Assembly: GCF_010119195.1 (NCBI RefSeq)
Contig: NZ_WRXL01000008.1
Location: 1 to 64,000 of the forward strand
Source: Haloarcula salina
GTDB taxonomy: Archaea > Halobacteriota > Halobacteria > Halobacteriales > Haloarculaceae
Reading direction: 5' to 3'
Length of the DNA stretch: 64,000 nt
Shown here: one piece after another, positions 1-64,000 of the stretch
How the letters are laid out: each line of letters opens with the position of its first letter
Position numbering within the stretch: the first letter of the stretch is position 1
The notes under the pieces: generated by a model
The model's database searches: none
Told to the model about the DNA's origin: nothing
What the model saw: only the letters and a program-made list of their open reading frames with translations
Translations under genes and position numbers: made by a program

Positions 1-233
1 TTACCTTCCCGAGGTGTAACAATGACTTACCGACATACTTCCAGTAACCGCAAGACGGAACCGCGAAACCGGCAGGGCCCACTTGCTGTCGCGAGCAAAC
101 CCGCGAGTGACAGCAGCGAATCGCCTGAGGATTTGAACTTCGGCCGGCGAATGACGTGAGTCCGCAGTCGGTTCACAATCTGGCAGAGCCCGTTTTCCGC
201 GAGGAGCGGACGCGACGAGCGACCACCGCTGAA
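1..233. other. window-edge region without a supported gene
   Basis: No reading frame here looks like a haloarchaeal protein: the translations are arginine- and serine-rich rather than acidic. On the minus strand positions 128-140 read AAGTTCAAATCCT, which resembles a tRNA T-loop, but the flanking bases do not form a five-pair stem and no acceptor stem is visible, so I do not call a tRNA. Confidence 0.4.
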
Positions 234-1295
234 TTAAAGATTCACTAGAAGGAGCTGGATCCCTTTCGGGAGGATAATCCCGACAAGTAGCTGGGTCCAC
301 ATGGCGAAGGTGGCCGGGTACTCGCGAGTGTTCGTCACCCGGTCCATGCGGTTCTCCAGTTCTTCGATCCGTTCTCGTTCCGTCTCGGGCCGCTTGTGGG
401 TCGCGATATCCCAGGGCCCATCTATGAGGTCACGGTACTGTCGATCGAGTTCGAATAGCTTCTCACGCTTCTGACGGTTCATGAAGCGATGGAAGACGTA
501 GAGGGCGTGCGCGAGCGCACCGACTGCGGCGACCCACCCAACTGTGAACACGGCGTCGATCAGCGGACTGGGTTTCACGGGGGCCGTGATCGAACCGTCG
601 AAAACCCAGGGGCCGTAGATGAATACCGCGAACCCGGCCAGTCCGAGCATGACGTAATAGTAGGAGTGCTTCACGAGTTCACCGAGCGGGCGAAGCCCGC
701 CGAGGCCCTGCGGGTCGAGGAAGTCGAGTTCGAGATCGGTGTCCCGGATCCGACGCGGGAGCACGAGTTGCAGTCCGAGATACGTCGCGATGAAGTCGAC
801 TGCGACCGGGACGTAGACGAACGGCACGACGACGAAGTTCCCGAATAGCCCGGCAAGGCCATCGGTCCTGAGGATGACCGAGGCCCCGATGAAAAAATAC
901 GAGTTGACGAGAATCACCACCGCACCGACGACGAAGAGCCCCCATCGAAGTCGGTCGTCGATCAGCGACTCGAAGTCCGATGCGCGGGCGGTTCGCTGCT
1001 CGATGTGAATCTCGGCGAGTGCGCTCCGATACCGCCGCTGTAACGTCCGAGTGAACAATACAGCACCCAGCATGCCGACCGGGACGACGAGCCAGAACGG
1101 ATTCTGGAACACAGTGGCACTACCGCCAGTCAGTTCTTTGTAGAGCTGCAGGACGACCGCATCGACGAACAGGAACGCGGAGACCAGGAGCACCGAGGGC
1201 GAGATGTCGTATCGGAGCCGATCGACCAGTCGGTCTCCTCCAAGCCGGGCAGCGAGTGCGTCCAGCCACGTGCGGACTTGGATCTCCTCGATCAT
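234..1295 (-). CDS. multi-pass membrane protein of unknown function
   Basis: A 353-residue protein that I do not recognise. About six hydrophobic stretches are visible: residues about 32-52, 66-82, 116-140, 148-180, 210-230 and 245-265, with a further hydrophobic C-terminal end. A charged segment of about 60 residues (about 268-330) lies before the last one and is probably cytoplasmic, being rich in Arg and Glu. It is divergent from the ABC transporter ATPase gene at 1495. No catalytic motif is seen. It may be an ion channel or an uncharacterised haloarchaeal integral membrane protein, but nothing in the sequence decides this. Confidence 0.75.
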   Translation of the reverse strand: MIEEIQVRTWLDALAARLGGDRLVDRLRYDISPSVLLVSAFLFVDAVVLQLYKELTGGSATVFQNPFWLVVPVGMLGAVLFTRTLQRRYRSALAEIHIEQRTARASDFESLIDDRLRWGLFVVGAVVILVNSYFFIGASVILRTDGLAGLFGNFVVVPFVYVPVAVDFIATYLGLQLVLPRRIRDTDLELDFLDPQGLGGLRPLGELVKHSYYYVMLGLAGFAVFIYGPWVFDGSITAPVKPSPLIDAVFTVGWVAAVGALAHALYVFHRFMNRQKREKLFELDRQYRDLIDGPWDIATHKRPETERERIEELENRMDRVTNTREYPATFAMWTQLLVGIILPKGIQLLLVNL

Positions 1296-1463
1296 CGCAC
1301 GGTACTACAGTAATCTACTGGATAGCTGTTGCCCCGGTGGTGGGACGACCGACCGCCCCTCGGTCAGGACTCGCGGATGGGCTCGCTGACTGACGCCGAG
1401 CGCACAGCCGGACTCCGGAAACCGATCGATAAAACACCGCTCAGACGGACAGAACCGTCTAAA

Positions 1464-1471
1464 CCATTATG
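1464..1471 (+). promoter_or_regulatory. TATA-like box of the ABC-2 exporter operon
   Basis: CCATTATG lies 24-31 bases before the ATG at 1495, the spacing expected for a leaderless haloarchaeal transcript. Only spacing and composition support it. Confidence 0.45.
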
Positions 1472-1494
1472 GGTGTCTGTCGTCATATTCGGCT

Positions 1495-2373
1495 ATGGCG
1501 GCGATCGAGGTCTCGGGGCTGAGCAAGCACTACGGCGACGTGCGGGCCAACGACGACCTGACGTTCACCGTCCGAAAGGGCGAGATCTTCGGCTACCTCG
1601 GGCCGAACGGCGCGGGGAAGACGACGACGATCCGCAGTCTGCTCGGCTTCCAGTCGCCGACCGAGGGCACCGCGACGGTGCTCGGCCACGACGTGCGCGA
1701 CGAGGACGAACTCATCGAGGCGAAGGCCGAGATCGGCTACCTGCCGGGCGATCCGGGACTCGACGAGCAGGTCACCGGCCGCGAGTACCTCGACTACCAG
1801 GCGTCGCTGAAGGGCGACGAGCGCCGCGGGGAGCTGCTGGAGCTGTTCGATCCGCCGCTCGACCGGAAGATCCGGGAGTACTCCCGTGGAAACAAGCAGA
1901 TGGTCGGTATCGTCCAGGCGTTCATGCACGATCCGGACCTGGTCATCATGGACGAACCGACCTCGGGGCTGGACCCGCTGAAACAGGAGGCGTTCAACGA
2001 ATTTCTCCGAGGCGAGCGCGAGCGGGGCAAGACGGTGTTCTTCTCGTCGCACGTCCTCGGCGAGGTCCGGCGGGTCTGTGACCGGGTGGGGATCATCCGC
2101 GAGGGGAAACTCGTCACGCTCGAAGACATCGACGCGCTGCTCCGGCGCGGCGGGAAGCGCGTCCGGGTCCACACGCGGTCCGACGCCGACCTCGCCGGAC
2201 TGGACGGCGAGGGCATCGTCGACCGTGAGGCGTTCGACGACGGCGTCCAGTTCACGTTCACCGGCGACTACAACGCCCTCGTGTCGCTGCTCGCCCAGTA
2301 CGATATCGTCGACCTCGAAATCGAGGAACCGCCGCTCGAAGACGTGTTCATGCACTTCTACGGGGCGGACTGA
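1495..2373 (+). CDS. ABC-2 type exporter, ATP-binding subunit
   Basis: A 292-residue ATPase predicted to energise the permease encoded next. The Walker A motif GPNGAGKTTT is near residues 37-46, the ABC signature reads YSRGNKQ, Walker B is DLVIMDEPTSGLD, and the switch histidine is in SSHVLGEVRR. A C-terminal extension of about 80 residues with an EEPPLEDVFMHFY ending is typical of the CcmA/DrrA-like group of drug, lipid or polysaccharide exporters. The stop codon shares one base with the start of the permease gene (TGATG), so the two are translationally coupled. The substrate cannot be read from the sequence. Confidence 0.9.
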   Translation: MAAIEVSGLSKHYGDVRANDDLTFTVRKGEIFGYLGPNGAGKTTTIRSLLGFQSPTEGTATVLGHDVRDEDELIEAKAEIGYLPGDPGLDEQVTGREYLDYQASLKGDERRGELLELFDPPLDRKIREYSRGNKQMVGIVQAFMHDPDLVIMDEPTSGLDPLKQEAFNEFLRGERERGKTVFFSSHVLGEVRRVCDRVGIIREGKLVTLEDIDALLRRGGKRVRVHTRSDADLAGLDGEGIVDREAFDDGVQFTFTGDYNALVSLLAQYDIVDLEIEEPPLEDVFMHFYGAD

Positions 2374-3164
2374 TGTTCGAGGTAACGCGCTACGAGGGCC
2401 GCCGTCGGATGCGTGGGACGGCCGTGCTCACCGCCCTGCTCGCGGTCTACGCGCTGCTCATCGTCTTCCTGTATCCGTCGATCGCCGAGTCGGGTGCGGA
2501 CTTCGAGGAGTACGTCGAGAGCCTCCCGCCGGCGTTCCGGGAGGGGTTCGTCGGCTCGGCGAGTTTCACCACCGTCGAGGGGTTTCTCTCGGTCGAGATG
2601 TACCAGTTCCTCTGGCTGCTGTTGCTCGGGCTGTTCGTCGCGTACAGCGCGGGCGCGCTCGTCGCGGCGGACGTCGAGTCCGGCAGGCTGGACATGCTGC
2701 TCGCGACGCCCATCTCGCGCTCGCGGGTCCTGATCGAGAAGTACCTCTCGCTGCTGGTCCCGGTCCTCGGCGTCAATCTGGTGACGCCGTTCGTCGTCTA
2801 CGCCGGTCTCCGCGCCATCGGCGAGACGATCGACCCGGTGTCGCTGTTCGCGCTCCACCTGCTCTCGATCCCGTACCTGCTGACCTGCGCCGGCGTGGGG
2901 CTGTTGCTGTCGGTCCGACTGGACCGCGCCGATATCGCCCAGCGCGGCGGAATCGGAGCCGTGTTCGGCCTGTTCCTGCTGGACACGGTGAGCACCGACA
3001 CCGACTTCGAGTGGCTCGGGGCCGTGAGCCCGACGCGGTACTACAGCCCCGTGGACATCCTCAGCGAGGGGACCTACGACGTGGCCGGCGCGCTGCTCCT
3101 GCTCGCGGGGGCCATCGCCTGCGTCGGCGTGAGCGTCGCCCTGTTCGAACGGCGGGACTTCTGA
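2373..3164 (+). CDS. ABC-2 type exporter, permease subunit
   Basis: A 263-residue membrane protein with an N-terminal membrane segment at about residues 17-33, an extracellular loop, and then five further segments. The ABC-2 family pattern is clear: after the second segment comes DVESGRLDMLLATPISRSRVLIEKY, the cytoplasmic coupling region. The gene overlaps the ATPase gene by one base, making a two-gene exporter. The substrate is unknown. Confidence 0.88.
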   Translation: MFEVTRYEGRRRMRGTAVLTALLAVYALLIVFLYPSIAESGADFEEYVESLPPAFREGFVGSASFTTVEGFLSVEMYQFLWLLLLGLFVAYSAGALVAADVESGRLDMLLATPISRSRVLIEKYLSLLVPVLGVNLVTPFVVYAGLRAIGETIDPVSLFALHLLSIPYLLTCAGVGLLLSVRLDRADIAQRGGIGAVFGLFLLDTVSTDTDFEWLGAVSPTRYYSPVDILSEGTYDVAGALLLLAGAIACVGVSVALFERRDF

Positions 3165-3207
3165 TGACGGGAGCCGACGCCGTCGACCGCTGACACACCG
3201 ATCACCA

Positions 3208-3279
3208 ATGTACGACCCTACCACACTTCGCGACGGCGGAATCGCCACTGAGACGGCCCGGTCGAGGGGGATCTCGTGA
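3208..3279 (+). CDS. possible 23-codon leader ORF
   Basis: ATG at 3208 opens a 23-codon frame (beginning MYDPTTLRDGG) that ends in TGA overlapping the GTG start at 3276 by four bases (GTGA). Such an overlap often marks translational coupling. The peptide has no recognised motif and the frame could be chance; see the similar arrangements in front of urtA and ureB. Confidence 0.25.
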   Translation: MYDPTTLRDGGIATETARSRGIS

Positions 3280-5216
3280 GCCGACTCGCCGCCGGAGCGA
3301 GGTTACTCGCCGTCGTGGTCGTCTGCTCGCTGCTCGCCTCGGGCGTCGTCCTTGGCTTCGTCGAGGGCTCGCCGGAGCTCTCCGCCTCGCTCGCCGAGAA
3401 CCGCGTGGTCGCCGGCGAGGAGGCGACGCTCGAGGTGACGCTCACGAACGCGGGCGAACTGGAGACCATGTCGCCGACGAAACCGGAACTGAACCAGCGC
3501 GTCCTCACCGCCACCGGCGTCAGCGCCAGGCTCCGGGCCGACGGAGCGCCGCTCACCGTCACCACCGGCCGGCAGAGCGTCGGGAGCGTCGCCGACGGCG
3601 GCGAACGGACCGTCCCGTTCACCGTCTCGGTCGACGAGGACGCCTCGCCGGGAACCTATCGCCTCCCCCTCCGCGTGACGTACACGCACACGGCGGAGAT
3701 CGACGAGGGCGGAGGCTTCTCCAGAACGCGGACGGTCGAGGAGACGCTGTCCGTGACGGTCCGGGTCGTCGAGCGGGCCCGGTTCGCCGTCGTCGACACC
3801 GAGGGCGACGTGGGGCCGGCGAGCGTCGGGACGGTCTCGGTGACCCTCGAAAACGTCGGCAGCGAGGCGGCCAACGAGACGGCCGTCACGCTCGACTCGC
3901 TGGACCCCGACGTGCGGGTCGGGTCGTCGGGGTCGTCGAGCCAGTACGCCGGCGCGTGGGAGCCCGGCCAGCGGCGGACGCTCACCTACGTGGTCGCGGC
4001 GGCCGAGTCCGCGACGAACGCGACCTACCCGTTCCGGGTGACGACGGCGTTCGACGACGACCGCGGCGTCCGGCGGACCGACGAGTCCGGCGTCGTCGGT
4101 ATCGAACCGGCGTCCGGCCGCCGGTTCGTCGTCACCGACGTGGCGAGCGACGTGGCGGCCGGCGGGTCGGGGACGCTCACCGTCACGCTCCGGAACGACG
4201 GGCCACAGACGAGCGATGCCACGCTCGCCCTCCGGTCGACCGCCGGGGCGCTCGCCGTCGACGGCGGCGGCGCGACCACCCGTTTCGTCGGGGACTGGCC
4301 GGCCGGGGCCGAGCGGACGGTCACCGTCGGCGTGACCGCGCCGCCGGGCACGGAGGGTGGGACCTACACGCTCGACGCGGCCGTGGACTATCGGACCGCC
4401 ACGGGCGTCGACGCCTCTGCCAGGCCGGCGAGCGTCGGGGTGACCGTCGCGCCCGACCCCGCCTTCGCCGTCCGCGACGCCGGCGTCTCGCTGGCCGTCG
4501 GCGAGGAGGGACGGGTGCGCGGGACCGTCCTCAACCGCGGCCCCACGTCGGCCCGGGACGCCGTGGTCGTCGTCTCCTCACCGTCGCCGAACGTCCGGTT
4601 CGCGGAGACGACCTACGCCCTCGGCGACCTCGATGCAGGCTCGTCCGCCGACTTCGCGTTCGACGCCGCGGTCGCGCCGACGGCCGAGGCAGGCCCCCGG
4701 CCGTTCGACGTGACCGTCCGCTACGAGGGGCCGAGCGGGGACGCCAGGGAGAGCGCGCCGCTTCGCGTCCGCGGTGAGGTCGCGCCCCAGCCCGACCGCC
4801 TCGCGTTCGAGGCGGTGAACGCAAGCTTCGGCATCGACACGAGCAACAGGCTCCGCGTCCGGGCCACGAACGTCGGCGACGAGCGCCTCGAAGACGTGCG
4901 GGTCAGGCTCGGGACGGCGCCGCCGTTCACCAGCGAGTCGCCCAGTGCGTTCGTCAGCGCGCTCGACCCCGGCGAGACCGTCACGCTCGGCTTCGAACTC
5001 ACGGTCTCGGAGGACGCGGTCGAGAGCACCCACGCCGTCGCGCTCAACGCGACCGCCGAGACGGCCGACGGCGACACCGTCCGGACGGACCGGTCGCTCG
5101 TGGCCGTGACCATCGCGGAACCGTCGGGGCCGAGCGGCGACACAGCCGTCGTCGTCGGCGCGGCGATACTCGCGGCGGTCGTGCTCGCGGCCGGCTGGTG
5201 GTGGCTCCGTCGGTGA
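3276..5216 (+). CDS. secreted, membrane-anchored protein with CARDB/COG1361-type repeats
   Basis: This 646-residue protein starts at GTG. Residues about 8-28 form a hydrophobic signal segment. The middle consists of about five repeats of roughly 110 residues. Each has the beta-sandwich pattern 'TVSVTLENVG... PGQRRTLTYVV' found in COG1361/CARDB S-layer-like domains, with phrases such as LTNAGE, LENVGS, LRNDGP, LNRGP and ATNVGD opening each repeat. A single membrane helix at about 624-643 ends in WWWLRR, leaving the repeats outside the cell. It follows the ABC exporter on the same strand after 111 bases. A structural or adhesion role is likely; no enzymatic motif is seen. Confidence 0.8.
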   Translation: MSRLAAGARLLAVVVVCSLLASGVVLGFVEGSPELSASLAENRVVAGEEATLEVTLTNAGELETMSPTKPELNQRVLTATGVSARLRADGAPLTVTTGRQSVGSVADGGERTVPFTVSVDEDASPGTYRLPLRVTYTHTAEIDEGGGFSRTRTVEETLSVTVRVVERARFAVVDTEGDVGPASVGTVSVTLENVGSEAANETAVTLDSLDPDVRVGSSGSSSQYAGAWEPGQRRTLTYVVAAAESATNATYPFRVTTAFDDDRGVRRTDESGVVGIEPASGRRFVVTDVASDVAAGGSGTLTVTLRNDGPQTSDATLALRSTAGALAVDGGGATTRFVGDWPAGAERTVTVGVTAPPGTEGGTYTLDAAVDYRTATGVDASARPASVGVTVAPDPAFAVRDAGVSLAVGEEGRVRGTVLNRGPTSARDAVVVVSSPSPNVRFAETTYALGDLDAGSSADFAFDAAVAPTAEAGPRPFDVTVRYEGPSGDARESAPLRVRGEVAPQPDRLAFEAVNASFGIDTSNRLRVRATNVGDERLEDVRVRLGTAPPFTSESPSAFVSALDPGETVTLGFELTVSEDAVESTHAVALNATAETADGDTVRTDRSLVAVTIAEPSGPSGDTAVVVGAAILAAVVLAAGWWWLRR

Positions 5217-5297
5217 GCGGCGCAGACGTCGTCGATGGACAGGTCCCGCTCAGCGGCGGAGACGACAGAAGGAGACCGTCGGAATTAAATCGCCGTC

Positions 5298-6002
5298 TCA
5301 GACCGCGAGGTACTCGGCGATGGCGTCCTCGTCGGCCAGCGTCGTCGGGCCGACCTCGTCGACGATCTCGCCGCGTTCCATCGCGTAACAGCGGTCGGCC
5401 ATCTCGCGGATGACGCCGAGGTTCTGCTCGACGAAGAGGATTGTCGTCCCGAGGTCCTCGTTGATGGCCTGCATGTCCTCGCTGATCTGGCCGACGATAG
5501 AGGGCTGGATGCCCTCGCTGGGCTCGTCGAGCAGGAGGAGGTCGGGGTTCGAGACCAGCGCCCGCGCGATGGCGAGCATCTGCTGCTGGCCGCCCGAGAG
5601 CGTGCCGGCGTCCTGATTCGCCCGTTCGTCGAGAATCGGGAAGTATCCGTAGATCTGGTCGTACAGCGTCTCGTCGCTGTCCGCCCGGATCTTCTCGCCC
5701 ATCCGGATGTTCTGCTCGACCGTGAGCTTCGGGAACACGTCGCGCCCCTGCGGGATGTAGCCGATCCCGGCCCGGGCGCGCTCGTCGGCCGAGGCGCTCG
5801 TCACGTCAGCGCCGGCGTAGCGGATGGTCCCCTCGGTCGGTTCGAGGAGGCCCATCACCGTCTTCAGCAGCGTCGTCTTGCCGACGCCGTTCTTCCCCAT
5901 CACGCCGACGATTTCGCCCTCGTCGACCGAGAGGTCGACGCCCCGGAGGATGGGCGTCCTGTCGTAGGCGGCGGTGACACCGTCGAGTTCGAGCAGGCTC
6001 AT
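5298..6002 (-). CDS. urtE: urea ABC transporter, ATP-binding protein UrtE
   Basis: A 234-residue LivF-like ATPase and the last gene of the urt operon. Walker A is GVMGKNGVGKTTLLK near residue 35, the signature is LSGGQQQMLAIARAL, Walker B is LLLLDEPSEGIQP, and the switch histidine position is replaced by ILFVEQNL as in LivF/UrtE proteins. EGIQPSIV is typical of this branched-chain/urea family. The start overlaps the end of urtD (ATGA). The assignment to urea rather than branched-chain amino acids comes from the adjacent urease locus and the UrtA protein. Confidence 0.88.
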   Translation of the reverse strand: MSLLELDGVTAAYDRTPILRGVDLSVDEGEIVGVMGKNGVGKTTLLKTVMGLLEPTEGTIRYAGADVTSASADERARAGIGYIPQGRDVFPKLTVEQNIRMGEKIRADSDETLYDQIYGYFPILDERANQDAGTLSGGQQQMLAIARALVSNPDLLLLDEPSEGIQPSIVGQISEDMQAINEDLGTTILFVEQNLGVIREMADRCYAMERGEIVDEVGPTTLADEDAIAEYLAV

Positions 6003-6805
6003 TCCTCTTCCCCCAGGTAGATCCGCTGGACCGCGGGGTCAGCCTTGACCTCGTCGATCGGTCCCTCCAGGAAGATCTCGCCGTTGTGGAGGACGGTCAC
6101 CTCGTCGGCGATGGAGGCCACGAAGTCGGTGTCGTGCTCGATGACGACGAAGGCGATGCCCTCCTCCTCGTTGAGTCGGGTCACACGCTCGGCGATGGCC
6201 TCGCGCTCGGCCACGTCGAGGCCGGCGACCGGTTCGTCCAGCAGGAGGAGGTCGGGCTCCAGCGACGCCGCCATCCCGATCTCCAGTTGCTGTTGCTGGC
6301 CGTGCGAGAGCGCGCTCGCGTCGACGTGCTCGTAGCCGGTGAGGCCGGCCGCCTCGATGGCCCGGTCGACGCGCTCGCGCCTCTCAGCCCCGTCGGCGAA
6401 GCGCTGGATGGGGAGCCGGGCGTTCTCGCGCACGCTCAGGTCGCCGTAGACGGACGGAACCTGGAACTTCATGCTGATCCCTCGCTGGACCCGCTCGTGG
6501 GGTTCCAGGTCGGTGATGTCGTGGCCGTCGTAGTAGATGTGGCCCTCGCTGGCCTCGTACGTGCCGGTGACGAGCTTCAGAAGCGTCGACTTGCCGGCCC
6601 CGTTCGGGCCGATGAGACAGCGGAGTTCGCCCTCGGCGACGCCGAAGTCCACGTCGTCGGTCGCGGTGAAGCCGCCGAAGCGCTTGACCAGTCCGTCGGT
6701 CTGCAACAGCGTGTCGGTTCGGTCGCCAGTGGCCATCTCGGCGGCCGTCTGGCGGACGTTCGGTCCCAGCGGTCGTGATTCGGGTTCGGTCTCGCTCTCG
6801 CTCAT
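5999..6805 (-). CDS. urtD: urea ABC transporter, ATP-binding protein UrtD
   Basis: A 268-residue LivG-like ATPase. I chose the ATG at 6805 because it overlaps the urtC stop by four bases (ATGA); the longer open frame runs back into urtC and adds non-acidic residues. Walker A GPNGAGKSTLLKLVTG, signature LSHGQQQQLEIGMA, Walker B LLLLDEPVAGLD and FVVIEHD are all intact. LSHGQQQ and DEPVAGL are characteristic of UrtD. It is predicted to pair with UrtE on the cytoplasmic face of UrtB-UrtC. Confidence 0.9.
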   Translation of the reverse strand: MSESETEPESRPLGPNVRQTAAEMATGDRTDTLLQTDGLVKRFGGFTATDDVDFGVAEGELRCLIGPNGAGKSTLLKLVTGTYEASEGHIYYDGHDITDLEPHERVQRGISMKFQVPSVYGDLSVRENARLPIQRFADGAERRERVDRAIEAAGLTGYEHVDASALSHGQQQQLEIGMAASLEPDLLLLDEPVAGLDVAEREAIAERVTRLNEEEGIAFVVIEHDTDFVASIADEVTVLHNGEIFLEGPIDEVKADPAVQRIYLGEEE

Positions 6806-7953
6806 GATTCGCTCGCCTCCGTCGGATCGGGCGTCTCCGGCCCCTCGGCGTCCGCGGGGGCGGGGCGGTTCTGTCTGATCTGCTTGTGTACCCACGGGAC
6901 GATGCCGTTGGGGAGGAACAGGATGGTCCCCAGCAGCAGCGCGCCGAGCATGACGAGCGCCAGTTCGCCGCCGAGGGTCACGCGAATGTACTCGATGGCG
7001 ATGGTCGCGATGATCGCGCCCAGCAGGCTCTTGCGGCCGCCGACGCTCACCCAGATGACGGGCAGCGTCGCGAACAGCAGCGTGAACACCGTCGGGTCGA
7101 TGAACACGTTCCGCGCGGCGTACAGCACGCCGGAGAGGCCAGCGAGCGCGCCCCCGAGGATGAACACGACCAGCTTGATGCGCTTGACGTTGTACCCGAA
7201 CATCCGCGTGCGGTCCTCGTCCTCGCGGACGGCGACCATCGCGCGGCCGTAGTCGGAGTTGACGAGCGCGCGCAGGCCGAGGTACGTCCCGACGAGCAGG
7301 ACCAGCGCGAGGTAGTAGAAGGGGTCGAGCTCGACGGTGCCGAACCCGGGGACCCAGACGGGGATCGCGTTGTACATGAACTGGAACGACGCGGCCCCGA
7401 CGCCGAGCTTCAGCAGCGGGATGTCAGGCATCCCGTTGAAGCCGCCCAGCGCGGCCTCGCCGATCGTCCACTCGGAGCCGGCGGTCTGGGCCATGAACGT
7501 GTGCAACACCATCGTCGCGACGAGCGTGATGATGGTGACGTACACGTCGCGGACGCCGCCGTAGAACATGAAGTAGCCGAGCACGGCGGCGCCGATGCCG
7601 CCGCCGACGACGCCGGCCAGCACGGCCGCGGTGATGCCTCCCGGCGTGGAGACGTTGATGGAGACGACGGCGAAGGTGTACCCGCCCAGGCCGAAGAAGA
7701 CGACCTGACCGAAGCTCAGGACGCCCGTGTACCCCCACACGACCGACAGCGAGAGGCCGAGCAGGGAGAGGACGAGGAACAGCGAGAACTGCTCCGCGTT
7801 CCCCACGAGCGGGAAGGCGACCAGCGCCGCGACCGCGACGAGGAAACCGACCCAGAACCCGTTGGAGTTCCCGATGGTGTTCGGCCCCTCGAAGCGGGCG
7901 CGGACCCGTGCGGCCAGCGACTGCCCGCCGTCCGGTGGCGCGTCGGTCGCCAT
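6802..7953 (-). CDS. urtC: urea ABC transporter, permease UrtC
   Basis: A 383-residue LivM-type permease with about eight to ten membrane segments between residues 35 and 350 and a hydrophilic, Pro/Glu-rich C-terminal tail. The family core includes SLVWGYTGVLSFGQVVFFGLGGY, where the Q after SFG marks the LivH/LivM family, and a cytoplasmic NSDYGRAMVAVREDEDRTRMFGYN loop, where the EAA-like contact with the ATPases is expected. It overlaps urtD by four bases and follows urtB after one base, so the genes form one transcription unit. Confidence 0.9.
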   Translation of the reverse strand: MATDAPPDGGQSLAARVRARFEGPNTIGNSNGFWVGFLVAVAALVAFPLVGNAEQFSLFLVLSLLGLSLSVVWGYTGVLSFGQVVFFGLGGYTFAVVSINVSTPGGITAAVLAGVVGGGIGAAVLGYFMFYGGVRDVYVTIITLVATMVLHTFMAQTAGSEWTIGEAALGGFNGMPDIPLLKLGVGAASFQFMYNAIPVWVPGFGTVELDPFYYLALVLLVGTYLGLRALVNSDYGRAMVAVREDEDRTRMFGYNVKRIKLVVFILGGALAGLSGVLYAARNVFIDPTVFTLLFATLPVIWVSVGGRKSLLGAIIATIAIEYIRVTLGGELALVMLGALLLGTILFLPNGIVPWVHKQIRQNRPAPADAEGPETPDPTEASES

Positions 7954-7954
7954 C

Positions 7955-8893
7955 TCACTCGCCCTCCTGTCTGCGGCTCTGTACCGTTTCGATGAAGCCG
8001 GTGATCCCGTCCGGCAGGAACCGGAGCGCGACCATCGCGGCGGCCAGCAGCGCGATGCGGCCGAAGAACGTCCCGTAGAGGTTCGTGAACACGGCCTGAA
8101 TCGCGCCGAGCACGCCGCCGGACAGCGCCGTGCCGAGGACGACGCTCGGGCCGCCGACGACGACGGCGACGAACGCCTCGACGAGGAACTGGTCGCCCAG
8201 CGTGGGCTGCATCGAGAGCGTCGGGGCGAACAGCGCCCCCGTCAGCCCCGCGAGTCCGGATCCGATGGCGAACGTCGCCATGTAGATCCGCTCGGTGTCG
8301 ACGCCCAGCGCGCGGGCGGTCTCCTCGTCCTGTATCGTCGCCCTCGCGGTCATCCCGTACTCCGTCCTGGTGAAGATGTAGTACACCCCGACCAGGAGCG
8401 CGATGCTGACCCCCGAGAGCACGATGCGGTACGTCGAGTACGAGAACGCGCCGTAGGCGATGTTGCCGAACGGCGTGCCCACGGTGTCGATGGAGTTCCC
8501 GAAGACGACGCGAGCCCCCTGCACCATGATGAGGCTGAGCCCGAACGTCGCGACCATCGAGTCCGCGAGCCGGTCGTACAGCGGCTCGACGAAGTCGCGA
8601 CCGACCGTTCGTTGCCCGATCCAGTTGGGGACCGCCCCGGAGATGACGAACCGCTCGACGACGACGCCGAACGCGGCGGTGACGAGCGTTCCCACGAGCA
8701 TCGCGGCCGCGAGCGGGAGCCCGAGCTTCGTCGCCGAGAGCGTCGTCGCGTACGCGCCGACGAGGATGAACTCCCCGTGGGCGAGGTTGATGACGCCCAT
8801 GATGCCGAAGATGATGGCCAACCCCGCCGCTGCGAGCACGATGAACGCGAAGCTATCGAGGAACTGTAACGCGAGGTTGATCCCGTTTACCAT
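7955..8893 (-). CDS. urtB: urea ABC transporter, permease UrtB
   Basis: A 312-residue LivH-type permease with about eight membrane segments. LAAAGLAIIFGIMGVINLAHGEF is the classical LivH/UrtB N-terminal signature, and the loop YGMTARATIQDEETARALGVD matches the ATPase-contact loop. The gap to urtA is four bases and to urtC one base. Together with UrtC it forms the heterodimeric channel. Confidence 0.9.
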   Translation of the reverse strand: MVNGINLALQFLDSFAFIVLAAAGLAIIFGIMGVINLAHGEFILVGAYATTLSATKLGLPLAAAMLVGTLVTAAFGVVVERFVISGAVPNWIGQRTVGRDFVEPLYDRLADSMVATFGLSLIMVQGARVVFGNSIDTVGTPFGNIAYGAFSYSTYRIVLSGVSIALLVGVYYIFTRTEYGMTARATIQDEETARALGVDTERIYMATFAIGSGLAGLTGALFAPTLSMQPTLGDQFLVEAFVAVVVGGPSVVLGTALSGGVLGAIQAVFTNLYGTFFGRIALLAAAMVALRFLPDGITGFIETVQSRRQEGE

Positions 8894-8897
8894 CCCG

Positions 8898-10211
8898 CTA
8901 CTCTGCCTCCTCGAAGTAGTCCACCGGGGTGTACTGCGTGGTCTCCGGGTTCTCGGGGAGGTTACAGCCGACCGTCTCCGAGAGGAACTGTTCGGGGATC
9001 TGCTCGTTCTTGACGGCTTCGACGTTGTGCTGGTCGTCGGCCTTCATGACCCACATGTGGTGGTCGACGTGGTGGGTCGCGCCGTCGAGCTTGATCGTCT
9101 CGCCCTCGGGCGCTTCGGGGGCGCGCTCGGTGCCCAGTTCGATGCCGGATTCGAGGGCCTCGATGACTTCGGGCTGTTCGAGCGTGCCGGCCTGCTCGAC
9201 GGCCTTCTTGTACATGTACGTCGAGAAGTAGTTCGTCTCGGCCTCCTCGTTGAGGTAGGGGGCGTCCGGGTACTTCTCGTAGTAGCGGTCGACGAAGCCG
9301 CCGTCGCCCGTGTTGCTCTCCGTCGGGACCTCCTCCATGTAGTTGACGCCGGCGTAGATGTTGGCCATCGCGGGCGGGTCGAGGCGGCGGTGCTCGTAGC
9401 CCTGGGCCATCGCCGTCGACGTGCCGATCGGAACGTCGAGGCCGGCGGAGGCCTTCTGCTTGTAGAACGCGGTGTGGTTCGCGCCGACCAGCATCGACAT
9501 CACGAAGTCGGGGTCGGCGTCCTGGATGTTGTTGATGACCGAGCCGAAACTGGACTCGCTGAGCGGGATGAACTCCTCGCCGACGACCTCGGCGTCGTTC
9601 TCGTCCGCCAGCACCTTCACCCAGTCGGCCGAGAGCTGCCCGAAGTTGTAGTCGGCCGCGATGGTGTAGATCTTCGGGCCGAACTCCTCGCGCAGGTACG
9701 GGAGGACGATGCCGAGCTGCTGTCGCGCTGTCGGTCCCACCGCGAACGTGTACTTGTCGCAGACGCCGCCCTCGTACTGCGTGGTGTAAAAGTACAGCTG
9801 CTCGTTGCGGTCGATGGTCGGCCGAATCGCCTCCCGCGTCGCCGAGGAGTACCCCGCCCAGAGCACGTCGACGTCGTTCTCGTTGATCATCTCGCGGGTG
9901 AGTTCCTGGTAGCGCTGGTTGTCTGACTGGGGGTCCGTGGCGTAGGTCTCGATCTGCTTGCCGTCGATGCCGCCGTTGGCGTTGATCTCCTCGATGGCGA
10001 GCATCGACGCCTTGTGCTTGGGCGCGCCGACGAGCGCGAAGTTCCCGGACTGGTCTTCCAGCACGCCGATCTTGACCACGTCGGCGCTACTGGCGGTGTC
10101 GGTCGTCGCGCCGCTCTGGCCCTGACCGCCCGAACAGCCGGCCAGGCCGGCGACGACCGCGGCCCCGCTGGCCCCGAGGAACTGCCGGCGGCTGACGGAC
10201 GATCGGTTCAT
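8898..10211 (-). CDS. urtA: urea ABC transporter, substrate-binding lipoprotein UrtA
   Basis: A 437-residue periplasmic-binding-type protein. The N-terminus has a twin-arginine motif (SRRQFLG) followed by a lipobox LAGC at about residue 25, so it is probably exported folded by Tat and then lipid-anchored, as usual in haloarchaea. The mature domain is a type I binding fold (KIGVLEDQSGNFALVG). YAGYSSATRE-like and GATHHVDHHMW-like segments resemble UrtA/FmdD amide-binding proteins more than leucine-binding LivK. It is the first long gene of the operon; a 32-codon frame overlaps its start (10208-10306). Confidence 0.9.
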   Translation of the reverse strand: MNRSSVSRRQFLGASGAAVVAGLAGCSGGQGQSGATTDTASSADVVKIGVLEDQSGNFALVGAPKHKASMLAIEEINANGGIDGKQIETYATDPQSDNQRYQELTREMINENDVDVLWAGYSSATREAIRPTIDRNEQLYFYTTQYEGGVCDKYTFAVGPTARQQLGIVLPYLREEFGPKIYTIAADYNFGQLSADWVKVLADENDAEVVGEEFIPLSESSFGSVINNIQDADPDFVMSMLVGANHTAFYKQKASAGLDVPIGTSTAMAQGYEHRRLDPPAMANIYAGVNYMEEVPTESNTGDGGFVDRYYEKYPDAPYLNEEAETNYFSTYMYKKAVEQAGTLEQPEVIEALESGIELGTERAPEAPEGETIKLDGATHHVDHHMWVMKADDQHNVEAVKNEQIPEQFLSETVGCNLPENPETTQYTPVDYFEEAE

Positions 10212-10306
10212 GCCTGCCCCCCGAACAGGCTGCAGTGTTCGACCGTATTCCGCGAAACATTGGCCATACTCGTAACTTCTCCGTTGATATCCGGACGTTC
10301 GTCCAT
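10208..10306 (-). CDS. possible 32-codon leader ORF coupled to urtA
   Basis: On the minus strand an ATG at 10306 opens a 32-codon frame (start MDERPDINGEV, end SLFGGQA) whose stop overlaps the urtA ATG by four bases (ATGA), the same coupling seen between urtC and urtD. It could be a leader peptide that sets urtA translation or a tiny accessory protein. An in-frame ATG at 10267 is an alternative start. No motif is recognised. Confidence 0.35.
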   Translation of the reverse strand: MDERPDINGEVTSMANVSRNTVEHCSLFGGQA

Positions 10307-10614
10307 GATTTCGTACACAGTGTTGCCGTTCCGCAGGAAGTAAATAAGGTTTGCCACTCTGATCTTATATTGTCCTCCATACTGACTCAAGTGTATAAGG
10401 TGATGAAAGGATATTGGAAATAGCAAGACGAACGGCCAATATTGTCGGTAATTTTTAATTCTTTCAGCAATCGTGGTCGGCCGGTGACCGATCCGGACAG
10501 CGCGGTGGCTGTGGGCCGTTCGAGGCGTCGGCGGACGAACTATCAGGTGTGTGTCTACTCTGCCGTGAGAACGGGCGATATCGGGGGGTTATAGCTGGCG
10601 CGCGCTCGGTGCGC
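10307..10614. promoter_or_regulatory. urt upstream region, AT-rich
   Basis: This stretch lies between nikR and urtA on the minus strand and is clearly richer in A/T than its surroundings. On the minus strand it holds TATA-like candidates TTATTTA (10339-10345), AATATAAG (near 10364-10371) and AATTAAAAATTACC (near 10449-10462). Which of them is used cannot be decided. No further gene is seen. Confidence 0.4.
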
Positions 10615-11025
10615 TCACTCGTCGACGACGACGACCTTGACCTGCTGGACGCCGCCGAGCGCGCGCAGGCGGTTGGCCAGTTCGGTGATGTCGCCGGCCG
10701 CCCCCTCGACGACCAGCGTCTCCATGCAGGTGTCGTGCGAGAGGTGGATGTGCTGGACCGAGGTGATGAGCTCTGCCATCTCGTGTTGGATCGTCTGGAG
10801 GTCGTCGGCGATGCCCGAGACGTGGTGGTCGTGAACGATGACGACGGTCCCGTGGTGGTGGCGCTCGCCGCCGGACTCCCACTCGTAGGTCGCGAAGAAA
10901 TCGCGCAGCGAGTCCCGTATCGCCTCCGACCGGCTCGCGTACTCCCACTCGTCGACGATGCCGTCGAGCCGGTCGACCATCGACGACGGGAGCGTCAGGC
11001 TGATTCGGTCGAGGTCCTCACTCAT
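10615..11025 (-). CDS. nikR: nickel-responsive transcriptional regulator NikR
   Basis: A 136-residue protein of typical NikR length. Residues 7-45 form a ribbon-helix-helix DNA-binding domain (RISLTLPSSMVDRLD, SRSEAIRDSLRDF). The C-terminal ACT-like domain keeps the four high-affinity nickel ligands with the E. coli spacing: His81, His92, His94 and Cys100. An additional HHH (56-58) and DHH (66-68) could bind metal weakly. It is divergent from the cbiMNQO importer and sits between urea uptake and urease. The likely role is to repress nickel import when nickel is plentiful. Confidence 0.95.
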   Translation of the reverse strand: MSEDLDRISLTLPSSMVDRLDGIVDEWEYASRSEAIRDSLRDFFATYEWESGGERHHHGTVVIVHDHHVSGIADDLQTIQHEMAELITSVQHIHLSHDTCMETLVVEGAAGDITELANRLRALGGVQQVKVVVVDE

Positions 11026-11048
11026 ACCTGAGGTAGACGCCCGCGGGC

Positions 11049-11054
11049 ATATGG
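11049..11054 (-). promoter_or_regulatory. TATA-like box of nikR
   Basis: CATATG lies 24-29 bases upstream of the nikR start on the minus strand, consistent with a leaderless transcript. The support is spacing only. Confidence 0.3.
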
Positions 11055-11066
11055 CTATCCGGGCTT

Positions 11067-11115
11067 CGGTAATACTCTCCCGCCGCCGGTAATACTGTGC
11101 GATGAAAAAGTATTA
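11067..11115 (+). promoter_or_regulatory. candidate NikR operator in front of cbiM
   Basis: TAATACT at 11090-11096 and AGTATTA at 11109-11115 form a perfect 7-base inverted repeat with a 12-base spacer. A further CGGTAATACT copy lies 20 bases upstream (11067-11076, against 11087-11096). The arms resemble the spaced palindromes bound by NikR in other organisms. The right arm merges with the only TATA-like sequence of cbiM (AAAGTATTATTAG), so a bound regulator would block TBP. Confidence 0.6.
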
Positions 11116-11144
11116 TTAGCGCGCCGGTGACAGACTGGGATAGC

Positions 11145-11783
11145 ATGCACATTCCGGACGGGTACATCGATCTCCCCATCGCGCTCGCCGTCGCCGCCCT
11201 CTCCGTCGCCGTGCTGAGTCTCGCGGCGAAGCGCGTCAACGGCGAGATTCCCGACAGCCGCGCGCCCCTGCTCGGTGTCGTCGCGGCCGGCGTCTTCGCC
11301 GCACAGATGCTCAACTGGCCGATCCCGGGCGGCACGAGCGCCCACTTCGTCGGCGGCGCGTTCGCCGCCATCCTGCTCGGTCCGCACCTGGGCGCGCTCT
11401 GCGTCGCCACCGTCGTCGCGATCCAGGCGCTCGTCTTCGGCGACGGGGGCCTCGTCGTCCTCGGCGCGAACGTGTTCAACATGGCCATCGTCGAGGTGTA
11501 CGTCGGCTACGCGATCTACCGCGTCCTCGCGCCCTACGGCGAGTTCCGCGCGGCCTTCGCCGCCGGGTGGCTGGGCATCACGGCCGGCGCGCTCGCCGCC
11601 GCCGTCCAGCTCGGCCTCTCCTCGGCGTTCGAGTACCAGCTGCTGACCACGCTGGCGATCATGGGCGTCGGCCACCTCGCGCTCGGCCTCGTCGAAGGCG
11701 CGATCACCGCCTTCGTCTACCGCTATCTTGCCCGCGCTCGCCCCGACCTCCGGCCCGACGCCGCCGCAGAGGTGACCGCGTGA
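11145..11783 (+). CDS. cbiM: ECF-type nickel importer, S component CbiM/NikM
   Basis: A 212-residue substrate-binding membrane protein of the cobalt/nickel ECF family. I start at the ATG of 11145 because the conserved N-terminus MHIPDGYI must be exact: the N-terminal Met-His amine and side chains make the metal site in this family. A GTG at 11127 would bury it. A second His is in GGTSAHFVGG. About six membrane segments follow. The neighbouring nikR and urease genes indicate nickel rather than cobalt. The stop overlaps the next start (TGATG). Confidence 0.92.
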   Translation: MHIPDGYIDLPIALAVAALSVAVLSLAAKRVNGEIPDSRAPLLGVVAAGVFAAQMLNWPIPGGTSAHFVGGAFAAILLGPHLGALCVATVVAIQALVFGDGGLVVLGANVFNMAIVEVYVGYAIYRVLAPYGEFRAAFAAGWLGITAGALAAAVQLGLSSAFEYQLLTTLAIMGVGHLALGLVEGAITAFVYRYLARARPDLRPDAAAEVTA

Positions 11784-12097
11784 TGAGCCGCCTCCCCGAC
11801 TGGCTCCCCCGCGCGCTCGCCGCGCTGCTCGTCTTGACGCTGCTCGCCCCCGTCTTCGGCTGGGCGGCCGGTCAGGTGGGCTACGCCGAACCCCTCGAGA
11901 ACGCCGCCGAGGCGACCGGCGCGACCGACCACGCGAGCGCCACCGGGACGGCGCCGTTCCCGGACTACGGCGTCGCCGGCCTCGGCGGTCCGACCGGCAC
12001 GCTCCTGTCGGCCGTCGTCGGGACCGCGCTGACGCTCCTGCTCGGAGCGGGCATCGGTCGGCTGCTCGGGGCGGACGCCGACCACGGCCCGAACTGA
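11783..12097 (+). CDS. cbiN: ECF-type nickel importer, small subunit CbiN/NikN (PDGLE domain)
   Basis: A 104-residue protein with two membrane segments (about 11-30 and 73-93) and an extracellular loop containing EPLENAAEATG and PDYGVAGLG, the pattern of PDGLE/CbiN proteins that assist CbiM. It overlaps cbiM by one base and is followed one base later by cbiQ. The start at 11783 fits the overlap; the longer open frame is an arginine-rich artefact. Confidence 0.82.
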   Translation: MSRLPDWLPRALAALLVLTLLAPVFGWAAGQVGYAEPLENAAEATGATDHASATGTAPFPDYGVAGLGGPTGTLLSAVVGTALTLLLGAGIGRLLGADADHGPN

Positions 12098-12098
12098 G

Positions 12099-12890
12099 AT
12101 GAGCGGGCGCGCCCTGTTCGACCGGACGGTCGCGACCGTCGCCGAGCGCGCCCGGTGGTTCCTGCTCGCCGAGGACCTGCCGGACCGCGCCGGCTTCCTG
12201 CAGGCCGTCACCCCGTCCGTCAAGCTGCTCGGCGTCGTCGCCCTCGTCGCGCTCACCGTGGCCCAGCGCTCGCTCCCCACGGTCGCGGCGCTGGCCTTGC
12301 TGTCCGCCGCGCTCGCCGCGCTGTCGCGGGTTCCGGCCCGTACCTTTCTCGGCCGACTGACCGGCCCGCCCGCGTTCGCGCTCGTCGTCGTCGCGCCCCA
12401 GGCCGCGCTGATGGGCGGCCCCACGCTCGGGCCGCTCCCGCTGTCGGCCGCCGGCGTCGACTACGTCCTCACGTTCGTCGTCCGCGTGGCGGCCTGCGTC
12501 GGCTTCCTCTCGGTGCTGCTGGTGACGACGCAATTCTCCGACCTGCTCGGGGCGCTTCGCCGCCTGCGAGCGCCGCCCATCGCCGTTTCGCTGCTCGGCA
12601 TCACCTACCGCTATCTGCTCCTCTTCTTCGCCGAACTCGAACGGCTGGTCCGCGCCCGTCGGAGCCGGACCGTCGCGGAGCCGAGCCTGCGTCGCACCTG
12701 GCGGGACTCCGGGAACGCCGTCGGGTCGTTCCTCGTCCGGAGCCTGGAGCGCGGCGAGCGCGTCCAGCGGGCCGCCCGTGCCCGCGGTGGGACGGGTCGA
12801 ACGCCGGTTCTGCCGCGGGAGTCGCTCGGGACGGCGGACCTCGCGTTCGGGCTGGTCGTCGCGCTCGCCGTCGCGGTGGTGGTCGCGTGA
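12099..12890 (+). CDS. cbiQ: ECF-type importer, T component CbiQ
   Basis: A 263-residue coupling membrane protein with about five hydrophobic segments. The two ECF coupling motifs are recognisable in the C-terminal half as LERLVRARRSRTV and LVRSLERGERVQRAARARGG, each with the Ala-Arg-Gly/Ser core that docks onto the ATPases. The end overlaps the cbiO start (GTGA). It links CbiM to the CbiO ATPase dimer. Confidence 0.9.
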   Translation: MSGRALFDRTVATVAERARWFLLAEDLPDRAGFLQAVTPSVKLLGVVALVALTVAQRSLPTVAALALLSAALAALSRVPARTFLGRLTGPPAFALVVVAPQAALMGGPTLGPLPLSAAGVDYVLTFVVRVAACVGFLSVLLVTTQFSDLLGALRRLRAPPIAVSLLGITYRYLLLFFAELERLVRARRSRTVAEPSLRRTWRDSGNAVGSFLVRSLERGERVQRAARARGGTGRTPVLPRESLGTADLAFGLVVALAVAVVVA

Positions 12891-13729
12891 CCGTCCTCGA
12901 CGCCGCCGACCTCCGGTACGCGTATCCCGACGGGACGCTCGCGGTCGACGGCGTCGACGTGGCGGTCGAACGCGGCGAGCGGGTCGCGCTCCTGGGGCCG
13001 AACGGGGCCGGCAAGTCGACGCTGCTGGAACTGCTCGGCGGCCTGATCGAGCCCGACGGCGGCCGGGTCCGGTACTTCGGGGAGACGACCGACGCCGACT
13101 CCGTTCGGGGTCGCCTGAGCGTCCTCACGCAGAACCCAGCGGACTACCTGTTCAATCCGACCGTCCGCGAGGACCTAGCCTACGGCCCGGCGCAACTGGA
13201 CTGCTCGCGCGAGGACGTGGAGCGGCGCGTCGAGCGCGTCGCGGACCGACTGGACCTGGACGGCCTGCTCTCGAAGCCGCCCTTCCGCCTCAGCGGCGGC
13301 GAACAGCGCCGGGCCGCCCTCGCCAGCGCGCTCACCGTCGAGCCGGACGTGCTCCTGCTCGACGAGCCGGTGAGCAACGTCGACGCCGCGAACCGGGCGA
13401 CGATTCTCGACCTGCTCGACGACCTCGCCGCGGACGGCGTCACGCTCGTCGTCTCGACGCCCGACGCCGAACTCGTCGCGCACGTCGCCGACCGCGTCGT
13501 CCTGCTCGACGCCGAGGGGGCCGTCGCCGCCGACGGGCCGACACGCGAGATCCTGACCGACACCGACCTGTTGACCGACTGCGCGCTCCGCCCGCCGCAG
13601 GTCGTCCGGCTGTTCGACGGGCGGACGGACGACGTGCCCCTGACCGTCGCCGACGCGGCCGCCCGCCTCGACGGCGACCCCGGGACCGCCGCCGGACTTG
13701 ACGGAATCGCCGACGACGACCGAAAGTAA
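12887..13729 (+). CDS. cbiO: ECF-type importer, ATPase CbiO
   Basis: A 280-residue ATPase. I start at GTG 12887, which overlaps the cbiQ stop (GTGA) and gives the family N-terminus VLDAADLRYAYPDG. Walker A is GPNGAGKSTLLELLGG, signature LSGGEQRRAALASAL, Walker B VLLLDEPVSNVD. LTQNPADYLFNPTVREDLAYGP is the Q-loop region typical of CbiO. The C-terminal 50 residues (RPPQVVRLFDG) are also seen in CbiO proteins. It completes the four-gene nickel importer. Confidence 0.9.
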   Translation: MTVLDAADLRYAYPDGTLAVDGVDVAVERGERVALLGPNGAGKSTLLELLGGLIEPDGGRVRYFGETTDADSVRGRLSVLTQNPADYLFNPTVREDLAYGPAQLDCSREDVERRVERVADRLDLDGLLSKPPFRLSGGEQRRAALASALTVEPDVLLLDEPVSNVDAANRATILDLLDDLAADGVTLVVSTPDAELVAHVADRVVLLDAEGAVAADGPTREILTDTDLLTDCALRPPQVVRLFDGRTDDVPLTVADAAARLDGDPGTAAGLDGIADDDRK

Positions 13730-13773
13730 GACAGTTCGGAAGTTCCGCCCCTCCGTGGCCGGCCGTAACTTTG

Positions 13774-13834
13774 TAATTTTAATCGCTTGCGGATGAAGGG
13801 GCGTCAATTGCGCCGAGAGCAATCATTTTAGTAT
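13774..13834 (+). promoter_or_regulatory. urease operon promoter region
   Basis: The 167 bases between cbiO and ureB contain two TATA-like boxes, TAATTTTAA (13774-13782) and ATTTTAGTA (13826-13834). The first would start transcription near 13807, just ahead of a 23-codon frame. The second would start near 13860 and give a leader of about 37 bases to ureB. No copy of the TAATACT palindrome found at cbiM is present, so urease may not be a direct NikR target. Confidence 0.45.
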
Positions 13835-13904
13835 GAGTATCCAAAGAGACGGGCAGATGATAGACGAACAGTCAGAAATAGGCGGGGATCGTCGCGATGA
13901 GTGA
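13833..13904 (+). CDS. possible 23-codon leader ORF overlapping ureB
   Basis: ATG at 13833 opens a 23-codon acidic frame ([13 protein letters not shown] at the start) that ends at 13904, eight bases inside ureB. The ureB frame cannot itself be extended upstream because of a stop about 21 bases before its ATG. It could be a leader peptide or chance. Confidence 0.25.
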
Positions 13905-14343
13905 CGGACTCGTGCCCGGCGAGGTCGTCCCGGGCGAGGGGACCGTGACGCTGAACGAGGGCCGCGAGACGACGGAGGTGACCGTCGGAAACACCGGTGA
14001 CCGGCCCTCGCAGGTCGGGTCGCACTTTCACTTCTTCGAGGCCAACGCGGCCCTGGCGTTCGACCGCGAGGCGGCCATGGGGATGCGACTGAACATCCCC
14101 GCCGGCACGGCCGTCCGGTTCGAACCCGGCGAGGAGCAGACCGTCGAACTGGTCGCGATCGGCGGGAAGCGCCGCGCTCACGGCATGAACGGTCTCGTGA
14201 ACGGGAGCGTCGACGGCGACACGAGCGACGCGGTCGAGCGCATGCGGTCGGCCGGCTTCCGCGATACGGGGGCCGACGCCGAGACGGACGGCGGCGAGGT
14301 CGAGTCGGCGACAGACGGTGCCGACGGGGAGGGAGCGGAGTGA
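13897..14343 (+). CDS. ureB: urease subunit beta
   Basis: A 148-residue structural subunit of urease. The UreB core (about residues 5-105) is clear: [66 protein letters not shown] and [21 protein letters not shown]. About 40 acidic residues, absent from most bacterial UreB, follow as a C-terminal tail. It is first in the order ureBCAGDEF. The gene ends four bases into ureC. A GGGG stretch shortly before the ATG may be the ribosome-binding site. Confidence 0.95.
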
Positions 14344-16046
14344 CACGCGACATCGACCGCGAGAACTACGCGGACCTCTACGGGCCGACGACGGGCGACA
14401 GAGTCCGCCTCGGCGACACGGAGCTGTTCGCCGAGGTCGAGGAGGACCTGCGGACCCACGGCGACGAGGCGGTGTTCGGCGGCGGCAAGACCCTCCGTGA
14501 CGGGCTCGGGATGGCCGCAGGCGTCACGCAGGCGGAGGGCGCGCTCGACTGGGTGCTGACCAACGCGACGGTCATCGACCCCGTTCTCGGAATCGTCGCC
14601 GCCGACATCGGCATCCGCAACGGCGAGATCGCCGGCGTCGGCAAGGCCGGCAACCCCGACACGATGGACGGCGTCGACATGGTCGTCGGCCCGTCGACCG
14701 ACGTGTATCCCGCCGAGGGGAAGATCGCGACCGCCGGCGGTCTGGACATCCACATCCACTGGAACTCGGCGCAACTGCACGAACACGCCCTCTCGTCGGG
14801 CATCACGACGATGCTCGGCGGGGGCTACGGCGGCGGCGCGACGACGTGCACGACCGGCCCGGAGAACATCAAGCGCTTCCTGCAGGCCGCCGAGGCCTGG
14901 CCGGTCAACGTCGGCTTCTACGGCAAGGGCAACGCGTCCGACCCCGGCCCGCTCCGCGAGCAGGTCGCGGCCGGCGCGTGCGGCCTGAAGCTCCACGAAG
15001 ACTGGGGCTCGACGCCGGAGACCATCGACACCTGCCTCGACGTGGCCGAGGACGAGGGCGTACAGGTCTGCATGCACACGGACACGCTGAACGAGGCCGG
15101 CTTCGTCGAGAACACGTTCGGGGCCGTCGACGGCCGGACGATGCACCTGTTCCACATCGAGGGGGCGGGCGGCGGGCACGCTCCCGACATCATGGAGATG
15201 GTCGGCGAGCCGAACATGCTCCCGTCGTCGACGAACCCCTCGATGCCCTACACCGACAACACGTTCGACGAGCACCTGGACATGGTGATGGTGTGTCACC
15301 ACCTCAACCCCGACGTGCCCGAGGACGTGGCCTTCGCGGAGTCCCGAGTGCGTGCGGAGACCATCGCCGCGGAGGACGTGCTCCACGACATGGGGGCCAT
15401 CTCGATGATGACCTCCGACTCCCAGGCGATGGGGCGGATGGCCGAGGTCGTCTCCCGGACCTGGCAGACGGCCTCGAAGATGAAGTCACAGCGCGGCCCG
15501 CTCCCCGAGGACGAGGGGAGCAACGCCGACAACTTCCGCATCAAACGGTACATCTCGAAGTACACCGTCAACCCCGCCATCTCCGCGGGCATCGACGAGT
15601 ACGTCGGCACGCTTGAACCCGGCAAGCTCGCCGACGTGGTGCTGTGGGACCCGGCCTTCTTCGGCGTCAAGCCGGCGATGACGTTCAAGGGCGGCTTCCC
15701 GGTCCACTCCGAGATGGGCGAGGCCAACGGCTCGCTGATGACCTGCGAGCCCATCCTCCAGCGCGAGCGGGCCGGCGCGGTCGGCAAGGCAAAGCACGCC
15801 CTCTCGCTCTCGTTCGTCTCCCCGGCGGCCGCCGAGGCCGAGATCGGCGAGGCGTACAGTCTCGACACGCCCGTCGTCCCCGTCGAGGGCACGCGCACCC
15901 CCGGGAAGGACGACATGGTGTACAACGGCTACTGCCCCGACGACATCGAGGTCGACCCCGAGACGTTCGAGGTCCGGGTCGACGGGGAACACGTCACCTG
16001 CGAACCGTCTTCGGAACTGCCACTCGCACAGCGGTACTTGCTATGA
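14340..16046 (+). CDS. ureC: urease subunit alpha, catalytic
   Basis: A 568-residue subunit that hydrolyses urea to ammonia and carbamate at a two-nickel site. All active-site residues are present: His138 and His140 in the HIH motif, Lys217 (the lysine carbamylated by CO2, in [10 protein letters not shown]), His246, His272, Cys319 and His320 on the mobile flap (MVCHHLN), and Asp360 ([10 protein letters not shown]). The start at 14340 (GTG) overlaps ureB by four bases and the end overlaps ureA by four bases (ATGA). The length matches bacterial UreC. Full activity is expected once nickel is inserted by UreG/D/E/F. Confidence 0.98.
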
Positions 16047-16468
16047 AACTCACAGCCAAAGAGCAGGAACGACTCACGGTCTTCACCGCGGCAGAGGTCG
16101 CGCGGCGCCGCAAGGAACGCGGCGTCCCGCTGAACCACCCCGAGGCGGTCGCCTACATCAGCGACTGGTGCATCGAGCGGGGCCGCGACGGCCAGTCGGT
16201 GGCCGAGATCCGCTCGGGCGCGTCGAAGCTGCTCGGCCGCGAGGACGTGATGGACGGCGTCCCCGAGATGATCGGCATGATCCAGGTCGAGCCGGTGTTC
16301 CCCGACGGGACGAAGCTCGTCACGGTCCACGACCCGATCCGCTCTGACAGCGTCGGGACCGCCGACGGCGAGGACGCGGACGCCGACAGCGGCGACGACG
16401 CCGCGACGGACGGCGGAGACGACGCCGCGACAGACGGCGGCGAGGACGCGACGGAGGCCGACGAGTGA
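16043..16468 (+). CDS. ureA: urease subunit gamma with a long acidic tail
   Basis: A 141-residue protein. Residues 1-100 are a normal UreA ([64 protein letters not shown]), about the whole length of bacterial UreA. It continues with roughly 35 residues made almost only of Asp, Glu, Gly, Ala and Thr, including an 8-residue near-repeat (GDDAATDG twice). The tail is probably a halophilic surface extension. The ATG at 16043 overlaps ureC (ATGA), and the stop overlaps the ureG GTG. Confidence 0.95.
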
Positions 16469-17088
16469 GCCTCACCCACCGCGACGTGGCGACGGTCGGC
16501 ATCGGCGGGCCGGTCGGCTCCGGGAAGACCTCGCTGCTGACCGCCGTCGTTCCGAAACTGCGCGAGCGGGGCCTCGACGTGGGCGTCATCGCCAACGACA
16601 TCCTCACGCAGGAGGACGCGGACGTGCTCCGCGAGCGCTTCGCCGGGGTCGTCCCCGAGGACCTCGTCGCCGGCGTCGAGACCGGGGCCTGCCCGCACAC
16701 GGGCATCCGCGAGGACCCGTCGATGAACCTCCAGCAGATCGACGCCTTCCTCGCCGAGCACCCGGAACTGGACCTCGTGCTGGTCGAGAGCGGCGGCGAC
16801 AACCTCGCGGCGACGTTCAACCCCGAACTCGCCGACTACTCGCTGTACGTCATCTCCGTCGCCGAGGGCGAGGACATCCCGCGCAAGCGCGGGCCGGGCG
16901 TCGTCGACTGCGACCTGCTGGTGGTCAACAAGACCGACCTCGCGCCCCACGTCGGCGCAGATATCGACGTGATGGAGCGGGACGCCCGCGAGGTCCGCGA
17001 CGGCCCGGTCGTGTTCACCAACTGCAAGGACGAGACGGGCGTCGACGAGGTGCTGACACACGTCCGGGAGGGGGTGCTGTTCGCCTGA
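16465..17088 (+). CDS. ureG: urease accessory GTPase UreG
   Basis: A 207-residue SIMIBI-class GTPase that delivers nickel to apo-urease. It shows the P-loop [14 protein letters not shown] (residues about 12-25), the metal-binding Cys-Pro-His motif in [30 protein letters not shown] (Walker B region) and the guanine-specificity motif NKTD ([12 protein letters not shown]). It starts at GTG, overlapping the ureA stop, and is followed directly by ureD with the stop and start sharing one base. Confidence 0.96.
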
Positions 17089-17987
17089 TGGCCGCCGACG
17101 CGCCCCACCCGGCCTTCGAGGGGTACGCGACCGAGGCCGTCCCGCAGGCCGCCGTGGGGTCGCCGGGCAAGGACGGCGTCCTCGAACTGACGTTCGCCGC
17201 GACGGCGGACGGGACGCGACTCGTCCACGACTACGCGACGGTCCCGTTCCACGTCTCGGGGACGCTGGGCCACGACCCCCATCCCGAGGCCGACACCGTC
17301 TTCGTCCAGTCGCCGACCGGCGGCGTCGCGCAGGGCGACCGCCACGACGTGACCGTCGCGGTCGGCGAGGACGCCGTCGCCCACGTCTCGACCCAGAGTT
17401 CGACGAAGGTCCAGACGATGACGTGCAACTACGCCGCCGCCGACACCGCGCTCCGCGTTGAGGCCGGCGGCCACCTGGACTACGTGCCCGAACCGACGAT
17501 TCTGCACGCGGACGCCAGATACCTCCAGGACCTCGCCGTCGATCTCGCACCCGGCGCGACGGCCGTCGTCGCCGACGTGGTCGTGCCGGGCCGCCTCGCC
17601 CGGGGCGAGCGCTTCGAGTTCGAGCGCTATCTCTCGCGCGTGCGGGCGACCGGGCCGCACGGCCTCCTGTTCGAGGACGCGACGCACCTGACACCGGCCG
17701 AGAGCGACCCGACCGCGCCCGGCGTCCTCGGCGAGTACACCGTCTACGGGACGGCGTTCGTCCTCGCGCCGGACCGCGACGCCGCCGACCTGAGCGACGC
17801 GCTGCACGCGGTCGTCTCCGACGGACCGGCCCGCGCCGGCGCGACGGCGCTCCCGAACGGGGCGGGCGTCGCCGTCCGGGCGCTCGGCGACCGCGCCGAG
17901 ACCGTGCAGTCGACGCTCCACGCGGCCTGGGACCACGCACGCCGGGATCTGATCGACGCCCCCGCGCCGTCCGGGAGGAAGTACTGA
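17088..17987 (+). CDS. ureD: urease accessory protein UreD
   Basis: A 299-residue scaffold for the UreG-UreF-UreD maturation complex on apo-urease. UreD is poorly conserved, but several family stretches are visible: VFVQSPTGGVAQGDRH (the 'NPPGGLLGGD' equivalent), AHVSTQSSTKVQTM and YVPEPTILHADARY. It is tightly packed between ureG and ureE, sharing one base with each. No metal-binding motif beyond the conserved core is seen. Confidence 0.92.
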   Translation: MAADAPHPAFEGYATEAVPQAAVGSPGKDGVLELTFAATADGTRLVHDYATVPFHVSGTLGHDPHPEADTVFVQSPTGGVAQGDRHDVTVAVGEDAVAHVSTQSSTKVQTMTCNYAAADTALRVEAGGHLDYVPEPTILHADARYLQDLAVDLAPGATAVVADVVVPGRLARGERFEFERYLSRVRATGPHGLLFEDATHLTPAESDPTAPGVLGEYTVYGTAFVLAPDRDAADLSDALHAVVSDGPARAGATALPNGAGVAVRALGDRAETVQSTLHAAWDHARRDLIDAPAPSGRKY

Positions 17988-18589
17988 TGCTGGTCGCGAA
18001 CACGTACGTCGGCCACGGCGACGAGGAAGATGTCGCCGACCGCCTCGCCGCGGCCGACTCCGTTTCCGTCGTGCTCTCGGACACCGAGCGCCGCCGCTCG
18101 CGGGTCCGGACCGAGACGGCCGACGGCCGCGACCTCGGGATCGTTGTGGCCCGCGACCTCGCCGACGGCGACGTGCTCGAAGCCGACGACGGCACGCTCG
18201 TCGTGGTCGAACTGGCTGCAATCGAGGCGCTCGTGCTCGACCTCGCTGACAGCGGGATCGCGCCGACCGCGGCCCTCGAACTCGGCCACGCGGTGGGCAA
18301 CAAGCACTGGGACCTCGCCGTCCGCGGTGACGAGGCCCTGCTTCCGGTCACCGATTCGAAGGCCCGGATGGAGGCCGCCGTCGAGGAGCACCTCCCCGAC
18401 GTGCCGACGCGATACGAGCGCGTCCCGCCGACGACGTTCGACGACGGCGGAGCCGACCACAGCCACGGCGGCGATGGCCACGGCCACGGCGATCACTCCC
18501 ACGCCGACGACGGCGACCACAGCCACGCTCACGCGCACGACGAGGCCCACGACCACGGCGTCCGGACAATCGACGGGGGAGACCCGTGA
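17987..18589 (+). CDS. ureE: urease accessory nickel chaperone UreE, His-rich tail
   Basis: A 200-residue protein. The N-terminal half matches UreE (SDTERRRSRVRTETADGRDLGI) and the metal-binding domain includes ALELGHAVGNKHW, where the His of GHxxGN is the conserved nickel ligand. From about residue 148 a tail of about 45 residues carries many His, alternating with Asp and Gly (HSHGGDGHGHGDHSH), as in His-rich bacterial UreE; this probably stores nickel. The gene overlaps ureD by one base and ureF by four. Confidence 0.94.
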   Translation: MLVANTYVGHGDEEDVADRLAAADSVSVVLSDTERRRSRVRTETADGRDLGIVVARDLADGDVLEADDGTLVVVELAAIEALVLDLADSGIAPTAALELGHAVGNKHWDLAVRGDEALLPVTDSKARMEAAVEEHLPDVPTRYERVPPTTFDDGGADHSHGGDGHGHGDHSHADDGDHSHAHAHDEAHDHGVRTIDGGDP

Positions 18590-19275
18590 GCGACGCCGCG
18601 ACCCTCGAATCGCTCCGTCTCGCGGACTCTTTCCTCCCGGTGGGGACCTACAGCGTCTCCTACGGGCTGGAGCAGTTCGTCCAGGACGACCGAATCGAGG
18701 ACGCGGACGACCTCGAAGCCCTGCTCGCGACGTACCTCCGCCGGCAGGTCGGCCCGGCCGACCTCGTGGCGCTCCGGGCCGCCCACGCCGCCGCGCGCGA
18801 GGGCGACCTCGACGCGCTCTGTGCGGCCGACCGGCGACTGCGCGCCGTGACGCTGGCCGCGGAGTTCCGCGAGAGCGCTCAGCAGTCGGGGGACCGCCTG
18901 CTCTCGCTCCAGACCGACCTCCGAGACGACCCGTTGCTCGCGGACTACGCCGACCGCGTCGCCGCAGACGAGTCGCCGGGCAACTACGCCGTCGTCCTCG
19001 GCGCGGCGACGGGCCTTGCCGGCGTCGACGAGCGCGAGGCCTGCCTGCTGTGCTGTCACGGCTTCGTCACCGGCCTGCTCGGCGCGGCCCAGCGCCTCCT
19101 CTCGCTCGGCCACACCGACGCCCAGCGCATCCTGGACGCCCTCGGCGCGGTGATGACCGAGGCCGTCGAGGACAGCGCCGACCGAACGATCGACGATATG
19201 ACGCCGTTCGCCCCGCTGGTGGACGTGCTCGCCGCCGACCACGAGCGGGCCGAGCGCCGCCTGTTCGCGAGCTGA
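18586..19275 (+). CDS. ureF: urease accessory protein UreF
   Basis: A 229-residue helical protein that docks with UreD and acts with UreG in nickel insertion. Recognisable family parts are LRLADSFLPVGTYSVSYGLEQFVQDDRI near the N-terminus and NYAVVLGAATGLAGVDEREACLL with a hydrophobic helix behind it. It begins at GTG 18586, overlapping the ureE stop, and ends the ureBCAGDEF operon; a possible hairpin follows at 19328-19363. Confidence 0.93.
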   Translation: MSDAATLESLRLADSFLPVGTYSVSYGLEQFVQDDRIEDADDLEALLATYLRRQVGPADLVALRAAHAAAREGDLDALCAADRRLRAVTLAAEFRESAQQSGDRLLSLQTDLRDDPLLADYADRVAADESPGNYAVVLGAATGLAGVDEREACLLCCHGFVTGLLGAAQRLLSLGHTDAQRILDALGAVMTEAVEDSADRTIDDMTPFAPLVDVLAADHERAERRLFAS

Positions 19276-19327
19276 GGCGGGCCGGTCGGCCGCCCATCGC
19301 ACCCGGGTGCGGTACCGTTCCGTTCTC

Positions 19328-19363
19328 TCCCGACCGACGTGACAGGCTTCTCACCGGTCGGGA
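19328..19363. promoter_or_regulatory. 9-base inverted repeat between ureF and the stress-protein gene
   Basis: TCCCGACCG (19328-19336) and CGGTCGGGA (19355-19363) are perfect inverted copies with an 18-base spacer. The repeat ends 11 bases before the TATA-like GTTTTA (19375-19380) of the next gene. It could terminate the urease transcript or serve as an operator for the stress protein. Confidence 0.4.
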
Positions 19364-19407
19364 ACGACGCCGTAGTTTTAGACGGGAGCGGGTCCAAATC
19401 CGAACGA

Positions 19408-20289
19408 ATGTCAATGTACGACAAGATTCTCGTTCCGACGGACGGGAGCGACGTGGCCGCGGCCGCGGCGGACGCGGCCGTCGCGCTAGCCCGAGAGTTC
19501 GACGCCGCGATCCACGCGGTCCACGTCCTCGAACTGGGGGAACTGCCGCCGGGCGTCGACGACGAGTACGCCGACGAGTTCGCCCACCGCGGCGAGCGGG
19601 CCACCGAGGAGATCGCCGAGATGGCCGCCGCGGCCGGCGTCGAAGCCACGACCGCCGTCATCGACGACCCCGGGAAGATCCACGAGGCGATCGTCGCGGC
19701 CGCCGAAGACACCGAGGCGGACTGCATCGTGATGGGGACCTACGGGCGGACCGGCCTGGACCGCTTCGTCCTCGGGAGCGTGGCCGAGCAGACGCTCCGG
19801 GACGCGCCGGTCCCGGTCATGACCGTCCACGAGGACACGACGCTCAACCTGCCCTTCGAGGACATCCTCGTCCCGACCGACGGGAGCGACTGCGCGTCGG
19901 CCGCCGCCGACCTCGCCATCGCGCTCGCCGCCGCGAGCGACGCGACGCTCCACGTCGTCAACGTCGTCGACCTCGGGGTCGTCTGGGGCGACATGGACAC
20001 CGGAACGGTGCTCGAAGCGCTTGAGGCCGCCGGCCAGCGAGCGCTCGACAGCGTCATCGAGCGCGCCGATGCGGCTGACGTCTCGACGGTCGAGGCGTCT
20101 GTCATCAACGGGACGCCGTACCGAGCCATCGACACCTACGCCGAGGAGAACGACGCGGACTGCATCGTCATGGGCACGCACGGCCGGACCGGACTGGACC
20201 GGTACCTCCTCGGCAGCGTCACCGAGCGCGTGATTCGACTCAGCGACGTGCCGGTCTTCGCGACGAAGGACTTCGACGCCGCGGAGTGA
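19408..20289 (+). CDS. universal stress protein with two UspA domains
   Basis: A 293-residue protein made of two tandem UspA domains. Domain 1 starts MSMYDKILVPTDGSD and ends near residue 145 with the ATP-binding pattern VMGTYGRTGLDRFVLGSVAEQ. Domain 2 starts ILVPTDGSDCAS and repeats the pattern as VMGTHGRTGLDRYLLGSVTER. Both G2xG9xGS nucleotide motifs are intact. The ATG at 19408 sits 28-33 bases behind a TATA-like GTTTTA, so the transcript is probably leaderless. The longer frame upstream is rejected because it crosses that box. Confidence 0.88.
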   Translation: MSMYDKILVPTDGSDVAAAAADAAVALAREFDAAIHAVHVLELGELPPGVDDEYADEFAHRGERATEEIAEMAAAAGVEATTAVIDDPGKIHEAIVAAAEDTEADCIVMGTYGRTGLDRFVLGSVAEQTLRDAPVPVMTVHEDTTLNLPFEDILVPTDGSDCASAAADLAIALAAASDATLHVVNVVDLGVVWGDMDTGTVLEALEAAGQRALDSVIERADAADVSTVEASVINGTPYRAIDTYAEENDADCIVMGTHGRTGLDRYLLGSVTERVIRLSDVPVFATKDFDAAE

Positions 20290-20338
20290 CCGCTGGCCGA
20301 GACGCGTCCCCGGTCTATCGCCGCCGGGAAGATGAATT

Positions 20339-20347
20339 GATTTATTG
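20339..20347 (+). promoter_or_regulatory. TATA-like box of the second stress-protein gene
   Basis: GATTTATTG lies 27-35 bases before the ATG at 20374, matching the usual archaeal spacing for a leaderless gene. Confidence 0.5.
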
Positions 20348-20373
20348 ACAACAGCGCCCAATTGACACGCGGG

Positions 20374-20796
20374 ATGACGATGTACGAAACGATCCTCGTC
20401 GCGACGGACGGGAGCGACCCGGCGAACCGAGCGGTCGAATACGCCCTGGACCTGGCGGCCAGTCGTGGAGCCGTCGTCCACGCGATCTCGGTTGTCGACA
20501 CCGGTCGGTACGGCGAACCCGCCCTCTCGACGACGGAGATCGTCGTCGACGACCTGGAAGACTTCGCGCGGGAGTTACTCGCCGATATCGAGGAACGAGC
20601 CGAGGCCCGCGACGTGGAGTTCGTCGCGGAGTGCTGTCACGGCGAACCCCACGAGACCATCGTGGAGTACGCCGAGGAGATCGACGCCGACCTGACGCTG
20701 CTGGGCCGACACGGAGCCTCGCGGACCGGCCACCACATCGGCAGCGTCGCGAACAGGGTGGTCTCTCACTCCGACCGTCCCGTCCAGCTCGTCTGA
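20374..20796 (+). CDS. universal stress protein, single UspA domain
   Basis: A 140-residue UspA protein. MTMYETILVATDGSDPAN opens the fold and a motif near the C-terminus, LLGRHGASRTGHHIGSVANRVV, is the ATP-binding G-x2-G-x9-G-S pattern. The central part is acidic, with VVDDLEDFARELL. A second ATG at 20380 is an alternative start. It stands alone behind its own TATA box after the two-domain paralogue. Confidence 0.87.
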   Translation: MTMYETILVATDGSDPANRAVEYALDLAASRGAVVHAISVVDTGRYGEPALSTTEIVVDDLEDFARELLADIEERAEARDVEFVAECCHGEPHETIVEYAEEIDADLTLLGRHGASRTGHHIGSVANRVVSHSDRPVQLV

Positions 20797-20833
20797 CGGG
20801 CGGTCCGGCGGCGGTCGATGTGGGCTCGCGGTG

Positions 20834-21361
20834 TCACTCGCTCGCGTCGAGCAGTCGGCCGTGGACGTCGATCTCGCCGTTGCGAATCCGGGTGCTGCTG
20901 ATTCGCGTGCCGTCCTCGGCGACGACGAACGGCGGCGTGTGGATCTCCAGCGGGCGGAGGCCGTTCTCGCGGCGCTCCTGATTGAGGTCGTAGGCCCGGC
21001 GTTGCGCCTTCGCCTCCGGCGAGGCGACGAGGGCGTCCACGTCCTCGCGCGTCGCCGCCGGCCCCTGCACGTCGGCCAGTTCGAGGATCTCGTAGGACGC
21101 CGTGTAGGCGTCGTCGAGTTCGCTCAGTTCCGCGTCGAGGGCGTCCCGGCGTTCCTCGTAGGGTCCCAGCAGATCCGCGTGGTCGGGGTCGCTACGCGTC
21201 TCCGTGGCCAGGTCAGGGCTGGTGAGCCCGACGATAACGTGGCCGTCGCCGGGGCCGTCGTGGCTCGCGGTCTGGAACGCCTTGTGGAGCAGCGCGCGGT
21301 GGCCGTTGTGGACGGGCGTGAACGTGCCGCCGAGGATGGCGGTCCGGTCCGAATCGGACAT
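20834..21361 (-). CDS. coaD: archaeal phosphopantetheine adenylyltransferase
   Basis: A 175-residue nucleotidyltransferase. LGGTFTPVHNGHRALLHKAF carries the TxxHxGH adenylyl-transfer motif, and ISSTRIRNGEID is the second nucleotide-binding ISSTxI motif. In archaea this family catalyses the fourth step of coenzyme A synthesis, dephospho-CoA from 4'-phosphopantetheine and ATP. The ATG at 21361 is chosen because the start MSDSDRTAILGGT fits the family; the open frame upstream is arginine-rich. Confidence 0.8.
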   Translation of the reverse strand: MSDSDRTAILGGTFTPVHNGHRALLHKAFQTASHDGPGDGHVIVGLTSPDLATETRSDPDHADLLGPYEERRDALDAELSELDDAYTASYEILELADVQGPAATREDVDALVASPEAKAQRRAYDLNQERRENGLRPLEIHTPPFVVAEDGTRISSTRIRNGEIDVHGRLLDASE

Positions 21362-21429
21362 ACCGAACACTGCACGCGGCGGCCCCATAGGTGCTCGGCC
21401 GCGCGCCGTCTCGCTCGCGGTCGGCCGGG

Positions 21430-21930
21430 TCAGTACCCGCCGGGGAGCGCCGCGACGATGCTCGCCAGCGCGAGCGGGACGGCGAACAGGAGTGCGTACC
21501 ACGCGCCGCCGCCAGCGAGCAACAGCCACGTCGACGCGCCGTAGCCCGTCGGGTCCCAGTCGATGCCGACCCGCGGCAGTCCCAGGACGCCGACGACCGG
21601 CACTCCAGCGGTGTACGCACCGAACAGGGCCAGGGTCATCGTGAACAGCGGCTTGCTTAATCGGACAGCGCCGCCGCGTCCGCTCGTGTCGACGGTCGCG
21701 AGAATCACCAGCGTCCCGACGACGAACGGGAGCGACGCGCCGATACCAGCGAGCGCGTACGATGGGACGAGCGACCCGGTCGGCGGGAGCGCCCGAAACA
21801 GTGATCGAACTCGCTTCGCGAGCAGGAACGGGAGCCAGCAGACGGCCGCGACGACGCCGGGGACGAGCAGCGACAGCCCGAACGTGAGCCACCCGCCGAC
21901 GGTGTCGAGGAGCGACTGGAGGGGGACCAT
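21430..21930 (-). CDS. membrane protein of unknown function
   Basis: A 166-residue protein from the ATG at 21930 (MVPLQSLLDT); a start nine codons further up is possible. It has about four hydrophobic segments: residues about 14-36, 55-80, 92-115 and 130-155. Basic residues between the first and second segments suggest an inside-facing loop. I do not recognise the family. It lies 68 bases from coaD on the same strand. Confidence 0.65.
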   Translation of the reverse strand: MVPLQSLLDTVGGWLTFGLSLLVPGVVAAVCWLPFLLAKRVRSLFRALPPTGSLVPSYALAGIGASLPFVVGTLVILATVDTSGRGGAVRLSKPLFTMTLALFGAYTAGVPVVGVLGLPRVGIDWDPTGYGASTWLLLAGGGAWYALLFAVPLALASIVAALPGGY

Positions 21931-22003
21931 ACTCGGAACACACGCCTCCCGCCGCACGTATCCTTCGGTTTCACGGCCGCTGAACCGCCATCTCCGTGCC
22001 CGA

Positions 22004-22993
22004 TCAGTCGTCGGCGTCGGCCGTCTCGGCCCGCGGAACGGTCACGTCTGTCAGCCCGGCTTCGATCTCCTCGCGGCGGTCCTCGAACGTTCCGGGGAGG
22101 ACGAGCCGGCCGCCGAGGTCGTCGAGGGGTTCGTCGCTGGTGTAGCCGGGCTCGCTCGTGGCGAGTTCGAACAGGACGCCGCCGTGTTCGCGGAAGTACA
22201 CCGACCGGAACCAGTGGCGGTCGATCTGCTGGGTCGGTTGCAGCCCCCGCGAGCGGACGGCCGAGCGCATCGCCTGCTGGTCGTCGTCGGTGGGCGTCTG
22301 GAAGGCGACGTGGTGGACCGTACCGTGACCCTGGCGGCCGCCCTGGATGGTCGGGAGCACGTCGACGTACTTTCCGATCGGCCCGCTCGCGGCGAAGCGA
22401 GTCCGCTCGTCGCCCGGCGTGTCGCCCTGTGCCTGCTCGGTCCCGACCTCCTCGAAGCCCATCGTCCCCAGCAGTTCCTCGGTCGGGTCCGGGTCGGCGA
22501 GCCACAGCGTCACCGAGTGGAACCCGCGGATGGCGTGTTCCTCGGGGACGAACTCGGTCCAGGGGACGGTCGGGTCGTCGGCCGGGACCGCGACCGCGAC
22601 CAGTTCGACCGGCAGGCCGTCGGGGTCAGAAAACGGGAGCACGGTCTCGCCGAAGCGCTCGACGCGCTCGTCGTAGTCCACCCCGTACTCGTCGAAGCGG
22701 TCCTCCCAGTAGTCGAGGCTCCCCTCGGGGACGCGGAAGGCCGTCCGGGAGACCTGCCCGGACCCGACCTTCCCCTGGCGCATGTCCTCCCACGGGAAGA
22801 ACGTCATGCTCGTGCCCGGAGTCCCCTCCGCGTCGGCGAAGAAGAAGTGGTACGTCCCCGGGTCGTCCTGGTTGATCGAGCGCTTGACGAGGCGGAGGCC
22901 GAGCGTCTCGACCCAGAAGTCCATGTTGCGCTGCGGGTCGCCCGCGATGCACGTGACGTGGTGGATGCCCGGCGTCGGTGGTGCGTCTGTCAT
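22004..22993 (-). CDS. ring-cleaving dioxygenase / glyoxalase-type VOC protein
   Basis: A 329-residue protein with two pairs of VOC modules. The first begins PGIHHVTCIAGDPQRNMDFWVETLGLRLVK, the second FHSVTLWLADPDPTEELLGTMGF, and the metal ligands expected in this family appear as HHVT, GTVHHVAFQT and the Glu of GGVLFELAT. This matches bacterial proteins annotated as ring-cleaving dioxygenases of the MhqO/MhqA type (hydroquinone). The ATG at 22993 is chosen for the conserved N-terminus. The true substrate is unknown. Confidence 0.82.
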   Translation of the reverse strand: MTDAPPTPGIHHVTCIAGDPQRNMDFWVETLGLRLVKRSINQDDPGTYHFFFADAEGTPGTSMTFFPWEDMRQGKVGSGQVSRTAFRVPEGSLDYWEDRFDEYGVDYDERVERFGETVLPFSDPDGLPVELVAVAVPADDPTVPWTEFVPEEHAIRGFHSVTLWLADPDPTEELLGTMGFEEVGTEQAQGDTPGDERTRFAASGPIGKYVDVLPTIQGGRQGHGTVHHVAFQTPTDDDQQAMRSAVRSRGLQPTQQIDRHWFRSVYFREHGGVLFELATSEPGYTSDEPLDDLGGRLVLPGTFEDRREEIEAGLTDVTVPRAETADADD

Positions 22994-23092
22994 TACCCCG
23001 AGTAGGCGTCGCGCGTACTTCAATTCGTGCTGACGCGAGTGTTACCGGGTCGCGGCGGCCACTCGCGCGAGGTGACACCGCCGCGGCGTGCC

Positions 23093-23989
23093 TCACCAGT
23101 TGCTCGGCGTGTACTCGAACTCGTACTCGTCGACGCGCTCGGCCGGGAGGCCGACCGCCTCGAACATCCGCCGGAAGACGCTCCGATACTCGTCTTCGGG
23201 AATCGTGTCCCCGGGTTCGAGCGTCACCAGGAGCCACAGTCCGCCCAGCCGGTCCAGCTTGACGACGTACTCGTGGCCCGCGTCGGTCGTCACGATCCGA
23301 ACGCTCGGGACGACGACGCTGAACTGCCCGAACTCACCGCTTTCGTCCGCGTAGGTCTGGGTCGCCCAGCCGTCGCCGAGGGTCTCCGAGGTCGTGACCG
23401 ACGTGGCTCGCTCGGCGAACGCCCCGTGGACGGCCGCGAGATCGGTCTCGCGGTCGACGCGATGTGTGAGGAAGTGGTCGGACGTACCCGCGGCGGCCGA
23501 CTTCACGTCCGCGACGAGCCCCGTCGCCGCCGCCGACGAGAGGTCGAACAGGAGCGCGAACTGCTCGCCGAGCCAGTCGTCCGGCGGGAGGTTCGTCGGC
23601 CGGAACGGCTGCTCGAAGTCGAGCGCGTCGTCGAAGAACGCCAGCCGCACGCCGCCGTCGGACACCGTGAAATCCACTTCGAAGAAGCGCGTCGCGGAGT
23701 AGGTGAACTGCGTGAGCACCACGCGGGCGTCCGTCCCGAACTGCTCTGTGAGCGCCGGCACGGTCAGTTCGCGGCCGATTTCGCGCTTCGCGTTGACGTA
23801 GTAGGGACCGTCGACGGTGTAGCCGGCCTCGCGGGCGCGAGCCTGGATCGAATCGTAGTCCACGCCCTCGACGGTGTCGCCGGCCGTGCTGTAGGCGGCG
23901 TGGTCCGCGCCGAACACGCCGAAACAGCCCCCAAGCGCCGCCGCTCCGCCGACCGCCGCTCCCGAAAGGACCTGCCGTCTGGTGTACAT
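23093..23989 (-). CDS. secreted lipoprotein of unknown function
   Basis: A 298-residue protein. It starts MYTRRQVLSGAAVGGAAALGGC, a twin-arginine signal ending in a lipobox (GGC at about 20-22), so it is a Tat-exported lipoprotein. The mature part is about 275 residues, acidic and without known catalytic motifs; it includes a hydrophobic strand pattern toward the C-terminus (GLWLLVTLEPGDTI). It belongs to a group of haloarchaeal hypothetical lipoproteins, whose role I cannot state. Confidence 0.75.
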   Translation of the reverse strand: MYTRRQVLSGAAVGGAAALGGCFGVFGADHAAYSTAGDTVEGVDYDSIQARAREAGYTVDGPYYVNAKREIGRELTVPALTEQFGTDARVVLTQFTYSATRFFEVDFTVSDGGVRLAFFDDALDFEQPFRPTNLPPDDWLGEQFALLFDLSSAAATGLVADVKSAAAGTSDHFLTHRVDRETDLAAVHGAFAERATSVTTSETLGDGWATQTYADESGEFGQFSVVVPSVRIVTTDAGHEYVVKLDRLGGLWLLVTLEPGDTIPEDEYRSVFRRMFEAVGLPAERVDEYEFEYTPSNW

Positions 23990-24303
23990 ATGCGGGAGTA
24001 ACTCGTGGCAGGACCGAAAGGACTCCGGCGCGCAGAACGCCTTTCGCCGGCCCTCGCTGTCGAGGCGGTCTGTCTGGATCCAGGTGTCGCGTCACTCGCC
24101 GCCTTCCAGACCGCGCTCGTCGCCGTGATCTCCGTCGAAGAACGGCTGGGATTCGCGGCCCTGTCGCGGGTCGGAGCCCGCGCCGCGGCGATAGCCGACG
24201 GACTTGGCAAATAACTGCCCTTTCGGTGCTTCCATTACCTCGATGGGCGAACCGTCCGCACGACTCTCCCGGCGACGTGGCGGCACAGTCGGGAGCTGCT
24301 ATC
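23990..24303. other. region between the lipoprotein and transporter genes
   Basis: A 314-base stretch between divergent genes. It has no clear TATA box for the transporter gene. The only candidate gene is a 47-codon minus-strand frame (24092-24235). The overlapping plus-strand frame (from 24005) has a less acidic product and poorer codon use. Confidence 0.4.
24092..24235 (-). CDS. possible 47-residue acidic protein
   Basis: ATG at 24235 gives a 47-residue acidic protein (MEAPKGQLFAKSVGY at the start, DGDHGDERGLEGGE at the end). Third codon positions are mostly G or C, as in real genes here. No motif or promoter was recognised. It could be a small haloarchaeal protein or chance. Confidence 0.35.
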   Translation of the reverse strand: MEAPKGQLFAKSVGYRRGAGSDPRQGRESQPFFDGDHGDERGLEGGE

Positions 24304-25398
24304 ATGGATTCCCGGCTATCGCGGGCAGTCGATCGGATCTCGTCGGTGGGGCGTCTCCCTCTCGGTACCGTCGGGACCGTCCTGTTGTTCCTGTTCGCCG
24401 TCCAGCTACTCGGTGCGGCAACCGACGCTGCGTCCCCGCTCCTCAGGCGACTGTTCTTCCGCGTCGTCGTCGGGGACGCCGCCGCGCTGGGGCTGAGCTG
24501 GCTCGCCGCGTACGCGCTGGGGAACGGGTCCGTCGTCGCTGCGCTCGCGCTCTCGCTGTTCACCGCCGACATCGTGTCGGTCCCACAGCTGTTCCTGCTG
24601 GTCGCGGGGTCGCGTCTGGGCGCCGCGGCCATCGTCGTCTTCGTCGGCGCGCTCGACTTCTTCCAGAAGAAGCGCTACACGCTACAGGAATCGGTCAGTC
24701 TTGGGCTGCTCGCCTTCCTGCTGACCCTCTCGATATACCTTCCGGTCACCGCGCTCGGCTACGTCGCGCTGCCGTGGCTCCGCGAGCCGCTCCAGGCTCT
24801 CACGCAGAACTGGTCGCTCGGCGTCCGTTCGCTCTCGGTGCTCGAACCGCTCACCGCGGCCATCACGGCGCGCGCCGGGCCGGCGCTGACGTTCGCCCTC
24901 GCCGTCGCGCTCCTGTTCGGGAGTCTGACGCTCTTCGACCGACTCCTCGGAACCGTCGACACCGAGACGCTCCGCGAGCGCTTCTTCAGCCGTCTCCAGC
25001 ACACCTGGGTCTCGTTCGCCGTCGGTCTGCTGGTGACCGGACTCACCACCAGCGTCGCGTTCTCGCTCGGCGTCGTCGTCCCGCTGTACAACCGCGACTA
25101 CGTCACCCGCGAGGAGCTCGTCCCGTACGTTCTCGGCGCGAACATCGGCACGCTGTTCGACACGGTGCTCGTCGCGGTCGTGCTCGAATCTGCCGTCGGC
25201 GTCGCGGTCGTCCTTGAACTCCTGGTCGTCGCGACGGGGCTGACGCTCGCGGCCCTCTTTGCCCTCGGCACCTACAGCCGGGGCATTTTCACGGCCTACG
25301 ACCGCCTCCTCGACGACCGGCGGCTGTTCGTCGCCTTCGCTATCGTGCTCCTCGCCGTCCCGCTCGCGCTGGTGCTCGTCCCGCTGGCTACTGGGTAA
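24304..25398 (+). CDS. Na+/phosphate-cotransporter-like membrane protein
   Basis: A 364-residue membrane protein with about nine hydrophobic segments. The C-terminal half contains LVTGLTTSVAFSLGVVVPLYNRDYVTREELVPYVLGANIGTLFDTV. GANIGT and a serine/threonine-rich segment (TGLTTSVAFS) are the repeat signatures of PNaS/NptA-like transporters, though the usual QSSS motif is not exact and the expected first repeat is weak. Start at ATG 24304 (MDSRLSRAVDR). The substrate is uncertain: phosphate or another anion. Confidence 0.65.
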   Translation: MDSRLSRAVDRISSVGRLPLGTVGTVLLFLFAVQLLGAATDAASPLLRRLFFRVVVGDAAALGLSWLAAYALGNGSVVAALALSLFTADIVSVPQLFLLVAGSRLGAAAIVVFVGALDFFQKKRYTLQESVSLGLLAFLLTLSIYLPVTALGYVALPWLREPLQALTQNWSLGVRSLSVLEPLTAAITARAGPALTFALAVALLFGSLTLFDRLLGTVDTETLRERFFSRLQHTWVSFAVGLLVTGLTTSVAFSLGVVVPLYNRDYVTREELVPYVLGANIGTLFDTVLVAVVLESAVGVAVVLELLVVATGLTLAALFALGTYSRGIFTAYDRLLDDRRLFVAFAIVLLAVPLALVLVPLATG

Positions 25399-25470
25399 TC
25401 TGCGGAACTCAAACCGAATATTTCGCGGTTTCGGCGGTTATACGGTCCATTCCAATCGTTAGCCGGCGGA

Positions 25471-25478
25471 TAAATATA
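25471..25478 (+). promoter_or_regulatory. TATA box
   Basis: TAAATATA lies 25-32 bases before the ATG at 25503 and is flanked by GGCGG and CCGCC. It is a strong match to the haloarchaeal box and suggests a leaderless transcript. Confidence 0.55.
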
Positions 25479-25502
25479 GCCGCCTATTCCGTCTGTGCGG
25501 GC

Positions 25503-25874
25503 ATGGCAACCGAAGAACGGGAGTACGTCATCGCTCCGTGGGGGGAGGGGGACTGCGAAACGTCGGTCGTCACGCTCGAGTTACCGTCGCGGGAACTCAC
25601 CGCTCAGGTGGAAGTCCCGACGACCGTGCTCGAGAACGTATCCGAACTGGCCGACGAACATGGGATCGCCACCGAGCGGGCCCTCGCGGAGCGACTGGAG
25701 ATCAACCGCGCTCGCATCTCGCTCTACGCCGCCAAATCGGTCGAGCGGGTGAGCGAGGTCCAGCAGCACCTCACCGACGCCCGCGAGTACCTCTCCGGCG
25801 TCGACGCGCTGGCGACGGACGACCTCGAAGACGACATCGAGCACATCTGGACCAGCGAGCTCGGCGAGCCGTAG
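25503..25874 (+). CDS. small acidic protein, possible helix-turn-helix-like
   Basis: A 123-residue protein. After an N-terminal strand-rich part (residues 1-45) comes a helical part LENVSELADEHGIATERALAERLEINRARISLYAAKSVERV, which looks like a short DNA-binding or coiled segment, and a strongly acidic end (DDLEDDIEHIW). The family is not recognised. It follows the PNaS-like gene by 104 bases with its own TATA box. Confidence 0.7.
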   Translation: MATEEREYVIAPWGEGDCETSVVTLELPSRELTAQVEVPTTVLENVSELADEHGIATERALAERLEINRARISLYAAKSVERVSEVQQHLTDAREYLSGVDALATDDLEDDIEHIWTSELGEP

Positions 25875-25949
25875 AACCGGCTCGGACCGACCGCGGGAGC
25901 GGGTTCGACCCGCGGTGTGATCGAGACGCTTCACAGGAGTGGCTCGTGG

Positions 25950-26069
25950 TCAGCCGTGTGCGTTCTGCAACCGATACCGGGTGTGCCACCAGAGCGCTTC
26001 CCGAACAGCCGCCTGTGTGACGTACTGCGTCTCCGACGCGAGCCGGGACTCTGTGGTCTCCTTCGACAA
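25950..26069 (-). CDS. possible 39-residue protein with TTG start
   Basis: On the minus strand a TTG at 26069 begins SKETTESRLASETQYVTQAA and runs for 39 residues, ending in WWHTRYRLQNAHG. The minus-strand TATA-like GTATATC at 26092-26098 is 23-29 bases upstream of that start, which fits a leaderless gene. Codon use looks coding and the product is amphipathic. It is too short for a motif search. It may also be the end of a decayed gene. Confidence 0.45.
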   Translation of the reverse strand: MSKETTESRLASETQYVTQAAVREALWWHTRYRLQNAHG

Positions 26070-26179
26070 TTGAGTAAATTCAGATACGTGGATATACGCC
26101 CATCACATCCCACTACGAAAACATAGATCGTAAATATGAATCGATATTGCCGTCAGATGCGTGTGAATCCTGTCGGTGA

Positions 26180-26356
26180 CTATGGGTAGTACAGGCGGTT
26201 TTCAGAACCACTCGCTGTGGTCGTTTCCCGCCTTATGCGGTCGGTTTCAGATAGCTGAAACGGCTCCGCACGCTGTGTGGGTTCCAAGCCGGCTTCCGTT
26301 ATGAGATCGACGGCCTCCGCGTCTCCGTACGTCAGTGTCGAGTCTCCGTGTGCCAT
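26180..26356 (-). CDS. doubtful 58-residue ORF
   Basis: ATG at 26356 opens a 58-codon frame (MAHGDSTLTYGDAEAVDLI...), weakly acidic with a mixed composition. No TATA box at leaderless spacing and no motif was found. It is listed only because the region has no other gene. Confidence 0.25.
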   Translation of the reverse strand: MAHGDSTLTYGDAEAVDLITEAGLEPTQRAEPFQLSETDRIRRETTTASGSENRLYYP

Positions 26357-26546
26357 GGTTTGGACTAACAACCGTACGCTCGTTAGCGACTGCATTCCAC
26401 AGTGTCGAACGACCGAACACGTTCGCGTCCGCGTATCGGCCGGGCGCGCGCACGTGGACCATCTCGGTTGAAGCTGATGTGCGCGGTGACTCCAATAAAA
26501 GTATATGCGGACTGATAGGCAATTGGAAGGGAGCTACTTGCGGGAA

Positions 26547-26565
26547 ACAGTCGCTTGGCGACTGT
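26547..26565. other. perfect hairpin in the gene-poor region
   Basis: ACAGTCGC (26547-26554) and GCGACTGT (26558-26565) form an 8-base stem with a 3-base loop. There is no T-tract after it on either strand. It could be part of a small RNA, a terminator or a protein site. Confidence 0.35.
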
Positions 26566-26664
26566 CCGAGACGCTGGGGGAGCTCCGACGACTCAGACCC
26601 GATTCGCCCGTCTTTACCGGGTGAACGACCCTCAGCGAACGAATTAACTACACTCTGAGTCCCC

Positions 26665-26677
26665 ATAAATTTATTAT
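26665..26677 (+). promoter_or_regulatory. TATA region of pckA
   Basis: ATAAATTTATTAT lies 26-38 bases before the ATG at 26703, consistent with a leaderless transcript. Confidence 0.5.
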
Positions 26678-26702
26678 CAGATACGACCTGCCACCGGGTA
26701 CG

Positions 26703-28208
26703 ATGTCCGACTCCATTCCGGCGACCCACCAGTTGGTCTCTGGATTACCAGATCCCGAAACGGCCGACAACGTTCGGTACAATCCGTCGCTCGAACAGCT
26801 ACGGTCGTTTTCCAGCGATCTGGAGACGACGACCTCCTTCGGCGCACCGTCGTACGTCAGCGACGAGCGCTCCCGGAACGCGGACAAGACGAAAAACAAC
26901 GTCGACGACGCGTTCGACGGCGAGGACTACCGGCTCATGGAGGATCTCGTCTCGGCCGCCAACGAGGAGGCGATGGTCTGTCTCGACCGGAAAGTCGGCC
27001 GACACTCGGAGAACAGCTACACCTGCCGCTACTACGTTCCTGAGGAGTACGGCCGCATCGCGCTCAGTCTGGCCAAACTGCTGGAGCCGGCCGATCCCGG
27101 CGCGGAGCCGGACTTCCACACCGTCCAGATCCCGGAGTGGGACCGGACGGCCATCCGAATCCTCCCCGAGGAGGGGTTCACCGCGGTCGCAGGCAGCGAC
27201 TACACGGGCGAGGCCAAGAAGTCGTTCCTCCGGCTGTTCATGCTCCGCGCGAAACAGCAGGGCGGCCTCGGACTCCACGCCGGGAGCAAGCAGGTCGAAC
27301 TCGAGACGGACGACGGAATGGAGACCGTCGGCCAGCTGTTCCTCGGGCTCTCCGGGACCGGAAAGTCGACGCTGACCGCCCACGGCCTCTGGCTCGACGA
27401 CCCGGAGGACGCGACGATGCTCCAGGACGACGTGTGCGCGCTCCTCCCCGACGGGAGCGTCGCCGGCAGCGAGGGCCAGGGCCTGTTCGTCAAGACCCAC
27501 GGGCTCGACCGGGAGACCGAGCCGGCGATCTTCGACGCCACGACGGACGAGTCGGCCGTTCTGGAGAACGTCGACGTCGACGCTGACGGGACGGTCGACT
27601 TCGACAGCGACCGCTACTCCTCGAACGGCCGCGCGATCATCCAGCGCGAGAAGCTCTCCTCGGCGGGCGCGGACATCGACCTCCCCGAGGTCGACCAGAT
27701 CTTCTTCATCACGCGCCAGCCCGCGATGCCGCCGGTCGCGAAGCTCTCGCCCGAGGAGGCCGCCGTCGCGTTCATGCTGGGTGAATCCATCCAGACCAGC
27801 GCCGGCGATCCGTCCGCCGCCGGCCAGTCCATCCGCGTCGTCGGCACGAACCCGTTCATCATCGGGTCCGAGGGCGAGGAGGGCAACCGCTTCCGCGACC
27901 TCATCGCGGACCTCGACGTCGACTGTTACGTCCTGAACACCGGCTCCGTCGGCTCTCGGGACGTCGGCGTCGAGGACACGATTTCGCTGCTCCGGGGCAT
28001 CTCGCGCGGGACGCTGGAGTGGGAGACCGACGAGGCGACCGGCTTCACCGTTCCGGCGTCGGTCCCCGGCCTCGACACCGACGATTTCGCCGTCTCGGAG
28101 AACCTCGACGACTACGAGACGACGCTCGCGGCGCTCCGGAACGAGCGCGAGTCCTACCTCGCGCAGTTCGACGACCTCGACGACGACATCGTCGGCGCGC
28201 TCTACTAA
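26703..28208 (+). CDS. pckA: phosphoenolpyruvate carboxykinase (ATP)
   Basis: A 501-residue enzyme that turns oxaloacetate and ATP into phosphoenolpyruvate, ADP and CO2, the first step of gluconeogenesis. The kinase P-loop GLSGTGKST is at residues 215-223, and the second nucleotide/metal motif QDD at 241-243. DYTGEAKKS (167-174) and FFITRQPAMPPVAKLSPEEAAVAFMLG also match the ATP-type family, as opposed to the GTP type. It is followed by convergent genes. With GAPDH at 39639 it points to gluconeogenic growth. Confidence 0.9.
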   Translation: MSDSIPATHQLVSGLPDPETADNVRYNPSLEQLRSFSSDLETTTSFGAPSYVSDERSRNADKTKNNVDDAFDGEDYRLMEDLVSAANEEAMVCLDRKVGRHSENSYTCRYYVPEEYGRIALSLAKLLEPADPGAEPDFHTVQIPEWDRTAIRILPEEGFTAVAGSDYTGEAKKSFLRLFMLRAKQQGGLGLHAGSKQVELETDDGMETVGQLFLGLSGTGKSTLTAHGLWLDDPEDATMLQDDVCALLPDGSVAGSEGQGLFVKTHGLDRETEPAIFDATTDESAVLENVDVDADGTVDFDSDRYSSNGRAIIQREKLSSAGADIDLPEVDQIFFITRQPAMPPVAKLSPEEAAVAFMLGESIQTSAGDPSAAGQSIRVVGTNPFIIGSEGEEGNRFRDLIADLDVDCYVLNTGSVGSRDVGVEDTISLLRGISRGTLEWETDEATGFTVPASVPGLDTDDFAVSENLDDYETTLAALRNERESYLAQFDDLDDDIVGALY

Positions 28209-28417
28209 TTCGCGCGCGCCGCTAGCCGCTTGTCTTTCAGTCTCTGAGGCGTATCGAACGTCGGAATTATTTGAATCTTCCACTGCCAATTATCCAAACA
28301 GATACGTCGACTCTAGACATATATATTCAAAATATAGAGTTTAATTCCCTCTTCTGTGCCTGTCTTGCGTTGTGGGTCGTCGATTCTCGGAGCCGTCACA
28401 GCCGAGCAGCGCGCCGC
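28209..28417. other. convergent intergenic region, AT-rich
   Basis: A 209-base stretch between the ends of pckA and the ABC permease. It holds AT-rich words such as ATATATATTC and AAATATAGAG, but no gene is expected to start here. No clear hairpin is seen; it probably contains the two transcript ends. Confidence 0.35.
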
Positions 28418-29860
28418 TCAGTCCTGCCGATACCGCCGTGTCCACTTCGGGATCGCTCGCCGGTAGAGCGCGATCCCGATGAGGCCGAGGACCGCGCTAC
28501 CGAGACCGATGGCGGCGAGCAGGGCCGGCGAGACGGGCGCGAGCGCGAACCCGACGACGAGTACGGGGACCAGCGGGACGACCATGGCGAGGCTGAACAC
28601 GGCGAACAGCGCGGTGTCGAAGAGGAACTCGTTCGGCGAGAACCCGGTCAGGTACACGGTCGTCCCGAAGATGTAGCAGGCGACGCCGACGAGGAGTGCG
28701 GCCCCCGCGATAGCCTCGCCGACCGGACCGCCGCGCCAGACCACCGCGGGCGCGTAGACGGCGAGACCCACGACCGGGCCGAGCAGGAGGAACGCCCGGA
28801 GTTTGCCCGTGAACAGGGACGCGACCGACAGCGGGAGCGCCCGGTAGGCGTCCACGTCGTCGGACTGCGTGAGCCAGTTGTAGGTGGTAAAGCCCGAGAG
28901 CCCGAGCATCGCGCCGAGCGAGATGCCGGCGGAGGGGGCGACGCCCGTGATCCGGCCCGCGAGGTCGGTCAGCCCGACCGTGACGCCCAGCAGGACCCCG
29001 GCCGAGAACAGCACCTTGGCGAACCCGCCGGAACTCCGGTGGACGTCGAGGAGCGTCTTGGTCGCCACCGGGTCTCCGAGGCGACGACGCCAGCGGCGAA
29101 ACGTCGGTCCGACGGTCCGTGCCGGCCGGCGCGCGGTCGGGTCGAAGGTCGCGGCTCCGACGAGCGAGACGGCCGCGACGGCGACTCCGGTCGCCGCGAT
29201 CCGCGGGCCCGTCGGCGCGAGGAACACGCCGTAGGGCGTGTAGGCCGCGATGTCCACGCCGGTCGCCCACGCCGCGGCCCCCGCGGCGAGGACCGCGCCG
29301 AAGACCGCGCGTCCCGGCAGGCCCCGGCCGGTGAGTCCGAGGCCGGCGAGCGTCGCGCCCATGCCGAGGACGAACGCGCACGTCAGCGTCGCCCACAGGA
29401 GGGCTGTGGTGCCCACGAGCGACGCGACGCCGGGGAATCCGCCGACGGCCGCGACCGCCGTCGCCGTCCCGAGCGACATCGGCAACAGGAACAGGAGCGC
29501 GTAGTACACGAGGTCCTTGACGACGAAGACGCCGAGCAGTCGGGACTGAGACAGCGGGAGCGTCCGCGCGGAGAATACCAGCAGCGTCAGGTCTCCGAGG
29601 AGATCGTCGATTGCGTCGCGCCCGACGAAGCCGATCGAGCCGGTGTGGAGGCCGAAGACGACCGCCAGGCCGTGGAGTCCGGCGTAGACAGTCTCGGGCG
29701 CAGTTCCGGTCCAGACGACCCCACCCGCCGCTCCCGCGGTGACGAACGCGACGAGCACCGGGAAGAGCGCGAAGTGCGAGCCGCGAAACAGGCGGCCGTG
29801 GAGCCGCCACTCCTCGCGGAGCATCGCGGCGAAGACGCGGCGTGTCCGCCCGTCAGGCAT
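28418..29860 (-). CDS. ABC-2 type transporter permease
   Basis: A 480-residue protein with about twelve hydrophobic segments, arranged as two halves, and a charged cytoplasmic loop near residues 220-250 (RRPARTVGPTFRRWRRRLGD). The gene overlaps the ATPase gene by eight bases (29853-29860) on the same strand, so it forms an exporter pair with it. The size and layout resemble large haloarchaeal ABC-2 permeases. The substrate cannot be assigned. Confidence 0.8.
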   Translation of the reverse strand: MPDGRTRRVFAAMLREEWRLHGRLFRGSHFALFPVLVAFVTAGAAGGVVWTGTAPETVYAGLHGLAVVFGLHTGSIGFVGRDAIDDLLGDLTLLVFSARTLPLSQSRLLGVFVVKDLVYYALLFLLPMSLGTATAVAAVGGFPGVASLVGTTALLWATLTCAFVLGMGATLAGLGLTGRGLPGRAVFGAVLAAGAAAWATGVDIAAYTPYGVFLAPTGPRIAATGVAVAAVSLVGAATFDPTARRPARTVGPTFRRWRRRLGDPVATKTLLDVHRSSGGFAKVLFSAGVLLGVTVGLTDLAGRITGVAPSAGISLGAMLGLSGFTTYNWLTQSDDVDAYRALPLSVASLFTGKLRAFLLLGPVVGLAVYAPAVVWRGGPVGEAIAGAALLVGVACYIFGTTVYLTGFSPNEFLFDTALFAVFSLAMVVPLVPVLVVGFALAPVSPALLAAIGLGSAVLGLIGIALYRRAIPKWTRRYRQD

Positions 29861-30593
29861 CGCCGGCCACCCCGTCGACGGTCGCGTCCACGCGGTCCAG
29901 GAACACGTCCAGTAGCGTCTCCTCGCCGGGGAGATCTGGGGGACGCACGTCCGCGACGAGGCCGCCCTCGTAGACGATACCGACCCGCGAGCACAGCTCT
30001 GCCGCCACGTCCACGTCGTGCGTAGTGAGCACGACGGTGTTGCCCGCGTCGCGGTAGTCGCGGAGGAAGCGCTTGACCCGCTCCTGGACGATGGGGTCGA
30101 GGTTTGCCAGCGGCTCGTCGATGAACACGAGCGCGGGCTCGTGGAGGAACGCGCCGGCGATCATCACCTTCTGTTGCTGGCCCCGCGAGAGGTCGGTGGC
30201 CATCGTGTCGAGCTTCGCCGCGAAGCCGAGCCGGTCGGCCCACCGCTCGATCCGCTCGTCGACCGTCTCGGACGCGAGGTCACGGACCGCGCCGACGAAC
30301 TCGAAGTACTCTCGCGGCGTCATGAAGCTCGGCGGGGACTCCTTCTCGGGGAGAATGCCGACTCGTTCGCGGACCCGCGTCGGGTGAGCGACCGGATCGA
30401 CGCCGAGGACCGAAATCTCCCCGCCGTCGGGGACGAGCTGGCCGGTGAGCGTCTCCATGGTCGTGGTCTTGCCCGCGCCGTTCGGGCCGAGGAGGCCGAA
30501 CAGCTCCCCCTCGGCGACCGACAGCGAGAGGTCTCCGACGGCGGTCACGTCTCCGTACGACTTGCGGAACGACTCGATCTGGATTGCTGGCAC
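29853..30593 (-). CDS. ABC-2 type transporter ATP-binding protein
   Basis: A 246-residue ATPase. Walker A is GLLGPNGAGKTTTMETL, the signature LSRGQQQKVMIAGAF, Walker B LVFIDEPLANLDP, and the switch histidine is in LTTHDVDVAAEL. It lacks the C-terminal extension of the ATPase at 1495. It is upstream of the permease and overlaps it by eight bases. A TATA box for this unit was not located with confidence. It lies 78 bases downstream of the end of norB on the same strand. Confidence 0.9.
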   Translation of the reverse strand: MPAIQIESFRKSYGDVTAVGDLSLSVAEGELFGLLGPNGAGKTTTMETLTGQLVPDGGEISVLGVDPVAHPTRVRERVGILPEKESPPSFMTPREYFEFVGAVRDLASETVDERIERWADRLGFAAKLDTMATDLSRGQQQKVMIAGAFLHEPALVFIDEPLANLDPIVQERVKRFLRDYRDAGNTVVLTTHDVDVAAELCSRVGIVYEGGLVADVRPPDLPGEETLLDVFLDRVDATVDGVAGDA

Positions 30594-30671
30594 GGCGGTC
30601 TCACGAGCGTCTGTCCCGAAACCGCATAAGTAGTGGTGGTGGGCCGACCCGTCGCGGCCCGCGGGCGTGCC

Positions 30672-32957
30672 CTAATCGTCGCTCAGGACGCCCTCGGCGA
30701 CCGCCATGTCGTCGACGCTCGGGTCGTCCTCGGACTGCCGGAGGACGAACCGCTTGCGGACCAGGTCGGCGGCGTACAGCGCCGTGCCGACGATGATGAG
30801 CGTGTCGCCGGGCAGCCGCGCCCAGAACAGCGTCTGGACGAGCGGCTGCTCGTAGAACGCCACGCTACGGGCGGCGGCGTAGCTCCCGGTGAAGGCGGCC
30901 TCTAACTGGAGGAAGCCGACCGGGAGGACGGAGACGAACACCATCAGCGCGAGGCCGACGTTCCAGCACCAGAACGCCCCGCGGAGCCAGGACGCGTCCC
31001 AGCGCTCGGGCTTGATGGAGAGCTGGAGCATGTACGTGACCATTCCCAGCGCGAGGAAACCGAATGCCCCGAACATCGCGGCGTGGGCGTGGCCGACGGT
31101 GAGGTACGTCCCGTGCTCGTAGTAGTTGATGAGCGGGAGGTTGATGAAGAACCCCAGCACGCCGGCCCCGACGAAGTTCCAGACCCCGCTGGCGACGATG
31201 AACATGAAGGGGAGCTTGTAGGTGAACCCACCGGTCTCGGTCATCGCCCGGTACTGGCCGATGGCCTCGTAGAGGATGAACACCAGCGGGATGAGTTCGA
31301 GCGTCGAGAAGACGCTTCCGATGGGGACCCACATGTCGGGCATCCCGACCCACCAGTAGTGGTGCGAGACGCCGATGACGCCCGTAGACATCACCAGCAG
31401 GGCCTGGAGCATGACCGCCTTCTCGGCGCTCTTGCGTTCGAGGAGGTTCATCGACACCAGCGTCAGGCCGACGATGGCGACGATGAAGAACTCGAAGGCC
31501 CCCTCGACCCACATGTGGACGACCCACCAGCGCCAGAACTCCGTGACGGCGATGTTGGTGTCCGGGGTGAAGAAGAACCCGGCGGTAAAGAGCAGGGCGA
31601 TGGAGCCGCCGGCGTAGAGGATCATGTGCGCGAGGCCGAAGGGCTGCTCGCGGTCCAACATCGGCTTCAGCCCGCGGATCGAGAGGACGGCCCAGAGGCC
31701 GAAGCCGACGAGCAGGCCGACCTGCCAGACCTTCCCGACTTCGAGGTACTCCAGGCCCTCGTTGCCCAGCAGCCACCAGAGCTGGCCGTCGAGGTAGCCG
31801 TTCGCGCCGAGCCAGATGCCGCCGAGGCCGCCGACGGTGACGACGACGATGGCGACCAGCAGGCCGTCGATGTACGTCGACTGGCGCTTCGGTTCGTGGC
31901 CGGTCAGCAGCGGCGGGAGGAACAGCCCCGCGCCGAGCCACGTCGCGGCGATCCAGAGGATGCCGAGGTCGATGTGCCAGGTCTTGGCCATCGCGAACGG
32001 GAGCAACTGGAGGATGTGGACGCCGAAGATCCGCTCGACGCCGAAGAAGCCGGCGCGTTCGATGTAGAAGTGCGCCAGCAAGCCCCCGAGCAACACCTGT
32101 GCGAGGAACAGCCCAGCGGCGACCGGGACGAACCGCAGCGCCGACCGCTGGCTGGGGAAGACGCTCACGTCGCCCGGCTCGGGGACGGAGATGCCTTCGG
32201 CGGACGGCTCCGGGAGGTCGACGGCCTTGTACAGCCAGATGCCGCCGCCGGCCCCGCCGACGAGCAGGACCATGGCGATGACGCTCCAGGTCATCGCCGC
32301 GCCGGTGGCGTCGTTGCCCGCGGCCGGTTCGTAGGGCCAGTCGTTCGTGTAGGAGTGCTCACCGCCGGGGCGGTCGGTGTGGGAGAACCACGCCGTCCAC
32401 ATCGCGAAGTCGGCGAAGTTCCGCGCGTCTTCCTCGGTCTCGATCATCCCCTCGGGAACCCCGCGCTCGTGGCTCCCCTCGTGGTAGCGCTCGACGTACA
32501 CCTCGCGGACCTGCTCGTGGGCGTACAGTTCCGCGGCGGAGTATTCGATTGGGCCGCCGCCGTACTCACCTTCGAGGTCCGCTTTGACCACGTCGTTGAC
32601 GGCGGCCTGCTCGGCCGAGGCCAGCGAGTCGTACGCCGTCCCGTAGCGCTCCTCGGCGTAGTACGACCGCATGTACCGGGTCTTCAGTTCCAGCGCGTCG
32701 GCGGTGTAGTCCGCGCCGTAGTACGCGCCGTTGCCGAGGATCGACCCGTGGTTCATCAGTCCGTTCTTCTGGAACGACTTCTTGCCGTCCCGAATCTGTT
32801 CGTCAGTCACGATCGTCTCGCCGTCGGGCCCGACGACCCGTTCGGGGATGGGTGGGGCCTCTTGATAGGCGATCCACGCGCCTGCGCCCATCACGACGAG
32901 ATTGAACACGAAGGCGACGACGATCACCTTCGCGATGGTTTTGCGTTTCAGCTCCAT
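30672..32957 (-). CDS. norB: quinol-dependent nitric oxide reductase (NorB/qNOR)
   Basis: A 761-residue membrane enzyme reducing two NO to N2O with electrons from quinol. It starts with one membrane helix (about 9-31) and a hydrophilic extracellular domain (residues 32-220), then about 13 membrane segments. The non-heme iron ligands have the spacing known for bacterial qNOR: His481 and Glu485 in HMWVEG, and His532-His533 in SHHYWW. Heme ligand candidates are His328, His623 and His625. No cytochrome c motif (CxxCH) is present, so electrons come from the quinone pool. The start is at 32957 (MELKRKTIAK). Confidence 0.93.
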   Translation of the reverse strand: MELKRKTIAKVIVVAFVFNLVVMGAGAWIAYQEAPPIPERVVGPDGETIVTDEQIRDGKKSFQKNGLMNHGSILGNGAYYGADYTADALELKTRYMRSYYAEERYGTAYDSLASAEQAAVNDVVKADLEGEYGGGPIEYSAAELYAHEQVREVYVERYHEGSHERGVPEGMIETEEDARNFADFAMWTAWFSHTDRPGGEHSYTNDWPYEPAAGNDATGAAMTWSVIAMVLLVGGAGGGIWLYKAVDLPEPSAEGISVPEPGDVSVFPSQRSALRFVPVAAGLFLAQVLLGGLLAHFYIERAGFFGVERIFGVHILQLLPFAMAKTWHIDLGILWIAATWLGAGLFLPPLLTGHEPKRQSTYIDGLLVAIVVVTVGGLGGIWLGANGYLDGQLWWLLGNEGLEYLEVGKVWQVGLLVGFGLWAVLSIRGLKPMLDREQPFGLAHMILYAGGSIALLFTAGFFFTPDTNIAVTEFWRWWVVHMWVEGAFEFFIVAIVGLTLVSMNLLERKSAEKAVMLQALLVMSTGVIGVSHHYWWVGMPDMWVPIGSVFSTLELIPLVFILYEAIGQYRAMTETGGFTYKLPFMFIVASGVWNFVGAGVLGFFINLPLINYYEHGTYLTVGHAHAAMFGAFGFLALGMVTYMLQLSIKPERWDASWLRGAFWCWNVGLALMVFVSVLPVGFLQLEAAFTGSYAAARSVAFYEQPLVQTLFWARLPGDTLIIVGTALYAADLVRKRFVLRQSEDDPSVDDMAVAEGVLSDD

Positions 32958-33160
32958 GTGTGCGATCGTTCGCCTGGGCCGCCCAAGAAGGGGGTTCTGC
33001 GTTCTCAGCGGCTGGTGGCCGAGGCGAATATGTTCGCCCTGACACCGAACCGCCCGACGGCCGTCGGTGATGTTCGGGTCCGGTTCGTCCCGCGACAGGC
33101 CCCACTTGACTGTTCAGTGTCACCGCATGTTGTGGCAATGATTCGCAATACCAATAGACC

Positions 33161-33168
33161 TATATAAT
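33161..33168 (+). promoter_or_regulatory. TATA box of the small zinc-ribbon gene
   Basis: TATATAAT lies 23-30 bases before the ATG at 33191, a near-ideal box at leaderless spacing. Confidence 0.6.
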
Positions 33169-33190
33169 GGTGTGCTATACCTTATCATGT

Positions 33191-33370
33191 ATGGCGTCCG
33201 CACCGAGCAGTGACGATATGTTCGACCAGTTCCTTTCCCAGCGCGGTCACGACGTGGAAGAGACCGGATGGGAGGAGAACTACAACAAGAAGCAGTGCCC
33301 GGATTGCGGCGGTCTTCACGAGTCGACAGCGTCCCAGTGCTCGGTGTGTGGCTGGGCACCAGCACACTGA
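33191..33370 (+). CDS. small zinc-ribbon protein, HVO_0416-like
   Basis: A 59-residue protein with two CPxCG-type motifs: CPDCGG (near residue 36) and CSVCGW at the C-terminal end, which together could bind one zinc. Between them lies LHESTASQ. The N-terminal half (MASAPSSDDMFDQFLSQRGH) and the phrase TGWEENYNKKQC resemble the haloarchaeal HVO_0416 family as I remember it. The start at 33191 follows the TATA box. The function is unknown; such small zinc proteins are often regulatory. Confidence 0.75.
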   Translation: MASAPSSDDMFDQFLSQRGHDVEETGWEENYNKKQCPDCGGLHESTASQCSVCGWAPAH

Positions 33371-33581
33371 CAGGGCAGGGCCGGTTTTCGTTTCTGTGTT
33401 CCTTCGCCGTCAGCGCCGCGAGCGACGCGCTCGCGGTTCAATACGCCAGTACTACCGAGTCTGTTTCGTAGTGCGGTAGGAAGTGGGTAATCGAGGGTCG
33501 GGCGACCGACGCCGGGGGTCAAGCGACGCGGTGCCGACCGTGATTTGGGGGGTCAGTGTCGGACCCAGCGAGCTTCGCCGC

Positions 33582-33614
33582 ACGCCGATTGCGCCGCTGT
33601 CGTGCAATCGGCGT
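33582..33614. terminator. 11-base inverted repeat downstream of padR
   Basis: ACGCCGATTGC (33582-33592) and GCAATCGGCGT (33604-33614) are perfect inverted copies with an 11-base loop. The element lies 29 bases beyond the padR stop codon and about 210 bases after the zinc-ribbon gene, so it could end both convergent transcripts. There is no long T-tract, so the terminator call is tentative. Confidence 0.45.
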
Positions 33615-33642
33615 ATACGTGGTCTCGACGGGCCGCTCGTGA

Positions 33643-34140
33643 TCACATCGTGTCGAGGGACAACTGGAGGAACATCCCGAGCACGAGGTGTTGATACGCG
33701 GCGTTCTGAATCCGCTCTTTCGCAGTCGCGGTGTCAGCGATCGTATACTGCTTCGTCTGGACGAGTTCGTGCATCTGGAGCGTGTCTCGGGCTTCCAGAT
33801 CGTGGAGCCGGGGGTACACTGTCCCCGGACTCAACTCGGCACCGAACTGCGTCGACAGTTCCTCCATCAGCCCGGTACCGTGGGTGCCACCGTCGGCGAC
33901 GGCGATCATCGCCAGGAGGATTTCGTCCAGACTCTGTGTGACGAGTCCGTCGTCGACGTCGATATCGCGATCGACGACGTCGTCGACGACCGAAGCCAAC
34001 AACGACTCCGGAATGGCGTCACGACTGGGCGGGTCATGCGAATGCGGGCGCTCGATCCCGACGAGGGGGGTCAGTCGCTCGTCGGCTGTCTCGCCCTGTG
34101 TCTTGCCCGTCGTCACGCGACGGAGGTTGTCTCCGGACAT
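33643..34140 (-). CDS. PadR family transcriptional regulator
   Basis: A 165-residue protein from the ATG at 34140. The C-terminal half has a PadR-type winged helix: ILLAMIAVADGGTHGTGLMEELSTQFG followed by LSPGTVYPRLHDLEARDTLQMHEL, where GTVYPRL is the recognition helix, and the wing TKQYTIAD. About 60 residues in front (rich in Asp, Arg and Thr) vary between family members. It is divergent from the winged-helix gene at 34273 with a 132-base control region. The target is not known. Confidence 0.85.
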   Translation of the reverse strand: MSGDNLRRVTTGKTQGETADERLTPLVGIERPHSHDPPSRDAIPESLLASVVDDVVDRDIDVDDGLVTQSLDEILLAMIAVADGGTHGTGLMEELSTQFGAELSPGTVYPRLHDLEARDTLQMHELVQTKQYTIADTATAKERIQNAAYQHLVLGMFLQLSLDTM

Positions 34141-34188
34141 CGTCTCACCTGAACGCGATCTGCACTCGATGCTACAGGGTGATTGAAC

Positions 34189-34250
34189 ATATAAATAGTG
34201 CAGTGTTTTCTCAGCGTGAAAGTACCGCAGTGCTGGATAAATTTTATATA
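34189..34250. promoter_or_regulatory. divergent promoter region of padR and the winged-helix gene
   Basis: On the plus strand TTTATATA (34243-34250) lies 23-30 bases before GTG 34273. On the minus strand TATTTATATG (34189-34198) would start padR with a leader of about 25 bases. A TGCT...AGCA partial palindrome flanks the plus-strand box (34231-34253). Binding by PadR to its own promoter is plausible but not shown. Confidence 0.5.
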
Positions 34251-34272
34251 GCACGCCGAGAACGAACGGATA

Positions 34273-34623
34273 GTGGCCGAGGAACAGAGCATTGAGGAGA
34301 TTCTCGACACGATCGGCGACCAGCACGCGCGCCGCGTGCTCGCCGCCATCAGTCGAGAACCGCAGTCGGCGAAAGAACTCGCCGAGGAATGCGACCTTTC
34401 CCTCCCGACCGTGTACCGCCGTATCGAACTGCTCGACGAGTACGACCTCGTCACAGACCGAACGCTCGTCGCCGAGGACGGCAACCACTACAAGGTGTAC
34501 GAGTCCAACTTCGAGTCGACGGTCATCTCACTCGAAGACGAAGAGTACAAGGTCCGTATCTACCGAGAGGAGAACCTCCCGGACCGATTCAGCCAGCTCT
34601 GGGACGAACTGAATCCCGAATGA
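34273..34623 (+). CDS. winged-helix transcriptional regulator (ArsR-type)
   Basis: A 116-residue protein starting at GTG. IGDQHARRVLAAISREPQSAKELAEECDLSLPTVYRRIELLDEYDLV is a typical haloarchaeal ArsR/TrmB-like winged helix, with SLPTVYRRIELL as recognition helix and the wing near YKVYESNF. It is followed after 27 bases by a DUF7521-type membrane protein, a gene pair common in haloarchaea, where the small membrane protein may sense a signal and modulate the regulator. That is inference. Confidence 0.85.
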   Translation: MAEEQSIEEILDTIGDQHARRVLAAISREPQSAKELAEECDLSLPTVYRRIELLDEYDLVTDRTLVAEDGNHYKVYESNFESTVISLEDEEYKVRIYREENLPDRFSQLWDELNPE

Positions 34624-34650
34624 CGCTCCTACTGCCCGCGAGGTCCGACC

Positions 34651-34953
34651 GTGCAAACTGACGGCGTCGCTCTCGCCCGCGGCGCGCTCGTCCTGATGCG
34701 GATGGTGGTGTTCGGACTGACGCTCGGGATCACGCTCATCAGTTTCCAGGCGTACCGGAAACGCCCCTCAGAGCGTCTCCAGTACGCCTTCGTCGGCTTC
34801 GCGTTCATCAGCATGGGCGTCGCCGTCTCCAGCGTCATCACCCAACTGAGCGCCGCCTCGGCCGGGGCGCTCGTCCGCATCTTCTTCCAGATGGCCGAGA
34901 CCATCCCCTTTATCATCGGCTTCTCGATGCTGTACGTCTCGCTGTATCGGTAG
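34651..34953 (+). CDS. DUF7521-type small membrane protein
   Basis: A 100-residue protein with three hydrophobic segments (about 14-34, 45-68 and 80-98), starting at GTG. The layout and position behind the winged-helix gene match proteins of the family DUF7521 as I remember it. No function is known. The two genes are probably one operon. Confidence 0.7.
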   Translation: MQTDGVALARGALVLMRMVVFGLTLGITLISFQAYRKRPSERLQYAFVGFAFISMGVAVSSVITQLSAASAGALVRIFFQMAETIPFIIGFSMLYVSLYR

Positions 34954-34988
34954 CGCCACTTCCGACGTCCGCTCACGAAAGCAAGTCG

Positions 34989-34994
34989 TTTATC
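34989..34994 (+). promoter_or_regulatory. TATA-like box of the UvrD-type helicase gene
   Basis: TTTATC lies 26-31 bases before the ATG at 35020, so the transcript is probably leaderless. Confidence 0.45.
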
Positions 34995-35019
34995 TGCCAG
35001 CGGCCCCACTACATGTCCA

Positions 35020-36861
35020 ATGGCTGATTCGACCACCGAGGTTGTCCGCCTGTTCGGTGGGCCCGGTAGCGGGAAGACGACGGCGTTGCTCGACCGTGTC
35101 GACGAACTGCTGGAAGAGGAGGACGTCGACTTTCGCGACGTACTCGTCGTCTCGTACACGCGCGCAGCGGCCGCAGAGATCCGCGAGCGCCTCGCCGAAC
35201 GGCTCGGGGAGTCCCCGCGCGCGCTCCGCGGCAACGTCTGTACGATGCACGCGAAGGCGTACGAGCTCCTGAACCTCTCGCGCGGCGACGTCGTCGGCGA
35301 GGACGACAAGGAGGCCTTCTGCGAGGAGTTCGGCATCGACTACGAGGACGAGTACGAGGGCTCGCGCCGTCGCTCGGCCCGCTCGACGACGCTCGGGAAC
35401 AAGATCATCGCGACGAGCCAGTGGCTCCAGCGCACCCGGCGCGACGTGGCCGACTGGTACGACGTGCCGTTCAAGTGGGACGACGAGGAGGTCCGGCTGC
35501 CGCCGGAGATCGACGACAACGCCCAGACAGGCAACAAGTACACGCCGACGTGGCCGACCGACGACGACCGCGTGGACGTGCCCGCCGCCATCCGCGGCTG
35601 GCGAACCTACAAGGGCGAGAACGATCTGACCGGCTTCGCCGACATGCTCGAACGGGTCGCCCAGCGCTCGCTGCTCCCCAACGTCGACTACCTCATCATC
35701 GACGAGTTCCAGGACATCACGACCCTGCAGTACGACGTCTACCAGGAGTGGAAACCCCACATGGAGCGCGTCCTCATCGCCGGCGACGACGACCAGGTCG
35801 TCTACGCCTGGCAGGGCGCGGACCCCGACCTCCTGCTCGAGGAGACCGTCACGCAGGACGAGGTGCTGCCCAACTCCTACCGGCTCCCCTCGCGCATCCT
35901 CAACGTCGTCAACCGCGAGGTGCGCCACATCGAGAAGCGCCAGGAGAAAGACCTGAATCCGCGCAAGGAGGGCGGACGCGTCGAGGCGGTCCAGAACCCC
36001 TCGATGTTCGACCTCGCGCGGAACGTCCAGAGCACCGTCGAGCAGTCCGACGAGACCGTGATGGTGCTGTTCCGGGCGCGCTACCAGATGTTCCAGTTCA
36101 TCGACGAGTTCATCGACAAGGGTATCCCCTTCTCCTGTCTCACGGACCAGCGGATGTGGACCGACCGGCTCACGCAGTACGTCCGCGGGCTGGAGGCCGT
36201 CGACGCCGACGAACCGCTCACCGTTCTCCAGGCCCGGCGGCTCGCCGACATGCTCGTCGACTCCGCGTTCGGGACCGGCGAGCGCGACGACTTCTTCGAC
36301 GCGCTGGAGGAGATCGATGAGGCGCACGAGGACGAGGACATCGCGGACCTCGAGATCGAACCCGACGTCGTCCGCGACCACGTCCCGTTCCTCCCCGACG
36401 CCGCCTCCGCGGGCGACATGCTCCGGAAGGTGACGAACTTCCAGGAGCGTACCGTCGACGCGTACTTCCGGGGCGACTACACCGGCATGGACACCGACCG
36501 CGTCCGCGTCGGCACCATCCACTCCGCGAAGGGCCGCGAGGCCGACCACGTGTTCGTGGCGACCGACCTCACCGAGAAGGTGGTCGAGCAGATGGCCGCA
36601 ACGGTCGACCAGCAGGGCATCGAGGTTCCCGGCGTCGACGAGTTCACCAAGCACACCAGTCCCGTGCCGACGCTGACCGACAACGAGCGCCGCGTGTTCT
36701 ACGTCGGGATGTCCCGCGCCAGGGAGCGACTCGTCCTGCTGGAGAACCTCGTCGACGGCGCGCCGACGCTGCCGATCGACGTGTTGCTGGAGAACGAGCC
36801 GAGCGACCGCTCCATCGACGAACTGCTCGACGAGGCCGGCGAGACCATCGCCGCCGACTGA
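35020..36861 (+). CDS. UvrD/Rep-type superfamily 1 DNA helicase
   Basis: A 613-residue SF1 helicase. The motifs appear in order: I GPGSGKTT (residues 14-21), Ia VVSYTRAAAAEIRERL, II LIIDEFQDI, III GDDDQVVYAWQGA, IV LFRARYQ, V TIHSAKGREADHVFV, and VI YVGMSRARERLVLL. All are intact, so an ATP-driven 3'-5' DNA translocase is expected, used in repair or fork restart. It is an archaeal member and lacks the C-terminal extensions of bacterial UvrD. The ATG at 35020 follows the TATA box. Confidence 0.93.
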   Translation: MADSTTEVVRLFGGPGSGKTTALLDRVDELLEEEDVDFRDVLVVSYTRAAAAEIRERLAERLGESPRALRGNVCTMHAKAYELLNLSRGDVVGEDDKEAFCEEFGIDYEDEYEGSRRRSARSTTLGNKIIATSQWLQRTRRDVADWYDVPFKWDDEEVRLPPEIDDNAQTGNKYTPTWPTDDDRVDVPAAIRGWRTYKGENDLTGFADMLERVAQRSLLPNVDYLIIDEFQDITTLQYDVYQEWKPHMERVLIAGDDDQVVYAWQGADPDLLLEETVTQDEVLPNSYRLPSRILNVVNREVRHIEKRQEKDLNPRKEGGRVEAVQNPSMFDLARNVQSTVEQSDETVMVLFRARYQMFQFIDEFIDKGIPFSCLTDQRMWTDRLTQYVRGLEAVDADEPLTVLQARRLADMLVDSAFGTGERDDFFDALEEIDEAHEDEDIADLEIEPDVVRDHVPFLPDAASAGDMLRKVTNFQERTVDAYFRGDYTGMDTDRVRVGTIHSAKGREADHVFVATDLTEKVVEQMAATVDQQGIEVPGVDEFTKHTSPVPTLTDNERRVFYVGMSRARERLVLLENLVDGAPTLPIDVLLENEPSDRSIDELLDEAGETIAAD

Positions 36862-36909
36862 GCGCGTCGCCGGCCGCCTCGAACCCCACGCGACGCCGTT
36901 TTCCCGCTC

Positions 36910-38022
36910 TTACTCGTCGATGGTCCCGCCTTCGAGGTAGTACGTCGTCTTGTCCCGCGTCGACCGCGCGACCTTCGTGAACGTCACGACGCGCTCGCCG
37001 TCGTCGCGCTCGTCGCGCTCGACGTGCAGTTCCAGCCCCTGATCGCGGAAGTACGACAGCACGTCCCCGATGCTTTCTGGCTCGCCGCGGATCGTGTGAG
37101 TCTCGCCGACCGGCTCCCCGGCCTCGACCGAGCGGATCGTCTCGACGGCCGGCCGGAGGATGGCTTCGCCGAGTCGCTGTGCCCGCTCGCGGACCCGTTC
37201 GTCCGACTCCTCGAACTCCACGGCCTGGAACGCCTCGCGCATGACGCGGGTGAACACGAAGTCCCGGCCGTACTCGAAGGGGAGTTCGAAGGCGTGCTCC
37301 AGGTCGGCCCGGTGGATGGCGCTCGTCGTGTACTTCAGCGCTCGTCGTCCGTCGGTCGATTTCAGCACCACGCCTTCCCGGCCGCGCTCGTTGAGGTCGT
37401 GGATGCGCTCGCGCGCCGCGGCGGGGGCGGCCGACGGCGCGAACGTCCCGAAGTGGGCGACGCTGTCGAACCCGTAGGTCCCGCAGGCGTCGCGCCGTCG
37501 CTCGACGCCCATCGGGGCCCCCGTCTCGCGGTGGCGGATGCCGAACACGGAGAAGCAGACCGTCTCGACCTCGGCGTAGTCGTGGTTCGTGTAGGGGTTC
37601 TCCGGCCCGACGAGTTCGCCACAGAGCATGTGCTCGGGGTAGTCGTCGAAGAACGCGTCGGCGTCCATCAGCCGTTCGACCGTCCGGGTAGTGTAGGGGC
37701 AGACGAAGCCGCTGCGGGTGAACGCCAGCACGTCGCCGTCCACGCGCGCCACTCTGACGTTGTAGCCGTTGAGTTTCTCCTCGACGGCGACCGGGCCGTC
37801 GAACGCCACCTCGACCGCCGGTTCGAGGACTAGCGCGCGCGGCATCGAGGGGTAGCCGCGGACGACCGTGTCGCCGACGAGGGCCGTCCCCCGCTCGATG
37901 CCGTGGCGCGCGTCGCCGAGGTGGCGGTACCGCCGGCCGCGGAACCACTCGGTGTCGAAGTGCTCCAGCACGTCCTCGGCGTCTGCGTCGACGCCGAGCG
38001 TCGACGCCCAGTCTCGCGCCAT
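36910..38022 (-). CDS. archaeal RNA ligase, Pab1020 (Rnl3) family
   Basis: A 370-residue nucleotidyltransferase. Motif I EEKLNGYN places the adenylated lysine at Lys83. Motif III appears as [11 protein letters not shown], motif IV as EGVVLKS and motif V as [15 protein letters not shown]-terminal dimerisation-type domain of about 130 residues follows, with no helicase domain. This group circularises RNA in Thermococci. The ATG at 38022 was chosen because MARDWAS is followed directly by the conserved fold. It is divergent from its partner gene (38121). Confidence 0.88.
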
Positions 38023-38120
38023 GCATGGTATTTGTTGGCACGAATGCAAAGTTCTGCTGGCGCGTCCCGCCCGCCGGGACTCGCCAGAGGGCATTAGTTA
38101 CCGGCCGCCGAACGTTCGGT

Positions 38121-38795
38121 ATGGTCGACCGCCCGCTCAAGCAACGGTTCGTCCTCGACACGTCGCTGTTTCTCACGCCAGAGATTCGCACGGCGGACGA
38201 GGACCTCGATTCGGCCTGTCTGGAGCTGCTCGACCTCATTTCCGAGGCGAAACTGGTCCACAACATCTCCTGCTACATGCCGCCGTCGATCAAGGCGGAA
38301 CTGACGACGATGCTCGCCGACCGGGCGGTCAGCGACGAGGTGACGACGAAACTGGACACGTGGGTCATCACGAAGTCGCCCGCACACTACGAGGTGATGA
38401 TCCCGGCCGACCTGGTCTACGAGTTCATCGACGAGATGTCAGACCGGGTCGACCGCGGCCTCCGGGTCTCGGAAAAGGCAGTCCGCAAGGCCGAGGAGTC
38501 TCGCGCGGAGACGATCGAGGAACACGACCACATGACGCAGGTGGACAAGGTCATCTCGGACCTGCGCGACGAGTACCGGAACACGCTCCGGCAGGGCGTG
38601 CTCGACTCCCGCGAGGACTTCGACCTCCTCATCCTCGCCCGCGAACTCGACGCCGGCGTCGTCACCGAGGACCAGGGCATCATCAACTGGGCCGAGGACT
38701 TCGGTCTGCGCTATCTGAAGGGGCGGAACTTCCCCCCGCTGCTCAAGGAGTACCTCGCCGCGGACGACCCGGACCGCTGGCGCGATACGGGGTAG
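38121..38795 (+). CDS. RNA ligase partner protein, PIN-like
   Basis: A 224-residue protein, the usual neighbour of the Pab1020-type RNA ligase. The N-terminus has [14 protein letters not shown] with Asp13, and the C-terminal part has [22 protein letters not shown], where acidic residues could complete a PIN nuclease site. A helical, charged middle (residues 115-150) is inserted. It is divergent from the ligase gene with 98 bases between starts. If active, it would cut RNA ends that the ligase seals; this is inference. Confidence 0.85.
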
Positions 38796-38802
38796 TCGGT
38801 TC

Positions 38803-39045
38803 CTACTCGTCCTCGTCGTCGGTCTTGACGACCGCGCCGACAGTCTTCTCGGCGACCATCCCGGGGAGGTCCGTCGGCGTCACGACGTACTGCTCGATGG
38901 CGACCATCCCGACGGCGATCGCCAGAAAGGCGACGCCGGGGACGACCTCGCCGCGGACGAGGTGTTCGGCCCCGAACAGCGCGACCGGGACCGCGAAGAC
39001 GACGACCGTCAGCAGGCCGATGGTGTCCAGAATCCCCTGTGCCAT
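38803..39045 (-). CDS. small membrane protein, DUF7533-like
   Basis: An 80-residue protein with two hydrophobic segments (about 8-27 and 34-53) and an acidic end (KTDDEDE). The phrase MAQGILDTIGLLTVVVFAVP is similar to proteins I remember as DUF7533. The function is not known. It is convergent with the PIN-like gene (7 bases apart). Confidence 0.6.
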   Translation of the reverse strand: MAQGILDTIGLLTVVVFAVPVALFGAEHLVRGEVVPGVAFLAIAVGMVAIEQYVVTPTDLPGMVAEKTVGAVVKTDDEDE

Positions 39046-39132
39046 TGGCCCCGCTTCGCGCCTGGCGGGGATAAGAACGTCGGCACCCGCCCGGGAGTAC
39101 GTTGAAGAACGCGGGTGGCGAACGGACCGCTC

Positions 39133-39624
39133 ATGCTGGTCGGAATCGTTTCGGACACGCACGACAACACGGACCTGGTCGACCGTGCGGTCGAGACCTT
39201 TGCGGACGCCGGCTGCGAGGCGGTCGTCCACTGCGGCGACTTCGTCGCCCCGTTCTCGGTGACGCCCTTCGACGGCGACTGGTCGTTCTACGCCGTCCGG
39301 GGCAACAACGACGGCGAGTGGGCCGTCCAGTCGACGGTCGCGGAGTTCGGGACGTACTTCGGGGAGATGGGCGAACTCACGCTGGACGGTCACGAGGTCG
39401 CGGTGTACCACGGCACGAGCGGCCCCGTGGTCGACGCGCTGGTCGACTGTGGCACCTACGACTACGTCCTCCACGGCCACACCCACGAGCGCGGCTCAGA
39501 GACGCGCGAGGGAACGGTCAGAATCAACCCCGGCGGCATCTCGATTCCACCGGCTCCGGAGGCGTTCTCCGTCGCGACGCTCTCGACGGAGACGGGCGAG
39601 ATCGAGTTCCACGAACTGGGCTAA
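39133..39624 (+). CDS. YfcE/MJ0936-type metallophosphoesterase
   Basis: A 163-residue calcineurin-fold phosphoesterase. The five metal motifs are visible: GIVSDTHDN near the N-terminus, HCGDF, RGNND, the single His of YHGTSG, and HGHTHERG. The length and motifs match small archaeal phosphodiesterases acting on model phosphodiesters and perhaps cyclic nucleotides. The start at 39133 (MLVGIVSDTH) is chosen; a GTG at 39115 is possible. Confidence 0.88.
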   Translation: MLVGIVSDTHDNTDLVDRAVETFADAGCEAVVHCGDFVAPFSVTPFDGDWSFYAVRGNNDGEWAVQSTVAEFGTYFGEMGELTLDGHEVAVYHGTSGPVVDALVDCGTYDYVLHGHTHERGSETREGTVRINPGGISIPPAPEAFSVATLSTETGEIEFHELG

Positions 39625-39638
39625 CGGCGATCGGGGGC

Positions 39639-40703
39639 TCAGTCGTCGGCGTGACTGTCGACGGGCTGTGGGCTGCCTTCGTGTTCGACGAGGCCGCGGC
39701 CGACGCCGAGGGCCTCGTCCGTGCGACGGATGCTCTTCTCGGCGCTCGCGGTCCGCTCTGAGAGCGCGCGGACGGCGTCGATGTTCTCCGGGACCACGTC
39801 GGCCTCCTGGTGGATGGCCTGGAACAGGTAGAGGTCGCGGCCCTGGACCGTGATGGACTCCGCCCAGATGCAGTTCTCCCACACGTCGCCGCGGGGCCGG
39901 CCGGCGTCGCGCGTGTACTCCTTGAGTTTCCCCGCGCCGTCGATGCCGAGCGTCTCCGGGATGAGGAACAGGCGCGACTCGTCGGCGAGCAGCGACGTGA
40001 CCTCCTCCGCGCTCGGTTCGCTCTCCAGCGTGACGTTGACGCTGTGGGTGTGCATCTGCGTCGTCGGCACCTTCATCCCCATCGTGTCGATGTCGAGGTC
40101 GGGGAAGATGGTCTGGACGTCGGGCCCGTGGTGCGAAGGGATCGTGACGGGGTCCGGCAGCGTGTCGTTGATGGGGCCGCGGCCGGTCTGGCCGGGGTCC
40201 GCGCCGCGGCGGACGAGCGTGACGCGCGTCTTCTCGACGCCGTAGGACTCCCTGAGCGGGGCCAGCAGGCGCGAGAGTCCCGTCGTGTTACATGAGACCA
40301 CGCGGGCCGTGTCCGCGCCGACGGCGTCGTCGTAGTTGGCGCGTGCGTTGAAGCTCACGTCGGCCACGTCGGGGTCTTCACCGCCCTGGAAGATGGCCGG
40401 TGTGTCGTGCTCGGCGTAGAGGGGAGCGTTGGCCGCACCGACCCCGCCGGGCGTCGTGTCGACGACCACGTCGCTCGTCTCGATGAGGTCGTGGACCGTG
40501 CCGGCGGTCGCGAGGTCGGCCTCCGCGAACGGTTCGCGTCCGTCGGCGGCGTAGAGGTCGTACCCGCGGTCGTGTGCGATAGTTGCCTCGAAGTTCGGCG
40601 AGCGCTTCGCGACGCCCGCGACAGTCATATCTGGCTGGACACGCACCGCGTCAGCGACGCGTTTCCCGATGGTGCCGAAGCCGTTGATGCCCACGTGGAG
40701 CAT
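39639..40703 (-). CDS. gap: type II glyceraldehyde-3-phosphate dehydrogenase
   Basis: A 354-residue archaeal-type GAPDH. It starts [20 protein letters not shown] (dinucleotide-binding Rossmann fold) and contains the catalytic Cys138 in [12 protein letters not shown] and a conserved H of the [10 protein letters not shown] segment. It interconverts glyceraldehyde 3-phosphate and 1,3-bisphosphoglycerate, with NADP likely favoured. In haloarchaea this type II enzyme is thought to serve gluconeogenesis, fitting pckA in the same window. A TATA-like AATATAC on the minus strand (40727-40733) lies 24-30 bases upstream. Confidence 0.93.
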
Positions 40704-40893
40704 ACGACTTCATTTCTTCGGGGAGAGTATATTCTTTGTGATTAAAATTTGAAGAAATTAACTCAGATAGTTGTACCACCGACGGATGTCAACTTTTGCC
40801 ACAACGGCCGCTGACGGCGCTCTGGGCGCTGAATCGTCGCTGGGCCTGCGCGCCTCCATCAAGAGTTATTCAGCGTGAGTACGCACCATCGGT

Positions 40894-41847
40894 ATGGACA
40901 ATTCGTCGCTCCGCGTTCCCGCCGAAACGGCCGTCCGGCAGTGCATGAACCTCCAACCCGACGAGTCGTGTGCGGTTGTGACCGACGACCAGCGCAAGGC
41001 CATCGGCGAGGCGCTGTACCGCGTGGCCGCCGAGATCACCGACGACGCGGCCTTCGTGCGCTACCCGCCGGGCGACCAGCACGGCGAGGAGCCGCCCGCA
41101 CCCGTCGCCGGCGCGATGAAGACCGCCGACGTGGTACTCGCGCCGACGACCAAGAGCCTGAGCCACACCGAGGCCCGGACCGAGGCCAACGAGGCCGGCG
41201 CACGCGTCGCGACGCTTCCCGGCATCAGCGAGGGCGTGTTCCTGATGGGCCTCGACGCGGACTACGAGTCGATCGAACGCCACTGCGAGGCCGTCCTCGA
41301 ACAGGTCGAAGACGCCGCGGAGATCCGCGTCACGTCTCCCCAGGGGACGGACATCACCTTCGGCGTCGGCGACCGCGAGTGGCACCTCGACACCGGCATC
41401 GTCCACGAGGCCGGCGAGATGTCGAACCTCCCTGCGGGCGAGGTCTTTCTCGCGCCGGAGACCGCCGACGGCACGTTCGTCGTCGACGGGACGATGCGCC
41501 CCCACGGCAAACTCGACGGTCGACTCCTGGCCTTCGAGGTCGAGGGCGGCTACGTCACGGACATCGACGACCCGGACATCCGCTCGGAGGTCGAAGCGGC
41601 CGCCGAAGAGGTCGGCCGCGACGCCTACAACCTCGCCGAGCTCGGCATCGGGACGAACGTCGCCGTGTCCGAACTCGTCGGCTCCGTCCTGCTGGACGAG
41701 AAGGCCGGCGGCACGGTCCACATCGCCATCGGCGACGACCACGCGATGGGCGGCGACGTGCACGCGCCGATCCACCTCGACGGGATTCTGAAACAGCCGA
41801 CCGTGTACGCGGACGGCGTGGAAGTGAAACTTCCACGTGCAGAGTGA
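40894..41847 (+). CDS. M29-type aminopeptidase
   Basis: A 317-residue protein related to the thermophilic aminopeptidase T family (M29). Recognisable parts are the C-terminal AELGIGTNVAVSELVGSVLLDEKAGGTVHIAIGDDHAMGG with GGDVHAPIHLDGIL, which carries metal-binding His, Asp and Glu. It probably releases N-terminal residues from peptides with two metal ions. A strongly palindromic sequence overlaps its last codons (41817-41837). Confidence 0.85.
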   Translation: MDNSSLRVPAETAVRQCMNLQPDESCAVVTDDQRKAIGEALYRVAAEITDDAAFVRYPPGDQHGEEPPAPVAGAMKTADVVLAPTTKSLSHTEARTEANEAGARVATLPGISEGVFLMGLDADYESIERHCEAVLEQVEDAAEIRVTSPQGTDITFGVGDREWHLDTGIVHEAGEMSNLPAGEVFLAPETADGTFVVDGTMRPHGKLDGRLLAFEVEGGYVTDIDDPDIRSEVEAAAEEVGRDAYNLAELGIGTNVAVSELVGSVLLDEKAGGTVHIAIGDDHAMGGDVHAPIHLDGILKQPTVYADGVEVKLPRAE

Positions 41848-41968
41848 GCGGCGAGCGTTGCGAGCCGCGAACAGGGGGAGGTCGTAGACCTCCCACAAGC
41901 GAACGGCGACTGACAGGGGCCGTGCGCCGGAGACGTTTCACCTCCACGTGCTGAGTGAGGGGTGAAAC
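41817..41968. repeat. cluster of inverted repeats behind the aminopeptidase gene
   Basis: Three perfect inverted repeats follow one another: CGTGGAAGT/ACTTCCACG (41817-41837, 3-base loop), GGGAGGTC/GACCTCCC (41876-41894, 3-base loop), and GTTTCACC/GGTGAAAC (41935-41942 and 41961-41968). The sequence TCCACGTGC[AT]GAGTGAG occurs in two direct copies near 41833 and 41943. The last repeat lies just beyond the stop of the convergent gene. It may terminate both transcripts or be a dispersed intergenic repeat. Confidence 0.5.
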
Positions 41969-41987
41969 CGCGAACGGCGACCGTGGC

Positions 41988-42407
41988 TCACGCCGTGGTC
42001 CGACGCTCCGCACGGACCGCGTACGCGACCAACGCCAGCGCCCAGACCAGCGAGCCGACGAGGACGAGGTCGAACGGCACCGCGTAGCCGAGGTTCCACC
42101 CGAGCACCAGCCCGTGAATCGAACCCATGAACGCCATGGTCGCGACGGCGACGACTCCGCCGATGCGCGGCGTTGCGGGCGGATCGAGACGGAACGCGGC
42201 GTCGAGTATCAGGAGCGTCAGCGCCATAACCGCCGGGAGCAGTGCGACTCCGACCGACTTCGAGACGTAGATGTCCGGCGTCCCGGACGCCGAGAAGTGG
42301 ATCGCCGTCTTGGCGGGGAGGCGTGGCCAGACCGCGATTCCACCGACCGCCGTCAGGGCGACGACCGCGGCGCTCGCGAGTCCGAACCGATTCCGTAGGA
42401 GGGACAT
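41988..42407 (-). CDS. small membrane protein with a DUF1648-like segment
   Basis: A 139-residue protein from the ATG at 42407. It has four hydrophobic segments: about 8-26, 45-65, 75-95 and 105-128. The stretch WPRLPAKTAIHFSASGTPDIYVSKSVG is the DUF1648/SdpI-like loop pattern (PxxxxxHFxxxGxxD). The function is unknown; such proteins are sometimes linked to peptide-toxin immunity, but no toxin gene is near. Confidence 0.72.
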   Translation of the reverse strand: MSLLRNRFGLASAAVVALTAVGGIAVWPRLPAKTAIHFSASGTPDIYVSKSVGVALLPAVMALTLLILDAAFRLDPPATPRIGGVVAVATMAFMGSIHGLVLGWNLGYAVPFDLVLVGSLVWALALVAYAVRAERRTTA

Positions 42408-42545
42408 ACCCCGACGTTCGGTACCGCATTCTAAAATAGTGGGTGACCGCTCGTGCCCCGCAGCGGCGACCAACGCCGTGCGAGGCCGAACCACGAACAG
42501 GGCCGTGGCGACGACCATTTACGGGAGCGTCATCAACTCGGAGGT

Positions 42546-43199
42546 ATGACTGACGCGACACCGGGCGAACGCATCGCCCTGCCGTGCCCGGCCTGTTCAC
42601 CCGATCTGGAGACCGTCCACGAGGTGCTCAAGCCCGGCGGCCACGTGACGGTTCGCTGTACGGACTGCGACCACGTCCACAAGGAACAGCTCCCCGAAGA
42701 CGAGACGCTGGAGCGCAAGGTCGTCGTCTCGCAGGACGGCGACTCCTTCACCGCGACGGTCGACGTGCCGGCCGAGGAGGACCTCGCCGTGGGCGAGGAG
42801 TTCCTGCTGGAGACCGAGGAGGCCGTCGTGACCGCACGCATCACCAGTCTGGAGACCGACGACGGCCGGGAGGACGACGCGACGGCCAGCGACGTCGAGA
42901 CGATCTGGTCCCGCGCGGTCGGGAACGTCGCGGTCAACGTCACGATGCACCCGAAGGACGGCCGCCACGACGAGACCGAGAGCTTCAAGCTCCACGTCCC
43001 CGGCGACTACGACTTCGTCGTCGGCGAGACGGACGAGTTCGGCGACGAGGAGTTCACCGTCGAAGGGATCCACGTCCGCGACGACGCCACCGGCTACGAC
43101 CACCAGAACATGGACCACGACGGCGACTCGGCGATTGCAAAGGACATCAACCGGCTGTACGTGCGCGACGAGTCGACGACGGCGTGGTCGGCGTGGTAG
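42546..43199 (+). CDS. HVO_0476-type zinc finger protein
   Basis: A 217-residue acidic protein. An N-terminal zinc finger has CPACS (residues 14-18) and CTDCDH near residue 38, forming a two-pair knuckle. The remainder is strand-rich and acidic, without another motif. The sequence is consistent with the haloarchaeal family HVO_0476 as I remember it. It is followed one base later by the isoaspartyl methyltransferase gene, so the two are cotranscribed. Confidence 0.78.
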   Translation: MTDATPGERIALPCPACSPDLETVHEVLKPGGHVTVRCTDCDHVHKEQLPEDETLERKVVVSQDGDSFTATVDVPAEEDLAVGEEFLLETEEAVVTARITSLETDDGREDDATASDVETIWSRAVGNVAVNVTMHPKDGRHDETESFKLHVPGDYDFVVGETDEFGDEEFTVEGIHVRDDATGYDHQNMDHDGDSAIAKDINRLYVRDESTTAWSAW

Positions 43200-43200
43200 G

Positions 43201-43824
43201 ATGGTCGACTGGGACCGCGAGCGCTCGCGGCTGGTAACCCACCTGCGAGAGCGGGTGTCCGACGAGGCGGTTCTCGATGCGATGAATCGCGTCCCGCGCC
43301 ACCGGTTCGTTCCCGAGCGAACGCGTCGGAACGCCTACGCCGACCGGCCGCTCCCCATCGGCGAGGGACAGACCATCTCGGCCCCGCACATGGTCGCGAT
43401 CATGGCCGACCTGCTCGCCCTTTCTCCCGGCGACACGGTCCTCGAAGTCGGGACGGGCTGTGGGTACCACGCGGCCGTCACGGCCGAACTCGTCGGCACC
43501 GAGAACGTCTACAGCGTCGAGTACCACGAGTCGCTGGCGTCGAGGGCCCGGGAGACACTGGCCGAGACCGGCTACGGCGACGTGTCGGTCCGGGCCGGGG
43601 ACGGCAAGCGGGGCTGGCCGGAGCACGCGCCGTACGACCGTGTCTATCTGACGTGTGCGGCCCCCGACTTCCCGCCGTCGCTGGTCGAGCAGACACGGAC
43701 CGACGGGTACTTGCTCGCACCGCTCGGTGACGGGACCCAGACGCTCGTTCGGGCGTGCAAGCGAGCGGACGGCACGCTCGCCCGCGAAGACCACGGAAGT
43801 GTTCGGTTCGTCCCGCTGCAGTGA
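43201..43824 (+). CDS. pcm: protein-L-isoaspartate O-methyltransferase
   Basis: A 207-residue repair enzyme that methylates isoaspartyl residues using S-adenosylmethionine. The signature GQTISAPHMVAIM has the conserved Ser/Thr of the active site, and LEVGTGCGYHAAV is the SAM-binding glycine loop. YSVEYHESLA and YDRVYLTCAAP are motifs II and III. The start MVDWDRERSRLV lies one base after the zinc-finger gene. Confidence 0.93.
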   Translation: MVDWDRERSRLVTHLRERVSDEAVLDAMNRVPRHRFVPERTRRNAYADRPLPIGEGQTISAPHMVAIMADLLALSPGDTVLEVGTGCGYHAAVTAELVGTENVYSVEYHESLASRARETLAETGYGDVSVRAGDGKRGWPEHAPYDRVYLTCAAPDFPPSLVEQTRTDGYLLAPLGDGTQTLVRACKRADGTLAREDHGSVRFVPLQ

Positions 43825-43917
43825 TTCTCGGCGGCCGATCCGCGCCCGTGACTGGCACAGGTGACGCCCGCCGGTGCGTGGCGCGTAATTGATATAGCTC
43901 CGGCGGGAACCTCGGAT

Positions 43918-44649
43918 ATGGACCCGGCGGTACTGCGCGGTGACATGGTCGACAGCCTGCAACACGAGAGCAAGGGCGTCGTCCAGAGCGCCTGGCTGTC
44001 GGCGGCGATGCGCGCCGTCCCGCGCGAGGCGTTCGTCGGCGAAGACCACGCCTACTCGGATCGGCCGTTCGAACGGCTCGGGACGCGCGTGCTCTCGCCC
44101 AGCACCGCCGCCCGGTTACTGGAGGCGCTGGCTCCCGAGGAGGACGACGAGGTGCTCGTGGTCGGGGCCGGCGTCGGGTACACGGCCGCCGTGCTGGCCG
44201 AGCGCGTCGGGGCCGCGAACGTCCAGGCCATCGACATCACCCGACGGCTGGTCGTCGAGGCCCGGCAGAACCTCGCGCGGTCGGGCTACGACGCCGTGCT
44301 CGTCGACCGCCGCGACGGGGCCGAGGGCCTCCCGGAGTACGCGCCGTACGACCGCATCCTGCTGGAAGCGGCCGCGGTCGACCCGCCGCGAGCGCTCGTC
44401 CGGCAACTGGCGGACGACGGCCAGCTAGTGATGCCGCTCGGGACCGGCGAGCAGTCGCTGGCCGTGGTCGAGGCCGACGGCTCGACCGAGCGGCTCGGGA
44501 CCGTGGCCTTCCAGCCGATGCTCGTCGAGGGCGAGCAGGCCGACACCGTCGAGCGCAATCGCACCCACCGCGAGGACCGCGAGCACGCCCGCCGCGCGGC
44601 GCAGTCCCGCGCGGGCTGGGAGCAGGAGTGGATCGACTGGGACGACTAG
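43918..44649 (+). CDS. second, divergent isoaspartate methyltransferase-like protein
   Basis: A 243-residue paralogue of the preceding Pcm. The SAM loop LVVGAGVGYTAAVLAERVG and the overall layout (MVDSL, VPREAFVG) are retained. The active-site segment reads TRVLSPSTAARLLEAL instead of TISAPHMVA, so the usual Pcm motif is lost. It carries an additional acidic and basic C-terminal tail of about 35 residues (THREDREHARRAAQSRAG). It may methylate another target or be regulatory. Start at ATG 43918. Confidence 0.85.
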   Translation: MDPAVLRGDMVDSLQHESKGVVQSAWLSAAMRAVPREAFVGEDHAYSDRPFERLGTRVLSPSTAARLLEALAPEEDDEVLVVGAGVGYTAAVLAERVGAANVQAIDITRRLVVEARQNLARSGYDAVLVDRRDGAEGLPEYAPYDRILLEAAAVDPPRALVRQLADDGQLVMPLGTGEQSLAVVEADGSTERLGTVAFQPMLVEGEQADTVERNRTHREDREHARRAAQSRAGWEQEWIDWDD

Positions 44650-45092
44650 GTCGATTCGACGACCAACAGGTCGGTGTTCGACCGCGCGTCCTCGTAGCTG
44701 CTTCCCGCGGGCGGTTTCACCTCGAAGACGACCGTCCCGTCCTGCTGGTTCGAGCCGAGCGACGGCGACAGCGAGAGCGTCGCGTTCCCGGCGGCGCTCG
44801 TCTCGCCGGTCCTCACGCCGTCGAGCGTCGCCGTCCCGCTCTTGGCGACGACCGTCGCGCCCGACACCGGCGACCCCTTCGAGTCGACGACGGTGACGGT
44901 CACGTTCTGCGTCCCCGGCGTCGTTACTTCGGGGGCCGGTTCGACGTCCACTTCGGTCACCTGGAGCGTCTCGATGCCCGAAATCGTGCTCATCATCACG
45001 GAGAGACAGGCGACGCCGACCACCAGAGCGATGACCAGACGGATCGGCAGGCCTTCGATCGCGCGCTCGTCGCGCCACAGCGAGTCTGACAT
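44646..45092 (-). CDS. membrane-anchored secreted protein with one Ig/carboxypeptidase-regulatory-like domain
   Basis: A 148-residue protein. An N-terminal cytoplasmic tail (SDSLWRDERAIEG) is followed by one membrane helix (about 16-38) and an outside domain of about 100 residues. The latter has the pattern VTVVDSKGSPVSGATVVAKSG, a carboxypeptidase-regulatory-like beta domain. The start and N-terminus resemble archaeal DUF7382 proteins as I remember. The convergent end overlaps the methyltransferase gene by four bases. Confidence 0.7.
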   Translation of the reverse strand: MSDSLWRDERAIEGLPIRLVIALVVGVACLSVMMSTISGIETLQVTEVDVEPAPEVTTPGTQNVTVTVVDSKGSPVSGATVVAKSGTATLDGVRTGETSAAGNATLSLSPSLGSNQQDGTVVFEVKPPAGSSYEDARSNTDLLVVEST

Positions 45093-45167
45093 AGCCGGGC
45101 CTGGTCCCGGACTCGTACTTGAACCCTCGGCCGAAGGTTCACGTACCGGGACGGGACCAGCGCCGGC

Positions 45168-46280
45168 ATGGTCGTCATCGGTCGCGAGGGGGCGGACGAA
45201 GCGAGTCACCTCGATACTGGCGAGCGGCGAAAGCCGCGGGGCCGCGAAGGGGCGAACGGACCGGCGGGGCGCCTCGGGTACTACCGGGCGCGCGACGGGA
45301 GTCGCGGTGCGGCGGTCGACTTCGACCTCGACTGTCCGCACGCGGGACTCGTCGTCGGCAAGCGCGGCTCCGGAAAGACGTACACGCTCGGCGTGCTCGC
45401 CGAGGGACTGCTCGCGGCCGACGGTATCGCGCCGGTGGTCGTCGACCCGATGGGCGCGTTCGCGCCGCTCGCCGACGCGGACGTGCCGGCGACGGTGGTC
45501 GACCCCCGGGTGTGCGCCGACGCGCTCGGGCCGCGGCAGTGGTGTACCGTGCTCGGCCTCGACCCCGAGCGGGCCGCCGGCGCGCTGGTCTGGCGAGCGG
45601 CGAGCGAGCGTGCGACCCTCGACGGAATGGGCGAGTGGATCGCGGCCGCACCGGCGGCCGATGCGACCCGCCGAGCCGCTGAGAACCTCCTCTCGCTCGC
45701 GGCGTCGTGGGACGTCTTCGACCCCGACGGGCTCTCGGTGTCGGACCTGTGCGGCGGCGACCTGACTGTCGTCGACGTAGCCGGCCTCGACACCAGGCCG
45801 GCGGGCGCGGTGCTGTCGGCCGTCGCGACCGCGCTGTACGACGCGCGGGTCGGCGGCGAGACGGCGCGGCTTCCCTGGCTACTGGTCGACGAGGCCCACG
45901 CCTTCACCGACGGGGTCGCGGCCCGCCCGCTCCGACGACTCCTGACGCGCGGCCGTCAGCCCGGCGTCAGCGTCGTGTTGGCGACACAGCGGCCGAGTTC
46001 TCTCCCGTCCACGGCAATCTCGCAGGCGGACGTGCTGATCGCCCACCGGCTGACGAGCGCGGCAGACGTCGACGCGCTCCGGGCGGCGCGTCCGACGTAC
46101 CTCGACGGCGATTTCGCGTCTCGCCTGCCGACAGACACCGGCGAGGCGCTCGTCGTGGACGACGCGACCGAGTCCGTCCACCGCGTGACCGTTCGCGAGC
46201 GCGAGACTACCCACGGGGGCGGATCGCCGCGGGCGAGCGACCGGCCGTCCGCGACCACCCGGACCGACGGCGGGATTTAA
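45168..46280 (+). CDS. HerA/VirB4-like P-loop ATPase
   Basis: A 370-residue ATPase. Walker A is GKRGSGKT (64-71), Walker B LPWLLVDEAHAF, and the following sensor-like VLATQRPSSLP has the Gln and Arg seen in HerA-type DNA-translocating ATPases. It is much smaller than HerA and lacks its extra domains. The N-terminal 45 residues are Gly/Arg-rich. The neighbours give no clue. A DNA- or conjugation-type pump is possible; the Cys-rich or nuclease partner NurA is absent here. Confidence 0.75.
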   Translation: MVVIGREGADEASHLDTGERRKPRGREGANGPAGRLGYYRARDGSRGAAVDFDLDCPHAGLVVGKRGSGKTYTLGVLAEGLLAADGIAPVVVDPMGAFAPLADADVPATVVDPRVCADALGPRQWCTVLGLDPERAAGALVWRAASERATLDGMGEWIAAAPAADATRRAAENLLSLAASWDVFDPDGLSVSDLCGGDLTVVDVAGLDTRPAGAVLSAVATALYDARVGGETARLPWLLVDEAHAFTDGVAARPLRRLLTRGRQPGVSVVLATQRPSSLPSTAISQADVLIAHRLTSAADVDALRAARPTYLDGDFASRLPTDTGEALVVDDATESVHRVTVRERETTHGGGSPRASDRPSATTRTDGGI

Positions 46281-46282
46281 TT
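46275..46282 (+). promoter_or_regulatory. TATA-like box of the DUF302 gene
   Basis: ATTTAATT lies 26-33 bases before the ATG at 46308 and overlaps the end of the preceding gene by a few bases. Confidence 0.45.
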
Positions 46283-46307
46283 CGGCTCCGGCCGTCGGGT
46301 CGCCCGT

Positions 46308-46718
46308 ATGGCTCCTTACACCATCCGATACCGGGTCGACGGCGAGTTCGACGAGATCGTCGCGGCGGTCCAGGACGAACTGGCCGAAGAGGGGTTCGGC
46401 GTCCTCTGTGACATCGACGTGCAGGCCACGCTGAAAGAGAAGCTTGGCGAGGAGTTCCGCAAGTACCGCATCCTCGGGGCGTGCAATCCGTCGCTCGCTC
46501 ACCAGGCGATGAGCGAGGAGATCGAGCTCGGGGCGTTGCTCCCGTGTAACGTCGTCGTCTTCGAGACCGACGACCACGTCGGCGTGAGCGCGATCGACCC
46601 GAGCGTGATGCTGTCGGTCACGGAGAACCCGGCCCTCGATCCGTTCGCGGATGACGTGGGCGACCGGCTGGAGGGCGTGCTCCAGCGATTGCCCGGCGCG
46701 ACGCCAGTCTCGGAGTGA
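46308..46718 (+). CDS. DUF302 domain protein
   Basis: A 136-residue protein of the DUF302 family. Typical elements are DIDVQATLKEKLGEEFRKYRILGACNPSLAHQAM and EIELGALLPCNVVVFE, with the invariant Cys of LGACNP and LLPCNV. The fold is known and the function is not; redox or thiol chemistry is suggested by the two cysteines. It starts behind its own TATA-like box. Confidence 0.9.
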   Translation: MAPYTIRYRVDGEFDEIVAAVQDELAEEGFGVLCDIDVQATLKEKLGEEFRKYRILGACNPSLAHQAMSEEIELGALLPCNVVVFETDDHVGVSAIDPSVMLSVTENPALDPFADDVGDRLEGVLQRLPGATPVSE

Positions 46719-46754
46719 CGCCGAGGAATCGTCGTAGTGGACGCCGAACGTCCG

Positions 46755-47114
46755 TCACAGGAGATAGAGGACGGCCCACGCGAGGCCGACGGCGGCCAGC
46801 GCCCCGACGAGATTGCCGACGGCGTTGAGCGCCGCCAGCGCGACGTAGCCGTCCTCCCACAGCCGCACCGTCTCGAACGAGAACGACGAGAACGTGGTGA
46901 ACGAGCCGCAGGCACCGACGCCGACGAGGAGCGCCGCGTCGCCGGTCGCGCCGGCGAACGTGAGCAGGCCGAGCGCGAAGCTCCCGAGGACGTTCACCGA
47001 GAGCGTCCCCAGCGGGAACGTCTCCCGCTGGACGGCCTGTGTCAGGTAGTAGCGACCGAGCGCGCCGAGCGCGCCGCCGGTCCCGACCAGGTGCCCGGGG
47101 TCGACGGCGACCAT
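46755..47114 (-). CDS. crcB: fluoride channel subunit CrcB/Fluc
   Basis: A 119-residue membrane protein with four helices. The pore signatures GALGRYYLT, NVLGSFALGLLTF and GSFTTFSSFSFE match the Fluc/CrcB family, where the TTFSSF Phe-box and the Asn of NVLGS line the fluoride path. It is the second gene of the pair; its start overlaps the stop of the other subunit gene (TGATG). A heterodimer of the two subunits is likely. Confidence 0.92.
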   Translation of the reverse strand: MVAVDPGHLVGTGGALGALGRYYLTQAVQRETFPLGTLSVNVLGSFALGLLTFAGATGDAALLVGVGACGSFTTFSSFSFETVRLWEDGYVALAALNAVGNLVGALAAVGLAWAVLYLL

Positions 47115-47497
47115 CAGCGCTCACCGCCCATGAGCCGGTGGACGACCGTCCGTCCGGCCAGGACGCCGGCGAACCCGAGCGCGTAGCTCCCGACGACGTT
47201 CGCCAGCGCCCACTCCGGCGAGGTGACGGTCTCGACAGCGAACGTGCTGTAGGTGGTGAACGACGAGATGAACCCCGTCGAGGCGGCCAGTTTCGTCTCG
47301 CTCGCCAGCACGCCGACCTGCAGCGCCTCGTAGAGGAGGACGCCGAGTGCGAAGCTCCCGAGCGCGTTGACGAGCAGCGTTCCCTGGAGGCCCGGCAGCA
47401 CGAGGCCGACGAAGTACCGGAGGTTCGACCCGGCGAATCCCCCGATGCCGACGAGGACGACGGTCTCGACCGTCACGAGCGGATGGGCGTCGCTCAT
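47114..47497 (-). CDS. crcB: fluoride channel subunit CrcB/Fluc
   Basis: A 127-residue paralogue of the preceding subunit, first in the pair. It shows GGFAGSNLRYFVG, NALGSFALGVLLYE and GFISSFTTYSTFAVE. Four helices are visible. Two short crcB genes in tandem usually encode an antiparallel heterodimeric channel that removes fluoride. No fluoride riboswitch could be seen upstream. Confidence 0.92.
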   Translation of the reverse strand: MSDAHPLVTVETVVLVGIGGFAGSNLRYFVGLVLPGLQGTLLVNALGSFALGVLLYEALQVGVLASETKLAASTGFISSFTTYSTFAVETVTSPEWALANVVGSYALGFAGVLAGRTVVHRLMGGER

Positions 47498-47500
47498 CGC

Positions 47501-47848
47501 TCAGTCACCGAGGATCTCGGCCAGCCGCGCCTCGCCGAGGGTGTCCACGAGCTGTGCGAGTTCGATGACCCGCTCCTCGCCGAGGGTGTCCACGAGTTCG
47601 CGGATCTCGTCCGGGTCGAAGGTCCGGGCCACGTAGCCGAGGTTCTCGACCATCTTCGTCGTCCGGTCGAGCACGTTCTCGTCCGGTCGAAGGGTCAGCG
47701 GCCGGTTCGTGAACTTCCCGTCGTCGTTGAAATAGCAGAACCGGAGCTCGGCGGTGTCGCTGTAGTCCGGTTTGACGACCTGCAGGACGCCGTATCCGTC
47801 GTCCCACTCGTCGAGTTCGACTTCGAGCAGCGTTTCGTATCGAGTCAT
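47501..47848 (-). CDS. acidic protein of unknown function with a short internal repeat
   Basis: A 115-residue protein from the ATG at 47848 (MTRYETLLEVELDE). It has a strand-rich first half and a helical, acidic second half in which LVDTLGEER and LVDTLGEAR occur as near repeats. It lies three bases from the crcB pair on the same strand, so it is probably the first gene of that transcript. The family is unknown to me. Confidence 0.68.
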   Translation of the reverse strand: MTRYETLLEVELDEWDDGYGVLQVVKPDYSDTAELRFCYFNDDGKFTNRPLTLRPDENVLDRTTKMVENLGYVARTFDPDEIRELVDTLGEERVIELAQLVDTLGEARLAEILGD

Positions 47849-48092
47849 AGATACGTATTCTAACGCACCCATCTTATGCGTTTTCATATTTTAGCGATAT
47901 ATGTTCGAAACAGGTTATGAGACGCAAGGAAAATACATTTCGCGCTCAGACAAAAATCCGCCGGCGAGCGACCCGTTGGCGGCCGGAGAATAATATTGGT
48001 ACAGATGTTATTCCGAACGCTATCCGACGTTCCTGAACGCGAGCCCCGCGTAGCCGCCCGCTCGCCGCCAGACGTTCGGGTGAATGGAACCA

Positions 48093-48100
48093 TTTTTATA
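48093..48100 (+). promoter_or_regulatory. TATA box of the SMC-like gene
   Basis: TTTTTATA lies 25-32 bases before the ATG at 48125. The box fits that ATG rather than the two upstream in-frame ones, at 48113 and 47996. Confidence 0.5.
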
Positions 48101-48124
48101 CGTTGTGCGACAATGGGCCGTATA

Positions 48125-50086
48125 ATGCCAGAATCACAGCAGGAATCTAGCATCGCCCACTTCGATGTGGAACACATCGGTGGAATCGACGAGACGTCGG
48201 TCGATATCCCTCCGGGAGTGACGGTTCTGACCGGGAAGAACGCGACGAACCGGACCTCGTTCTTGCAGTCGATCATGGCCGCGATGGGGAGCAAGCAGGC
48301 GACGCTCAAAGGCGACGCGGAGGAAGGCCACGTGGCCTTCTCTTACCAGGGCGAACAGTACGAACGTACGCTGACGCGAGCCGGCAACGCCGTCCAGTTC
48401 AGCGGTGAGGGCTACCTCGACGACCCGGAGGTCGCCGACCTGTTCGCGTTCCTGCTGGAGACCAACGAGGCGCGCCGGTCCGTCGCCCGCGGCGACGACC
48501 TCCGCGAAATCATCATGCGGCCGGTCGACATCGACGCAATCCGAACGGAAGTCGAGCGCCTGGAGCGCGAGAAGGGCGAGATCAACGACGAACTCGCCAC
48601 GATCGAATCCCGCCAGCGCGACCTCCCCGACCTCGAACAGCGCCGTACCGACATCCGCGAGCAGATCGAGGACAAGCGCGCGGAGCTCGCGGAACGCGAG
48701 GAGGAGATCGACGACAGCAGCCGCGACATCGAGGAGAGCCGTCAGGAGCAGGACGTTCTCGAAGAGAAACTCGACGAGCTCCGGTCGACGCGGTCGGACC
48801 TCGAATCCGTCCGCCGAGACATCGAGACCCAGGAAGAGAGCATCTCGTCGCTGAAACGCGAGCTCGCGGATCTCGAAGACGAACTGGACGAGCTGCCCGA
48901 CACGCCGATGGGCGACCAGCAGCACCTCGACGAGGAGATCGCCCGCCTCCGGGAGCAGCGACAGACGCTGAACGGCGAGATCTCCGACCTCCAGAGCCTC
49001 ATCCAGTACAACGAGGAGCGACTGGAAGAGGAAGACTACGACGTGATCCAGTCCCTCGAAGACGCGTCGGAGGAGGCGGACGGCGCGGTGACGGAGCAGT
49101 TGCTCGGCGGCGACGACGAGGAGTCCGTCGTCTGCTGGACGTGTGGCTCGACCGTCGACCGCGAGCAGATCGAGGACACCGTCGACCGACTGCAGGACCT
49201 CCGCCGGGAGAAGGTCGAGGACTTGAACGAGATCAAGTCCGACCTCGACGACCTGAAGGCCGACCAGCGCGAGGCCGAGAAGAAACAGCGACGCCGCGAG
49301 AACGTCGAGCGCAAGATCCAGGAGACCGAGACGGAGATCGAGCGCCGCGACGAACAGGTCTCGTCGCTGAAAGACCGCCGCGAGGAGCTGACCGACGAGG
49401 TCGAAGCCCTCGAGAACGAGGTCGACAACCTCGAATCCGAGGACTTCGACGAGATCCTCTCGCTCCACCGGGAGGCCAACCAGCTCGAGTTCGAGATCGA
49501 CAGTCTGGAGTCCGACCTCGACGACGTGACGGAGGAAATCGAGGAGATCGAGGCGATGGTCGACCGCGCCGACGACCTCCGCGAGGAGCGCGACGAACTG
49601 GTCGACCAGCTCACCGACAAGCGGACGAAGATCGACCAGATCGAGGCCAACGCCGTCGAGCAGTTCAACGAGCACATGGACGCCATCCTCGGCATCCTCG
49701 AGTACCAGAACCTCGAACGCATCTGGATCGAGCGCGTCGAGCAGACCGTCCGCGAGGGCCGCCAGAAGGTCGACCGAACGGTGTTCGAACTCCACATCGT
49801 CCGGACCACTGAGAACGGCGCGGCCTACGAGGACACCATCGAGCACCTGAGCGAGAGCGAGCGCGAGGTGACGGGACTCATCTTCGCGCTGGCGGGCTAC
49901 CTGGTCCACGACCTCCACGAGTCGGTTCCGTTCATGCTGCTGGACTCGCTGGAGGCCATCGACTCGGCGCGTATCGCCGAACTCGTCGACTACTTCGCCG
50001 ACTACGCCGAGCACCTCGTCGTCGCTCTGCTGCCCGAGGACGCGCAGGCGCTCGACGACGACTACAGCCGCATCACCTCGATCTAA
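48125..50086 (+). CDS. archaea-specific SMC-like ATPase (Sph3-type)
   Basis: A 653-residue protein with ATPase ends and a long coiled coil. The N-terminal head has the loop LTGKNATNRTSF, where an Arg stands at the usual Walker A lysine position. The C-terminal head has LSESEREV (signature) and FMLLDSLEAID (Walker B, with Ser at the usual Glu position). Between lie two coiled-coil arms (about 140-310 and 350-510) separated by a hook CWTCG with Cys337 and Cys340, as in Rad50. In Haloferax this SMC-like protein neighbours RdfA, a rod-shape factor, as it does here. Confidence 0.85.
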   Translation: MPESQQESSIAHFDVEHIGGIDETSVDIPPGVTVLTGKNATNRTSFLQSIMAAMGSKQATLKGDAEEGHVAFSYQGEQYERTLTRAGNAVQFSGEGYLDDPEVADLFAFLLETNEARRSVARGDDLREIIMRPVDIDAIRTEVERLEREKGEINDELATIESRQRDLPDLEQRRTDIREQIEDKRAELAEREEEIDDSSRDIEESRQEQDVLEEKLDELRSTRSDLESVRRDIETQEESISSLKRELADLEDELDELPDTPMGDQQHLDEEIARLREQRQTLNGEISDLQSLIQYNEERLEEEDYDVIQSLEDASEEADGAVTEQLLGGDDEESVVCWTCGSTVDREQIEDTVDRLQDLRREKVEDLNEIKSDLDDLKADQREAEKKQRRRENVERKIQETETEIERRDEQVSSLKDRREELTDEVEALENEVDNLESEDFDEILSLHREANQLEFEIDSLESDLDDVTEEIEEIEAMVDRADDLREERDELVDQLTDKRTKIDQIEANAVEQFNEHMDAILGILEYQNLERIWIERVEQTVREGRQKVDRTVFELHIVRTTENGAAYEDTIEHLSESEREVTGLIFALAGYLVHDLHESVPFMLLDSLEAIDSARIAELVDYFADYAEHLVVALLPEDAQALDDDYSRITSI

Positions 50087-50095
50087 CCCCAACAC

Positions 50096-50104
50096 CTTTT
50101 ACTT
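50096..50104 (+). promoter_or_regulatory. possible rdfA TATA-like box
   Basis: CTTTTACTT lies 27-35 bases before the ATG of the RdfA-like gene, in the 44-base gap behind the SMC-like gene. It could start a separate transcript, but cotranscription is equally likely. Confidence 0.35.
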
Positions 50105-50130
50105 CCGGTTCACGTACGTGGTGACGAGAG

Positions 50131-50748
50131 ATGGCAGACACGACAGACGGGCGACCGTCGAGCAAGGTCGCCCGGCTCATCGACGAGTACGACCTCGACG
50201 GTCTGGGCGCGGAGATGGAAGCGCGCTGGACCGGCGACGGCGAGGAGCGGATGAGCCTTCGAGACCTCGCGGAGTTCTTCAACAAGCGACTGCTGGAGCG
50301 ATCCCTGGTCGACGCCGGCATGAGCGCCCTCGAGAGCGACGTCGAATCGACCTACGAGAACCTCACCAGTGACGACATCAGCACCGGTGTTCGGACGGAC
50401 ACGCGCAACCGACTCGAACGGAACGGCATCGACGTGGACGATCTGGAGACGGACTTCGTCACCTACCAGGCGATCCGCTCGTACCTCAAGGAGTGGCGCG
50501 GCGCGGAGTACCAGGGGCTCTCGGACGACGAGAAGATCGAGAAGGACCTAGAGAGCATCCAGCGGCTCCTGACGCGGACGCTGTCGGTCACCGACCAGCG
50601 TATCGAGAAACTGCGCGACACCGGCCGCATCGACATCGACGAGTTCGAGGTGTTCCTCGACGCGCAGGTGCTCTGTCAGTCCTGCGGCAGCCAGTACGCC
50701 GTCGCCGACTTCTTCGAGCAGGGCGGCTGTGAGTGCCAGCAGGACTGA
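50131..50748 (+). CDS. rdfA: rod-determining factor RdfA-like protein
   Basis: A 205-residue protein. Its N-terminal half reads SSKVARLIDEYDLDGLGAEMEARWTG and SLRDLAEFFNKRLLERSL, the middle is helical, and the end has a zinc knuckle CQSCGSQYAVADFFEQGGCEC. This matches my memory of RdfA, a haloarchaeal factor needed for rod shape in Haloferax. It lies 44 bases behind the SMC-like gene. It probably acts in the cytoplasm, perhaps with the ATPase on chromosome or cell-shape control. Confidence 0.8.
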   Translation: MADTTDGRPSSKVARLIDEYDLDGLGAEMEARWTGDGEERMSLRDLAEFFNKRLLERSLVDAGMSALESDVESTYENLTSDDISTGVRTDTRNRLERNGIDVDDLETDFVTYQAIRSYLKEWRGAEYQGLSDDEKIEKDLESIQRLLTRTLSVTDQRIEKLRDTGRIDIDEFEVFLDAQVLCQSCGSQYAVADFFEQGGCECQQD

Positions 50749-50833
50749 ACCGCGGTTCACCGCGACGCGTCCGAATCCGGTGACACAGATAGCGAATACA
50801 AATATGAGAGTAATAACCGATAGGGGTTGTGAT

Positions 50834-50872
50834 ACGCAACAATTCTTAAACACCGACTAAATGCGGTTGCGT
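50834..50872. promoter_or_regulatory. 7-base inverted repeat upstream of the aminotransferase gene
   Basis: ACGCAAC (50834-50840) and GTTGCGT (50866-50872) are perfect inverted copies with a 25-base AT-rich spacer containing TTCTTAAA. They lie between rdfA and the aminotransferase, in an AT-rich stretch 35-70 bases before the GGTTTATTTGG box (50898-50908). Role unknown. Confidence 0.35.
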
Positions 50873-50974
50873 GAATAAACTGAAGACAGTTGGTGTCTGG
50901 TTTATTTGGACCCGATCGACCGTGACAGTGCGCGGCGCGCAGGGCTGAAGTCGCCGGCGGCCCACTGGAGCGGT

Positions 50975-52081
50975 ATGGAGCCAGCCGAACTTCGGGCGTC
51001 GATTCCGGCGCTCGACCGCTGTACCTACTTCAACACTGGCGCGAGCGGCCCGACGCCGCGTCCGGTCGTCGATAGCGCGACGGCGTTTCTCGAACGCCAC
51101 GCCTTCGAGGCCCCGTGCGGCGAGGGACCCTACACCGTCGCCTGGGACGCGATGACGGGGGCCCGCGAGGTCGTCGCCGATCATCTCGGAACCGACGCCG
51201 AGACCGTCGCGTTCACCCAGAGCACGGCCGACGGCGTGAACCTCGTCGCCGGCGCGATCGACTGGCAACCCGGGGACGTGGTCGTCCGAACCGACCTCGA
51301 ACACCCGGCCGGGTCGCTCCCGTGGGACCGCCTGGCCGACACCCACGACGTCGAGGTCCGCGTCGTGGAGACCGAGGGCGGCCGACTCGACCTCGACGAC
51401 GTTCGAGCGGCCGTCGCGGACGCCCGGCTCGTGACGCTGAGTTCGCTCACCTGGACCCATGGGACTCGATTCCCGGTCCCGGAGGTCGTCGACATCGCGC
51501 ACGAGGCGGGCGCCCAGGTGCTCGTCGACGCCGTCCAGTCCGTCGGCCAGCACCCCGTCGACGTGACCGAGTGGGGCGCGGACTTCGTCGCGGCGGCGGG
51601 CCACAAGTGGCTGCTCGGCGTCTGGGGCGGCGGGCTCCTCTACGTCGACCCGGACGCCTACGACCGCTTCCAGCAGACCCGCATCGGTTACCGGAGCGTC
51701 GAGGAACCGACAGCCGACGACTACGCGTACCACGAGGGCGCGCGCCGCTTCGAGGTCGGGACTACGTCGCCAGTCCCCTACGTCGCGCTCGCCACCGCAG
51801 TCGAGACCATCGAGGCGGTCGGTCTCGACACCGTAGAGGCCCGCGTCGAGCGGCTGACCGACCGACTCAAAGACGGCCTCGGCGACCGGCTCTTGAGCCC
51901 GCGCGAGTACGAGTCGGGACTCGTGACGTTCGCCGTCGACGACCCCGACGCGACGGTCGAGCGCCTCGCCGACGAGGGAATCGTCGCCCGCCAACTGCCG
52001 TTCCCGGACGGGGCGGTGCGAGCGTCGGTCCACGTGTTCAACACGGCCGACGACGTGGACCGTCTGCTCGACGCGCTGTAG
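50975..52081 (+). CDS. class V aminotransferase / cysteine desulfurase-like
   Basis: A 368-residue PLP enzyme. The N-terminus has YFNTGASGPTPRPVVDSA, and the PLP lysine is in AAGHKWLLGVWGGG with the preceding LVDAVQSVGQ aspartate. THGTRFPVPEVVDIAHEAGA is typical of class V members such as isopenicillin N epimerase-like or selenocysteine lyase-like enzymes. The usual catalytic-loop cysteine of desulfurases is not visible, so the substrate is unclear. The ATG at 50975 fits the conserved start. Confidence 0.82.
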   Translation: MEPAELRASIPALDRCTYFNTGASGPTPRPVVDSATAFLERHAFEAPCGEGPYTVAWDAMTGAREVVADHLGTDAETVAFTQSTADGVNLVAGAIDWQPGDVVVRTDLEHPAGSLPWDRLADTHDVEVRVVETEGGRLDLDDVRAAVADARLVTLSSLTWTHGTRFPVPEVVDIAHEAGAQVLVDAVQSVGQHPVDVTEWGADFVAAAGHKWLLGVWGGGLLYVDPDAYDRFQQTRIGYRSVEEPTADDYAYHEGARRFEVGTTSPVPYVALATAVETIEAVGLDTVEARVERLTDRLKDGLGDRLLSPREYESGLVTFAVDDPDATVERLADEGIVARQLPFPDGAVRASVHVFNTADDVDRLLDAL

Positions 52082-52139
52082 CGCCGGCACGGTCGCCGCG
52101 GACCGCACTTTCTTGCTCCGCCGGGTCGTTCGCGCTCGC

Positions 52140-53435
52140 ATGGACGAACGCGCCGTCGTCACCTGCTTCCTGCGCAGCGAGGGCGAGGTGTTGCTGTTGC
52201 GCCGGAGCGACGCCGTGGGGTCGTACGCGGGCCGGTGGGGCGGCGTCGCGGGCCACGTCGCCGACGACGACGGTCGCGACCGGGAGCCGGAGGCGGCCGC
52301 ACAGGCGGAGATTCAGGAGGAGACCGGGCTCGGCGACGCGGTCGCGCTGCTCCGTCGGGGAGCACCGTTTCCCGTCGAGGACGCCGACCGCGGGACCCGG
52401 TGGGTCGTCCACCCGTTCCTGTTCGACTGTGCCTCCCGCGACGTGCGGGCCAACGAGGAGACGACGGAGACGGCGTGGGTCCACCCGCCCGAGATACTGC
52501 GCCGCGAGACGGTGCCGCGGCTGTGGACCTCCTACGACCGGGTTCGGCCCCGTGTCGCGACGGTCCGCGAGGATCGCACGCACGGCTCCGCGTGGATCTC
52601 GTTGCGAGCGCTCGAAGTCCTCCGGGACGAGGCCGCTCTCGCGGCGACCGGGCGAGCAGACGAACTGGAGACGGCAGAGCGCGCCGGCGACGACTGGGGC
52701 GCGCTCGCGACCCTCGCCCGCGCGCTCCGCGAGGCCCGCCCCTCGATGGTCGTGGTCGCCAACCGCGTCGACCGCGCGATGCACGCCGTCGCCGACCGCA
52801 CGCCGTCTGCGGTCGAGCGGGCGGCGACCGAGGCGCTGACGGACGCCGTGAGCGCGGACGGGGTCGCCGCGGCCGTGGCCGCCGACCACGTCGGCGACCG
52901 CGTCGCCACCCTCTCGCGGTCGGGAACGGTCCGGACGGTCCTCGCCGCCGCCGGACCCTCCGCCGTCCTCGTCGCCGAGTCGCGACCGGGACGGGAGGGC
53001 GTCGGCGTCGCCGAAGCGCTCGCCGACGACGCCGCGGTGACGCTGACTACCGACGCGGCCTTCGGGCACGAACTGGCCGCGTGGGACGCCGAGACGCTCG
53101 TCGTCGGCGCGGACCGCGTCCTCCCGGACGGTCGGGTCGTCAACAAGGTCGGGACCCGCGCGGCGGCGCTGTCGGCGGCCGCTGCGGGCGCGGACTGCTA
53201 CGCGGTCTGTGCCACGGACAAGGTCGCGCCGTCCGCCGACTGGGAGCGCGAGGACCGCGACCCCACGGAGGTGTACGACGGCGACGCCGCCGTCGACGTG
53301 GCGAACCCGACGTTCGACGTGACGCCGGCGGACGCGGTGACCGTCGTCACGGAGCGGGGCGTCCTCGACGCCGAGGATATCGGGGCGGTCGCCGACGCCC
53401 ACCGAGAGCGAGGCGAGTGGCTCGAAGACGGGTGA
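52140..53435 (+). CDS. fusion of a NUDIX domain and an eIF2B-like domain
   Basis: A 431-residue fusion. Residues 1-150 form a NUDIX fold (VVTCFLRSEGEVLLLRRSDAV, then AEIQEETGL as the box). The box keeps the glutamates but has Ala in place of the conserved Arg before them. Residues 190-420 form an eIF2B/ribose-1,5-bisphosphate-isomerase-type domain with LVVGADRVLPDGRVVNKVGTRAAAL. The NUDIX half could hydrolyse a nucleotide or sugar phosphate that feeds the isomerase-type half. Such fusions are seen in haloarchaea; the function is not established. Confidence 0.82.
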   Translation: MDERAVVTCFLRSEGEVLLLRRSDAVGSYAGRWGGVAGHVADDDGRDREPEAAAQAEIQEETGLGDAVALLRRGAPFPVEDADRGTRWVVHPFLFDCASRDVRANEETTETAWVHPPEILRRETVPRLWTSYDRVRPRVATVREDRTHGSAWISLRALEVLRDEAALAATGRADELETAERAGDDWGALATLARALREARPSMVVVANRVDRAMHAVADRTPSAVERAATEALTDAVSADGVAAAVAADHVGDRVATLSRSGTVRTVLAAAGPSAVLVAESRPGREGVGVAEALADDAAVTLTTDAAFGHELAAWDAETLVVGADRVLPDGRVVNKVGTRAAALSAAAAGADCYAVCATDKVAPSADWEREDRDPTEVYDGDAAVDVANPTFDVTPADAVTVVTERGVLDAEDIGAVADAHRERGEWLEDG

Positions 53436-53454
53436 CCCAATTGCGGGGCCGCTG

Positions 53455-54201
53455 TCACTGCTCGTCCAGCACGACCGGCACGCCGGCCTCGGCCACGTCC
53501 GCGGCGAACTCCCGGGAGTCGGCTTCGAGGTTCGAGAAGGTGTTGTAGTGGACCGGCAGGACGAGGTCCGGTTCGACGGTCGCGGCCAGCGCGGCGGCCT
53601 CGTGGCGGTCCATCGTCGCCCGCGGGCCGATTGGCGGACACAGCAGCGACACGTCGAGCGTCCGATGGCCGGGGAGCACGTCCGAGTCGCCGGGATAGAA
53701 CACCCTGGTTCCGTCGAGCGCGATCATGAAGCCGCAGCCGAACCCCTCGGGGTGGTACGGCGTCCCGTCCGGGAGCGTGTGCGGACCGTCCGGTTCGTTG
53801 TACGCCGGCGTCGACCAGATGGGCACGTCGTCGACGGTGACCTGCGACTTCATTCCCACCTCGACGACCTCGTACCCGAGCGAGGAGATGGGCGGGAGGT
53901 CGCGGTCGCCGACGCGCTCGTCGATGCCTTCGTAGGCGACGATGGTCGCGTCGTCGCTCGCCACGCGCTCGATGCCGTCCGGGTCGTAGTGATGGACGTG
54001 GGTGACACAGACCACGTCCCCGTCTCCCGCCCGGTAGTCGCTGCTGGGCGGGTGGCCGATGCCGTCGACGTGGGGCTCCCACTCGCCGGTGAGGACGCCG
54101 TACCGGCCCGGGTCGACGTACACCACGTCGCGCTCCCCGGCGAAGCGGAGCGTGGCGTAGCCGAGCCAGTCGACGGTGAGCCCGTCGTGTCGAATCGTCA
54201 T
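53455..54201 (-). CDS. MBL-fold metallohydrolase-like protein
   Basis: A 248-residue metallo-beta-lactamase-fold protein resembling the UlaG-like group. The metal motif reads VTHVHHYDPDGIERV, departing from the canonical HxHxDH by one residue. The second-half ligands FYPGDSD and VLPVHYNTFSN are present. It is convergent with the NUDIX fusion gene (about 20 bases). The substrate is not known. Confidence 0.82.
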   Translation of the reverse strand: MTIRHDGLTVDWLGYATLRFAGERDVVYVDPGRYGVLTGEWEPHVDGIGHPPSSDYRAGDGDVVCVTHVHHYDPDGIERVASDDATIVAYEGIDERVGDRDLPPISSLGYEVVEVGMKSQVTVDDVPIWSTPAYNEPDGPHTLPDGTPYHPEGFGCGFMIALDGTRVFYPGDSDVLPGHRTLDVSLLCPPIGPRATMDRHEAAALAATVEPDLVLPVHYNTFSNLEADSREFAADVAEAGVPVVLDEQ

Positions 54202-54294
54202 TGTGCTCCGTACGGGCTACACCCTGAATAAGTCAGCTACTCGTCGGCGTCAGCGGGCCGAAGATATAACTCCAGTCCGCCTGTCGATTCCGGC

Positions 54295-55431
54295 GTGCGA
54301 AACTTCCACATCACGACGGTCTGGGGCATCCCGATCCGAGTCAACATCTCGCTGCTGGTCTTCCTGCCGGTCCTGGCCTGGATTATCGGAAGCGGGGCGC
54401 AGATCGAGGTGTACGCGGGCATCGTGAGCGGACTCGCCGGCGTGTCGCTGGACCTGGGTCGATTGACGGCGGGCTCGATGCCGTGGTTCATCGGGGGTGC
54501 CGCGGCGGTGGGACTGTTCGTCAGCGTCGCTCTGCACGAGCTGGGGCACGCCTGGGCGGCGATGCGGTACGGGCTGCGCGTCGAGTCGATCACGCTGTGG
54601 ATCCTCGGCGGCCTCGCCAGCCTCGAAGCCATGCCCAAGGAGTGGAACCGCGAACTGGTCATCGCGCTCGCGGGTCCCGCGGTCAGCGTCCTCGTCGGCG
54701 TCGCCTGCTACGCCGCGCTGTTCGCCATCCCGGCCAGCGCGCAGGTGACGCTGTTCCTCGTCGGCTGGCTGGCGGTCACGAACCTCCTGCTGGCCGTGTT
54801 CAACATGCTGCCGGCGTTCCCGATGGACGGCGGCCGGGTCCTGCGGGCGCTGCTGTCACGGAACCGGCCCTACGCCGTGGCGACCCGGATCGCGTCCCGC
54901 ATCGGGACCGGGTTCGCCGTGCTGTTCGCCGTGGTCGGCGTCCTCTCGATCAGCCCGATGCTGCTGTTGCTCGCGCTGTTCGTCTACGGCGCGGCCGCGA
55001 GCGAGTCCCGGTCCGTCGCGCTCGCCGCGCTGCTCGAAGGCATGACCGTCGACGACGTTGCGAGTCCGCTCGAAGCGACCATCGACGCGGACGCGACCGT
55101 CGAGGACCTGGTCGACCGGATGTTCGCCGACCGTCGGACCGAGTTCGCGGTCACGCGCGGCGGCGACGTGGTCGGAGTCGTCACCGTCGCGGACTTCCGA
55201 GCGCTGTCCAAGGCCCAGCGCGAGGCCGACAGCGTCACCGACCTGATGGAGACCGACCTCCCGCGGTTCGCCGCGGAGACGCCGGCGTTCGACGCCCTCG
55301 TCGAACTCGACACCGGCCGGGCGACCGCCGCGTTCGTCGACGGCCCCGAGGGGACCCGCGTCGTCACGCGAGCGGACTTCGCCAGCGCGATGGAGATGCG
55401 TCGCCTCATGGGCTCGCCGGAGCCGTTCTGA
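54295..55431 (+). CDS. site-2 protease (M50) with tandem CBS domains
   Basis: A 378-residue intramembrane metalloprotease starting at GTG. The zinc motif HELGHAW lies in the second or third membrane segment (residues about 80-86), and PAFPMDGGRVLRALL carries the Asp of the active site. Two CBS domains follow at about 245-365, on the cytoplasmic side, perhaps binding adenine nucleotides. It is predicted to cut membrane-bound regulators. The short catalytic core is typical of archaeal RseP/SpoIVFB-type enzymes. Confidence 0.92.
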   Translation: MRNFHITTVWGIPIRVNISLLVFLPVLAWIIGSGAQIEVYAGIVSGLAGVSLDLGRLTAGSMPWFIGGAAAVGLFVSVALHELGHAWAAMRYGLRVESITLWILGGLASLEAMPKEWNRELVIALAGPAVSVLVGVACYAALFAIPASAQVTLFLVGWLAVTNLLLAVFNMLPAFPMDGGRVLRALLSRNRPYAVATRIASRIGTGFAVLFAVVGVLSISPMLLLLALFVYGAAASESRSVALAALLEGMTVDDVASPLEATIDADATVEDLVDRMFADRRTEFAVTRGGDVVGVVTVADFRALSKAQREADSVTDLMETDLPRFAAETPAFDALVELDTGRATAAFVDGPEGTRVVTRADFASAMEMRRLMGSPEPF

Positions 55432-55505
55432 CCGGCGCGACACCGCCCCGTCTGGCGACGACGAGGCGGTACTGCAAAGAGGCGTCGACGCGGACCACCT
55501 GACGA

Positions 55506-56360
55506 ATGCAATCCGGGCTCGTCGAACTGTTCGCCGGCGTCGTCGGCACCGACCCGCTGATAAACGGCCTCGTCGGCGGGATCATCATCGCGCTGATGAA
55601 TCTCTTCGGCGCGTCGCTCGTGTTCGTCTGGCGCGACCCCTCCGAGCGGGCGCTCGACGCCGCGCTCGGCTTCGCCGCCGGCGTGATGCTCGCCGCCGCG
55701 TTTACGAGCCTCATCCTCCCCGGCATCGAGGAGTACTCCGCCGGCAATCCGATCCCGACCCTCGTCGGCGTCGCACTGGGCGCGCTCTTTCTGGACCAGG
55801 CGGACGGGCTGGTCCCCCACGCGCACTATCTCTTGACGGGCCGCCGGCGGACCGACGCCGCCAACCCCAGTCAGTCCCTGCCGGTCGACGAGGCGCGGCT
55901 GACCGGCGTCGTCCTGTTCATCCTCGCCATCACGCTGCACAACATGCCGGAGGGACTCGCCGTCGGCGTCGGCTTCGGCGCGGCCGGCGGCGACCCGGCA
56001 CAGCTAGGTGGGGCGATCTCGCTGATGCTCGCCATCGGCATCCAGAACATTCCCGAAGGGCTCGCCGTCTCCGTCGCGGCGATCAACGCCGGCCTCGACC
56101 GCCGCCTCTACGCCGCCTTCGCCGGTATTCGGGCGGGCGTCGTCGAGATCCCGCTCGCCGTGCTCGGGGCCGTCGCGGTCACGCTCGTCGAACCGCTCCT
56201 GCCCTACGCGATGGGTTTCGCCGCCGGGGCGATGCTGTTCGTCATCTCCGACGAGATCATCCCCGAGACGCACCAGCACGGCTACGAGCGGGTCGCCACG
56301 CTCGGGCTGATGATCGGAATCATCGTCATGCTGTACCTGGACATCTCGCTGGCCGCGTGA
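55506..56360 (+). CDS. ZIP-family divalent metal transporter
   Basis: A 284-residue ZIP/GufA-like transporter with about eight helices. The metal-binding helix pair reads HNMPEGLAVGVGFG and IQNIPEGLAVSVAA, with the His and Glu of the binuclear site; the latter helix has Gln in place of the usual second His. It probably imports zinc or another divalent ion. A 75-base gap separates it from the protease gene. Confidence 0.9.
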   Translation: MQSGLVELFAGVVGTDPLINGLVGGIIIALMNLFGASLVFVWRDPSERALDAALGFAAGVMLAAAFTSLILPGIEEYSAGNPIPTLVGVALGALFLDQADGLVPHAHYLLTGRRRTDAANPSQSLPVDEARLTGVVLFILAITLHNMPEGLAVGVGFGAAGGDPAQLGGAISLMLAIGIQNIPEGLAVSVAAINAGLDRRLYAAFAGIRAGVVEIPLAVLGAVAVTLVEPLLPYAMGFAAGAMLFVISDEIIPETHQHGYERVATLGLMIGIIVMLYLDISLAA

Positions 56361-56387
56361 GCCGAGCGCGGCCGAGCGAAACGCCGC

Positions 56388-56687
56388 TCACTCCTCGTAG
56401 GGCCAGTTCGGGTCGCGGTCGATGCCGTCCGGCGACTCGCAGTCGCCGACCTCGTCCGGCGTGCACGCGCCGTGCTCGCGGAAGTTCTCGCGGGCGTCGC
56501 GCAGCGACACGTGGTTCGTGTCGCTGACGTACTCGTCGTCGCCGAACTGAATCGGGTCGTCGAGCCAGTGACACACCGGACACATCTCGTAGGACCCGGG
56601 CCGACCCTCGGGGAGCGTCCGGTAGCCACAGCACGGGCAGTAGCCGAGCTCCCGCGCAGCGGGGTTGCCGGGCGTCTCGGTCGACAT
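56388..56687 (-). CDS. CPCC family cysteine-rich protein
   Basis: A 99-residue acidic protein with CPCCGYRTL (residues 17-25) and CPVCHWLDD (36-44), the pattern of CPCC-type proteins, probably binding one zinc. The acidic C-terminus contains CTPDEVGDCESPDG, adding two further cysteines. No function is established. Confidence 0.82.
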   Translation of the reverse strand: MSTETPGNPAARELGYCPCCGYRTLPEGRPGSYEMCPVCHWLDDPIQFGDDEYVSDTNHVSLRDARENFREHGACTPDEVGDCESPDGIDRDPNWPYEE

Positions 56688-56778
56688 GAATTCTGGTATG
56701 TGTCGTCACACCAAAGCGTTTCCGACTGTTCACGCCCTGCTTCGTCAGGGATGGACGCCAGTTGCCGGGGCGACGCGT

Positions 56779-57066
56779 TCAGTCGTCCGACTGCGCGTCC
56801 TCGACGCGCCCGGCGTACTCTTCGAGTTCGGCGGCGAGTTCGCGCGCCTGTGCGGCCGAGAGCGTGACAGAGTCCGCGTGGGGCTTCACCGCGTCGAGGT
56901 CGGTGTTGTCCATCTCCAACTGGAGTTCGACGTGGTCCGGATTCTTTCGCGGCGCGGTCACGTTCAGCACCGCCAGCGCTTCGTCTTCGAAGCCGTGGCC
57001 CTCTACCTCGCCGTCGAGCAGGTCGAAGGTCGTGTACGCGTTGACCTTCATGATGCGGTCGACCAT
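56779..57066 (-). CDS. DUF6360-like protein
   Basis: A 95-residue protein beginning MVDRIMKVNAYTTFDLLDGEVEGHGFEDEA. Its layout, a beta-rich half with ALAVLNVTAPRKNP and a helix SAAQARELAAELEEYAGRVE, resembles haloarchaeal proteins I recall as DUF6360. The start at 57066 could also be the next Met. The stop of the next gene is 25 bases away on the same strand. Function unknown. Confidence 0.65.
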   Translation of the reverse strand: MVDRIMKVNAYTTFDLLDGEVEGHGFEDEALAVLNVTAPRKNPDHVELQLEMDNTDLDAVKPHADSVTLSAAQARELAAELEEYAGRVEDAQSDD

Positions 57067-57090
57067 ACCCGCGGTTGGCGTCGGGCCGAC

Positions 57091-58263
57091 TTAATCCCGG
57101 CCTTCCGACGCGTCGACCCCTTCGTACCCGACCCGCTCGGCGTCCGCCGCGGCGCGCTCGACGGCCGCGTCCAGATCGAACTCCCTGACGACTTCGCCGT
57201 CCCTGACGAGCGGTCCCATGAGCGACTCGGCGTTCTCCGGCCCCTCGCGGCTCGCGAGGCCGACGTGGTGGCCGCCGTCGGCGGTCCGGTACACCGACTT
57301 CTTGCCGGTGAGTTTGCCCCGCTTTGCCGCCGGTTCGCCGTCCACCTCGACGAGGTCCAGCGCGAAGTCCAGCGGGTCGGCGTTGGCGACGTAGCTCCCG
57401 ACGCCGAAGCCGTCGGCCACGTCGCGGAGGTCGCGCAGTTCGGTGGGCCCGAGCCCGCCCGAGATGAACAGGTCCACGTCCTCGTGGCCGTAGGCGTCGA
57501 GCGTCCAGCGGACCTCGCGGATGATGTGTCGGAAGTCCCCGCGGCGAGAGCCGGTCGTGTCCAGGCGGACGCCGTCGAGGTCCGCGATCGCCTCGGCCGC
57601 CCGAAGCGCCTCGTCCGTCTCGTCGCTGTAGGTGTCCGTCAGCGCGATGCGCGGCGTCTCCGCTGGGACGCCCTCGTCGAACGCTTGCCACGCCTCCTCC
57701 TGATTGCCGCGACCGAAGCAGATGACCAGCGCGTGGGGCATCGTCCCGCCCGCCTCGCGGCCGATGACCTCGCCCGCGGCGACGTTCGAGATGCCGTCGA
57801 GGCCGCCCAGCAGCGCCGCCCGCTCGATCATCGCGGCGATGGAGGGGTGGACGTGTCGGGATCCGAAGGACAGCACCGTCGACTCAGGCGCGGCGTGGCG
57901 CGCTTCGAGCGCCCGCGTGGCGACGCCGGTCGGGTGCGAGAGGAAGCCGAGCAGCGCCGTTTCCAGCCGGCAGAACTCCCGATACGGCCCCTCGATTCGC
58001 ATCACCGGACCGCCGTCGAACAGTTGCCCCTCGGGGAGGGCGTCGGCGTCGATGGCCAGCCCATCGAGCAACTGTGCGGCGTCTTTCAGCCCGGCCAGCA
58101 CCTTCCAGGTCCCCGTCGCGAACTGGTTCGCCGTGACCTCCGCCACGACCTCCGGGTTCTTTCCCGCGTGCTCCAGCGCCTCCATCGTCCGGTCGAAGTA
58201 GGCGTCGGTCGCCCGGCCGTCGCGAATCGCCTCCGGCGAGACGATGTCGAACTCCTCGGTCAT
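57091..58263 (-). CDS. pncB: nicotinate phosphoribosyltransferase
   Basis: A 390-residue enzyme joining nicotinate and PRPP to nicotinate mononucleotide, a salvage step to NAD. TANQFATGTWKVLAGLKDAA, RLETALLGFLSHPTGVATRA, ESTVLSFGSRHVHPSIAAM and LFISGGLGPTELRDL are typical of the archaeal/Pab-type family, with a catalytic His and the conserved SGG motif. The length matches this type. The nicotinamidase-like hydrolase at 62112 could supply nicotinate. Confidence 0.92.
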   Translation of the reverse strand: MTEEFDIVSPEAIRDGRATDAYFDRTMEALEHAGKNPEVVAEVTANQFATGTWKVLAGLKDAAQLLDGLAIDADALPEGQLFDGGPVMRIEGPYREFCRLETALLGFLSHPTGVATRALEARHAAPESTVLSFGSRHVHPSIAAMIERAALLGGLDGISNVAAGEVIGREAGGTMPHALVICFGRGNQEEAWQAFDEGVPAETPRIALTDTYSDETDEALRAAEAIADLDGVRLDTTGSRRGDFRHIIREVRWTLDAYGHEDVDLFISGGLGPTELRDLRDVADGFGVGSYVANADPLDFALDLVEVDGEPAAKRGKLTGKKSVYRTADGGHHVGLASREGPENAESLMGPLVRDGEVVREFDLDAAVERAAADAERVGYEGVDASEGRD

Positions 58264-58395
58264 TGTCCCGTGTTCGGCCGTGCGAGGGAAAAAGCGGTCC
58301 GGTCGACGGTCACGCTTTGCCCCCGCAGCGAGGGACGCCTCCGCCGTGGCCCGTCCTCGTAACGCTTTCTACGTCGCCATCGCTACCCGTCGGGC

Positions 58396-59193
58396 GTGCT
58401 CAGTCCCCGCCGCTCCGTCGCCCTCCTGCTCGCGCTCGCGCTGCTCGCCGCCGGCATCGGCCTCGGCGGCTCGCAGTACCGGACGGCCACCGGCTACGCC
58501 GCGACGACGGGCACGGTCGAGACCGTCGAGATGGACAGCTACGCCGAGATCGGCCGACCCACGCTCGGCGGCAACCGGTACTACCGGCCGAACGTGACCT
58601 ACACCTACCGCGTCGAGGGCCGGACCTACACCGGTCGCGACGTCGCGTTCGGCAGCGACGTGGACACGAACCAGCGGGACCGCGCCGCGCGGGTGCTGGC
58701 GAACTACGCCGAGGGGTCGCCGGTCACCGTCCGCTACGACCCGGACGACCCCGGCGACGCCTACCTCGCCCAGCGCTTCGACTTCTTCCCCGTCGGCGTG
58801 CTGGTCGCGCTCGGCCTCCTGCTGCTGGGCGACGCGCTGACGCCGCGAACGCGGTGGCTCCGCTTCGTCCTGTCGAAGATTCCGCTGAACCAGAGCGAAC
58901 GGAGTCCACTCTCACGGACCGACACCGACGACCGCGTTCCCGACGACCCGACGCGGATTCTCGACCGGACGGACGCCGAGACCGGCGATTCGGACGGCGG
59001 CGGTTCGGACCCGGATGCGCCGGTCAGCGGCCGCTGGGCCGTCGTCCTCTGGGCGCTCTGTGGCCTCGCCGCGCTCGGGACGGTGGGCGGCTACCTCGCC
59101 GTCTCCCGGCCGCCACACGATCTGACCGCCTACGCGACGGCCGTCGTCACCGTCACGGGATTCGGCCGCTTCGCGTACCGCCGCGTCAGCTGA
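58396..59193 (+). CDS. DUF3592 membrane protein
   Basis: A 265-residue protein starting at GTG. A hydrophobic helix (about 6-24) is followed by an outside beta domain with TTGTVETVEMD, YYRPNVTYTYRVEGRTYTG and GSPVTVRYDPDDPGDAYL, which is DUF3592. A second helix (about 132-150), an acidic linker of about 60 residues and two further helices complete it. The role is unknown. Confidence 0.8.
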   Translation: MLSPRRSVALLLALALLAAGIGLGGSQYRTATGYAATTGTVETVEMDSYAEIGRPTLGGNRYYRPNVTYTYRVEGRTYTGRDVAFGSDVDTNQRDRAARVLANYAEGSPVTVRYDPDDPGDAYLAQRFDFFPVGVLVALGLLLLGDALTPRTRWLRFVLSKIPLNQSERSPLSRTDTDDRVPDDPTRILDRTDAETGDSDGGGSDPDAPVSGRWAVVLWALCGLAALGTVGGYLAVSRPPHDLTAYATAVVTVTGFGRFAYRRVS

Positions 59194-59199
59194 TCGCGT

Positions 59200-60564
59200 T
59201 CAGGTCTCGGCTCGGTGAATCTCGCTCAGGTCGCCGACCGTCGGGCCGTTGACGATGCGGACCGTCTTGCCCGACCTGACGACGCGGAACGCGTCGGCGA
59301 ACTGGTCGCCCTCGGGGACGACGTAGACGTTCGCTCGCAGTTGGCTGGCGTCGTGTTCCTCCACCAGCGCGCCGCGGTAGGCGTCGGCGAACTCGCGGGC
59401 GTCCTCCTCGGTGTCCCAGCGCGTCTCCCAGACGTAGCCGTAGCCGCCCGAACCGTTCCGGTACGGCACGACGAGGTCGCCGGCCCAGCCCTCGGAGGCC
59501 TCGCTCTCGTAGCTGTAGCGGTCGCCGTCGGTCTGGTCGTTGTGGTAGACGGTCGCGTAGATGGACGCCTCGCCGACGGTGTCGCCGACCGGGTCGTGGT
59601 CGAAGCGGTCCCACGCGTCGGACGAGCGGTCCGAAACGTCGACGGCGACCGGCTTCTCGTCGGGGTACTTCTCGGGGTGGAGCACCTGCTCGGTGCTGTC
59701 CGGGAAGTCGTCGTGCAGCGCGTCGACGGCGTCCCAGCCGCCGTCCTCACGGATCGAGTGGACGAACGCCGGCCCGGTGACGTAGGGCTGGTAGAGCACG
59801 GTGAACAGCCCCTCGTTGTAGCTCGGCTGCTGTGTCGCACTCTCGTTGCCGTCACCGCTGCCCTCCGACGCGCGGTCCGGGAGCGCGATGCACTCCCACT
59901 GGTCGCCACAGCGCCGCTCGTAGAAGATCCGGACGTAGTTCGCCTCGCCCTCGGTGACGCCCTGGCGCGAGAGCTGGGTGTCCTGGGTCTCCGCGGAGCC
60001 GTTCAGGCCGAACTGCTGGTCCTGGAGCGCGTGGACCAGTTCGTGCGACAGCGTGCGCCGGTCGATCTGGGGCGTCTCCGTCGGGCTGACGATGACGATC
60101 TCGTCGCGGCTCGGCGAGTAGTACCCCTGGACCGTCGTCGAGAGCGTGTCGTCCAGTTCCTCGCTGCTGCCCGAGTCCTCGCCGATGAGGAGGAGCGCCT
60201 CCCACACCTGGTCGTTCCAGGGGTCCTCCGGCGGCCCGCCGCCGCTCCCGTTGCCGCGCGAGCGGTTGCGGTACTCGGCTCGCGAGATGACCGACACGGG
60301 GACCGACTCTTCGAACTCCCGCTGTCGGATCTGCTCGACGCGGGCCATCGTCCGGGCGACGACGGCCTCGCGCTCCGTCTCGTTCAGCCCGTCGCCGGTC
60401 GTCACGCGAACGGGGTCGTCGTACCAGTAGCCGTCCTCCCAGCCGATCGCGTCCTCGCCGGCCGGCGTCGCCGGGTGGTCGCTCCCGCCGAACGACGGGA
60501 CCGAACAGCCGGCGAGGACCGCGGCGAGCGCCAGCGACAGCGCGAGCAGGCGCTCCCTACGCAT
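59200..60564 (-). CDS. Hvo_1808-type surface lipoprotein with an HELVH motif
   Basis: A 454-residue lipoprotein. The signal peptide ends in the lipobox LAGC (Cys20). The family core includes GYWYDDPVRVTTGDGLNETEREAVVARTMARVEQIR. A zincin-like motif HELVH is at 174-178 and a possible third ligand EGEA follows at 205-208. A second half contains aromatic and acidic residues (YHNDQTDGDRYSYES). It overlaps the next paralogue by eight bases. A surface metalloprotease is a plausible inference. Confidence 0.85.
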   Translation of the reverse strand: MRRERLLALSLALAAVLAGCSVPSFGGSDHPATPAGEDAIGWEDGYWYDDPVRVTTGDGLNETEREAVVARTMARVEQIRQREFEESVPVSVISRAEYRNRSRGNGSGGGPPEDPWNDQVWEALLLIGEDSGSSEELDDTLSTTVQGYYSPSRDEIVIVSPTETPQIDRRTLSHELVHALQDQQFGLNGSAETQDTQLSRQGVTEGEANYVRIFYERRCGDQWECIALPDRASEGSGDGNESATQQPSYNEGLFTVLYQPYVTGPAFVHSIREDGGWDAVDALHDDFPDSTEQVLHPEKYPDEKPVAVDVSDRSSDAWDRFDHDPVGDTVGEASIYATVYHNDQTDGDRYSYESEASEGWAGDLVVPYRNGSGGYGYVWETRWDTEEDAREFADAYRGALVEEHDASQLRANVYVVPEGDQFADAFRVVRSGKTVRIVNGPTVGDLSEIHRAET

Positions 60565-62035
60565 CGTGGACCTCGTCGAGTTCGGCCGCAGTCGGCGCGT
60601 TCACGACGGTGACTGTCCGGCCATCGACGGAGATCGATATCGCGTCGGCGTAGGGGCTGTCGTCCGCGATGACCCAGGTCCCGTCGGCGCGCTGGCTCCC
60701 GCCCCAGTGGACGACGACGCGCTCCCAGGCGCGGGCGAACTCGCTGGCGTCGGCCTCGCTGTCCCACCGCGTCTTCCAGACGTAGGCCGTCTCGCCGCCG
60801 TTCGCGTAGACGTGCATCCGGCCGCCGCGCCAGCCGTCGGTGGCGGGCAGGTCGTAGTTGTACGGGTCCTCGCTCCGGAGCGAGCCGTCGGACTCGTAGT
60901 TGATGACGTCGCCCGTGCGGACGACCGCCGAGTCGTTGTAGTCGTCGGCGAGCGTGTAGGCCATCGAGGCCGCGATGGCCGACGGGCCGACGACGGCGTA
61001 GTCGGGCCGGTCGCGGTCGGTCGAGGGGCGGACCCGCTCCCAGTCGGCGCTCGACCGGTCCGCGAGCGACACCGACGCCCGCTCCCACTCGGGGTAGCGG
61101 GCCGGGTAGGTCACCTCGACGGCGCTGTCGGGGTGGTCGCCGTAGGCGTCGTTCACCGCGTTCCACCCGCCGCGCTCACGGAGGTCGCTTACCAGGCCCG
61201 GGCCGTCGCTGTACGGGAAGTACAGCATGAAGCTGATACCGAAGTGGCGGTCGCCGCCGCCACCGCCGCCACTGGTCGGCGTCTCGATACACTCCCACGT
61301 CGCCGCGCAGCGCTCGGAGTATATCTGGCGCGTCGCCACGGCGTCGCCCTCGATAAGCCCGTTCCGACCCTGCACGCCGTCGCGCGTGTTCGCGTCGCTT
61401 CCCAGTCCGAACTGCTGGTCCTGGAGCGCGTGGACCAGTTCGTGAGCCAGCGTCCCGCGGCTGATCGTCGGCGTCTCGGAGTCGCTGACGACGACGATCT
61501 CGCCGCGTCGGCTGCTGTAATAGCCGAGGACGCTCTCGCCGCGGTTGCTGCTCTGGACGGCGATGGAATCGCGGTCCTCGCCGACGAAGAACAGCGCTTC
61601 GAACTTCGCGTTGTCGAACCGCCGCAGCGACTCGCCGGTATCGCCGCCGCCGGTGCTGTTGCGGTACTCGGCCCGCGAGACGACCGAGACGGGGACCGTC
61701 TCTTCGAACTCCAGGCCGCGGATCCGCTCGACGCGGGCCATCGTCCGGGCGACGACGGCCTCGCGCTCCGTCTCGTTCAGCCCGTCCTCGGTCGTCACAG
61801 CGAGCGACTCGTTGTACCAGTAGCCGTTCTCGTAGCCCAGTCGGTCCGCCGTCGGCGCGTCGGGGGCCGACCCGTTCACGGCGAGATCGACCGCGGGTTC
61901 GGTCGGCGTCGCGGCGGCGTCGGTCTGTCCGGCGTCGCCGCCGAGCGGCGTCTGCTCCGCCGGCGATCCGGGGGCCTGACAGCCTGCGAGCAGCAGCGCG
62001 ACACAGACGACGGCGAGGGCGAGGGGGCGGCGCAT
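60557..62035 (-). CDS. Hvo_1808-type surface lipoprotein, second paralogue
   Basis: A 492-residue paralogue of the preceding gene. The lipobox is LLAGC (Cys19), followed by a Thr/Ala-rich linker. The core GYWYNESLAVTTEDGLNETEREAVVARTMARVERIR is nearly identical to the neighbour. HELVH is at 198-202 and EGDA at 229-232. It is the upstream gene of the pair, and the order suggests a tandem duplication. Both are expected on the cell surface. Confidence 0.85.
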   Translation of the reverse strand: MRRPLALAVVCVALLLAGCQAPGSPAEQTPLGGDAGQTDAAATPTEPAVDLAVNGSAPDAPTADRLGYENGYWYNESLAVTTEDGLNETEREAVVARTMARVERIRGLEFEETVPVSVVSRAEYRNSTGGGDTGESLRRFDNAKFEALFFVGEDRDSIAVQSSNRGESVLGYYSSRRGEIVVVSDSETPTISRGTLAHELVHALQDQQFGLGSDANTRDGVQGRNGLIEGDAVATRQIYSERCAATWECIETPTSGGGGGGDRHFGISFMLYFPYSDGPGLVSDLRERGGWNAVNDAYGDHPDSAVEVTYPARYPEWERASVSLADRSSADWERVRPSTDRDRPDYAVVGPSAIAASMAYTLADDYNDSAVVRTGDVINYESDGSLRSEDPYNYDLPATDGWRGGRMHVYANGGETAYVWKTRWDSEADASEFARAWERVVVHWGGSQRADGTWVIADDSPYADAISISVDGRTVTVVNAPTAAELDEVHDA

Positions 62036-62111
62036 CTACCTGAACGTGGGCCAGCGCAGTGAAAAGTCACACGGGGTAACGTTGGTACTCCGTCGGCCCG
62101 AACGTCCGCGT

Positions 62112-62684
62112 ATGGAACTCGATCCGTCACAGACCGCGCTCGTCGTGGTGGACATGCAGAACGGCTTCTGTCACCCCGACGGGACCCTCTACGCGCCGGA
62201 CAGCGAAGCGGCCGTCGACCCCTGCGGCGACCTGGTCGACCGCGCCCGCGAGGCCGGGGCCAGCGTCGTCTTCACTCGCGACGTGCACCCGCCCGGGCAG
62301 TTCGAGGACGCCCACTACTACGACGAGTTCGAGCGCTGGGGCGAACATGTCGTCGAGGGCTCGTGGGAGGCCGAGCTGGTCGCGGACCTCGACCCGGCCG
62401 AGGAGGACCTGGTCGTGGTCAAGCACACCTACGACGCCTTCTACCAGACGGAACTGGAGGGCTGGCTCGACGCCCACGGCGTCGAGGACCTCGTCATCTG
62501 CGGCACGCTCGCCAACGTCTGCGTGCTCCACACCGCCTCCAGCGCCGGCCTGCGAGACTACCGCCCGGTTCTGGTCGAGGACGCCGTCGGCTTCATCGAG
62601 GAAGACCACCGCGAGTACGCGCTGGAGCACGCCGACTGGCTGTTCGGCGAAGTGACCGACCGCGCGGGCCTCGACTTCGCCTGA
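62112..62684 (+). CDS. nicotinamidase/isochorismatase-type hydrolase
   Basis: A 190-residue cysteine hydrolase. The catalytic triad is visible: Asp14 (VVDMQNGF), Lys104 (VVKHTYDAF) and Cys137 (GTLANVCVLHTA). ALVVVDMQNGF, FTRDVHPP and ICGTLANVCVLHTA are typical of nicotinamidases and isochorismatases. The nicotinate phosphoribosyltransferase gene about 4 kb away makes nicotinamidase (PncA) likely. The start at 62112 fits the conserved N-terminus. Confidence 0.88.
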   Translation: MELDPSQTALVVVDMQNGFCHPDGTLYAPDSEAAVDPCGDLVDRAREAGASVVFTRDVHPPGQFEDAHYYDEFERWGEHVVEGSWEAELVADLDPAEEDLVVVKHTYDAFYQTELEGWLDAHGVEDLVICGTLANVCVLHTASSAGLRDYRPVLVEDAVGFIEEDHREYALEHADWLFGEVTDRAGLDFA

Positions 62685-62702
62685 TGGCTGGCCGTCGCGA
62701 CG

Positions 62703-63554
62703 CTACCCGGGGTCTGCGCCGCCAACCCCCTCGATAGTCACCCGCACCGCGTCTCCCACGTCGAGGTCGATTTCCCGGCCGACCAGTTTGACGCCGGCCC
62801 GCTCTCGGTCGCAGAACAGCGCGATGCCGGTCACCGCCTCGCCGTTCGCGAGGACGGTCACGTCGTCCCACGCGACGGTGCGCCCGTCGGCCGTTCCGAC
62901 CCGCTTCCCCGCGAGCGCGGCGTGCTCACCCCCACGACCGCCGAGCAAACCGCCCCCGTCGTAGTGCGGGAAGCCGCCGTCGAGGACACTGGGATTTCCG
63001 CCTCCGACACCGTTCGCGACTCCGGCGAAGCGTTCGCCCGGCGCGGGATGTTCGGGCGCGTCGAGTCGCGCCCACGTCTCACCGGCCGCGACGACCGTCC
63101 CGCGTCCGTCCCACGGGACCGCCTCGACATCGGCGGCCACGTCGACGGGGAGCGATCCCGACGCCCGATAGGAGTTCGCGTCAGGGTCGCGAAACCCCAG
63201 GTGGACGTGGTTCGGGACCCACGGCGCGAAAAAGCCCGCCCGGACCAGGTCGCCGAGGTCGTCGCCCACCGCGACCGACTCGCCGGGTTCGACGCGCGGG
63301 TCGACGTGGAGTATCCGGGCGACGTGCTCGCCCGTGTCGACCAGGACGAGGTGGTCGTGCTCGGCGGCGTAGGCCTTCGGCGGCGCGCGGACCGTCTTCG
63401 TGTCGAGGACCTCGCCGGCGACCGGCGACGGCGCACACGCGCCCTCGGGATACAGGTCGATCGCGCACCCCTCGTCGTGGGCATCGAACGGGGAGTTGTA
63501 CAGCGAGAAGCGGTAGTACTGGGCGAGTACGTCCCGGGGGAGCGTCACGGCCAT
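62703..63554 (-). CDS. M23/LytM-like protein
   Basis: A 283-residue protein. HDEGCAIDLYP (His26 to Asp33) and NHVHLGFRDP (His116 and His118) are the three-motif pattern of M23 peptidases: a His, an Asp and the HxH pair. The part between has VAGEVLDTKTV and LVDTGEHVARILHVDP, as in M23 beta sheets. The remaining half of about 140 residues is unknown. No signal peptide is visible, so it is probably cytoplasmic; in an organism without murein, the substrate is unclear. Confidence 0.7.
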   Translation of the reverse strand: MAVTLPRDVLAQYYRFSLYNSPFDAHDEGCAIDLYPEGACAPSPVAGEVLDTKTVRAPPKAYAAEHDHLVLVDTGEHVARILHVDPRVEPGESVAVGDDLGDLVRAGFFAPWVPNHVHLGFRDPDANSYRASGSLPVDVAADVEAVPWDGRGTVVAAGETWARLDAPEHPAPGERFAGVANGVGGGNPSVLDGGFPHYDGGGLLGGRGGEHAALAGKRVGTADGRTVAWDDVTVLANGEAVTGIALFCDRERAGVKLVGREIDLDVGDAVRVTIEGVGGADPG

Positions 63555-63798
63555 CGCCGTCGGTTAGGTGCGCGCCAGCAAGTGGCTGTCGCCCGAGGGT
63601 TCAAGTCCGATGCCGGGGCCACCCGCGGACGATGCGCTGACTGTACACGCGACGGGGGCCGCGGGAGCGCGACACGTCCCGTCGCGAGGGTCGAGTGTCG
63701 CCTGTCCGCCATCGCTGCGCCAGCGGACTGCTCGGGCCGTCGGCTGTCTCCCCTACCCTGCCGCGGGCGTTTTGTCTCCGCGGACCCACTGTCGAGCT
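63555..63798. other. divergent region without a supported gene
   Basis: The 244 bases between divergent genes contain no clear TATA box. GGGTTCAAGTCC near 63597-63608 looks like a tRNA T-loop, but the flanking stem does not pair and no acceptor stem is present, so no tRNA is called. Confidence 0.4.
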
Positions 63799-64000
63799 AT
63801 GCGACTGCTCCGGGGTCGGGCCGCCGACCCAGACCGGGACTACCGGCGGACCCGGGAGATGACCGACCGCGTCGCGTCGGACCGCGAGGCGGCGCTCCGC
63901 GTCTGGCGGCCCCACCGGCAGGTGGCGTTCGGTCGCCGGGACGCCTCCAGCGACGGCTACGAGCGAGCGCAGGCCGCCGCTCGCGACCGGGGCTACGCGG
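63799..64000 (+). CDS. lipoate-protein ligase A-like gene, cut by the window end
   Basis: The first 67 residues begin MRLLRGRAADPDRDYRRTREM. The phrase VWRPHRQVAFGRRDASSDGYERAQAAA matches the N-terminal LplA/BirA-type domain (usual pattern W-x-P-x-x-V-x-x-G-R). The C-terminal part, with the lysine of the active site, lies outside the window. The product would attach lipoyl or a related group, or act as octanoyl transferase. Confidence 0.7.
   Translation, partial: MRLLRGRAADPDRDYRRTREMTDRVASDREAALRVWRPHRQVAFGRRDASSDGYERAQAAARDRGYA

Follow-up and report, generated by a model that had tools for sequence, protein, structure and literature searches.

We found that the haloarchaeal archaea-specific SMC-related proteins (ASRPs) share an altered ATP site, and the variation at this site indicates selection for a specific altered form rather than decay. 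One of these proteins is encoded beside an RdfA gene in the window, the stretch of 64,000 nucleotides of Haloarcula salina analysed here (contig NZ_WRXL01000008.1, positions 1 to 64,000). In addition, ASRP and RdfA co-diverge as fixed pairs. The pairing of the two genes and the role of sph3 and rdfA in rod formation of Haloferax volcanii are already known (PMC10869688), and the genes described here are a further copy of that published haloarchaeal pair. The family-wide altered ATP site, the occurrence of RdfA before the haloarchaea and the co-divergence of the pair go beyond the published pairing.

The two genes lie in the same direction, with ASRP first and a gap of 44 bp between them. The first product matched NCBIfam NF045487 (archaea-specific SMC-related protein) over profile positions 1-593 of 593 with 682.9 bits (curated cut-off, 300 bits), and the second matched Pfam PF21811 with 261.5 bits (gathering cut-off, 27 bits). 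The preliminary description of this DNA had placed an SMC-like ATPase and an RdfA-like partner at 48125-50748; both identities agree with these matches, and both ORFs agree to the base. The features of the pair are as follows.

48125-50086, + strand: gene of the ASRP/Sph-family SMC-like protein, 653 amino acids (ATG at 48125, stop ending at 50086)
48233-48259, + strand: Walker A motif G37-S45 (GKNATNRTS), with Arg43 in place of Lys (codon 48251-48253)
49133-49144, + strand: zinc hook C337-W-T-C340 (CWTC); C337, W338, C340 and G341 invariant (n = 176)
49847-49861, + strand: ABC signature L575-S-E-S-E579; L575 and E579 invariant, S576 in 173/176
49943-49948, + strand: Walker B Asp607-Ser608 (LLDSLEAID), with Ser in place of the catalytic Glu
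50131-50748, + strand: RdfA gene, 205 amino acids (ATG at 50131, stop ending at 50748)
50674-50736, + strand: RdfA tail C182-x2-C185...C200-x-C202, probably metal binding; each Cys 89-94% conserved in 107 diverse RdfA sequences

The ASRP has ABC head halves at both termini, an antiparallel coiled coil in segments and a zinc hook. Its AF2 model (pLDDT 89) contains the coiled coil and an ABC/SMC head formed by the N- and C-terminal halves, and its best PDB relatives were Rad50, SMC and cohesin heads (Z 19-23). Of the input rows for structure prediction in this work, one from a plasmid record was left out. The Rad50-like CxxC hook that had been noted earlier is the CWTC at 337-340, and CxxC occurs in all 176 unique haloarchaeal ASRPs. 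No mre11 gene adjoins the ASRP gene, whose neighbours are a crcB pair and genes for a hypothetical protein, a class V aminotransferase and a NUDIX/IF-2B protein. During collection of the family, weak NF045487 matches in two genomes were dropped, since they were Rad50-like genes beside an Mre11-like gene and below the cut-off.

ATP-driven cycles define SMC proteins, and hydrolysis-dead mutants in which Glu is changed to Gln are standard laboratory tools. The canonical catalytic pair of the SMC superfamily, Walker A Lys and Walker B Glu, is replaced in the window ASRP by Arg43 and Ser608, as had been read from its sequence before. These two residues are family traits of haloarchaeal ASRPs and, like the hook, are not chance features. 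The combination was found in 165 of the 176 unique sequences; position 43 was otherwise Lys (11), and position 608 was otherwise Ala (6), Arg (4) or Gly (1) and never Glu. When eight further divergent haloarchaeal sequences were added (184 in total), 168 had Arg with Ser, 16 had Lys with Ala, Arg or Gly, and there was no mixed case and no catalytic Glu. Asp607 is invariant (176/176), and there is almost no variation at Ser45 or at the Ser of the signature. Thus, the metal- and nucleotide-contacting parts of the site remain.

Outside the haloarchaea, Lys was present at position 43 in all ten ASRPs examined, and position 608 was Glu in seven, Asn in two and Asp in one. All three of those with an RdfA neighbour had Glu together with Lys, and both residues are retained in the closest outgroup of the haloarchaeal ASRPs. 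In the tree, residues 43 and 608 change on the same three branches: one is the switch to Arg/Ser, and the other two lead from it to Lys/Ala. Furthermore, of all 652 columns, column 608 shared the most normalised mutual information with column 43, and each of the six Arg codons and six Ser codons is used at the altered positions in haloarchaeal ASRPs. The joint switching, the lack of mixed cases and the full use of synonymous codons thus argue that the altered site was selected and is not decaying. The rebuilt site of this family probably blocks normal ATP breakdown. Low turnover is what we infer from these residues, and Arg for Lys with Ser for Glu does not by itself prove the loss of hydrolysis.

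RdfA, the second protein, gave an AF2 model with a pLDDT of 94.5, comprising a helical domain (12-122), a long helix (132-163) and a C-terminal zinc-ribbon-like tail. No clear solved relative of this fold was found in the PDB (best Foldseek E 0.85, best Z 4.8), and no sequence match was found there either. A likeness to kleisins was detectable neither by sequence nor by fold, a missing match not being an exclusion; kleisins were absent among the VIA matches listed for RdfA, and the one MukEF chain seen was a Foldseek match below significance. Candidate natural fusions of RdfA with ASRP were rejected, because the long frames around several RdfA genes were spurious upstream reading frames.

An RdfA gene was found within flanks of about 1.5 kb of 152 of the 176 unique ASRPs. 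RdfA came first in 92 of these pairs and ASRP in 27, while 19 pairs were convergent and 14 divergent; since all four orientations are seen, the adjacency is independent of one operon layout. Some of the 24 ASRPs with no nearby RdfA lie at contig ends (two loci), and another has an RdfA with an in-frame stop. In 15 Haloferax genomes, 40 ASRPs and 40 RdfAs were always neighbours. Among 145 haloarchaeal genomes, RdfA was found in 125 and ASRP in 123. The sample used for the pairing analysis consists of the matches listed and is weighted to high-scoring family members. As side observations, ASRP lies between two RdfA genes at two loci, the second RdfA being about 30% identical to that of the window, and RdfA stands alone, with ASRP absent within about 2-3 kb, at twelve others.

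The distances of the two proteins were strongly correlated (r = 0.845 over 161 pairs; random, 0.00 ± 0.06). In genomes with several pairs, r was 0.83 for the true partners and 0.18 ± 0.13 when partners were swapped within genomes, and 69 of 77 nearest-neighbour tests kept the partner (33 expected). Linked inheritance alone could give such co-divergence, so that a fixed pairing is demonstrated and not contact. Over the 161 pairs (84 effective), covariation between the two proteins gave no contact signal above the partner-swap nulls. Genetics supports the view that both families act together, because H. volcanii loses its rods when either rdfA or sph3 is deleted (PMC10869688).

By sequence comparison, RdfA predates the haloarchaea, and divergent copies adjoin ASRP in three methanogen-type genomes. 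When eleven non-haloarchaeal genomes with ASRP-like hits were searched with PF21811, three gave matches (35, 25 and 22 bits), only one of them over the cut-off. All three genes lie directly downstream of ASRP, and a profile of 107 haloarchaeal RdfA sequences recovered the same genes from the fetched loci (1e-11, 7e-10 and 7e-6). The N-terminal CxxC is present in all three and the C-terminal one in two. A winged-helix gene follows each of them (HTH_45, 3.7e-6 for one), and no such third gene was found in haloarchaeal loci. Two of the cassettes are on contigs of plasmid-like size, which suggests that they are plasmid-borne. The ASRP family, with its zinc hook, was defined in an earlier study, which also located three proteins from Methanosarcinales beside the Sph clade (PMC9389158). 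Term searches of PMC10869688, PMC11276520 and PMC9389158 gave no mention of RdfA outside the haloarchaea or of altered Walker residues in ASRPs; the literature covered was mostly non-subscription, and novelty is unproven on both points.

More distant ASRPs have other neighbours instead: five non-haloarchaeal ones share a recurring gene cluster that includes an AAA+ ATPase (TRIP13/IetA-like by PADLOC). Clusters of this type also contain small proteins of 130-145 amino acids and, in some, a zinc-ribbon-like protein, and a PAPS-reductase-like gene is near three of them. They possibly represent an undescribed multi-gene system.

Upstream of the window ASRP, two further features were found.

47987-48014, + strand: inverted repeat (A/G)GAATAATATTGGTACAG(A/G)TGTTATTCC, also GGAATAATATTGGTACAG(G/A)TGTTATTCC, between the divergent gene 47504-47887 and ASRP
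48093-48100, + strand: TATA-box-like TTTTTATA, which precedes the ASRP start codon by about 25 bp and is conserved at five Haloarcula loci

The 26-mer core of the repeat is identical in 14 Haloarcula-type loci whose flanks have diverged, and the repeat is the only site within 3 mismatches in its own genome. It is probably an operator for ASRP-RdfA or for the divergent gene. If TTTTTATA acts as a TATA box, its distance from the start codon implies a leaderless transcript or one with a very short leader. Together, the two elements suggest a dedicated, regulated promoter for the pair. The divergent gene (47504-47887, - strand) encodes a hypothetical 128-amino-acid protein; it is syntenic in the Haloarcula loci examined, and its product has no Pfam or NCBIfam match. 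Next to it are tandem CrcB/Fluc fluoride-channel genes of different subtypes (46758-47114 and 47117-47497, - strand), which suggests a heterodimeric channel. On the other side, one gene (52113-53432, + strand), conserved in Haloarcula, encodes a NUDIX domain fused to an IF-2B/ribose-1,5-bisphosphate-isomerase-like domain.

The source genome contains three ASRP-RdfA pairs. Besides the window pair (C13), there are a convergent pair (C11, 101648-104143), whose layout means that the association does not depend on co-transcription, and a divergent Lys/Gly-type pair (C10), which groups with the most divergent Haloferax copies and is probably Sph1. A tree built from concatenated pairs placed the window pair in a 26-member clade (SH-aLRT 98) that contains no Haloferax. 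The nearest Haloferax group is a plasmid one, with weak support (57), and the chromosomal group taken as Sph3 is further out. The tree left out H. volcanii Sph1-4, and the Sph3 group was recognised as the chromosomal, near-universal copy; the naming of paralogues thus follows replicon and phylogeny. With the Sph3 group so assigned, the window pair is not the orthologue of Sph3/RdfA. Its nearest relatives in Haloarcula have 89-90% identity in a conserved neighbourhood: ASRP is 89-90% and RdfA 93-94% identical, most neighbours are 72-85%, and a metal-dependent-hydrolase-like gene (53455-54201) is above most neighbours at about 91%. In five more distant relatives, the pair stays together and none of the window neighbours was found.

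The published genetics concern the H. volcanii paralogues. Both rdfA (HVO_2174) and sph3 (HVO_2175) are needed for rods and motility, and an RdfA gene adjoins the SMC-like gene in 78-84% of cases in 24 genomes (PMC10869688, 2024). The RdfA-type influence on Haloferax rod shape that the preliminary description mentioned agrees with this. The proposed link between the hook ATPase and shape is also real; it is not undescribed, being already a finding of that 2024 paper, and only its mechanism is open. Another study repeated the loss of rods in the sph3 deletion, and found that sph2 deletion has the opposite effect and locks cells as rods. It also reported that a joint deletion of sph2 and sph4 is not possible, and that survival in a gene-conversion assay is lower when any one of the four sph genes is deleted (PMC11276520).

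Given these results, we consider that the chromosomal Haloarcula-type ASRP(Sph)-RdfA system may be a low-turnover clamp or scaffold with RdfA as its dedicated adapter, in paralogous pairs with separate jobs, and we rate this account as evenly balanced between right and wrong. The ASRP would form dimers linked by the hook, with the heads closing on bound nucleotide, since Asp607, Ser45 and the signature are kept. Because Lys43 and Glu608 are replaced by the co-selected Arg/Ser pair, ATP would be hydrolysed slowly or not at all, and the protein would therefore be a long-lived clamp, bridge or scaffold and not a fast motor. RdfA, which is small and helical and has a zinc-ribbon-like tail, would form a complex with it and load it, regulate it or couple it to its target, which may be DNA or a shape or cytoskeletal factor. 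The paralogous pairs would have diverged to rod formation, disc formation and gene conversion, and the job of the window pair is probably within this set. The literature found reports no biochemistry of haloarchaeal ASRP or RdfA, which counts against the clamp. The stand-alone RdfA genes, the ASRPs that lack a nearby RdfA and the negative covariation scan also speak against this account.

The wider proposal is more tentative. Haloarchaeal ASRPs may be naturally rebuilt SMC ATPases, in which the ancestral Lys/Glu gave way to a coupled Arg43/Ser608 and later twice jointly to Lys with Ala. They would act as nucleotide-gated clamps with no normal turnover, serving shape and genome-copy functions, with RdfA as an ancient non-kleisin partner that was already present in the methanogen-type relatives keeping Lys/Glu. 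We regard this as a possibility somewhat short of probable.

Two other explanations draw on the same genetics. The window pair may promote rods as Sph3-RdfA does, with ASRP as an intermediate-filament-like coiled-coil scaffold and not a DNA protein. The authors of PMC10869688 suggested a coiled-coil cytoskeletal role, the Sph3 and RdfA deletions gave only discs together with motility loss, and over-expression of Halobacterium salinarum Sph1 in Hfx. volcanii gave rods (PMC10869688). However, in the tree the window pair belongs to no Haloferax clade, the phenotypes of the Haloferax paralogues are opposite or unrelated (PMC11276520), and two other pairs are present in the genome. Since the pair is not orthologous and the paralogues differ in their jobs, the name "cell-shape module" that was first given to it cannot be transferred by homology alone. 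A shape role of this copy is plausible, and we consider the scaffold explanation as a whole unlikely. Likewise, the annotation "rod-determining factor" on many RdfA paralogues should not be taken as a shape function.

Alternatively, the pair may be a recombination or gene-conversion factor that bridges genome copies in a polyploid cell, with secondary effects on shape. This would fit the lowered gene-conversion survival and the failure to delete sph2 and sph4 together (PMC11276520), the chromosome binding of the ASRP relative ClsN in Sulfolobus (PMC9764264) and a head fold nearest to Rad50. However, no DNA binding by any Sph-RdfA pair is reported in the literature found, and ASRP lacks the catalytic Glu of Rad50-type motors; we consider this explanation rather improbable. 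A mobile-element or Lamassu-like defence system, in which an SMC-like sensor and its partner are widespread on plasmids, is highly improbable. In its favour, relatives occur on 128 plasmid records, two non-haloarchaeal cassettes are on plasmid-sized contigs, a non-haloarchaeal ASRP had LmuB as its nearest PADLOC model (1.4e-25), and the fold matches include LmuB structures of Lamassu. However, synteny of the window locus extends across Haloarcula, neither gene of the pair encodes a nuclease or toxin effector, no PADLOC model matched RdfA, and the paralogues show cellular phenotypes.

If the low-turnover clamp reading is true, a whole clade in which both catalytic residues have undergone a selected, co-varying replacement would offer a natural test of turnover-free SMC-like clamps. 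In addition, RdfA beside ASRP outside the haloarchaea bears on whether ASRP/ClsN proteins have a dedicated partner, a question posed for ClsN in PMC9764264, and these pairs are concrete candidates for complex formation.

Among the known systems, Sph3 (HVO_2175) and RdfA (HVO_2174) of Haloferax volcanii belong to the same two families and are adjacent, as in the window. However, in the chromosomal Haloferax group presumed to be Sph3, RdfA precedes the SMC-like gene, whereas it follows in the window. ClsN (coalescin) of Sulfolobus and Sph1 and Sph2 of Halobacterium are also small SMC-like proteins with a zinc hook and a bipartite ABC head (PMC9389158), and for ClsN no RdfA partner is reported in the literature found. 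In haloarchaeal ASRPs the catalytic Glu is gone, and so in most cases is the Lys of Walker A, whereas most of the non-haloarchaeal ASRPs examined keep both. Rad50/SbcC shares the head fold (Z 23) and the CxxC hook with ASRP, but ASRP has no Mre11 gene beside it, a much shorter coiled coil and replacements of the catalytic Lys and Glu. Unlike SMC-ScpAB and MukBEF, the pair has a zinc hook and not a hinge domain, and RdfA has no detectable kleisin similarity. Nevertheless, it resembles them in that an SMC-like ATPase is encoded with a small partner, to which the methanogen-type loci add a winged-helix gene as the third.
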